A DNA stretch of 35,089 nt from Acidobacteriota bacterium (GTDB lineage: Bacteria > Acidobacteriota > Terriglobia > Terriglobales > Acidobacteriaceae). Below, in pieces: positions 1 through 35,089 of this stretch. The stretch lies in the NCBI GenBank assembly GCA_003225455.1, contig QIAB01000021.1:14086-49174 (forward strand), given 5' to 3'. Each line of letters begins with the position of its first letter. Position 1 is the first letter of the stretch. The notes under the pieces were generated by a model, which was not told where the DNA came from, ran no database searches, and saw only the letters and a program-made list of their open reading frames with translations. Position numbers and translations under genes: made by a program.

Positions 1-592
1 TGAGCGAAATATAGACGCGGTTATCTTCCGCGGCGCCCGTCTTGACCATACCAGCGGGAGTAAGGCGAATGGTGTGTCCTTGGAAACTGAGCGTGAACGG
101 TTTATCCTGCGGCGTCAAGACAGACGCTGCACGGACCCCGACCAGCGCTGGAATCACTGCGCCTCCCGCCTGCGGCCAGCCCGTTACCGACCACCAACTG
201 TCCAGCTTGCGAACTTTGTCGAAATCGGTGCCGGAGACTACCACTGAACGGCCGTCGGCACTGCGTGCAACGACATAAGCGAATGGGACCGCCAGACTGC
301 CCATCGGAATCGCGGAATTTACGATCCGCAAAGAATCAGCGGGAAGAATTTGACCTTCCCGCGCCACTGCAACTACGTTCGCGCCGTAATTGCGGAATTG
401 TTCTCGCAGTTTTGTCTGAGTGTCCACGTACAAATTGAGCATGGCGGTTGCTGCGCTGGCGGCCACAACCATAGCGAGCAGTGCAGCGGCGGCGCGGCCC
501 CGGCGCAATACAGCGGCACGGATCAGCATCCGCAGGAACATCGAGGTGTGCGGGGCAGTCGCTCGGCGGCGTTTCGTCAGCTCAGAGGTCAT
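1..592 (-). CDS. ABC transporter permease, MacB/FtsX type (partial)
   Basis: This is the second of two permease genes in an iron-uptake operon. About 197 residues are visible; the C-terminus lies beyond the left edge. The ATG at 592 overlaps the stop of the preceding permease in an ATGA junction, which indicates translational coupling. After a basic N-terminus (TKRRRA) there is one hydrophobic segment at about residues 36-55. It is followed by a soluble MacB-like periplasmic region (for example NYGANVVAVAREG, then SGTDFDKVRKLDSWW). FTR1, DUF2318 and two such permeases occur together in FTR1/P19-type iron systems, for example Campylobacter cj1658-cj1663. There the permeases and an ATPase are thought to act with the FTR1 permease. 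An ATP-binding gene would be expected just left of the window. The family is clear; the iron role rests on context. Confidence 0.8.
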   Translation of the reverse strand, partial: MTSELTKRRRATAPHTSMFLRMLIRAAVLRRGRAAAALLAMVVAASAATAMLNLYVDTQTKLREQFRNYGANVVAVAREGQILPADSLRIVNSAIPMGSLAVPFAYVVARSADGRSVVVSGTDFDKVRKLDSWWSVTGWPQAGGAVIPALVGVRAASVLTPQDKPFTLSFQGHTIRLTPAGMVKTGAAEDNRVYISL

Positions 593-1842
593 CCCTCGCC
601 TCGCAACGCATATACCGGATCAAGTTTCACGGCACGCCGGATCGCCAGCGCGCTGCCGGCAAAAGCCACTGCTACGGCGATAGAAAGAACGATCGGAAGG
701 AGTACCGGATCAATCGTGATCCGCGAGCCGAAAATCGACTGCCCAAGTTGCCGCGCCAGCAGTGCACCGGCAAAAAATCCAACCATCCCGCTGATCAGGG
801 CCAGTAGAGCTGCCTCCACAAAAAAGAGCGCTGAAACAGGAACGTTCCCCGCGCCAAGCGCTTTCATCAACCCAATTTCAGTGCGCCGCTCGAAAATTGC
901 CGTCGCCATCGCCGCAGAAACTGCCAACGCCGAAGCCAGCAGAGCGGCCAGCGTGATAAGCAACATCAATCCCTTGATTCGCGCCAGAATCGTACCCTCG
1001 TTTTGAGCGACCTGGCGAATTTGCTCAGCTTGCGAATGCGGAATAGCCTCCTGCAACTGATACGCGATTGATTGCGGATACGGCGAGCAGTACCAGCGGT
1101 CATATTCCGGACCACGCAGGCTAGCCGGATCACGCCGCGCAAACGCATCTTCCGGCTTGGTCAGCGCGCTAACGTAAATGCGCCGTACCGCGCCCGGCTT
1201 CCCCAGAACTTGCTGTGCGACAGAAAGCGGCGCGACGATCTGATCATCTTCAGCTCCCCCGGTCGAAAGAATGCCCAACACCGCATATTGACGCCCATCA
1301 ATTCCGACGTGATCTCCAGTATGACTCCCAATCCTAACTGCAAGGCGTTCACCTAGCAGGACGTCCTGCGAGTTATCGTCCGGCCACGCGCCTTCAACTT
1401 TCCACCAGGGATGCGCCTTCTGAGCTCCGGTGACGAAGTTTTCCTTCCCGAACTGAAGTTGCTTGGCGAAATAAGTCCCGACCAGAGTCGTGTTTGCGCC
1501 TGCAACATCCACGTTGACCGGCAACATCGGAGCGAAGCCCACGATGTTGTTACGCCAGAACATGCCTTTGATCTTTGGCAGATCGGCTTCGTTCAAGTAA
1601 GCGCCATCGCTCGGCGGCTTCAGATTAACGCCGCCAATTTCCACGTCCAGAGAATCTTCTTGCGGGGTAACGATCAGATTCGCGCCAATGCTGCGCAGTT
1701 CGCGGTTGATTTTGTCGCCGATATCCGTGGCCACAGCGATCATTGCGGTCGCAACACACACACCCAGCGTGATAGCGATGCCGGCCAACAGCTTGCGACG
1801 CTTCTGGCGCCGAAATGATTCGTAAACTAGGCAAACGAACAT
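589..1842 (-). CDS. ABC transporter permease, MacB/FtsX type
   Basis: The protein has 417 residues. It has the MacB/FtsX layout: an N-terminal transmembrane helix (about residues 17-40), a large extracytoplasmic domain (about 45-280), and three C-terminal helices of the FtsX domain (about 290-410). The FtsX domain includes the loop FERRTEIGLMKALGAG that normally contacts the ATPase. The gene lies 2 bases downstream of the FTR1-DUF2318 gene and overlaps the next permease by 4 bases, so the three are one operon. In the related Campylobacter locus, paired permeases of this type sit beside FTR1 and P19. The likely role is energising periplasmic iron handling, but substrate and direction cannot be read from the sequence. 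Lipoprotein or macrolide export, as for other MacB-like permeases, is the alternative. Confidence 0.87.
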   Translation of the reverse strand: MFVCLVYESFRRQKRRKLLAGIAITLGVCVATAMIAVATDIGDKINRELRSIGANLIVTPQEDSLDVEIGGVNLKPPSDGAYLNEADLPKIKGMFWRNNIVGFAPMLPVNVDVAGANTTLVGTYFAKQLQFGKENFVTGAQKAHPWWKVEGAWPDDNSQDVLLGERLAVRIGSHTGDHVGIDGRQYAVLGILSTGGAEDDQIVAPLSVAQQVLGKPGAVRRIYVSALTKPEDAFARRDPASLRGPEYDRWYCSPYPQSIAYQLQEAIPHSQAEQIRQVAQNEGTILARIKGLMLLITLAALLASALAVSAAMATAIFERRTEIGLMKALGAGNVPVSALFFVEAALLALISGMVGFFAGALLARQLGQSIFGSRITIDPVLLPIVLSIAVAVAFAGSALAIRRAVKLDPVYALRGEG

Positions 1843-1844
1843 GA

Positions 1845-3092
1845 CTATTGCTTGAAATAGCGCACGCCGGCACCAAGATCGGCTTCTTTGATGATGACGG
1901 AGGTGGCCGTTTGATCAAAAGCGAGAGGAATTGGATTGCAGCCGCCCTTCGTTCCAACCGATTGGCCGTTGATGGGCGCGGCGCAATTTTTGCAGACCAC
2001 CCCGTTGGGGCCTTTGTAAAAACCTACGCTGCCACAAATCTCGCAGGCGTCGAAGACAGTAGCAATTTTCCCATCCGTCTTCTGGTAAAGCCAGAAACGT
2101 ATCTCAGTGCCGTTTTCCCTCGCTGAAAAACGATGCAGGTCGCCATCGGAAACCTGCGACAGCGGAATACTCGCTTGCCCATTCGCAAACGTAACCGTAG
2201 TGGCCGGCGAAAGCGTGCTCACGCTCTTCGCATAAATAAATTCGGCGGTGACCAGCAGGATGAACAAAAACGAGCTTGCGTAAACCGACGCCATCCACAA
2301 CCGTTCGCGGCGCACGCTCCACAATGCTTTGCGCCTCTCTGCTCCGGCTGCCGCGACCGGAGTTGGCTCTCGCCGCTTCATCTCAAGCAGCACCATCAGC
2401 GCCGCCAACGCAAGGATCGTCACAAAGAAGAACAGGTCGTTGCGGACAATCGGGCCAATGATTGCCATCTCGCGCTTGGAGGAGGGAAGTACCTCGTTTT
2501 CCGAAAGCTCGTGCAGCCCGGAGATGACCAATTGCGCCGCTACAAAAAACAGAATCACCGTAGTCACACGAAAGAACTTCTGCAAATCGATCCTGACGCT
2601 GCCCTTCACGAACATCACGCCGAAGGCAATGGCGACAATCACCCCCAACAGCGTTCCAAGGAAGCTCAGCAACTCGGTAGAGTTAAGTGTTACCGCGCCC
2701 AGGATCAGAACCGTCTCCACGCCCTCGCGCAGTACCATCAAAAACACGAACAAGAACAACCCGAACCAAGCATCTTTCCCAGCCAGCAGGCCAACTTTGC
2801 CCTCGATCTGGCCCTTCAGCCTGCGGCCAGTCTTCATCATGAAGATAATCATGGTGACAACGAAGAACGCCGCCGCCAACATGATCCAGCCTTCAAAGAT
2901 GTCCTGATTCCACTGGGTGCGAGAGAGTAGAACTGCGATTCCAATGCTTCCCGCGAAAGCCGCAACCAGCGCGGCATAGACCGGCTTACGCAGCTCGGGG
3001 CGGTTGATCTTGGCGAGATAGGCGAGAGTAATGGCGACGATCAGCGCCGCTTCGACGCCCTCGCGCAAGGTAACGATGAATGCTTGTAACAC
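1845..3092 (-). CDS. FTR1-family iron permease fused to a DUF2318 domain
   Basis: The protein has 415 residues. The N-terminal half is an FTR1/EfeU-type permease with two REGVE motifs, at residues 10-14 and 122-126, the glutamate motifs that carry iron through the membrane in this family. Several transmembrane helices follow, up to about residue 270. The C-terminal part (about 275-415) is a DUF2318-like domain with two Cys pairs, CEIC and CKNC, likely to bind metal. In some bacteria these are separate genes, so this is a fusion. I chose the GTG start at 3092. It has GAGGA at a good distance and puts REGVE near the N-terminus as usual. A TTG at 3128 would lie inside the operator palindrome. 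It is the first gene of an operon with two ABC permeases. No separate P19 gene is visible. Confidence 0.87.
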   Translation of the reverse strand: MLQAFIVTLREGVEAALIVAITLAYLAKINRPELRKPVYAALVAAFAGSIGIAVLLSRTQWNQDIFEGWIMLAAAFFVVTMIIFMMKTGRRLKGQIEGKVGLLAGKDAWFGLFLFVFLMVLREGVETVLILGAVTLNSTELLSFLGTLLGVIVAIAFGVMFVKGSVRIDLQKFFRVTTVILFFVAAQLVISGLHELSENEVLPSSKREMAIIGPIVRNDLFFFVTILALAALMVLLEMKRREPTPVAAAGAERRKALWSVRRERLWMASVYASSFLFILLVTAEFIYAKSVSTLSPATTVTFANGQASIPLSQVSDGDLHRFSARENGTEIRFWLYQKTDGKIATVFDACEICGSVGFYKGPNGVVCKNCAAPINGQSVGTKGGCNPIPLAFDQTATSVIIKEADLGAGVRYFKQ

Positions 3093-3111
3093 AAAATCCT
3101 CAAATTTATAT

Positions 3112-3128
3112 TTGCAACTCAGTTGCAA
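3112..3128. promoter_or_regulatory. 17-bp perfect palindrome, candidate Fur-family operator
   Basis: The sequence TTGCAACTCAGTTGCAA is a perfect 8-1-8 inverted repeat. It lies between the predicted promoter (3146-3174) and the GTG start of the iron permease, about 10-25 bases into the transcript. That position suits a repressor. The TTGCAA-N5-TTGCAA form resembles the box described for the Fur-family regulator Nur. Given the iron-uptake operon, a Fur-family metal regulator is the likely ligand. The regulator assignment is inference. Confidence 0.55.
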
Positions 3129-3145
3129 CTAGCCGCTTACTCTTT

Positions 3146-3174
3146 AGGATATCTGGGCTGGAGCAGGGCGTCAA
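3146..3174 (-). promoter_or_regulatory. Sigma-70-like promoter of the iron operon
   Basis: On the minus strand, TTGACG (3174-3169) is followed by 17 bases and then TATCCT (3151-3146). This is a good -35/-10 match with ideal spacing. The palindrome at 3112-3128 follows just downstream, ahead of the FTR1 GTG start. Confidence 0.6.
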
Positions 3175-3192
3175 ACTTCGCAGGGTAGATTC

Positions 3193-3879
3193 TCAAAGTA
3201 ATTGCAGAAACCGCTTGGCCCGCTCCAGGTCAGGAAACAATTTCTCTTCCGCCTGAAATTCCGCAGAATGCACACAGCGCCGGCTGCCGCGCAATCTTAC
3301 CGGATGCTTCAAATGCAGCATCTCGTGATAAAGGATGTAGTCCACAGCACACCGCGGCACTCGCGGATGGTCGAAAATCCGGCTTACCACAATCGCATTG
3401 TGCGCCGGATCGTAGTGTCCCAGGCTATTCCGCGCATGATCGCGGCTCCAGGTCATCTGCGGACGCGCCATCAGCCCATGAAAGAACCGCGTATTCAGCT
3501 GGTCAAAAATAGATTCAAGATTGTAGATTCGTCCTTCGGCTGTGTCGATGCGCTTGCGTCCGCGCATCTGCCGCAGGAGATGCGCCTTCTGGCTGATGTG
3601 ATGACTCGACACGTATCTTCGATATCGCGCCGCGTGCTGACGTTCAATCGGCTTGCGATACATCTTGGCAAGCAGGATGTGGGCAATCGCGTGCAGTACA
3701 GAATCGGGCGCTCCTTCGAGCAGATCAGAAAGCCGCACTAGCAGCCTTCCCTCGCGCAGCCGGATTGTATTATTGATGTTGGCGAATGCGAAGAATTGAA
3801 CCGCGAGTTCAGGGATGGGCGCGCGGGGCCGCAGCTCGCGGTAACTTTCCTGGAAGATTGGGAGAAGACGCTCGCTCAC
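3193..3879 (-). CDS. SprT-like zinc metallopeptidase-domain protein
   Basis: The protein has 228 residues. The C-terminal half looks like the SprT-like domain: the HEMLH zinc motif at residues 185-189 and a probable third ligand, His204, in CVHSAEF. Before these comes the conserved stretch RNSLGHYDPAHNAIVVSR. The N-terminal half is helical and basic (about residues 60-115). Family members are predicted cytosolic metalloproteases; the eukaryotic relative Spartan removes DNA-protein crosslinks, but the bacterial substrate is unknown. The start is GTG at 3879 with a poor ribosome-binding site, so the exact start is uncertain. It lies upstream of the iron operon on the same strand, but that operon has its own promoter, so the two are probably not functionally linked. 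Confidence 0.78.
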   Translation of the reverse strand: MSERLLPIFQESYRELRPRAPIPELAVQFFAFANINNTIRLREGRLLVRLSDLLEGAPDSVLHAIAHILLAKMYRKPIERQHAARYRRYVSSHHISQKAHLLRQMRGRKRIDTAEGRIYNLESIFDQLNTRFFHGLMARPQMTWSRDHARNSLGHYDPAHNAIVVSRIFDHPRVPRCAVDYILYHEMLHLKHPVRLRGSRRCVHSAEFQAEEKLFPDLERAKRFLQLL

Positions 3880-3956
3880 GCTGCCGCTACATTAGCATTG
3901 TCTGTTCACGAAAAATATATGGAGCGGTGATTCCCGGGGCTTGCCGCCAGTCTCGC

Positions 3957-4466
3957 CTACTGCTTTCCCTTCTTCTTATGCTTAAATGCTTCTTCCTGTT
4001 CGGCGAGTAGCTGACGATGGTCTTGAGCGCCGTTGTCAACGGCTTCAACAGCATTCGAAAGAAGAAACTCGTAATCTTTCGTATCTTCCTTGCCCGCGGT
4101 GACTGAATCTTTGAAGGCGCGCAGCTTGGACTGAAATTCGGTGTCGCCCTCGATCACAGCCTTCAATGCCTTGCGCAGGTCCGATTTGCGTCCTTCGTAA
4201 GTATCGACGTTGTCATTCAGTTCGTCGTAGACATCGAGAAAATCTTGCAGCTTATCATGAGTTTCCTGGGCGCGTTCGGTGACCTTCGGATCGGAGCGCA
4301 CTTGCTCCAGTGCCGCCACGAAAAGCTTGAGCCGGAGCTCAGGTTCCCAAGCAGTGTCACGCAGCTGATCGACTTCAACACGAGTCAGTGGATCACGGCG
4401 GCGTTGAGACCACCCCGGAACAAGGAGAAGCGCCAAGAACAGCGAAATCGCGACGACGCGGATCAT
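3957..4466 (-). CDS. Small secreted protein of unknown function
   Basis: The protein has 169 residues. It begins with a clear signal peptide (hydrophobic residues 3-17, cleavage likely near GWSQ). The mature part is charged and almost entirely helical, rich in Asp, Glu, Lys and Leu, and ends in a Lys-rich tail (KHKKKGKQ). No catalytic motif is visible. Its ATG overlaps the stop of the preceding small gene (ATGA), so the two are translationally coupled and lie downstream of the TPR gene. The three probably form one exported unit. I do not recognise a named family. Confidence 0.72.
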   Translation of the reverse strand: MIRVVAISLFLALLLVPGWSQRRRDPLTRVEVDQLRDTAWEPELRLKLFVAALEQVRSDPKVTERAQETHDKLQDFLDVYDELNDNVDTYEGRKSDLRKALKAVIEGDTEFQSKLRAFKDSVTAGKEDTKDYEFLLSNAVEAVDNGAQDHRQLLAEQEEAFKHKKKGKQ

Positions 4467-4906
4467 TGCCTTTCCTTTTTGCCGAACATGCGCCCTAGCA
4501 ACTCGGTCCGCATCTGCTCCAACTTATCCGCGGCAGCCTGTACCGGCGCCTGATCTTCATAGGCGAGACCACGCTTCAGGTCACGCAGTTTTTCCGCCAT
4601 TTTTCTGAGCGCGATCTCCGTATCCTTTAACTTCTTGCCCGTGTGACTCGCGGCGTCGCTCGCCTTAGCCGAATAGGTCACTACCTCATCGACTGATTTT
4701 CGCGCCGCATCATTCTCGCCTGCTTTATACGACTTACCGGCAGCTTCGACTTCTTTGCGCGCGATTTCGATATAAAGGTGTGGCTGATCTTCAGCCCGTG
4801 CTGACTCAACACGGGCAATCAATTGCTCGAGGCTTTCATCCTTCAGCGGATAGGCCGCAAAACTGGAGACCAAAACAAAGGTAAGCAAAGCAACCAGGCT
4901 GCGCAT
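4463..4906 (-). CDS. Small secreted helical protein of unknown function
   Basis: The protein has 147 residues. A signal peptide occupies about residues 1-18 (SLVALLTFVLVSSFAAYP). The rest is charged and helical with heptad-like spacing, probably coiled coil, and ends in basic residues. It starts 3 bases after the stop of the TPR gene and overlaps the next gene by 4 bases, so TPR protein, this protein and its partner look like one operon. The length and helical character suggest a periplasmic structural or partner protein. No enzymatic motif is seen and no function can be assigned. Confidence 0.72.
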   Translation of the reverse strand: MRSLVALLTFVLVSSFAAYPLKDESLEQLIARVESARAEDQPHLYIEIARKEVEAAGKSYKAGENDAARKSVDEVVTYSAKASDAASHTGKKLKDTEIALRKMAEKLRDLKRGLAYEDQAPVQAAADKLEQMRTELLGRMFGKKERQ

Positions 4907-4909
4907 AAT

Positions 4910-6265
4910 TTATTTCTTCGGTTCGATGGCAATCAGACGATGACGTGCCTGCCACTCCTGATCTGGAAACTTGCCATCCGCGATTTCCAGAAAACGGTGA
5001 TAATTCTCCGCCGCCTGCTTGGTGCTGCGTAGATGGTCATACGCCGTAGCGCGAAGGAAGTAACTCAGCGGCATCTCCGACGCGAATTTTGCCCGATCGT
5101 CCAACGCCTTGATCGCGAGTTGGTAATTCTTCGTCTCGTTCGCCGCGACCGCTAAGTCCCAATACGCCGGTCCCAAGTCTGGCTTGAGTTTGATCGCCGC
5201 AATCAATACTTGCTCTGCCTCCGCAAACTTTCGCTGCTCCAGCAACGCATGCCCTAAACCCTGTTGCAACTCGGCGTCATTCGGATTTGAAGCGATCAGA
5301 GCCCGATATTGTGTCTCAGCCTGATCGTATTGTTTTGCGCCACTGTAAAGATCAGCGAGATCGCGCTGCGCCGCCGCATCCTTAGAATCAAGCTTCAACG
5401 CGCTTTGCAATTCGGCGATTGCACTGTCGTTCTGGCCATCGGCAGCCAGCATGCGGCCAAGTTGCATGTGCACGCTGGCGTCGTTCGGGCGCAACGCCAC
5501 TAATTGCCGCAGAACGCCCTCCGCATCGCTGAACCGATGCCCACGCATATAAAGATTGGCCAGCGCCGCCAGAGCATCACTTGATGACGGATCGATCATT
5601 CGCGCTTTCTTAAATTCCTCCTCCGCGTCAGCAAAGTGATTCTGCTTCTCAAGCAACGCGCCTGCCGCTAGGTGCGGCTCCGGATCCTTCGGCTGAAGGG
5701 GAGCCGCCTGCCGGTAAGCGTCGATGGCCTCATCAGGTTTCGTGGTTTCAATCACCTGTGCAAGCGATACCCATGCGCGGGCTCGTCCCTCGGTTTCACT
5801 TGCCGTCGGCTTCAATTTCGTGGCAGCGCGCAGAAACTGCTCCGCATCCGGTTGCCCGGCCCGCGCAAGCATCAATCCAAGGTTGAGATTTGATTCAAAG
5901 ACGTCAGACTTCGCCGTAACTGACTGGCGATACGCCCCAATCGACTCGTCGCTCTTGCCCACTGCATTGTAGAGAAATCCCAGATCAAACCAGGCCGCGT
6001 AATTCTTCGGATCGCGATCCACTACCTTTTTCAACAACGGCTCGGCGGTCACGTAATCTTTTTTCTCGATCGCCGATTCCGCCTGCAAAAGCTCAGGCGG
6101 CGAAGATGGATCCTCGACTGCGATTTTGTGATGGCGCACAGCTTTGCCAGTCTGGGCGACGGAAATCCCCTGCGTAATTGCCAGGCAAAAAACCACGGCG
6201 AGGCACGGCCCACGTAGCCTCGGACGCCATCGTCCTCGGGCCGCATCACCGCTATTTCCGCCCAT
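4910..6265 (-). CDS. Exported TPR-repeat protein
   Basis: The protein has 451 residues. It has a signal peptide (about residues 13-38, ending GISVAQ) and then at least nine tetratricopeptide repeats over most of its length. They show the typical pattern, for example NYAAWFDLGFLYNAVGKSDESIGAYRQ (quoted only as two halves: NYAAWFDLGFLYN, then AVGKSDESIGAYR). TPR arrays are protein-protein scaffolds; the partner here is unknown. I chose the ATG at 6265, 9 bases after GGAGCG; an ATG at 6286 would overlap uvrA by 35 bases instead of 14. The overlap with the uvrA stop suggests co-transcription from uvrA. Two small secreted proteins follow directly and may work with it in the periplasm. Confidence 0.8.
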   Translation of the reverse strand: MGGNSGDAARGRWRPRLRGPCLAVVFCLAITQGISVAQTGKAVRHHKIAVEDPSSPPELLQAESAIEKKDYVTAEPLLKKVVDRDPKNYAAWFDLGFLYNAVGKSDESIGAYRQSVTAKSDVFESNLNLGLMLARAGQPDAEQFLRAATKLKPTASETEGRARAWVSLAQVIETTKPDEAIDAYRQAAPLQPKDPEPHLAAGALLEKQNHFADAEEEFKKARMIDPSSSDALAALANLYMRGHRFSDAEGVLRQLVALRPNDASVHMQLGRMLAADGQNDSAIAELQSALKLDSKDAAAQRDLADLYSGAKQYDQAETQYRALIASNPNDAELQQGLGHALLEQRKFAEAEQVLIAAIKLKPDLGPAYWDLAVAANETKNYQLAIKALDDRAKFASEMPLSYFLRATAYDHLRSTKQAAENYHRFLEIADGKFPDQEWQARHRLIAIEPKK

Positions 6266-9215
6266 TGCCACGCGCTCCATTCCCATTCAACACGCGCGCC
6301 AGAAATTTCCCCGTATACGAATTCGGTAGCTTGGCTATGGCTTCCGGCGGCCCGGACCCGATCACATAGCCGCCTCTCTCGCCACCCTCTGGCCCTAAAT
6401 CGATTACCCAATCCGCCGTCTTGATTACTTCCAGATTATGCTCGATCACCAGGATCGAGCCTCCTGCATCAATTAGACGGCGGAAGGCGGAGAGTAGTTT
6501 ACTTACGTCATCGAAGTGCAGGCCCGTTGTCGGTTCGTCGAAGATATACAACGTGCGATTCCGCCGGCGCTGGCCGTCGCTCGGCGGGCGCCCCAAGCCG
6601 CGCGATGCAGGCTGAAGATGCGCCGCCAGCTTCATGCGCTGTGCCTCGCCGCCTGAGAGCGTGGTTGCCGACTGTCCCAGCCGCAAATATCCCAATCCCA
6701 CTTCTTCCAGCACTCGCAATTTCTCACCAATTTTCGGCGCGCTGGCAAAAAAACCGAGCGCCTCTTTGACAGTCAAATTCAAAACTTCGTGAATATTCTT
6801 TCCGCGGTAGCGCACCTCCAGCACCTGCGGCTTGTACCGGGTGCCTTTGCACTCTTCGCAGATCAGCTCGACGTCGGCGAGAAACTGCATTTCCACCGTG
6901 ACCGTCCCGTCGCCTTGGCACACTTCGCATCGGCCGCCCGGTACGTTGAATGAGAAATGCCCCGTCGTCAGGCCGCGTTTCTTCGCCTCCGGAAGTGAGG
7001 CAAACAGCTCACGAATTCCGTCGAACGCCTTGATGTACGTGACCGGATTCGATCTTGGCGTCCGCCCAATCGGCGACTGGTCTACGAGAATCGCTTGATC
7101 GATGAACTCCGCGCCCTCCAGTCGATCCCAGCATGGAGCGGCAGGTGCCACGCCGTTGGTTTGCTTTTTCGCCGCCGCCAACGCCTGATACAGCACATCA
7201 TGCAACAGCGTCGATTTTCCCGATCCTGAAACCCCCGTGATCGCGACAATCATCCCCAGCGGAATGCTGAGATCCACATCTTTCAAATTGTGCGCGTGAG
7301 CGCCGTAGATTTTGATCTGTTGCGGTCCCGGCTTACGGCGCACAGTCGGCATCTGGATTCGCAGCTCATTGGCAAGATAGCGCCCCGTAAGTGACCCGGG
7401 ATTCTTGCGAATTTCCTCATAATTTCCGACGGCGATCACTTTGCCGCCGCTCTCTCCCGCACCAGGGCCGAGATCAAGAATGCGGTCCGAGGCACGCATC
7501 ACGTCGGGATCGTGCTCCACCACCAGAATCGTATTTCCCAGATCGCGGAGGTCATGAAGAATGTTGATCAGCCGATGAGTGTCCCGGCTGTGCAGGCCAA
7601 TCGAAGGCTCATCGAGAACATAAAGCGTTCCCACCAGCCGTGACCCGAGCGAAGTCGCAAGTTGTATGCGCTGCGCTTCTCCGCCCGAGAGCGTCGACGA
7701 CAGCCGATCCAGCGTCAGGTATTCCAAGCCGACCTCGTTCAAGAAACGCAGCCGCTCGCGAATTTCGAGAAGAAGCTTGTCTGCAATCCCAGCCTCTTGT
7801 TCCGTCAGTTGCACCTCATCAAAGAACTTGGCCGCGTCTTCCACCGTCATGCAGCAGACTTGGCAGATGTTTCTGCCGTTAATCTTTACTTGTTGTGCCT
7901 CCGTGCGCAGGCGCAATCCGTTGCAGCTCGAGCAGACTGAGTATCCGCGATACCGGCTAAGAAACACCCGCACGTGCAGCTTGTACTTTTTGCGTTCGAG
8001 ATGATTAAAGAAGCCGCGGACGCCGGGAAATCGACCTTCCCCGTCGATCACAAGTCCCTGCTGCTCGGCATCCAGCTCCGCCCACGGCACATCGAGCGGC
8101 AGATCAGCCTGCTTCGCGAAACGCTTCAGTTCGGTGAAGAGCGGCTTGTATTTCGGCTTGGTCCACGGCTCGATTGCGCCTTCGTTCAGTGTTTTCGAAG
8201 GATCAGGAATCACCAAATTCAGATCGAAATCAATCGTGTTGCCGAATCCCTGGCACCGCGGGCACGCGCCATAAGGATTGTTGAAAGAGAACAGCCGCGG
8301 CTCCGGTTCTTCATACCGAATATTGCATCGTTTGCACTCGAACCGCTGCGAAAACCGCAATCGCTGCGGCAATTCGCCTTCGTGCGCAGTTTCAAAGATC
8401 ACTTCGCCCGATTCGCGATAGCCGATCTCCACCGCATCAACAATCCGCGCCCGAGAATCCGATGAAACCACTAACCGATCCACCAGCAGAAAAACCGGCT
8501 CCGCAAAGTTCACATCGAGCAACGACTCCGGAGTAGAAAACTCGAAGATCTGCCCATTCTGATAAAGCCGATTGAAGCCCCGCTTGCGCAGCTCGAAAAG
8601 CCGCGCCTTGAGTTGATCGTCGACCGTAGCGCCGGCATCCTGCCGGCTGTCACGCGGGCGTCTCGCCCGCCTTCTGGAAGCCTTTTCGACGTAGGCGCGG
8701 GCATCTCGCCCAGTCTTCGATGTAGGCGCGGGCGTCTCGCCCGTGCGCAGCGGAAACAGCACGTTCAACCGCGTGCCTTCGCCTAAACCAAGCACTACCG
8801 CGGCAACTTCGTCTACGGTGTCTTTCTTCACTTCATTGCCGCATTGAAGGCAATACGTGCGCCCAATTCGCGCAAACAGAAGACGCAGGTAATCGTAGAT
8901 CTCAGTTGCTGTCGCTACGGTCGATCGCGGATTGCGCGTCGTATTCTTCTGCCGGATCGCCACCGCCGGAGCGATCCCATCAATCACATCCGCATCCGGC
9001 TTTTCGATTCGCTCCAGAAATTGCCGCGCATACGCCGACAACGATTCCACATACCGCCGCTGTCCCTCGGCATAAATCGTGTCGAAAGCAAGTGAAGACT
9101 TGCCTGACCCCGAAACGCCGGTGACCACCGTCAGCGAATTGTGCGGGATTTCAAAATCAATGTTCTTGAGGTTGTGAACCCGCGCCCCGCGAACAACAAT
9201 GGTTTCCGTAGACAT
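6252..9215 (-). CDS. uvrA: Excinuclease ABC subunit A
   Basis: UvrA is the damage-recognition ATPase of nucleotide excision repair and acts with UvrB in the cytoplasm. The 987 residues hold both ABC modules. Walker A motifs GVSGSGKS lie at about 33-40 and 661-668, signature motifs LSGGEAQR at about 509-516 and 853-860, and Walker B motifs as [10 protein letters not shown] and [10 protein letters not shown]. Zinc-module cysteines are present ([22 protein letters not shown]). The protein is about 45 residues longer than E. coli UvrA. Residues about 158-199 are an in-frame translation of a palindromic repeat cluster, and about 868-886 are a second Arg/Pro-rich insert between the signature and Walker B of the second module. 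Neither breaks a motif, so the protein may still work. ATG start at 9215. Confidence 0.95.
6558..6614 (-). other. Extra Arg/Pro/Gly-rich segment inside uvrA
   Basis: Typical UvrA proteins have only a few residues between the second signature motif region (MKLAA) and the second Walker B strand (TLYI-DEP). Here about 19 residues lie there ([18 protein letters not shown]). The DNA is GC-rich with GGCGC and GCGCC arms. This may be another short repeat insertion, but the evidence is weaker than for 8631-8743. Confidence 0.45.
8631..8743. repeat. Cluster of four palindromic repeats inside uvrA
   Basis: Hairpin 1 is GCCGGCATCCTGCCGGC (8631-8647), a perfect 7-bp stem with a 3-base loop. Hairpin 2 is GCGGGCGTCTCGCCCGC (8654-8670), also a perfect 7-bp stem. 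Two further copies follow as 31-bp tandem units starting TTCGA(C/T)GTAGGCG, at 8685 and 8716, each with the core GCGGGC(A/G)TCTCGCCC. All are in frame with uvrA and add about 40 residues rich in Arg, Ala, Thr and Pro. A related two-hairpin copy lies at 22100-22139. Confidence 0.8.
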
Positions 9216-9432
9216 CGAGAAAGGCCCCGCCCGTTACAGCCTTCTAAGGCCTTTGTAGGGCCTTTTCGCGCCGCCAGGCCATCAGGCGGCTTCAGAAAGG
9301 CAGGGGAATCTTCTTATTATAAAGCAGAGTGGTTTTGCTCAATTGAAGGGGATAGGGTAGTGATGCAAGTTTCGGCCACCAATTCGTCCATAACATAACT
9401 ATCGTTTGATAACGCGAAGGAGCAAAGACTAT
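9216..9432. promoter_or_regulatory. Divergent intergenic region with a uvrA promoter and a hairpin leader
   Basis: On the minus strand, TTGAGC (9342-9337), 15 bases, and TATAAT (9321-9316) form a plausible uvrA promoter with a perfect -10. The resulting leader of about 100 bases contains a GCCGCC/GGCGGC hairpin (9270-9290) and GGCCC/GGGCC arms (about 9224-9262). No T-run follows. For the plus gene, AAGGAG lies 10 bases before the ATG at 9433. I see no clear LexA-type box. Confidence 0.5.
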
Positions 9433-9906
9433 ATGCAAAAAATCACCCCATTCTTGTGGTTCGATGGAAAAGCTGAAGAGGCAGCGAATTTTTATACCTC
9501 CATTTTCAAGAATTCAAAGGTTGGACGCATTACTCGTTATGGTGAAGCAGGTCCCGGACCGAAGGGAACGGCAATGTCCGCGACATTCCAGCTCGAGGGA
9601 CAAGAATTCATGGCCTTAAACGGCGGTCCGCAATTCAAATTCACGGAGGCCATCTCATTCTTCGTGAACTGCGAGACGCAGGAAGGAGTAGACGAGCTGT
9701 GGGAGAAGCTATCCGCGGGCGGAGAAAAAGGAAGATGTGGCTGGCTCAAAGACAAGTTTGGGCTGTCGTGGCAAATTATCCCATCTGCTTTAGGCCAGAT
9801 GTTGGGCGACAAGGACCCTGAGAAATCGAAGAGAGTCATGCAGGCAATGCTTCAGATGAACAAAATTGATATTAGAGTTTTAAAGCAAGCATACGAGCAA
9901 CGATAG
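9433..9906 (+). CDS. PhnB/YjdN-like VOC-superfamily protein
   Basis: The protein has 157 residues of the type often annotated as 3-demethylubiquinone-9 3-methyltransferase-like or PhnB-like. The opening [16 protein letters not shown] and the later segment [18 protein letters not shown] are hallmarks of this family. The fold is a vicinal oxygen chelate (glyoxalase-like) fold. The family's enzymatic role is not established; the methyltransferase name is a database inheritance. The ATG at 9433 is preferred to an upstream ATG at 9406, because AAGGAG sits 10 bases before it and homology starts there. It is convergent with the EthD-VOC gene. Confidence 0.88.
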
Positions 9907-9960
9907 CGGATCGCATCGCTGCCGAATCTGCTTCTTGTGAAGGGTGAGATTCCACGCATC

Positions 9961-10698
9961 TCAACCGCCTTCGCCCAGGGGTTTGCCGATTTCCCAATGG
10001 TGTCCGAACGGATCGAGAATTCGTCCGACGCGCCAACCATACGGCTGATCCTCGACGGGCCGTACCACGCTGGCGCCAGCCGCCACGGCCCGTTCGAAAG
10101 CGGCATCCGGATCGTCCACCACCATCACCATCCGCACTGTGCCGCCGCCCAGTGACTCAGGGCTGAAATTCAAGTGCTCCGGAGACTCGTCCGCCACCCA
10201 AAACTCGGATTTCCCCACCGCCAGCTGCGCGACCACTCCTCTACCCTCGTCGCCGATGCGGAACAATTCCCGAGCTCCAAACGCAGCTTTGTAGAACTCA
10301 ACCGCCCTCGCCCCGTTTCGCACCGAGAGCATGGGCGCTATGGACGTTTTCTGTTCCTTCGAGGTCTGCGAGTCGTGCAATATTGTGCGCTCGTCAGAGA
10401 CGAAGTAAGCCACTTTGCTGTGGTCAATGAAGTTCGCCTCGTCCTCGGTTGACGATTTCCATTCGGGCGATTGACGAGCCGCCAGCAGGGCCTCCACATC
10501 GTCAAACCACAGTTCTGCCATGCCATCGTAATCGGGCCGGTGTTTGTCTCCGGAGACGGTCAAGCGATGGCTTTGCACCAACTTGCGGAGCCCAGGAATC
10601 CGAGCTCCGATCGGGCCGTGGGTCTTTTCCCAATAACGAAAGAATTCCTCATCCGTCAAGCCCGCCTTCTTGGTGACACAATAAACAAGTTTGACCAT
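9961..10698 (-). CDS. EthD-domain and VOC-domain fusion protein
   Basis: The protein has 245 residues. Residues 1 to about 105 resemble the EthD domain (KLVYCVTKKAGLTDEEFFRY, then WEKTHGP), a small dimeric alpha-beta barrel family. From about 115 to the end is a PhnB-like VOC domain (APMLSVRNGARAVEFYKAAF, and near the end DPFGHHWEIG). Both domain types are common in small soil-bacterial enzymes or binding proteins; no reaction can be named. I prefer the ATG at 10698, with AGGTG close by, to a TTG at 10713. It is convergent with the PhnB-like gene and is transcribed away from the defence-like region at 10.75-14.0 kb. Confidence 0.8.
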   Translation of the reverse strand: MVKLVYCVTKKAGLTDEEFFRYWEKTHGPIGARIPGLRKLVQSHRLTVSGDKHRPDYDGMAELWFDDVEALLAARQSPEWKSSTEDEANFIDHSKVAYFVSDERTILHDSQTSKEQKTSIAPMLSVRNGARAVEFYKAAFGARELFRIGDEGRGVVAQLAVGKSEFWVADESPEHLNFSPESLGGGTVRMVMVVDDPDAAFERAVAAGASVVRPVEDQPYGWRVGRILDPFGHHWEIGKPLGEGG

Positions 10699-10749
10699 GC
10701 TCACCTGCGACAAGTGATCGAGCGCACTTTTTTGAAAAAATTGTAGCTC

Positions 10750-10945
10750 TTGCGCGTGTGTAACCAGAGTTCGCGGCTGAAATATCTTCGGGCCGTGCTG
10801 GAGGATGATGACGAGCCAAGCGTGCTCCTGATCGCTCTGTGCCGCATTGCGAAGCGCGAGGAGGCATTGCCAAGGATTGTCAGGGCATGCTTCTCTACGC
10901 CGAACAAATTACTATGGACTTCGGAGTGCATTTGCAATGTCATTA
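10750..10945 (+). pseudogene. Decayed HigA-like addiction-module antidote
   Basis: Reading frame 1 gives LKYLRAVLEDDDEPSVLLI followed by ALCRIAKRE. This resembles the start of the 'probable addiction module antidote' family (typically YL-xx-L-E-D-D, then AL-xx-IA). The reading then seems to move to another frame at about 10,860, giving GGIAKDCQGMLLYAE and then DFGVHLQC. That fits the family's helix-turn-helix (G-x-IAK-xx-G-xxx-LY) and its ending (LGLxLxA). The N-terminus is missing, a frameshift is needed and no toxin gene is adjacent. It is best read as a remnant. The resemblance is by eye only. Confidence 0.4.
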
Positions 10946-11477
10946 CAACACGGACGCGAGATAACTTCCGACCACGTTGAACTAATTATCGGCCGTGAAT
11001 TTCCAATTAAGCGCTTCGTTTCACTCTGCAACTCACTCATATGGGCGACGAGTCGTTCGCACGGACTGGCACAAACCTCATTTACCGAACGTGTATTTGT
11101 CCGAGACAATGGTGTCGATGCCGAATGGTCGGTTGAACGACCCGGAGATTTGCCACAAGGCGCTCTTATAGGCAAAGGCTGGAATGTCTTCCAATACAAG
11201 CAACGCGATGTAACTGGGGCGGATCGTCAGCAGATCATTGCAAACCTGCGGCGGGAACTGCGGGGTGCAGCGCGTGAGGTGTTTGCAGGAACTGGCAATC
11301 GTCCCAACCATTACTCTCTGTTCCAATGTAGACCTCACGCATGATGACAAGGCGAATCTCGCCGCCGCCGTCCAAGAGGGGTTCGATCATCCCCTCGAGG
11401 TCACAATAAGGGGAGCGGCGGAAATGGCCGCAGCACTGAATCAGCCGCTGCTGCCGTCGGAGAAGCCCTCAGAGTGA
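10937..11477 (+). pseudogene. PDDEXK/Mrr-like nuclease-domain protein, frameshifted
   Basis: The ATG at 10937, 10 bases after GGAG, opens a frame with RDNGVDAEW and, 25 residues after the Asp, FQYKQRD. This D...QxK pattern fits Mrr-type PDDEXK nuclease domains. The frame ends at 11344, but similarity to the usual continuation (HYSLF-NVDLTHDD) runs on in the next frame from about 11,322 to the stop at 11477. Removing one C in the TTCC at 11321-11324 would restore one protein of about 180 residues. It then overlaps the GTG start of the next gene (GTGA). In relatives as I recall them, this domain is followed directly by an NTPase in the same protein; here none follows. It may be a true frameshift, a consensus error, or a decayed defence gene. 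Confidence 0.6.
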
Positions 11478-14038
11478 GCGGTGCAAAGTTCCTCGACCAA
11501 GTGGGCGACGAGTTGGAGGCGAGGGCTAGGAATCTGTTAGGTAACAATGGACTGCAAATCATTCGGCTATTGAGCGTTATGACTGCCGTTGGAATAAACG
11601 GAGTTGTTGCTCGAGAATTACGAACCATCTGCGACATTTTCGGCGCTGTTACTCCTAACGATGTCCTCTCGAACATCAACCCATTAACAAGATCCGGTCT
11701 GATTAGGCGCGTGGGTAATTATCTCGAGGTTGTACCCCCCGTGCTTGCAAACCGCGCCGCGACGCTGGCCCTGGCTGGTCGAGAGAGGGAACTTAGCGCG
11801 TTGCTTTCAGCACTGCCTGCGGAAGGCCGTGCTCGCCTGCTACGCCGCATCCAGCAGTTGCCTGGAGAGACAATTGAGGTTTTTATTGCAGAGCTTTTTC
11901 AGCATGGGCAACTCCGGGATTTTAGGACCGCTTTGGAGGACGTTCAGCTCCTGCGTTTGCTCGCACCTGCCGCTCCGGTGGAGACGGCGAACCTGCTAGA
12001 AGTCGGGCTTTCGAACTTGTCGCGCGAGGAGCGTTTGCAGCTGAGCGCCGGTATAAGGCGCGATCTTGTCTGGACCATTGAGGAACTACTGTTTAGGGCC
12101 GAAACAAGCGCAGCCGCCATGCGTTGTCTTAGGTTGTTGGCGGAGGCGGAGACTGAGACCTACAGCAATAATGCCACCCATATTTTTGAAGAGTGCTTCT
12201 ATCCGCTCCATCCTCAGTTGCCGTTAACACTGCATGACCGGCTGGTAGCGGTGCGCGAATTGGCGGCCGCTGACGCGACGAAGCAATCAAAAATGATGGC
12301 AATTAGGGCTGGCGCGAGCGCGTTTAATAACAATCGCGTGGGTTACCTGCGGCGAAGTGAGGGTTCGGAACCCTTTGATGCAGTCCCCAGAATGACATAT
12401 GGGGAAATTCATGACTACCTTCAAGCCGTTCTCGATGAACTCCGGCAACTTATGAGGGATGAAGATGTTGAGGTCAACACAAAGGCTGGCGCAGCTTTCG
12501 TTCATGCTCTGGGTGAGTTCACAATTCGCGCGCGCGTAGACATAGGAATCAAGATGCTGGAGGAAATTTCGTCCCCGATCACATCCCATAGCTTACCAAT
12601 CCGAGTCGAGGACTATGTGGATGCCCTACACCTTGCCCATCGAGGCCTTTCTGCCCAGCAGCCGCATTTCGACAAGGAGCTTGCACACGTTTCCAAGCTA
12701 ATTGAGGCAATAGAGGTCGGTACTTTTGACACTCGGGTGCGACGTTGGGTCGGAACATGGGACTACGGGGAACAAGAATCCGACGAAAACGGGCAGCTCG
12801 CTTACCACGGCCAGCTAGAAATTCGAAAATTGGCAATGGCGGCAGCCGCCGACGCCACTGTGATCTCCGAGGACACACTTCGATGGCTGAACACGAGGGA
12901 TGCAAAGAGGGCCTCCGAGTTTTTCTTCTGGTTAGGGCGATATGATGAAACGGGCCGTTGGGAGGAGCGCGTCGATCGAACTGGGGAAATGTGTGACGGC
13001 GAATTGGCCTTCGCCTGCTATTACGGCGGCCGCGGGCAGACAAGCGCGGCACGAGTTGAGGAAAAATTGGACGACTTACTGCCGTCCGGGCGAGTACGAG
13101 TTGAGGCCCTCCTTGGTGCAACCAGTTATCTTCCCGGTAGCGGCTGTGCAGTCAGAAGAATCCTAGCCCTATTGGAGCGAGGGCTTAGCCCGAAGCTAGC
13201 CGAGAGCCGCCTCATGGCCGGGGGTTGGATGAAACCTCTCGATATTGCGGAGGCGGCAACTCTGCTGAGGGCTATCGCAGGCCCAAGACTTGAGAATGCG
13301 GTCGAGGTGATTGACTTCCTTGCGATGTGGATCCACGCCGAAAAGCCTTTAGATGGTGATCTGGCAGAATTGGCTTGGCAAGCCCTGGAATCGGCGCCGA
13401 AAGGCGGAGAAGCCTGGGATTTTGATCTCGTCGCCGCAGCCCTCGCTCCCGGCGACCCGGATCGCGCATTCGCCCTACTCGAGCGACTGCTCACGCTTCC
13501 AAGCGATGTTAAGAGCTGGGAGCCACTAGACCGGCATGGCGGAAACAGATTCTGGAGCGCGCTATGGAGCGGGGATCGCCAGCGCTCGTTGGAGCTCCTA
13601 TTTAACGTTGGAACATCATCTCCCCTGATGGCCTGGCGGATATCTTGGCACGTTCCGGACATCTTGAACCTTGAGGCGGATCGAGACTTTCTGCGTGAAT
13701 TTGCACGAAAAGATGTGCGTAGTGGCGAGTTCGTCTCGTCTTGTTTAATGGGCGGCCGACCCGGATTTTGGCCTATTGCTCTAGATTTGCTATCGCTGTA
13801 TCCAGACAACAAGATACTGCGCAGAAACATTGCCGTCGCAGCTAGCCATATGAACCAGACAATTGTGGGTCCGATGTCAGAGCACTACATCAGGTGTGCG
13901 GTAGCCGTAGAAGAAGTTCTCAATTCTGAGAACGTGCCGGGCACGACGCGACCTTTCTTGAGAGAGTTGGCAGCGAATCTCAGGAAGGAAGCGCAGAGTG
14001 AGCACCGGGATGAAGAAGACGAGTCTGTAAATTGGTGA
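11474..14038 (+). CDS. Large helical-repeat protein, like the C-terminal part of a STAND NTPase
   Basis: The protein has 854 residues from a GTG start at 11474, with GGAG 11 bases upstream. The N-terminal 100 residues look like the helical and winged-helix region that normally follows a STAND/AAA NTPase core (LLSVMTAVGINGVVARELR, then LIRRVGNYLEVVPPVLANR). The rest is a long array of helical repeats, with WVGTWDYG and FFFWLGRYDETGRW as distinctive segments. No Walker A or B motif is present, so it cannot be a complete NTPase. The upstream overlapping gene supplies a PDDEXK-like domain. The two together look like the ends of an Avs/STAND-type defence protein with the NTPase removed. The helical part would be the sensor in such systems. 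Function is inference; the gene itself is long and intact. Confidence 0.75.
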   Translation: MSGAKFLDQVGDELEARARNLLGNNGLQIIRLLSVMTAVGINGVVARELRTICDIFGAVTPNDVLSNINPLTRSGLIRRVGNYLEVVPPVLANRAATLALAGRERELSALLSALPAEGRARLLRRIQQLPGETIEVFIAELFQHGQLRDFRTALEDVQLLRLLAPAAPVETANLLEVGLSNLSREERLQLSAGIRRDLVWTIEELLFRAETSAAAMRCLRLLAEAETETYSNNATHIFEECFYPLHPQLPLTLHDRLVAVRELAAADATKQSKMMAIRAGASAFNNNRVGYLRRSEGSEPFDAVPRMTYGEIHDYLQAVLDELRQLMRDEDVEVNTKAGAAFVHALGEFTIRARVDIGIKMLEEISSPITSHSLPIRVEDYVDALHLAHRGLSAQQPHFDKELAHVSKLIEAIEVGTFDTRVRRWVGTWDYGEQESDENGQLAYHGQLEIRKLAMAAAADATVISEDTLRWLNTRDAKRASEFFFWLGRYDETGRWEERVDRTGEMCDGELAFACYYGGRGQTSAARVEEKLDDLLPSGRVRVEALLGATSYLPGSGCAVRRILALLERGLSPKLAESRLMAGGWMKPLDIAEAATLLRAIAGPRLENAVEVIDFLAMWIHAEKPLDGDLAELAWQALESAPKGGEAWDFDLVAAALAPGDPDRAFALLERLLTLPSDVKSWEPLDRHGGNRFWSALWSGDRQRSLELLFNVGTSSPLMAWRISWHVPDILNLEADRDFLREFARKDVRSGEFVSSCLMGGRPGFWPIALDLLSLYPDNKILRRNIAVAASHMNQTIVGPMSEHYIRCAVAVEEVLNSENVPGTTRPFLRELAANLRKEAQSEHRDEEDESVNW

Positions 14039-14219
14039 AGTCATCGGGTGGGCGACTAGGCCGCTTTCGGTTCTACTTTAGTTTTGCCTCCTGTGCACGC
14101 TCGGACGCCCGAGACCCCTTCCATTATGCCTCGTTCGGTCACCCAACCACTTGCGACCGCTCGCCCAAATCGTGAATCTATCGATAGCAGTGCACCCGCT
14201 CTCTCTCCGGAGGACCCAC

Positions 14220-14576
14220 ATGAAGCTCAATCACCTGAACCTGACCGTCTCCAATGTTCTGGAAACGCATCGCTTCCTGGAAAAGCATTTCGGTCTGAAG
14301 GGGTACGGAACGCTGGCGCCGAGTGAAGCCATGAGTTTCCTCTCCGATGACAACGGACTGGTTCTGGCGCTATTCCGCGTGGCGAAAGGGACCGAGGTGA
14401 AGTATCCGCCGGGTTTTCACGTCGGCTTTATTCAGGAGAGCGAGGAGCAGGTCAACCAGATCAACCAACGTTTGCGGGAGGATGGGTTCAAGGTCCCCAA
14501 GCCCGCCCGACTGCACGGTTCGTGGACTTTCTACTTCCAGTCGCCGGGAGGATTCAAGATCGAAGTAGTTTGCTAG
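14220..14576 (+). CDS. Glyoxalase/VOC-family protein
   Basis: The protein has 118 residues and is a single VOC-fold unit. It starts KLNHLNLTVSNV, with His5 as a likely metal ligand, and ends GGFKIEVVC, with a Glu near the C-terminus as the typical last ligand. Central residues include FHVGF. Such proteins bind a divalent metal and act as lyases, dioxygenases or resistance proteins; the substrate is unknown. The ATG at 14220 has GGAGGA 5 bases upstream; longer readings of the frame lack a ribosome-binding site. It lies alone between the helical-repeat gene and the convergent oxidase operon. Confidence 0.85.
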   Translation: MKLNHLNLTVSNVLETHRFLEKHFGLKGYGTLAPSEAMSFLSDDNGLVLALFRVAKGTEVKYPPGFHVGFIQESEEQVNQINQRLREDGFKVPKPARLHGSWTFYFQSPGGFKIEVVC

Positions 14577-14636
14577 CGCGGCATCATCCTGTCGGCGTCA
14601 CACGCCAGGGCAATCTAAGGAGCCGGCCAAAGACCG

Positions 14637-14885
14637 TCAATATGCATCGTCTTCTGACTGCTGTTCCTCATCCCGCTTCTTTCCATACCGAAATGCCATG
14701 CCGACGCCCACGGTCATGAATCCAACCGGCGGCACCAGCAAAAGCAGCACGCCGCGGTTGATCGCGCGCTGGCCTTCTTTCGTCGTACCGGCTGCGCTGC
14801 TGTAACACATTGCGCAGCCTTGCGAGAAGGCAGGCGCCGCCCAGAGCAGCAACATCAGACCCATCGTGGCCAATCGCAGCTTCAT
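14637..14885 (-). CDS. Small membrane protein of the cytochrome oxidase operon (CAMCY motif)
   Basis: The protein has 82 residues. It has a signal-like N-terminus ending APAFSQ, then CAMCY, a two-Cys motif just after the likely cleavage site. One transmembrane helix follows (about residues 47-65), and the tail is charged. The ATG at 14885 overlaps the stop of the subunit IV gene (ATGA), so it is the last gene of the oxidase operon. The paired Cys and the position suggest a role in oxidase assembly or copper/haem handling, but that is inference. I recognise no named family. Confidence 0.75.
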
Positions 14886-15220
14886 CTCGCTCCCAACGAC
14901 AGAATGCGGAACGCGTCCGGAAAGAAAATACACATGAGCGACAAGCAGACCAGCAGGGAAGACATCGTCAGCCACTTCATCCGCGAGATCTCAAACTTCA
15001 TATGCATAAAATAGGCGATGATCAGGCCGGCCTTCAACAGCGACAGCCCCATCAGCATGCTCAGCATCCGCACCGGTTCCATGTTCTGATAGCCAAGATA
15101 AACTTCCATGCCGGTCATCACCAGCAGCGCGCCCCATACCCAGAAAAATTGCGCTTTGCCATGATGCCGATGCTGTTCTGCCACTCCCTGCTCTAGTGCT
15201 AATTGAGTCGCATCATTCAC
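14882..15220 (-). CDS. Cytochrome c oxidase subunit IV
   Basis: The protein has 112 residues and three predicted transmembrane helices (about 28-46, 55-76 and 84-104). The segment [11 protein letters not shown] in the second helix region is characteristic of the prokaryotic COX4/CtaF-type subunit. It is a small structural subunit of the haem-copper oxidase in the inner membrane. It lies 4 bases downstream of the subunit III gene and overlaps the next small gene by 4 bases. The order subunit II, I, III-like, III, IV supports the call. Confidence 0.87.
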
Positions 15221-15224
15221 GCTG

Positions 15225-16034
15225 TCAGCTCCTGATAATTCTAGTCGACATCAAGTAAACCAACGGAAAAATGAACATCCAAACCAGATCGACGAAATGC
15301 CAGTACAGCCCGGCGACTTCCACATCAGCCGAGTCATAAACCTTCGGTCTGAGCCATAGCACGATCGCGGCCACCACCGCCGAGATCAGCAATACATGCG
15401 CGCCGTAGTGAAACGGACTGTAATCCGGCGTGGCCAGCCATGCAACCAGCCATAGTCCGAGGAGCACGGGGATGAACTTCTTCCTCAACGCGATGATCCC
15501 CAGATAGATAACTCCGAGCGTCACGTGCAGCATGTGCATTCCGGTGAGGCCGAAAAACGTCGCCGGGAACTGCGGCACGGTTTCTGCCACGTTCTTGTAT
15601 TCGGCGGCAGCTTCATGGCCCGGCACGGCAGGAAACATCGGAAGCGTGAGACCCTCAGCAATCAGCTTGCTCCATTCGCGCCCGTGAAGAATGACGAATG
15701 CGGTTCCGCAAGCCATCGTCGCCAGCAGCCACCAACGCTGCGCCTTCGCGTTGCCAAACACCGCCGCGCGCACTGCCAGCACCATTGTCAGCGAGCTGGT
15801 CAGCAGGAACGCCGTCATCAGCGTTGCATTGCGAATGCTCTCGGAGTGGAACGGCGTCGGCCAATTCGGCGTCGAGATGCGTCCATAACTATAGGCGAAC
15901 AGTAGCGCTCCGAAGGTTAACGAATCGGAGAGCAGGAACAGCCACATCCCGATCTTCTTCGAATATGTCCCAAACAGCGATGGCTCATATACACCGGCTG
16001 CTGCCACCCCATGCTGCACCGCGACATCGGACAT
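15225..16034 (-). CDS. Cytochrome c oxidase subunit III
   Basis: The protein has 269 residues and about seven transmembrane helices. Family marks are GMWLFLLSDSLTFGALLFAY near the start, FFGLTGMHMLHVTLG in the middle, and YWHFVDLVWMFIFPLVYL at the end. In the first motif the usual Glu is replaced by Asp (LSDS). Subunit III stabilises the catalytic core and proton uptake. The start ATG at 16034 has AAGGAG 9 bases upstream. This is the canonical of two subunit III-type genes in the operon. The other precedes it by about 100 bases. Confidence 0.92.
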   Translation of the reverse strand: MSDVAVQHGVAAAGVYEPSLFGTYSKKIGMWLFLLSDSLTFGALLFAYSYGRISTPNWPTPFHSESIRNATLMTAFLLTSSLTMVLAVRAAVFGNAKAQRWWLLATMACGTAFVILHGREWSKLIAEGLTLPMFPAVPGHEAAAEYKNVAETVPQFPATFFGLTGMHMLHVTLGVIYLGIIALRKKFIPVLLGLWLVAWLATPDYSPFHYGAHVLLISAVVAAIVLWLRPKVYDSADVEVAGLYWHFVDLVWMFIFPLVYLMSTRIIRS

Positions 16035-16133
16035 GTTCAGGGTCTCCTTTTAAGTAACTCTTTCAACACAAACGAATCACGAAGATATCAAGGCGCCGGA
16101 TTTTTCAGTGCTCGGTGGTTTGTGCATTTGACG

Positions 16134-16880
16134 TTATCGTGCAAACTCCAGCAACGCGAAAATGTAGAGCCACAACAACGCCATGAAGTGCCAATACCAG
16201 ACCGTTACATCTACCACAATACGGCGCGCCTCAACCGGCTTCCGCGTCAGCGAAGTAATGGCGGCATAGAGCATCGCCAACACGCCTCCGGCAAGATGAA
16301 CTCCGTGAGTCGCCGTGAGCAAATAGACAAACGAACTGCTGGCGCTGGTAGCTAACGCGAATCCCCGATCCTGCAGCTCACGCCACGCCGCCCACTGCCC
16401 AAAAAGAAACCCCAGACCCAGCAGCGCCGTCAGTGGAAGCCACGGAAAATTGCGCTCCTGGCCGATCGAAACACCGGGAATGGATTCTACCGGGACTAAT
16501 GCAACCCGCCGTGTGATTTGCCGCCTCGCAAATTCCGCAGTCACGCTGCTCACCAGCAACACGAGCGTGTTCACCAACAGCAACGCAGTCGGAAGATTTA
16601 CCTCCATCCAGTCCCGGACATAACTACCGCTGCGTTCATCCATTACTGGCAGCCCGCGACGAACCACATACGCGCTGGTAAGCGCAACAAAAACCATCAC
16701 GACCGCAACCAGAGCGATGATTGTGCCCAGCCGCGCCCGCCGCAGACGCGCACCGTAGTCGGAATAACCGTTGTCGTCCCCGCCACCACCGCCCCCATCG
16801 ACCGCAGGCGGACGAATCCCGCTGCCCCCGTGCGCCAGCTTGGGATCTTTAAGCGTGATGGTTGAACTAAAAGTCGCCAT
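16134..16880 (-). CDS. Second cytochrome c oxidase subunit III-like protein
   Basis: The protein has 248 residues. The N-terminus is hydrophilic and Gly-rich (DGGGGGGDD, about residues 29-37), followed by about five transmembrane helices. The segments YLLTATHGVHLAGG and WYWHFMALLWLYIFALLE are subunit III signatures, and a short first helix pair is absent or reduced. The ATG at 16880 is preferred because an upstream start at 16913 would read through the hairpin repeat at 16892-16911. It sits between coxA and the canonical subunit III gene. Two subunit III-type genes in one operon suggest either a CtaE-like pair or separate roles in assembly. Both would belong to the same oxidase. Confidence 0.85.
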   Translation of the reverse strand: MATFSSTITLKDPKLAHGGSGIRPPAVDGGGGGGDDNGYSDYGARLRRARLGTIIALVAVVMVFVALTSAYVVRRGLPVMDERSGSYVRDWMEVNLPTALLLVNTLVLLVSSVTAEFARRQITRRVALVPVESIPGVSIGQERNFPWLPLTALLGLGFLFGQWAAWRELQDRGFALATSASSSFVYLLTATHGVHLAGGVLAMLYAAITSLTRKPVEARRIVVDVTVWYWHFMALLWLYIFALLEFAR

Positions 16881-16891
16881 GACTTGTGTGG

Positions 16892-16911
16892 GGCGGACAC
16901 TCCTGTCCGCC
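16892..16911. repeat. Palindromic hairpin GGCGGACA-ctcc-TGTCCGCC
   Basis: This is a perfect 8-bp stem with a 4-base loop, preceded by GTGTGG, in the gap between coxA and the second subunit III-like gene. The same design (GTGGGG followed by an 8-bp stem and short loop) recurs at 28001-28024 with a different stem sequence. It may attenuate or stabilise the oxidase mRNA. No T-run follows. Confidence 0.7.
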
Positions 16912-16919
16912 AACCAGCG

Positions 16920-18653
16920 TTAATGTGATGGCACCGTCGCCGGATCGGTTTGCATGATGTAATCTCGCGCCGCGCCCGGCACTCCATATTCATACGGCCC
17001 GTGATACACCACCGGCGTGCGTCCGCCAAAATTGTCGTGCGGCGGCGGAGTCGCCGTCGTCCACTCCAGAGTAGTCGCCTCCCACGGATTGTCGCTCGCC
17101 TTCGGTCCCTTGAACATGCTCCAGAACAGGTTGAACAGAAACACAAGCTGGACGCCGATCGTCACGAACGCCGCATATGTCATAAAGGTTTGCAGCGGAA
17201 TCAGCTTAGTTTGATAAGCCACTTCGGTGAACTGCGAGTAGCGCCGCGTCTGGCCCGCCAATCCCAGATAATGCATCGGCATGAAAATCGCATACGTGCC
17301 GGCGAGGGTGATGAAGAAATGAATTTGTCCCAACCGCTCATTCATCATTCGGCCAAACATCTTCGGGAACCAATAATACGTAGCAGCGAAGATTCCGAAG
17401 ATCGCCGCAACTCCCATGATCAGATGGAAATGGCCAACCACGAAGTAAGTGTCGTGCAGGGGAATATCCAGCACCGGCTGAGCCAGGAACGGCCCACTGA
17501 GTCCGCCCGACACGAACAGCGAAACGAAGCCGATGGCGAACAGCATCGGCGTCTGCAGCCGAATGCGTCCGCCCCAAAGCGTACCGAGCCAGTTGAAAGT
17601 CTTAATAGCCGACGGCACGCCAATCGCCATCGTCATGATGGAGAACGCAAACGCCGAATAGGGGCTCATTCCGCTCATGAACATGTGGTGTCCCCACACC
17701 ATGAATCCCAGAAGCCCGATGGCCATGAGGGCATAAGCCATAGCCTTATATCCGAAGATGGGTTTGCGAGAGAAGGTCGAGATCACCTGCGAGGTCACGC
17801 CCATTCCGGGCAGAATTGCGATGTAAACCTCAGGGTGCCCAAAGAACCAGAACAGGTGCTGCCACAGCAATGGCGAGCCGCCTTTGTGGCCCATCACCTG
17901 CCCGTTCACAACCACCAGCGGCACATAGAAGCTTGTACCCAGATTGCGATCGAGCAATAGGAGAATCCCAGCCGACAGCAGCACGCCGAACGCCAGCAGC
18001 CCAAGAATCGCGGTGATGAACCACGACCAGCACGTGAGCGGCATGCGCATCAGCGTCATGCCTTTTGCCCGCAGATCCAAAGTTGTAGTGATGAAATTCA
18101 GTGCGCCCATCAGCGACGCGATGCAAAACAGCGCAATGCTAGCCACCCATAAATCCGCGCCGAGTTGCTCGCCCGGCCCGGAGTTGGGCAACGCACTCAG
18201 CGGAGCATAGCCAGTCCAGCCGTGCAGCGGCGCACCGCCAGTTACAAAGAACGCTGCAATAATCGTGACGAACGCGATGAACGTGGTCCAGAACGAAAGC
18301 ATATTCAGGACCGGAAACGCCATATCTGGCGCGCCAACCTGAATCGGCAAAAAATAATTTCCGAATCCCCCCTGCGGCGCCGTCGTCAGCACAAAAAACA
18401 CCATGATGGTGCCATGCATCGTGAGCAGGCTCAGGTAAGTCTCAGGCTTGATCTCCCCAACCAGCGGCAGCGAAACCTGAGGCCAGATGAGGTGAATCCG
18501 CATCAGCAGCGATAAAAACATTCCGACAAATACTGCCGTCAGCGCCAGGAAGTAATACTGAAGTCCGATCACTTTGTGATCGAGACTGAAAATATACTTG
18601 CGAATAAAGCCCTGAGGAGCAGCGTGCGCGTGAATTGAAGCCGTAGTCGCCAT
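16920..18653 (-). CDS. coxA: Cytochrome c oxidase subunit I (aa3-type)
   Basis: This is the catalytic subunit of the proton-pumping terminal oxidase in the inner membrane. The 577 residues carry all ligands in family-consistent positions. His80 and His410 bind low-spin haem, His408 binds the active-site haem, and His273, His322 and His323 bind CuB, with Tyr277 as the crosslinked tyrosine in GHPEVY. Glu275 of that motif, Asp110 (GAPDMAFP) and Lys351 (AIKTFNW) match the D- and K-channels, so this is a type A1 oxidase. Twelve or more helices are expected. The ATG overlaps the coxB stop (TAATG), indicating coupling. Confidence 0.96.
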   Translation of the reverse strand: MATTASIHAHAAPQGFIRKYIFSLDHKVIGLQYYFLALTAVFVGMFLSLLMRIHLIWPQVSLPLVGEIKPETYLSLLTMHGTIMVFFVLTTAPQGGFGNYFLPIQVGAPDMAFPVLNMLSFWTTFIAFVTIIAAFFVTGGAPLHGWTGYAPLSALPNSGPGEQLGADLWVASIALFCIASLMGALNFITTTLDLRAKGMTLMRMPLTCWSWFITAILGLLAFGVLLSAGILLLLDRNLGTSFYVPLVVVNGQVMGHKGGSPLLWQHLFWFFGHPEVYIAILPGMGVTSQVISTFSRKPIFGYKAMAYALMAIGLLGFMVWGHHMFMSGMSPYSAFAFSIMTMAIGVPSAIKTFNWLGTLWGGRIRLQTPMLFAIGFVSLFVSGGLSGPFLAQPVLDIPLHDTYFVVGHFHLIMGVAAIFGIFAATYYWFPKMFGRMMNERLGQIHFFITLAGTYAIFMPMHYLGLAGQTRRYSQFTEVAYQTKLIPLQTFMTYAAFVTIGVQLVFLFNLFWSMFKGPKASDNPWEATTLEWTTATPPPHDNFGGRTPVVYHGPYEYGVPGAARDYIMQTDPATVPSH

Positions 18654-19459
18654 TACTGTTTATCTGCCTCCCGTTGCGCTAACCATCTGTCGAAATCTTC
18701 CTGGCTTACTACTTTCACCATCCCGTGCATCTTGTAGTGACCCAAGCCGCAAAGCTCAGCGCAAGCAATTTCATAATCGCCAACTTCTGTGGGCGTGAAA
18801 TGCATACGGATGGCTAGACCAGGAACTGCATCCTGCTTAAAACGGAAGCTCGGCACAAAAAAGCTGTGGATCACATCAACCGCGCGCAGCGTCAGATCAA
18901 CTTCGCGATTAACTGGCAAAAACATCGTGCCCGCGACGATATCGTCCTTCGCGGCAGGATCTGACGTATTCAATCCTATGGCAGCCTCGTTCCCCGACGA
19001 AGGATCGATCAGCTTGGGATCAGTCTGTCCAAATTTCCCGTCCGCGCCTGGATAGCGGAAGTACCACGCAAACTGCATTCCGGTGACCTCCACCGGAACT
19101 GAGCCAGCCTTCGCAGGCTCAAACCGCTCATGCGCCCAAACGTTGCTGCCCATCAAGTTGAGACCTATAAAAAGGATGGCCGTGAGCGCGGTCCACAAAA
19201 TCTCGAGCGTCGTATTGCCGTGAGAGTACCGCACCGGTCCCGATGACGGCCGCGCGCGGTACTTCCAAACCAGGTAACCCAGCGAAACCTGGGCCACAAC
19301 GAACACAATGCCCATCAATACAAACGTAAGGGCAAATTGGTGGTCAATCCACGGCGCCGAGGTCGAAACTCCACGGGGAAGCCACCAGGTTTTCGCAGCG
19401 AAGAAGTAGGTGCTGAAGAATGTTATCAGCCAGATAAGTACGAGGATAGCCAAGCCCAT
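18653..19459 (-). CDS. coxB: Cytochrome c oxidase subunit II
   Basis: The protein has 268 residues. It has an N-terminal transmembrane segment, a second hairpin helix (about 42-66 and 86-106) and a periplasmic CuA domain. CuA ligands are visible: His198 (DVIHSFF), Cys233, Glu235, Cys237, His241 and Met244 in CAELCGLGHYKMHGM. No CxxCH haem-c motif follows, so it is aa3- rather than caa3-type and needs a separate cytochrome c donor. It is the first gene of the operon. GGAGGT lies 7 bases upstream of the ATG at 19459. The N-terminus has an unusually early hydrophobic segment before the standard two helices. Confidence 0.95.
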   Translation of the reverse strand: MGLAILVLIWLITFFSTYFFAAKTWWLPRGVSTSAPWIDHQFALTFVLMGIVFVVAQVSLGYLVWKYRARPSSGPVRYSHGNTTLEILWTALTAILFIGLNLMGSNVWAHERFEPAKAGSVPVEVTGMQFAWYFRYPGADGKFGQTDPKLIDPSSGNEAAIGLNTSDPAAKDDIVAGTMFLPVNREVDLTLRAVDVIHSFFVPSFRFKQDAVPGLAIRMHFTPTEVGDYEIACAELCGLGHYKMHGMVKVVSQEDFDRWLAQREADKQ

Positions 19460-19529
19460 CTACCAGACCTCCAGGGGTCGTGGATTCGCACACCGCAGCC
19501 CAAAGCAAACTTGCGGATGGCCAAAAAGT

Positions 19530-19558
19530 CTATCACATTCTCGATTGACGATTTCCAA
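19530..19558 (-). promoter_or_regulatory. Candidate promoter of the oxidase operon
   Basis: On the minus strand, TTGGAA (19558-19553), 17 bases, and TGATAG (19535-19530) give a reasonable sigma-70-like promoter about 70 bases before the coxB ATG. The match is moderate and unverified. No other good match was seen in the 455-base gap between coxB and the next plus-strand gene. Confidence 0.4.
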
Positions 19559-19720
19559 TTGCCGATTGGCATTGGGTGCGCGGTGCCAAAAGTGGCAACG
19601 GGAACTCTGCGTCGTTATGCAGTTTCGCTTCTCACCGTCTCCCCTGTTGGATTCATCCCGAAGCCCCCGCACTTTCACCGCCTGGGGCGAGAGATCTCGC
19701 GCCACACACCAAATCGCCGC

Positions 19721-19738
19721 CTAAGTAGAACTACTTAG
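19721..19738. promoter_or_regulatory. Inverted repeat CTAAGTAG-AA-CTACTTAG
   Basis: This perfect 8-2-8 palindrome lies in the divergent region between the oxidase operon and the secreted lectin-like gene. There is no T-run, so a protein-binding site is more likely than a terminator. It is about 95 bases upstream of the plus-strand promoter and about 160 from the candidate coxB promoter. TAAGTAGAA recurs at about 19840, inside the plus-strand promoter spacer. The bound regulator is unknown. Confidence 0.5.
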
Positions 19739-19832
19739 TCATGCTAAGAGAAAAATCTGAATTTCCTCCCCGCTGCGCTGTGCGTTCATGTACTTCCGAC
19801 TGTAAAAGAAATGTCATCTGCTCTGTTTTTGC

Positions 19833-19861
19833 TTGAGCGTAAGTAGAAGCACAGTTAGACT
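19833..19861 (+). promoter_or_regulatory. Candidate promoter of the secreted Ig/lectin-like gene
   Basis: TTGAGC (19833-19838), 17 bases and TAGACT (19856-19861) lie about 54 bases before the ATG at 19915. Spacing is ideal and the match moderate. The spacer carries TAAGTAGAA, also found in the palindrome at 19721. Confidence 0.42.
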
Positions 19862-19914
19862 CCGGCCACTTTCCTTCGCGGAATTTGTTTTCAAAAACTT
19901 GCTGGAGACTTCTG

Positions 19915-20940
19915 ATGAAGAAGTGCGTGCTGTATTTCCTACTTGCGTCTTGTGCTACGTCCGCGTTTGCGGGCGTGAGTATTTATTCACCCACCAGCGG
20001 TTCCACCCATTCATCTCCCGTGCACTTCGCAGCATCAGGATCGTCTCCTGCTTGCTCCAAAGGCATCGGCGGGATGGGTATCTTCACCGCGCCTTACAAA
20101 CTTGCCTACAAAGTTGGCGGATCAAAAATCGATACATATTTGAGTCTCAGCAATGGCACCTATAACGCTGTCGTCCAACAGTGGGACAACTGTGGCTGGT
20201 CAGCGACTAAAGCGGTCACAATCACCGTCGGGAGTGGCGTTCCCAGTGGAACAAGTGCAGGAGCCTTCACCAATCTCCAGAGTGATTCCCACTGGAATGG
20301 CTATACCCTGATGCCGCCCTCTTACAATATCTGCGGCTCCTGCACGCCGAGCGGCCCGGCAATCACTTATTCAACTCAGCAGGGAATCTCATCGCCCTCT
20401 TTGAGCGGCAGATCGATGAAATTCAGCATCGGCGGCACCATGCAGTTTGGCGATGTTTTATGGAACCAGAAATTTACCAGCCGGCTGCCGGATCCAAAGG
20501 CGGTTGGCAACTACCACGACTTCACATACGACGTCTATTTCTACGGGACCGATCTGGAGAAATCTCAGGCGCTGGAATTCGACATCAATCAGTTTGTCGG
20601 AGGGAAGTCCTTCATCTGGGGACATGAGTGCCGTATTGCCAGCGGTCACGAATGGGACACGTGGAACAACGTCACCATGCATTGGGTGAAGAGCGGAATT
20701 CCATGCAAGCCCAAAAGCAACGCCTGGAATCACCTGACCATTCACGTGCAGCGGACGTCAGACAATCACTTGTACTTCAAGGCGATCACGTTGAACGGCT
20801 ACACCGCCTCGACCGGCCGTTACGACAGCCCGACTGCGACTTCCTGGTACGGCATGACCATCAATTACCAGATGGATGGCAATCAGTATCAGCAGTCGTA
20901 CTCGGTGTATCTGGACAAGTTGAATTTTTACTACAAGTGA
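19915..20940 (+). CDS. Secreted protein with Ig-like and lectin/LamG-like domains
   Basis: The protein has 341 residues. The ATG at 19915 has GGAG 7 bases upstream and opens a good signal peptide (KKCVLYFLLASCATSAFAG). Residues about 20-105 look like a bacterial Ig-like domain (SIYSPTSGSTHSSPVHFAAS, then VVQQWDNCGWSATKAVTITV). The rest resembles a concanavalin/laminin-G-type beta sandwich with Trp-rich strands. Several Cys pairs (CGSC, and Cys near RIASG and GIPCKP) could form disulfides outside the cell. The likely role is extracellular or surface binding. No catalytic residues are evident. A strong terminator follows. Confidence 0.82.
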   Translation: MKKCVLYFLLASCATSAFAGVSIYSPTSGSTHSSPVHFAASGSSPACSKGIGGMGIFTAPYKLAYKVGGSKIDTYLSLSNGTYNAVVQQWDNCGWSATKAVTITVGSGVPSGTSAGAFTNLQSDSHWNGYTLMPPSYNICGSCTPSGPAITYSTQQGISSPSLSGRSMKFSIGGTMQFGDVLWNQKFTSRLPDPKAVGNYHDFTYDVYFYGTDLEKSQALEFDINQFVGGKSFIWGHECRIASGHEWDTWNNVTMHWVKSGIPCKPKSNAWNHLTIHVQRTSDNHLYFKAITLNGYTASTGRYDSPTATSWYGMTINYQMDGNQYQQSYSVYLDKLNFYYK

Positions 20941-20959
20941 TTCTCTCTCTCACATCATG

Positions 20960-20990
20960 GGGCACATCCTCGGGTGTGCCCTCCTTTTTT
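20960..20990 (+). terminator. Rho-independent terminator after the secreted lectin-like gene
   Basis: Stem GGGCACA (20960-20966) pairs with TGTGCCC (20975-20981) around an 8-base loop. TCC and six T residues (20985-20990) follow. It lies 20 bases after the stop codon. Confidence 0.88.
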
Positions 20991-21082
20991 CGGGAAAATC
21001 CCCCATCCCCCGCTCCGGAAGCTCACGTTAGACCACCCAAACAGGGCTATAATCATCTCAACCAGCGGCCCCGGGGTGTTCC

Positions 21083-22071
21083 ATGAAGCCACGTCATTTT
21101 GCGGTTCTCCTTTTTTCTTCTGCTTTGCTAATCGTGGCTGTGGCCAGCGCTGGCGACCAAAAATCAGCTCCACACATCTCCAAGCAAACCCGCATGGATT
21201 TGATCCGGGCATTCAATGCTGAGTTGGTCTACATTCGTTCGCCGTTTCCCATGGGGAAAAAGGGGTTGACTCTCAAAGACGGCAAGCTTTCGCCAGGCGG
21301 CGGCGAACTTGAGCAGATGATCGCCATGTGGGGGCCGGCGGCAAAACCGGGCGATCAGGCTCGCATTAGTGAAATTATCATTAAAGACAAGAGCATTCAT
21401 TTCGAGATCAACGGCGGGCCGGTCAAGAAGCAGAAGTGGTATCAGCGCATCCAGGTCGGCGGCAGTGGCGGCATGACTTCCGTTGCTCCTAGCGATCCCA
21501 ATGCGAATCCCCGAGGCTCTTACGTCGATTTGGTGTTCGATAGGTATGTTCCTGAGTTAGGCCCACAACAATTAAAGGATCTTCTTCGCCCCGTATTCGA
21601 CTTCAACGCGAAGTCCGCTGTGGAATCCCGCCTAAGGTCCGTGAGGCGATCAAGAGCCATCATGTGCTGGTCGGCATGAATCGCGAGATGGTGATGACTT
21701 CCAAAGGACGCGCCCCGAAGAAAACACGCGAAAAAGACGGTGACACCGAATATGAGGAGTGGATCTACGGTGAACCTCCGCAGGATGTAGATTTCGTGCG
21801 CTTCGTCGGCGACGAAGTCGTGCGCGTCGAGACCATGAAAGTCGGTGGCGAGAAGGTTGTGCGTAACGAGAAAGAAGTTGATATCGAGAAGCCGACGGTT
21901 GCGAAGACTTCCTCAGAGCCAGAGGTCCGCCCGCCGGGCGCACCCAGCCTTAGACGTCCGGGGGAGGAGCCTGACCCCGCCTCTCCTGCGAGCAAGCCAG
22001 CCAGCGACCCAGCTCCCATGCCGCGTCCGACCGACCCCGATCCTGGTAGCCAGAGGCCGGTACCGAACTAA
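21083..22071 (+). pseudogene. Secreted protein of unknown function, interrupted by a frameshift
   Basis: The start at 21083 opens a signal peptide (HFAVLLFSSALLIVAVASAG) and a frame ending at 21679. From about 21,622 the sequence continues sensibly one frame back (GIPPKVREAIKSHHVLVGMN, then MVMTSKGRAPKKTREKDG) to a Pro-rich tail and stop at 22071. Adding one G to the GTGGA at 21620-21624 would give AVGIPPKV and one protein of about 329 residues. So one base seems to be missing, through real decay or a consensus error. The C-terminus is rich in Pro, Ser, Asp and Glu, typical of linkers in exported proteins. I recognise no named family and see no active-site motif. Confidence 0.7.
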
Positions 22072-22099
22072 ATTTTGTCGCGCCCCGTTTGAGTAGCCC

Positions 22100-22139
22100 C
22101 GGCATCATGCCGACTGTGGCGAGGGTGTCCCGCCCTCGC
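22100..22139. repeat. Two-hairpin palindromic element upstream of nadE
   Basis: Hairpin 1 is CGGCA-tca-TGCCG (22100-22112). A short linker beginning ACTGTG follows, then hairpin 2, GCGAGGG with CCCTCGC (22119-22139). The order, the linker and the core GGxGTC(C/T)CGCCC match the element inside uvrA (8631-8670). This shows a dispersed family. It lies about 40 bases before the expected nadE start, which itself appears to be lost. Confidence 0.7.
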
Positions 22140-22177
22140 GCTCTCCACTAGCACATCCCCCGGCACTACTTGGCTGG

Positions 22178-23815
22178 AAGATCGCGCTGGGACAGATCAA
22201 TCCCACTGTCGGAGACTTCTCCGCCAACGCAGCCAGGATCGTCGATTTTGCGCACCGCGCGCAAGCTGCCGGGGCTGGTCTGATCCTCTTTCCCGAGCTG
22301 TCGGTGTGCGGCTACCCTCCACGCGATCTAGTCGAGCGCTCGTCGTTCGTCGCACACAATCGCGAAACCGCAGAGAGAATCGCTGCCGAGACTCCTGGCA
22401 TCGCCGTCATCTGCGGCCTCGTCACCCCCGCTCAGGCTGAAACCGGAAAATCAGTTATGAATTCCGCCGCGCTGCTCAAGGACGGTAAGCTGGCATTTCT
22501 GCAATCCAAAATGCTGCTGCCCACCTACGACGTTTTCGACGAGATGCGCAATTTCGCCCCGGCAAAGAGCCAGGTTCTATTCCCATTTTGCGGCAAGCAA
22601 ATGGCGCTTACGATTTGTGAAGATGCCTGGAACGACAAGCACTTCTGGAATAAGCGGCTTTATACCTTCGATCCCGTGGAAGCCCTGGTTCAAGCCGGCG
22701 GTAATTTCGTGCTGAACATTTCCGCATCTCCGTTCTGGCTCGGCAAGCGCGAATTTCGCCGCAACATGCTGGCGACGATCGCCAAGAATTACAAAGTGCC
22801 GGTCGTAATGGTGAATCAAGTAGGTGGCAACGACAGCCTGGTCTTCGATGGCTCGAGCGTGGTGCTGAATCCGGCCGGAGAAGTAATCGCGCAGGGAAAG
22901 TCTTTTGAAGAGGACATCGTTTATTTCGACTCCGACCAGCTCACCGGCGAAATTCACGAGCAAGTCGCAGGTGAAGAAGCCAGCGCCTATGCTGCGCTCG
23001 TGCTCGGTACGCGCGACTACGTGCGCAAATGCGGATTCCAGCAGGTAATTATCGGCCTGAGCGGAGGCATCGATTCGGCGCTCACTGCCTGCATTGCAGT
23101 CGACGCGCTCGGCCGTGAAAATGTGCTCGCTGTGGGTATGCCCGGCCCTTACTCTTCGCAAGGCTCAATCGACGACGCTCGCACGCTCGCAACAAATCTC
23201 GGGATCCGTTTTGAACTGCTCTGCATCACGGAAATTTTCGAAACTTACCGCAAGGTTCTGCAAAAAGTTTTCGCGGGTCGTAAAGAAGACGAGACCGAAG
23301 AGAACATCCAATCGCGTGCTCGTGGCATGATGTTAATGGCGTTATCGAATAAATTTGGCGCGATTGTGCTCAGCACCGGCAACAAGAGTGAGCTGGCGGT
23401 TGGTTATTGCACGCTATATGGCGATATGGCGGGAGGGTTGGCCGCTATTTCCGATGTGCCGAAAACTCTCGTATACCGCTTGAGCCATTACGTGAACTCG
23501 CGGCGCGCAGTAATCCCGCAACCAAGTTTGGAGAAGCCGCCCTCGGCTGAGCTGCGCCCGGGGCAAAAAGACAGTGATGTGCTGCCGCCCTATGAAGTTC
23601 TCGATGTAATTCTGGAAGACTATGTGGAGGACTCCCATTCACCGGAGCGAATCGCGGAGGAACGTGGGTTCGACATCGCCCTGGTGCGGCGCGTTGTCCG
23701 CATGGTCGAGCGTAGCGAATACAAGCGCCAGCAAGCCGCTCCGGGTATCAAGATTTCCGGCAAAGCATTTGGATATGGCAGGCGGTTTCCGATCGCGGCC
23801 AAAGCTGATATTTGA
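22178..23815 (+). CDS. nadE: Glutamine-dependent NAD(+) synthetase
   Basis: This enzyme makes NAD from deamido-NAD, ATP and glutamine, the last step of NAD synthesis. It has about 545 residues in two domains. The nitrilase-type glutaminase has Glu41 (FPELSVCGYPP), Lys112 (QSKMLLP) and Cys148 (TICEDAW). The synthetase has the P-loop SGGIDS at about 296-301 and GNKSELAVGYCTLYGD further on. Homology clearly begins at KIALGQINPTVGD (22178), yet no ATG, GTG or TTG occurs in frame between the TAG at 22094 and the GTG at 22304. Starting at 22304 would lose Glu41. A TTG at 22170 would reach this frame if one base were missing at about 22173-22175. The 5' end is therefore uncertain. Confidence 0.93.
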   Translation, partial: KIALGQINPTVGDFSANAARIVDFAHRAQAAGAGLILFPELSVCGYPPRDLVERSSFVAHNRETAERIAAETPGIAVICGLVTPAQAETGKSVMNSAALLKDGKLAFLQSKMLLPTYDVFDEMRNFAPAKSQVLFPFCGKQMALTICEDAWNDKHFWNKRLYTFDPVEALVQAGGNFVLNISASPFWLGKREFRRNMLATIAKNYKVPVVMVNQVGGNDSLVFDGSSVVLNPAGEVIAQGKSFEEDIVYFDSDQLTGEIHEQVAGEEASAYAALVLGTRDYVRKCGFQQVIIGLSGGIDSALTACIAVDALGRENVLAVGMPGPYSSQGSIDDARTLATNLGIRFELLCITEIFETYRKVLQKVFAGRKEDETEENIQSRARGMMLMALSNKFGAIVLSTGNKSELAVGYCTLYGDMAGGLAAISDVPKTLVYRLSHYVNSRRAVIPQPSLEKPPSAELRPGQKDSDVLPPYEVLDVILEDYVEDSHSPERIAEERGFDIALVRRVVRMVERSEYKRQQAAPGIKISGKAFGYGRRFPIAAKADI

Positions 23816-23856
23816 TCTCGGGACTCATCTTTCCCGAATAACACAGAAAGGAATAC

Positions 23857-24765
23857 ATGCATCGTTTGCTGAGCTGTTCATTGATCGTGCTTCTGCTCGC
23901 CTCGCTACTCGCCGCACAGCAAAAGGCTCCGCCCGATAAAACGCAAAAAGCGGGTTCTACCGAACCCACGTTCAGCGCTCGCTTGCCGACTGAGGAAACC
24001 GTCAACGCCTTTATGCAGCAGATGTTCGGGCACGATCCTTCGGTGAGTTGGAAGGTTCTCGAAATCAAGCCAGCCGAGGCTGAGGGCCTGGCGGAAATCA
24101 CGGTTACCGTCAGCAATCCTCAGGGAAAACAGAACCAGAAACTATATGTCACCGCGGACGGACGCCACGCCGTAGTGGGCGAAATCATCCCTTTCGGTGC
24201 ACATCCCTTTGACGCCGATCGCGAAACACTCCAAAAGGGGATCACAGGGCCCACGCTTGGTCCTGCCGACGCACCTGTTACCGTGGTCGAATTCAGCGAT
24301 CTGCAATGTCCCTACTGCAAGCAGGCGCAGCCTACCATTGACAAGCTTTTGTCAGAGGAGAAAAGCGCGCGCCTGGTCTTTCAGAATTTTCCGCTGCCTT
24401 CCCACAACTGGGCAAATAAAGGCGCTGACTACGCCGATTGCGTCGGCAAAACCTCGAATGAGGCTTTTTGGAAATTCATTCACAGCGCCTACGACGCCCA
24501 GGCCGACATCACTCCCGAAAACGCCGATCAAAAGCTGACCGCAATGGCCGATCAAGCAGGAGTCAAAGGATCGGAGATCGCCAAATGCGCCGCTAGCGCA
24601 GAAACTGCCGGGCGCGTGCAGCATTCGATTGCGTTAGGAGCGTCCGCCGACGTCACCAGCACGCCCACGTTATTCATCAATGGCAGAAAAATCAGCAACG
24701 TGAGTGGCGTACCTTACGAGCTGCTCAAGAGCCTGGTCGAGTTTGCTGCTAAACCCGGAAAATAA
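23857..24765 (+). CDS. DsbA-like thioredoxin-fold protein
   Basis: The protein has 302 residues with a signal peptide (about 1-21, ending LLAAQQ). Residues about 45-115 form a small alpha-beta domain seen in front of some bacterial DsbA-like proteins. The thioredoxin domain follows, with CPYC at 151-154 (EFSDLQCPYC) and the usual helical insertion. A cis-Pro loop is in TSTPTLFING near the end. The protein probably forms or shuffles disulfides in periplasmic proteins, as in the DsbA/thioredoxin_4 family. AAGGA lies 6 bases before the ATG. The next gene is convergent, only 10 bases away, with no obvious terminator between. Confidence 0.9.
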   Translation: MHRLLSCSLIVLLLASLLAAQQKAPPDKTQKAGSTEPTFSARLPTEETVNAFMQQMFGHDPSVSWKVLEIKPAEAEGLAEITVTVSNPQGKQNQKLYVTADGRHAVVGEIIPFGAHPFDADRETLQKGITGPTLGPADAPVTVVEFSDLQCPYCKQAQPTIDKLLSEEKSARLVFQNFPLPSHNWANKGADYADCVGKTSNEAFWKFIHSAYDAQADITPENADQKLTAMADQAGVKGSEIAKCAASAETAGRVQHSIALGASADVTSTPTLFINGRKISNVSGVPYELLKSLVEFAAKPGK

Positions 24766-24775
24766 GGAAACCGAT

Positions 24776-26617
24776 TCATTTCGCCAAATAAACTTCCGTG
24801 CTCGCTGCTTGCGTCCCTCGGCTGATTACCCTCGGCGTGATCACAATCAGCAGTTCGTCTTCGTCAACTTCTTTGCCGTTCGTGACCATGATATGGTTCG
24901 CGACAGGCACTGCGCCTAGCCCCGGAATCCCATTCAGGCTACGCTGCTCAGTGCGCGAGACTGAGCCTGCAACAACCGCCGGCTCGCCATTCGACAGGGT
25001 GATGCTCCCCTTATATTCGCGATTTGCAATGACCGGAACCCCATTGAACGATTGCCCTTGCAGGGTGCGGAACTGCAATTCCAATTGCAAATTCACATCC
25101 AAATTTCCATTTACCAGCGGCTTGGCTTTCATACTCAGGCCGATATCTTCGTAATTGAATGATGGAAAGGCCGCCTGGAAACTGTTGTTTTGAATGACCT
25201 GAGAAACGGCCGGTGTATTGAAAATCGGGGCAAAGGTGGCGTTCAATATCGGAAAGCGTGAGCCTATGCGAAATGTCGCTTCGTTTCCTTGCGCCACCCG
25301 CAATGTGGCATGCTCCAGGTTGTGAGCGGTGCTCTCATTGAGGGAGAGCTGCGCGCTTGCGGTGCCAAGAGTCAATCCCATGAGGGTCAACCCGCCTCCG
25401 AAGGTTGCCAGCGGCTCACTGAAAATCGAATTCTGCTGTCCCTGCAATTGCGCCAGCAGCGCGGAGAGCGACTGGGAGTTCGCCTGATTAATTCCGCCGC
25501 TCGCTATGAGCTGATTGATCAGGTCCTGGATGTTTCGCCCACCAAGTGCGGCCAAGGCTCCCGCAGGAATGTTGAACAATTTGAAGTTGTTCGGTATGTG
25601 CACACCCATATTGCGGGTAAGCATGCTGCTGATTTCGTAGACATGCACATCCAGCATGATTTGTGGCCGCGCATCACTCAGGTTCTCGATCAACTGCGTG
25701 GCCGCATCGAGGGTTGCAATCGGCGCACGTACCACAATCGTACTGTCCTGCGGATGCGGCGTCACAAAGCGGATTTCAAATACAGTGCGCAGTAAATTGA
25801 CGACGTCGTTTAAGTCGGTCGGCGCGCTGACTCCCGGAACATAGAACGTGCGCAGACCCATGCGGTCGAACTGGCGGTGATTCTCCGCCGATTCGATCAG
25901 AATCAGGATTTGCTTCTCCTCCAGCGGCGTCCAGAAGGTATGCGTCACAGCACATGCTGCCCGCATGGCGGTATAGAAATCGACGTTCTGGATATCGAAT
26001 CGGACCTGGCGGGAAACTACGGAATCATCAATGGTCGTCGTTATGCCAAATGCTGACGCCACCTGCGCCAGCAGCCCGCGACCATCGCCACGGTAATGAA
26101 AGTCAGCGCGTATGGGATTCGGTTCGGCGCGCACAATGCCTGCGTCGGCCAACACGCGAAGTTTCTCCGGTAGGTCAGACGTATGTGCGCCTTCCGCATC
26201 GCGCAAGCGCTCCTGCGCAAACTCATTTTGCGGATCAAGGCTTAAAGCACTTCGGAATTCAGCCAGCGCTTGGATCTGCCGGTCTTCCAGCAATGCGCGA
26301 TTGCCTCTCTCAAGATGATCGGAAACAAGCTGCTGCCGCGCCATCTCCTTCGCCGTAGCGTACTCAACATCGCGAGGGGAGAGCCTTGCCGCACTCTCAA
26401 ATTCCGCGAGGGCTTCTTCCCGACGCTTCTCCCGCTGGAGTTTCAGGCCCTTGGCAAACGCGGTTCTGGCATCTTTCAGCTCTTTTTTTGATGGATTGCA
26501 GCCGGGCGCGATCGCTGATCCTTCCGGACAAGGGAGCAGGAAGGTCTGCGGCTGGTCCGCGCATAAGCTAAATGCTGCCAGGACCAACACTGTAGGAAAT
26601 ATCGCCCCCAATCGCAT
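24776..26617 (-). CDS. Secretin-family protein with N-terminal TPR
   Basis: The protein has 613 residues with a signal peptide (about 1-20). Two or three TPR-like repeats follow (about 43-140; EEALAEFESAARLSP and QALAEFRSALSLDPQ). Next come N-domains of the type II/type IV pilus secretin class, at about 170-330 (DVHVYEISS and TIVVRAP are typical). The C-terminus is the secretin pore domain, with GSVSRTEQRSLNGIPGLGAVP and DEDELLIVITPRVI. It would form an outer-membrane ring for protein export or pili. It is convergent with the DsbA-like gene, and no partner assembly genes are in the window. PilQ-like or GspD-like cannot be decided. Confidence 0.9.
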   Translation of the reverse strand: MRLGAIFPTVLVLAAFSLCADQPQTFLLPCPEGSAIAPGCNPSKKELKDARTAFAKGLKLQREKRREEALAEFESAARLSPRDVEYATAKEMARQQLVSDHLERGNRALLEDRQIQALAEFRSALSLDPQNEFAQERLRDAEGAHTSDLPEKLRVLADAGIVRAEPNPIRADFHYRGDGRGLLAQVASAFGITTTIDDSVVSRQVRFDIQNVDFYTAMRAACAVTHTFWTPLEEKQILILIESAENHRQFDRMGLRTFYVPGVSAPTDLNDVVNLLRTVFEIRFVTPHPQDSTIVVRAPIATLDAATQLIENLSDARPQIMLDVHVYEISSMLTRNMGVHIPNNFKLFNIPAGALAALGGRNIQDLINQLIASGGINQANSQSLSALLAQLQGQQNSIFSEPLATFGGGLTLMGLTLGTASAQLSLNESTAHNLEHATLRVAQGNEATFRIGSRFPILNATFAPIFNTPAVSQVIQNNSFQAAFPSFNYEDIGLSMKAKPLVNGNLDVNLQLELQFRTLQGQSFNGVPVIANREYKGSITLSNGEPAVVAGSVSRTEQRSLNGIPGLGAVPVANHIMVTNGKEVDEDELLIVITPRVISRGTQAASTEVYLAK

Positions 26618-26763
26618 GCCCAGATTGTAACCGGGAACTCAGGCGAGAAATATCTTTCCGGAGGATGAGTGTACCTTTGAGTTCATCCCCCGGAAAAGGT
26701 CATGGAATTCGACAGGCCCCCTTCTCCCAGAACGAATATGCCCTTTCGGTTTGAATGGCCATG

Positions 26764-26793
26764 TTGGAAACTTGAAGGGCTTTAGCGTATAAA
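26764..26793 (+). promoter_or_regulatory. Candidate promoter of citrate synthase
   Basis: TTGGAA (26764-26769), 18 bases and TATAAA (26788-26793) lie about 75 bases before the ATG at 26868. The -10 match is good and the -35 moderate. It sits in the divergent region with the secretin gene (26618-26867), where I see no other feature. Confidence 0.5.
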
Positions 26794-26867
26794 AGTTAGT
26801 TGTGACGGCACGCTTTTTTTCCCTCCGTGCGGCCGCAACCAGTAACCAGGAGACGAGCGAGATACCC

Positions 26868-27989
26868 ATGTCCAGCCTGACCACCACGCACCCGGCCAAG
26901 GGCTTAGAAGGAGTGGTCGCCACCACTTCCAGCATCTGCTACATCGACGGGGAACAAGGCGTCCTGGCCTACCGTGGCATCGATATTCACGAACTCGCCG
27001 ATAACGCCAACTTCGAAGAGACCTGCCACCTGCTCTGGTTCGGCAAGCTGCCTACGCGAAATGAGTTGAAGGATCTTCGCGAAAGGCTGGCGCGGGAGCG
27101 CCAGCTCGATCCCGCTATCGTCAACCTTTTACGCACGGCTCCGAAGCACATTACGCCGATGGACGTGCTGCGCACCGCTGTTTCGGCGCTGTCGTTTTAT
27201 GATCCCGATCAGAAGAGCAATGATCACGAAGCCAACATCCGCAAGGCAATCCGTCTGACCTCCCAGATCGCGATGATCGTCGCTGCTTACGATCGTATCC
27301 GCAAAGGAGGGAACGTAGTCGAGCCGGACCGCTCGCTCTCACACTCGGCGAATTTTCTGTTGCTTCTGAATGGCGAGCGCCCTTCAGAGACAGCCGAGCG
27401 CGCTCTGGACATTGCCCTGATCCTTCACGCCGACCACGAGCTCAATGCTTCCACCTTCGCGGCGCGCGTGACCGCTGCCACTTTATCTGACATGCACTCT
27501 GCTATTACTTCAGCTATCGGCGCCCTGAAAGGTCCCTTGCACGGCGGCGCCAATGAAGCGGTGTTCCTCATGCTTCAGGAAATCGACAAGAAGGGCGTGG
27601 ATCCAGTGGAGTACGTGCGCGGCCAGTTAGCGCAAAAGAAAAAGATTTCCGGTTTCGGCCATCGCGTCTACCACACCGAAGACCCGCGCGCTACCCACCT
27701 GCGGCGAATGTCCCGCGACCTCGGAAACACCAGCGGTCAGGGCAAGTGGTTTGAGATGTCGAGCAGGATCGAGCAGTTCGTGAAATCAGAAAAGAAACTG
27801 AACGCGAACGTGGATTTCTATTCCGCTTCCACGTATCACACGCTCGGGATCGACGTCGATCTCTTTACCCCAGTGTTTGCCGTCTCCCGCATCAGCGGCT
27901 GGACCGCACACGTGATCGAGCAGCTTGACGATAACCGCCTCATCCGCCCGCGTGCCGATTATGTTGGACCGTCATATCCGCAGCACTGA
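26868..27989 (+). CDS. gltA: Citrate synthase
   Basis: This enzyme joins acetyl-CoA and oxaloacetate at the entry of the TCA cycle. The 373 residues are a typical length for the short bacterial type. Catalytic residues are visible: His225 (GPLHGGANEAV), His265 (GFGHRVYHT) and Asp316 (NVDFYSAS). The N-terminus has the usual GLEGVVATTSSICYIDG and YRGIDIHELA. A 2-methylcitrate synthase would look similar and cannot be excluded, but nothing from propionate metabolism is nearby. I chose the ATG at 26868 (MSSLTTTHP); AGGAGA lies about 15 bases upstream. It is convergent with the M48 gene, with a hairpin repeat between. Confidence 0.94.
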   Translation: MSSLTTTHPAKGLEGVVATTSSICYIDGEQGVLAYRGIDIHELADNANFEETCHLLWFGKLPTRNELKDLRERLARERQLDPAIVNLLRTAPKHITPMDVLRTAVSALSFYDPDQKSNDHEANIRKAIRLTSQIAMIVAAYDRIRKGGNVVEPDRSLSHSANFLLLLNGERPSETAERALDIALILHADHELNASTFAARVTAATLSDMHSAITSAIGALKGPLHGGANEAVFLMLQEIDKKGVDPVEYVRGQLAQKKKISGFGHRVYHTEDPRATHLRRMSRDLGNTSGQGKWFEMSSRIEQFVKSEKKLNANVDFYSASTYHTLGIDVDLFTPVFAVSRISGWTAHVIEQLDDNRLIRPRADYVGPSYPQH

Positions 27990-28003
27990 GACATGACACG
28001 TGG

Positions 28004-28024
28004 GGACAGCCGCCTCGGCTGTCC
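28004..28024. repeat. Palindromic hairpin GGACAGCC-gcctc-GGCTGTCC
   Basis: This is a perfect 8-bp stem with a 5-base loop, preceded by GTGG at 28000-28003, in the 53-base gap between the convergent gltA and M48 genes. It resembles the hairpin at 16892-16911 in design. It lacks a T-run but could act as a bidirectional mRNA end. Confidence 0.7.
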
Positions 28025-28042
28025 AGTCGACTTTTCGCCGAG

Positions 28043-29791
28043 CTATGTGCCGTGCAGCCCGCCGCGCAAAAAGGGCGATCTTTTCCAGCTTAATCCGATC
28101 CTCTTGTGTTCACCCTGAGTTTTGCGGCGGCGCTCACGTTCAGCCTTCATCTGATCGATCGTTTCGGAAACAAGGGGCGAGTAGAGCGCCTTCACCCAGC
28201 GTGGATTGGTCCATTCAGGCTGTGCTGCGATGGCGCTCTCAAAATTTTGAAGGGCCTCGTCATTTTGCAGCGCCCGCCACAACGCCACAGCCCGGGCCAT
28301 CGTTCTCTCCGGCTGAGGTCCGCCTTGTTCGTAAGCCAGATTCAGCACTTGCAGGGCATCGCTGAATCGGCGCAGCTCGATGTCAGCCCAACTCAGGCGC
28401 GCTCCCAGGCGCAGGTCTCGCGGACGCTGCTGAATGGCTTGGCCGAGCAGATCGGCCGCCAATTGGGAATCGCCGGCCATGTAGTACCACCAGCCGAGCT
28501 CTCCGAGCCACGTTGGTGCGCTCAGATCAAGCGAGTTGGCGCTTAGCTCCGAACGCAACTTCTGCGCGGCAGCCGCATTGCCACCCACCAGCTCGAGGCC
28601 GGCCACTGGAACCTGCAAGCCCGTTGGCTTCTCGCCTTTCAAGGAATCCATTGAGCGGCGGAATTCGTTAGCTGCGTTCTTCGGATTATCGGCTGCCAAA
28701 GACAGGGCAAGAGCGTTTACCACATCTCGATTGGTCGATTCAAGCTCCAGCAGCTGGCGATACGAGGCCGCCGCGCCAGCGAAGTCCGCCTGCGCGAATT
28801 GCGCTTCGGCCAGCACTTGCAGCGCCTTCTCCTGGCCCGGATGCATTTGGAGAGAACGCATGGCAATCTGCCCCGCATGCGCGTACTTCCTGGCTTCAAA
28901 TTCAGAGTGGGCTTGGTCAGTCCAGAAAATGTAAGCCACCGCCAGATCGCGCTCCGGATGAAGCTCCCAGTGCTCGCTGGCGATCATCTGGCGCAGTTGG
29001 GCGATTCGCTCAGAGGTCAGCGGATGCGAGCGGAAATATCCGCCCAGCGTATCAAGTGCAACGCGGGACAACTCTTCTTGCGGCGTTTTAGCCCGTGCCT
29101 GGTACTCCTGGTAAAGCCGCTGGAAAGTCTCAAACATTCGAAGAGCGCCATTCGCGGAATATCCTGCCTGCACAGCTAGCCTTGTGCCTTCGCGATCCGC
29201 CTCGAGCTCCTGATCTTTGCCGTAGCCGGCTTCGAAAATCTCCACGGGCAAGGCGATCAGTCCACCTAGGGGAACCTTTCTCAACGCCTGTTCCTGTTGC
29301 ACGCGCTCGGCACAGTGATAATGGTCGATGTGTTCAATCTCGTGGCCGATCACCGCCGCGAGTTCGTCTTCGCTGTCCATGAGACCGAGCAGGCCCTCGC
29401 CCACGTACACGTGTCCCCCCGGCACAGCAAAGGCATTGATGAAGTAGCGCTGCGGGACGTAATGAAATTTGTATGGCAATCGGCGATGCGCATGCGCGGC
29501 AACACGCGCTCCTACTTGGCTGACGTAGCGCTCGACTTCCGTAGTGTCGCGATCGTGCTTTTCCGCCAGAAAGCCATATTCGTGCGCGATCTGATTGCCA
29601 ATGCGGATTTCTTCTTCATCTGACATCCGGGTGAAACGGACAGGCATGCGAGTCAATTCCTGTTCCGTGTCGGCGATCAAATAGAGCAAGGCGGCTGGAC
29701 CAGGCGGCACGTCCACTTTGCGGCGTTCGCTAAAGAAGACGGCCGCCAGGCCGAGGGCGACAACTCCGGTGAGTGCAATCCAGCGCGTCAT
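28043..29791 (-). CDS. M48-family metalloprotease with C-terminal TPR repeats
   Basis: The protein has 582 residues with a signal or membrane anchor at about 4-20. The peptidase domain has HEIEH at 150-154 and ELEAD at about 196-200 as the third zinc ligand. FAVPGGHVYV precedes it, as in BepA/YfgC-type proteins. From about 340 there are TPR repeats, so this is a BepA-like layout for outer-membrane protein quality control in the periplasm. The ATG at 29791 overlaps the stop of the DUF2339 gene (ATGA). A longer reading starting at 30022 would run through that gene and is rejected. The anchor may be uncleaved. Confidence 0.9.
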   Translation of the reverse strand: MTRWIALTGVVALGLAAVFFSERRKVDVPPGPAALLYLIADTEQELTRMPVRFTRMSDEEEIRIGNQIAHEYGFLAEKHDRDTTEVERYVSQVGARVAAHAHRRLPYKFHYVPQRYFINAFAVPGGHVYVGEGLLGLMDSEDELAAVIGHEIEHIDHYHCAERVQQEQALRKVPLGGLIALPVEIFEAGYGKDQELEADREGTRLAVQAGYSANGALRMFETFQRLYQEYQARAKTPQEELSRVALDTLGGYFRSHPLTSERIAQLRQMIASEHWELHPERDLAVAYIFWTDQAHSEFEARKYAHAGQIAMRSLQMHPGQEKALQVLAEAQFAQADFAGAAASYRQLLELESTNRDVVNALALSLAADNPKNAANEFRRSMDSLKGEKPTGLQVPVAGLELVGGNAAAAQKLRSELSANSLDLSAPTWLGELGWWYYMAGDSQLAADLLGQAIQQRPRDLRLGARLSWADIELRRFSDALQVLNLAYEQGGPQPERTMARAVALWRALQNDEALQNFESAIAAQPEWTNPRWVKALYSPLVSETIDQMKAERERRRKTQGEHKRIGLSWKRSPFLRGGLHGT

Positions 29792-32700
29792 AGATATTGG
29801 CGAATCGCCTCCCGGTGCCGCGTATAGAGAAATGAAACCAGAATCAATGCGCTGCCCAGAACAATCAAGGTTAAATAGCGATCGGGCAGACTGAGGCGCC
29901 AAACATCGACAACCAGAATTTTGCCCGCACACAGCAACAGCAGCCCAAGCCCGGAGAGCCGGAAGCTGCGCTCGCCGACCCACAAGGCAAACATGAAGAG
30001 CGCCACGCCTTCGAGTCCCCACGAAAGCGTAATCAAACCGTGCCTCATCTCGAGGGCCAGCAGGACGGTCAGGAGGCCTATAGCGATGAAGAAAATCACC
30101 TGCTCGGGGCGAGCTCCCAAAGTTTGCAACATGCGAAGGACTCTAGATTCCGAGCTACTCTCAGCTTTCTTTCGCACTCTGAAAGCGAACGGCAAAGCGG
30201 CGAACAACAACCCTACGACAGTGCCCACGCTGATTTTGCGGCTCTCCCACAGAGGCGCTGGGAAGTAGCTTCGCTGATAAAAGTTATGCAGGGTGGTGCG
30301 GAACAACACGGCGAATGCAATCAACAATGCCTGATGGAGAAACACTCGCAGCCGACTTCTCCATGTGATCGCCAGCAGGCCGAAGACCAGAGCGGCCCAC
30401 GCCGCGGCAACCCAATCTGCTTCGACTTCGAAGCGCATCAGCGATGCGATCGTTATCGTGCCAAGATAGCTCATGAGCTCTGGCGCTTTGAGCTTACGCT
30501 CCGACTCAGAGAGCTCTGCCTGGCTGGTCTGCAATCTCCAATACGCGTAGAAGAACGCGAGCGCTAAGGGAACAACTGTGTACACGCGCGGACTGATTTC
30601 GCCCGGCTCGCCGGCTGCATTCAGGTTGACGAAAAAAATCCGCAGGAATCCTGAGAGGAACAGGAGATAAGCTTGCAATCGCAGCGAGACGGATCTTCGT
30701 GCGAAGCCAACTTCAAACAGGATCAGTCCGCCAAGAACCCAGGCGACGGCAACGCTGACCGAGCGCAATTCGTACCAGGCGAGGAGGGCAAGCAAAAAAG
30801 AAGCTGACCAGGTATAAGCCTGGTTCAATAGCGCAAGCCAGTTATAGATCCATACTCGGCCGCGTTTCTCGCGAATTGCAGTTTCGGTCTGCCAGCGTGA
30901 AGTTGCATATAACGATATCGAGACGATCGAAACCGTGATCAACCGAAGCGTCAATCCGAAGTATTTTGTTGTGTTCTCGAAGTTAATCGCGAGGACACGA
31001 ATTACAGCCGCGAGAGCCAGGAAGTGTGCCTGATAGGTCAGCTCGCGCAATTCAAAATTTCGAGCTGCTAAAGTAAGCAGCAATCCGAGTGCGCACCATG
31101 CAACTGCTGTCCAGGAATCTGGATATGCGATCCATGTACCAACGAATGCCATCAAACTGGCGACATACGACAACCGCTGCATAAGCCGACGGTCAAACTC
31201 CGCGGTAAACAAATCGGACCACCGCTGCAGCACCCAATGTGCGTTTGCGTAGAACACAGCCGAGGCGACCGCAAAAAGAATGGCAAGACGAAAATCGGCG
31301 TGAACGTCGGCGCCATCCATCCGCATGCCGAGCACGCGTGCCGCGTCAAAGCTCAGCATTTGACCGGCGACCAATAGCGATGCCAGCGCGCCTAAACGGC
31401 GAAACACAGTCTCGCGTGTCCAGACGCCGATCAAAAGCAAGGCTTCGGCTTCCAGCAGCCAGAGCACCCCTAAACGCGTTCCGGAATAGCGGAATGGAAA
31501 GGCTGCGATCAACAGAATTACGCCGATGGTGCACAGAACGACGACGGCACTGCGCCGACGGCGTGTCACCCGCAATTGACCGAGCACGGTTTCAATGCCG
31601 CCGATTGCCAGCAGCGCCCAGAACGCCCACTCCGGATGTGCGGACTGATATTTGAACAGTGCCAGCAGCAGAACAGTGTTCAGCAGCGCGGCAACAGTGG
31701 AGATTTTCTCTTTGCGATCATCTTGCGGTTGGCGCAGCACATACGAGATTCGGAAGATGACCCAGTAGAGTGCCAATATTCCCGCGCTGGCTGCGAACTC
31801 CGGAAATGGATGCCGCTTTCCGTGCATCGGCTCGATAATCGGCCGCAGCCACAAATAATGATTTAGATAACTGGCCAGGATTCCGAAGATCTCCAGCTCG
31901 AACCACTGCATACGTCCAGCTATGACTACCAGGCCAGCAGCGAGCACCACTCCCGCTGAAAGGCTGTACACGCTGACGTGGCTGATAGTGACCGTCAAAA
32001 ATGCCAGCAGAAAGGCAAGGCCGGTCACAACCTGCGAGCGATAGCGCAGGGTATTCCAGACCATGGCAGCCGCGACTACGAGCATGAGCACAAGATCAAC
32101 GGCTTGGGAGGAGAGCACATGCGCTGCGGGAACGTGGTAGGCGGCGTAGGTGACGAAAAACAGCAACGCCCATCCGCCGCCGATGCCAGCTCGAGCCAGA
32201 ATGCGATAGCGATCGTTTCGCTCGAACCAGAGGCCCGCACCAAGCATTCCCGCGCTTACGATGATCCCCACCAGTACCTTGCCGGCTGGACCCAGGTTCT
32301 TTAACTGATAAGCCAGAAAGAAGGCGACGCCTAGTACTAGAATCGCGATTCCGAGCTTGTTCAACCAGTTCGTGCCCAGGGCTTCTTCGAGATCGAGGGC
32401 TGACTTGAATCGATCTGCTAGCGACGGCGCGGCCTCCTGGTGAAAGGTGGGACCTGCTTCACCCGGACTTGGCTCAGCCATTGAAGAAGGCGGCAGAGGC
32501 GGTGCCGCAGGAGGCCGTGCCGGCAGGGTCTCTCTGACCCCAGTTCCCATTTCTGCGGAAGATACGGAAACTGCCGGCGCAGTGACGATTGGCTCGGGAA
32601 CCAGAGGCCTTATTGGCTCCGCGACCGGCTTTGGCGCGACGACGGGCTTCGCCGGTGTCCTCGGCTCTGCGGGAGCGGCAGCCCCGGTAGATTTGAGTTC

Positions 32701-32865
32701 ACGTAGCGTGGTCTCAAGCGCCAACACACGGTCGCTCAAATATCGCCAGCGTTGTTGATCCTCTGCCCGTTCCTGCTTTCGTCTCCGCCGGCCCCTCCAC
32801 ACCAGGATCCATGGGCCAAACAGCACGAACAGAACTACCGCGCTGGAAAAGGCAATCTCGAACAA
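29788..32865 (-). CDS. DUF2339 giant membrane protein
   Basis: The protein has 1025 residues. The N-terminus has one helix (about 5-22), then a short coiled coil (RYLSDRVLALETTLRELK) and a Pro/Ala-rich linker (about 60-150). The hallmark of the family, LGTNWLNKLGIAILVLGVAF, follows at about 162-180. The rest is about 25 or more transmembrane helices to the C-terminus. The function of DUF2339 proteins is unknown. The start is TTG at 32865, with GAGGA about 7 bases upstream; no nearby in-frame ATG precedes the first helix. It overlaps the M48-TPR protease by 4 bases, so both are made together. A joint envelope role is an inference. Confidence 0.9.
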   Translation of the reverse strand: MFEIAFSSAVVLFVLFGPWILVWRGRRRRKQERAEDQQRWRYLSDRVLALETTLRELKSTGAAAPAEPRTPAKPVVAPKPVAEPIRPLVPEPIVTAPAVSVSSAEMGTGVRETLPARPPAAPPLPPSSMAEPSPGEAGPTFHQEAAPSLADRFKSALDLEEALGTNWLNKLGIAILVLGVAFFLAYQLKNLGPAGKVLVGIIVSAGMLGAGLWFERNDRYRILARAGIGGGWALLFFVTYAAYHVPAAHVLSSQAVDLVLMLVVAAAMVWNTLRYRSQVVTGLAFLLAFLTVTISHVSVYSLSAGVVLAAGLVVIAGRMQWFELEIFGILASYLNHYLWLRPIIEPMHGKRHPFPEFAASAGILALYWVIFRISYVLRQPQDDRKEKISTVAALLNTVLLLALFKYQSAHPEWAFWALLAIGGIETVLGQLRVTRRRRSAVVVLCTIGVILLIAAFPFRYSGTRLGVLWLLEAEALLLIGVWTRETVFRRLGALASLLVAGQMLSFDAARVLGMRMDGADVHADFRLAILFAVASAVFYANAHWVLQRWSDLFTAEFDRRLMQRLSYVASLMAFVGTWIAYPDSWTAVAWCALGLLLTLAARNFELRELTYQAHFLALAAVIRVLAINFENTTKYFGLTLRLITVSIVSISLYATSRWQTETAIREKRGRVWIYNWLALLNQAYTWSASFLLALLAWYELRSVSVAVAWVLGGLILFEVGFARRSVSLRLQAYLLFLSGFLRIFFVNLNAAGEPGEISPRVYTVVPLALAFFYAYWRLQTSQAELSESERKLKAPELMSYLGTITIASLMRFEVEADWVAAAWAALVFGLLAITWRSRLRVFLHQALLIAFAVLFRTTLHNFYQRSYFPAPLWESRKISVGTVVGLLFAALPFAFRVRKKAESSSESRVLRMLQTLGARPEQVIFFIAIGLLTVLLALEMRHGLITLSWGLEGVALFMFALWVGERSFRLSGLGLLLLCAGKILVVDVWRLSLPDRYLTLIVLGSALILVSFLYTRHREAIRQYL

Positions 32866-33196
32866 TCTAATCCTCTTGACTTAACCCTGGTTGTCTTAAC
32901 CTGGGCAAGACCAGCAAAACATTGGGGTCGGATTCTACTACCGAAGCCCTGTCTCTACCACTAAAGCAATAAACCCGCTGGAAATAAGCCGGTAAAACCC
33001 CTTGTTCTCACAATGAGAAGCCTATTACCAATGCACTAAGGCTTCAGTTACTTGCCCGTTTCGGGAACAGAACTCAGACTATCCCCCAGCACCTGACTCT
33101 CAGCAGCGACTGAGGTGTGCGCAAGATCACGCCTCCTGATGGGAGGCGGTTAGTCACCCGGGAAGGGTGCAAATTCTACCTTTAGGAGAGTACAGA
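32866..33196 (+). promoter_or_regulatory. Hairpin-rich leader of the outer-membrane protein gene
   Basis: This 331-base gap holds no gene. It contains a direct repeat TTAACC(C)TGG (about 32881 and 32896). Several hairpins follow: TTCTCA-caa-TGAGAA (33005-33019), CCCG-ttt-CGGG (about 33057-33067), CTCAG/CTGAG within CACC...GGTG (about 33089-33118), GCCTCC/GGAGGC (33131-33147) and CACCC-ggga-AGGGTG (33155-33169). AGGAGA before the ATG can partly pair with CTACCT just upstream. It looks like a structured 5' UTR; I match it to no known riboswitch class. The promoter position is not clear. Confidence 0.4.
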
Positions 33197-33715
33197 ATGC
33201 GTAAGCTTATCGGCCTGATGTTGCTCTTGGGGCTGTTTTCGTTAGCGGCGGTAGCGCAGGAGAACTATTCCAAAGCGGAAGTCTTCGGTGGCTACCAATA
33301 CACACGGTTTGATGGTGGCGTGAATGCGAACGGCTTCAACGCTGCGTTGACCGGCAACCTCAACAATTGGTTTGGCGTGGCTGCAGATTTCAGCGGCGCA
33401 TACAAAAACATAAGCGGTGTTGATACGAAGACATATACCTACACCTTTGGACCGCAGGTTGCGATGCGGCGCGGTGGCGCGTTCACTCCGTTCGCGCATG
33501 CTCTGTTCGGCGGATTCCACTCTTCGGCCACAGCTAGCGGCTTCTCGGCCAGCGACAGCGGCTTCGCCTTCATGCTGGGCGGCGGCGCGGACGTGAAGGT
33601 TGCTTCGGCTCTTTCGGTGCGCTTGCTCCAGTTCGACTGGCTCTCGCTGCACGCCAATGGCAACTCGGATAATAACAACATGCGGCTCTCGACGGGTGTG
33701 GTGTTGCACTTCTAA
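33197..33715 (+). CDS. Outer-membrane beta-barrel protein
   Basis: The protein has 172 residues. It has a clear signal peptide (RKLIGLMLLLGLFSLAAVAQ) followed by alternating strands of an eight-stranded barrel, with FGGYQYTRFDGG early and the final strand NMRLSTGVVLHF ending in Phe, as needed for barrel insertion. It belongs to the OmpA-like/opacity beta-barrel type. It probably has a structural or adhesion role in the outer membrane. The ATG at 33197 follows AGGAGA at 7 bases; an in-frame ATG at 33167 lies within the structured leader and is less likely. A strong terminator follows, so it is monocistronic. Confidence 0.9.
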   Translation: MRKLIGLMLLLGLFSLAAVAQENYSKAEVFGGYQYTRFDGGVNANGFNAALTGNLNNWFGVAADFSGAYKNISGVDTKTYTYTFGPQVAMRRGGAFTPFAHALFGGFHSSATASGFSASDSGFAFMLGGGADVKVASALSVRLLQFDWLSLHANGNSDNNNMRLSTGVVLHF

Positions 33716-33737
33716 TCGAGTCGCGCTGAAAACTGAG

Positions 33738-33762
33738 GGCGGCCGCGCAGGCCGCCTTTTTT
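33738..33762 (+). terminator. Rho-independent terminator after the beta-barrel gene
   Basis: Stem GGCGGCC (33738-33744) pairs with GGCCGCC (33750-33756) around GCGCA, and six T residues (33757-33762) follow. It is a strong, perfect 7-bp GC stem 22 bases after the stop. It may also insulate the convergent FtsK gene. Confidence 0.95.
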
Positions 33763-33787
33763 ATTGCAACCCTGTTTGTAAAGTTTC

Positions 33788-35089
33788 CTACCGCATTGAC
33801 TCTTCTACCTCAGAAATCCAATCCGGGCGCTTGAGCACCTCACGCGGTTTCGGACCATCGGCGGCTCCTACGATCCCATCACGCTCCATAAGATCGATCA
33901 GATGGGCGGCGCGGCCATAGCCAATCCGCAGCCGCCGTTGCAGGAGGGAAGTCGAGGCTTTACCGAACTCCACCACCAGCCGCACAGCGTCGTTGAACAG
34001 GGGATCGTTGTCGTCTTCTCCAAGTTCATCACCGCCCCCGGCTGATCCCGCTTCACGCTCTTCTTTCGGAGGTTCCAGGAACTTTTGCTCGTACTCGGCT
34101 GCGGCTTGGGATTTCCAGAACTCGACTACAGCGGCAATTTCCTTTTCGGTAACGAAGGGCGCGTGCAGCCTATGCACGCGGGCAGATCCCGATGGCAGAT
34201 ACAGCATATCGCCGCGTCCAAGTAGCGCTTCGGCGCCGTTGGCATCGAGAATTGTGCGGGAGTCTACTTTTGTCGCTACCCGGAAAGAAATGCGCGCAGG
34301 GAAATTAGCCTTGATCAACCCGGTAATCACGTCCACGGACGGCCGTTGCGTGGCAAGCACAAGATGAATGCCGACAGCCCGCGCCATTTGCGCCAGACGG
34401 GTTATGGATTCTTCGACGTTGCCCGCGTCGAGCATCATCAGATCGGCGAGTTCGTCGATGATGATGACAATGTAGGGAATCGGGCGTTCTTCGGAGTCTT
34501 CGGCGAACAAGCTGCGTGTTGCAACTTCGTCAAAGAGTCTGTTGTACTGATCGATATTACGCACACCCTTTTCGGCTAAAAGTTTCAGCCGGCGCTCCAT
34601 TTCACGCACGGCGTTGCGCAGCGCATTGGCCGCCAGTTTAGGCTCAGTGATAATAGGTGTGTACAGGTGCGGCACGCCTTCATAGTTGCCGAGCTCAAGC
34701 CGTTTAGGATCGACCAATACGAGGCGAACCTGATCCGGCGTGGCCTTGTACAGAATCGACATAATCATGGCGTTGATGGCCACGCTCTTGCCGGTTCCTG
34801 TCGATCCGGCAATCAGCAGGTGCGGCATGCCCGCGAGCTCGGCAGTAACGATGCGGCCGTTAATGTCTTTGCCCAGCGCCAGCGTGAGCTTTGATTTTGA
34901 TCCTATGAACTCGCTCGACTCAATGTTCTCCCGCAGCCAAATTATTTCCCGCTCACGGTTCGGGACCTGAATCCCGACAGTTGATTTACCTGCCATCCGC
35001 TCGATCAGAATGCTTTCAGCTTTGAGTGCGAGGCAGAGATCGTCGGTTAGATTGGTGATCCGGCTGTACTTGATGCCGGCCTCGGGCTT
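33788..35089 (-). CDS. ftsK: DNA translocase FtsK/SpoIIIE (C-terminal part)
   Basis: This is a septal DNA pump that clears chromosomal DNA during division. The visible 433 residues are the motor and the gamma domain; the N-terminal membrane part lies past the right edge. The frame is open to 35089 (KYSRITNLTDDLCLALKAES and then VGIQVPN are typical of the beta region). Walker A is AGSTGTGKS and Walker B is VIIIDELADLMM, followed by LATQRPSVDVITGLIKANFP. The end, VVEFGKASTSLLQRRLRIGY, is the winged-helix gamma domain that reads KOPS-like DNA sequences. An acidic Gly-rich linker precedes it. An internal ATG at 34996 is not the start. Confidence 0.95.
   Translation of the reverse strand, partial: KPEAGIKYSRITNLTDDLCLALKAESILIERMAGKSTVGIQVPNREREIIWLRENIESSEFIGSKSKLTLALGKDINGRIVTAELAGMPHLLIAGSTGTGKSVAINAMIMSILYKATPDQVRLVLVDPKRLELGNYEGVPHLYTPIITEPKLAANALRNAVREMERRLKLLAEKGVRNIDQYNRLFDEVATRSLFAEDSEERPIPYIVIIIDELADLMMLDAGNVEESITRLAQMARAVGIHLVLATQRPSVDVITGLIKANFPARISFRVATKVDSRTILDANGAEALLGRGDMLYLPSGSARVHRLHAPFVTEKEIAAVVEFWKSQAAAEYEQKFLEPPKEEREAGSAGGGDELGEDDNDPLFNDAVRLVVEFGKASTSLLQRRLRIGYGRAAHLIDLMERDGIVGAADGPKPREVLKRPDWISEVEESMR

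What the first reader, a model, noticed from the sequence alone, without database searches (positions are those of the whole stretch)
10937..14038. A nuclease-domain gene and a helical-repeat gene that look like a STAND/Avs-type defence protein without its NTPase
The upstream gene has a D...QxK (PDDEXK/Mrr-like) domain and a region that, in proteins I recall, leads straight into a P-loop NTPase. The downstream gene begins with the winged-helix/helical region that normally follows such an NTPase, then a long helical-repeat array. No Walker A or B motif is visible in either, and the genes overlap by 4 bases (GTGA). Either the NTPase was lost by a deletion and the locus is decaying, or this is a two-gene system that works without ATPase, which would be new. 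The visible frameshift favours decay, but the intact 854-residue frame argues the second gene is under selection.
Basis: partly seen in the sequence, partly recalled or inferred. Interest (0 to 1): 0.68.

Follow-up and report, generated by a model that had tools for sequence, protein, structure and literature searches.

The report
Broken remnant of a nuclease-STAND gene
The two neighbouring reading frames are pieces of one large, probably phage-defence gene that has lost its ATPase middle, its tail and its reading frame, so this looks like ordinary decay rather than a new ATPase-free system.

Summary
In detail: a D...QxK nuclease-like piece (ATG 10937), no P-loop, a GTGA overlap at 11474-11477, and an open 854-codon frame modelled as a winged helix plus helical solenoid (pLDDT 84). 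The best explanation is decay of one ancestral gene. Its four closest homologs are single 1300-1311-aa frames with nuclease motif, P-loop NTPase, solenoid and a C-terminal tail. Against the closest, L022, the window keeps aa 1-130 in one frame (to 11323), aa 131-173 in another (to 11444) and about aa 373-1247 back in the first. The 199-201 aa between, which hold the NTPase, are gone, and so are the last 64 or so. Homology begins ten codons upstream of the GTG 'start', in its frame (1 of 15,320 random windows scores as high), so the GTG is an old internal codon. Of 26 distinct homologous genes examined, 24 carry Walker A in the matched frame, one in an adjacent frame, one is cut by a contig end. 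The nearest named family is PD-Lambda-4_A, not Avs. Whether the 854-codon piece is still used cannot be decided here. Low interest.

The parts
10937..11323 (+). Segment 1: N-terminal nuclease-like domain (D...QxK), matches aa 1-130 of the Nitrospinae homolog L022; its frame stops at 11342-11344
   Evidence: tblastn, 42% identity, E 6e-33; frames
11322..11444 (+). Segment 2: rest of the nuclease domain in another reading frame (SNVDLTHDD...GAAEMAAALNQ), matches aa 131-173 of L022
   Evidence: tblastn with L022, frames, end of the match
11323..11325 (+). Frameshift between segments 1 and 2 (position approximate)
   Evidence: change of frame in the alignments to L022; no long homopolymer there
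11440..11446 (+). Deletion joint: 199-201 aa holding the NTPase, present in four of four close homologs, are missing here and the frame changes
11444..14035 (+). Segment 3: winged helix and helical solenoid, back in the frame of segment 1; matches about aa 373-1247 of L022
   Evidence: tblastn 37% identity, E 0.0; model pLDDT 84.2
11474..14038 (+). Open 854-codon frame; its GTG aligns inside the homologs, ten codons downstream of the joint
14033..14038 (+). Early stop: 64 (L022) to 67 (L002) C-terminal residues are missing; the tail is present in four of four close homologs and no remnant was found up to 15000
9216..14636 (.). Stretch between uvrA and the small gene before the cox cluster, 5.4 kb here (three genes with VOC/EthD-type Pfam domains plus the remnant); 0.2-2.4 kb in nine relatives, none with a match to the remnant or the three genes

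Best explanation
One ancestral gene for a protein of about 1300 aa (PDDEXK-like nuclease, STAND-type P-loop NTPase, winged helix, alpha-solenoid, C-terminal tail) has decayed in place through at least three lesions: a frameshift at about 11323, a deletion of about 600 bp at about 11444 that removed the NTPase and changed the frame, and loss of the C-terminal tail at about 14036. The intact ancestor most likely worked as other nuclease-STAND proteins are thought to: the solenoid senses a phage product, the NTPase oligomerises the protein, and the nuclease is switched on (recalled for the kind, inferred here, not shown). The present locus cannot make that machine, because the nuclease domain is split over two frames and the NTPase is absent; it is most likely a non-functional remnant.
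For: Full-length homologs in single frames with Walker A: L002 (=L021), L003 (=L023), L004, L022. Three-segment match of the window to L022. The ten codons before the GTG (AAAAVGEALR) score 88 summed over the four homologs (20, 27, 35 and 6), the other two frames score below zero against each; 1 of 15,320 random stop-free windows (of 20,000 drawn) scores as high; further upstream the similarity stops, apart from one shared G. Missing block 199, 199, 201 and 199 aa in four of four. C-terminal tail absent, no remnant by tblastn or by eye. Walker A in the matched frame in 24 of 26 distinct genes, adjacent frame in 1, contig cut in 1. No relocated NTPase in the own genome: best match covers 41 profile positions of a kinase-like protein. 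A second broken copy in the same taxonomic family, G575, with an open close relative, G560.
Against: Segment 3 is open over 864 codons and keeps coding-like GC by codon position (0.645/0.447/0.572). It keeps 75 of 108 columns invariant in the other four (10 of the 33 misses are gaps), against 75/92, 75/90, 75/106 and 75/126 for the intact ones, so it is not clearly more eroded. GGAG at 11459-11462, 11 bases before the GTG, could serve translation. In L022's alignment the match runs ten residues further upstream than the joint through a chance-like SGGN, over DNA that in the other frame codes the better-matching GAAEMAAALNQ. No read data were available to exclude an error at the frameshift.
Confidence: 0.9

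Rival explanations
1. The 854-codon frame is a retained gene: after the deletion the solenoid part is translated from the GTG and kept by selection, for example as a sensor-only or interfering protein, while the nuclease part is dead. (This overlaps with the best explanation, so the odds are not exclusive.)
For: Open over 854 codons, coding-like codon composition, conserved columns largely kept, GGAG before the GTG.
Against: Three random lesions leave a longest piece this long in 16% (of 1311 codons) or 4% (of the 1112 left) of simulations, and the piece was picked because it is the longest. It lacks the C-terminal tail. None of the 26 genes examined shows the same form. No close relative was found to measure dN/dS.
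Confidence: 0.08
2. A working two-gene system without ATPase: nuclease protein plus solenoid protein, joined by GTGA translational coupling.
For: The GTGA overlap; the nuclease motif and the solenoid are both there.
Against: The nuclease domain is itself split over two frames; the frame that ends in GTGA does not carry D...QxK; the GTG lies inside homologous sequence; no second instance among 26 genes.
Confidence: 0.02
3. Some lesions are assembly or sequencing errors and the strain has an intact gene.
For: Draft assembly of 195 contigs; a small frameshift can be such an error; no reads available.
Against: A deletion of about 600 bp with frame change and a lost tail are hard to make by base-calling error; there is no long homopolymer at 11323.
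Confidence: 0.04

Closest known systems
PD-Lambda-4_A (PADLOC models PDLC03991, PDLC03990)
   Same: The 854-aa frame matches PDLC03991 positions 439-737 of 1283 at E 3.7e-8; the four close full-length homologs match about the same region (E 1.6e-14 to 2e-5); more distant homologs match over nearly the whole model (L034 982 bits, L045 773 bits). A table in PMC10952713 lists PD-lambda-4 under P-loop NTPase (one passage seen).
   Different: The close homologs match only the winged-helix and early solenoid part of the model, so they look like a distant branch; the window copy lacks the NTPase and the tail.
Avs (AVAST) STAND NTPases
   Same: Architecture of effector, STAND NTPase and helical sensor (recalled; the start of the abstract of PMC12931631, seen in the listing, places Avs5 in the STAND superfamily).
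   Different: No model named Avs among the PADLOC matches; no solved Avs chain listed by sequence.
Nuclease-STAND homologs in two Acidobacteria MAGs and a Nitrospinae bacterium (L021, L023, L022)
   Same: Same domain order and 30-42% identity over the retained parts.
   Different: They are single frames of 1304-1311 aa with Walker A and the C-terminal tail.

Membership tests
PD-Lambda-4_A | Match to the PADLOC profile | tested here: met
   PDLC03991, E 3.7e-8, positions 439-737 of 1283 only
PD-Lambda-4_A | Full-length protein with nuclease-like N-terminus and P-loop NTPase in one frame | tested here: not met
   NTPase block missing, nuclease part split over two frames
PD-Lambda-4_A | A partner gene of the PD-lambda-4 system, if there is one | not tested
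   No partner model was searched; the three neighbouring ORFs scanned have VOC/EthD-type Pfam domains
STAND NTPase | Walker A and B in the protein | tested here: not met
   No NTPase-profile match on this contig; G....GK[ST] present in the matched frame of 24 of 26 homologous genes; the Walker B-like IV[DE]DP of the four close homologs is my reading
STAND NTPase | Winged helix and superstructure-forming repeats after the NTPase | tested here: met
   Model of the 854 aa, pLDDT 84.2: helices with a small beta hairpin at 77-86, then helical solenoid; structural matches are generic solenoids, top Z 11.7, rmsd 13.2 over 497 residues; the name winged helix is my reading of the model
Avs (AVAST) | Match to an Avs profile | tested here: inconclusive
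   None listed at E <= 10 for the window protein or E <= 0.01 for 12 homologs; remote membership is not excluded
PDDEXK nuclease | Conserved D...[QE]xK | tested here: met
   GVDAEW...QYK in segment 1; GIDAEW, GVDAEV, GIDAEW and GIDTEW followed by QxK in the four close homologs
PDDEXK nuclease | PDDEXK fold | tested here: inconclusive
   The model of the N-terminal 380 aa of L022 has pLDDT 43.5 and was not searched; no Pfam nuclease family reached its cut-off
Two-gene ATPase-free system | Same two-gene form in other genomes | tested here: not met
   0 of 26 distinct homologous genes; one of them, G824, is cut by a contig end and says nothing

The most novel reading that the evidence does not exclude
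The 854-codon frame is translated from its new GTG and kept as an NTPase-free solenoid protein, for example one that binds a phage product or interferes with another defence protein: a domesticated fragment of a nuclease-STAND protein.
Probability: 0.06. Interest if true: 0.5.

Novelty: new member of a known kind. Interest (0 to 1): 0.12.

Why it matters
No ATPase-free two-gene defence system is needed to explain this locus. It shows how a broken nuclease-STAND gene can imitate a two-gene operon with a coupled start. Profile libraries may hold such fragments too: two PADLOC PD-Lambda-4_A models have only 943 and 468 positions and align to homologs only after, or late within, the NTPase.

Tried and rejected
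Nuclease fold by prediction: the model of L022 aa 1-380 with three rows has pLDDT 43.5 and was not searched. Solved structures by sequence: for the full-length profile three sequences at E 0.049 to 0.94 (two of splicing factor CWC25, and 2fna_A over profile positions 316-367); for the 854 aa one at E 1.4; none convincing. Fold search of the 854-aa model: the 50 rows shown by each program are mostly HEAT-type solenoids (importins, PP2A A subunit, CAND1, SF3b and the like), no entry titled as a STAND protein; this does not exclude one. Viral contigs and phage records: no relative of the 854 aa, no phage match for L034. dN/dS of the 854 frame: not computed, since the nearest homolog found is 37% identical and synonymous sites would be saturated; 398 family, 397 order, 399 class and 396 phylum genomes (own genome included, sets overlapping) gave nothing closer. 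Relocated NTPase in the own genome: rejected. Other weak PADLOC matches of homologs (PDC-S01, Cmr5, Aga_TIR-PNTD1-PNTD2, MkoA, JetD; E 0.001 to 0.005) were set aside as short or generic. Papers: PD-lambda-4 was searched; one passage of PMC10952713 and passages of PMC9519451 were seen, and the term PD-lambda-4 has no occurrence in the held main text of the latter; searches on STAND nuclease proteins and on decayed defence genes gave listings only. Plasmids: 2 records match the 854 aa; 40 records match the PD-Lambda-4-like homolog L034, I opened three of them, and one (H38, Leptospira plasmid) is a 644-aa frame covering only the C-terminal half; plasmid genes are not in the count of 26. Synteny: my first text said the gap is short in relatives; on checking six more, it varies from 0.2 to 2.4 kb.

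Full report
What is in the sequence. The frame from GTG 11474 to TGA 14038 is open for 854 codons. The frame from ATG 10937 carries GVDAEW...FQYKQRD, a D...QxK pattern, and stops at 11342-11344 after 135 codons; the frame that ends in the GTGA overlap (11474-11477) is another one, 11238-11477. So the 'upstream gene' is two frames. Pfam and NCBIfam give no match at a curated cut-off for the pieces; PADLOC gives PD-Lambda-4_A (PDLC03991) for the 854 aa, E 3.7e-8, aligned to positions 439-737 of a 1283-position model, which already suggests a missing N-terminal 400 residues.

Homologs. Eight of 396 phylum genomes have a match, the own genome included; the three best others have single frames of 1300-1323 codons. 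A scan of genome contigs gave three loci: two are the same genes as L002 and L003, the third is a Nitrospinae gene, L022, the closest relative found (37% identity over segment 3). Family, class and order searches added more distant genes (4 of 398 and 15 of 399 genomes at E <= 0.001, 3 of 397 at E <= 1e-10, own genome included), and a PDLC03990 search gave 4 of 247, one of them new. The four closest have D...QxK, a Walker A (GPHDVGKS, GQHHIGKS, GLHDAGKT, GPHNMGKT), a region aligning with the winged helix and solenoid, and a C-terminal tail.

Anatomy of the break. tblastn of these four against window 10001-15000: L022 aa 1-130 match 10937-11323; aa 131 onward match from 11322 in a different frame, with clear similarity to about 11444; then the frame of 10937 returns, from window 11414 (L022), 11447 (L002), 11444 (L003) and 11489 (L004), to 14032 with L022 and L002 (13966 with L003, 13990 with L004). 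The earlier start with L022 rests on SGGN; the same DNA in the other frame reads GAAEMAAALNQ and matches GAGELAAFLNN of L022 and GAAELAVLLND of L002, so I take SGGN as chance. Codon by codon, the ten codons before the GTG read AAAAVGEALR, against CAASLGMGLK (L022), VAASVGNKLR (L002), AAARVGEGLR (L003) and AAVLLEKDLI (L004). The BLOSUM62 scores are 20, 27, 35 and 6, sum 88; stop-free random windows have mean -34, SD 20, and 1 of 15,320 (of 20,000 drawn) reaches 88. The homolog register was set by hand from the alignment downstream. The GTG is therefore an old internal codon. The block between the last left residue and the first right residue is 199, 199, 201 and 199 aa in L022, L002, L003 and L004 and contains the P-loop region. 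The last 64 (L022) to 67 (L002) residues are missing as well, and no remnant of them is seen downstream.

Is the NTPase-less form found elsewhere? I checked 26 distinct genes (loci with G handles plus L022, redundant loci merged): Walker A lies in the matched frame in 24, in an adjacent frame in one (G575, itself frameshifted, with an open close relative in G560), and one (G824) begins at a contig end (one search counts 23 by its rule because L022's recorded match starts at its residue 3, and L022 has Walker A in that same frame). One of the 24, G984, has a frame of only 629 codons. An NTPase profile (A3) searched in the own genome hits nothing on this contig; the best hit, E 2.2e-5 over 41 positions, is a kinase-like protein with a P-loop elsewhere. 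So no sign that the NTPase moved.

Is the open frame evidence for selection? With three random lesions the longest piece is at least as long as here in 16% of simulations if measured on 1311 codons and 4% on the 1112 that remain; with two lesions 35% and 15%. Of single-base changes in the frame 3.7% would make a stop, so an open frame only bounds the age of the loss. Conserved columns: the window keeps 75 of 108 that are invariant in the other four, 10 of the misses being gaps; the intact ones keep 75 of 92, 90, 106 and 126. Its branch is 0.94 against 0.70 for L022, in a pairing with support 0.75. Codon-position GC is coding-like. These results fit a recent loss and also a retained piece; they do not decide. 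dN/dS was not computed for want of a close relative.

Structure. The 854-aa model (four rows, pLDDT 84.2, pTM 0.63) has helices with a small beta hairpin at residues 77-86, then a nearly all-helical solenoid. Matches are HEAT-type solenoids in general. The nuclease-NTPase part of L022 gave a poor model (pLDDT 43.5), so the PDDEXK reading rests on the motif only.

Setting. I fetched twelve stretches around uvrA or the cox cluster from relatives listed (six picked first, six more on checking). In nine the distance from uvrA to the small gene before the cox cluster can be measured, by alignment ends: 202, 252, 304, 363, 601, 743, 948, 1285 and 2354 bp, against 5421 in the window; in three one of the two genes had no match in the stretch (five of the nine also). 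None of the twelve has a match to the 854 aa, to L022 or to the three neighbouring genes. The window's extra stretch holds, by Pfam, a 3-dmu-9_3-mt gene, an EthD/glyoxalase gene, a glyoxalase gene and the remnant. I made no search for mobile-element genes, so how the stretch arrived is open.

Reading. The ancestor was probably a nuclease-STAND defence protein, a distant branch of PD-Lambda-4_A. That the family defends against phages, and that STAND proteins act by sensing, oligomerising and switching on an effector, is recalled from the field and from family names, not tested here. The present locus is most likely its remnant.

Noticed in passing
window 8620-8745 (inside uvrA, 6252-9215 minus): uvrA carries an in-frame stretch with two copies of a short palindromic repeat (CGGGCGTCTCGCCCGC type). 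The pattern with up to one mismatch occurs 45 times in the own genome against 1 for the reversed control.
   Followed up: partly
L024 / L061 (G575), frames at 269-1504 and 1438-4011 of L024: Another homolog in the same taxonomic family is frameshifted between NTPase and solenoid, while its close relative L025 is one open frame.
   Followed up: partly
PADLOC models PDLC03990 (943 positions) and PDLC03989 (468 positions): Two PD-Lambda-4_A models align to full-length homologs only after, or late in, the NTPase; truncated genes may have entered the library.
   Followed up: no
L058 3693-5627 (plasmid NZ_CP092667.1): An annotated 644-aa protein covers only the C-terminal half of a PD-Lambda-4-like protein, apparently another fragment.
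   Followed up: partly
window 9216-14636: 5.4 kb between uvrA and the cox cluster; nine relatives have 0.2-2.4 kb there, and none of twelve stretches holds the three VOC/EthD-type genes or the remnant.
   Followed up: partly
L049 (G000 C136): The own genome has a kinase-like protein with a P-loop, GPGGIGKT, that gives the best NTPase-profile match but over 41 positions only.
   Followed up: no
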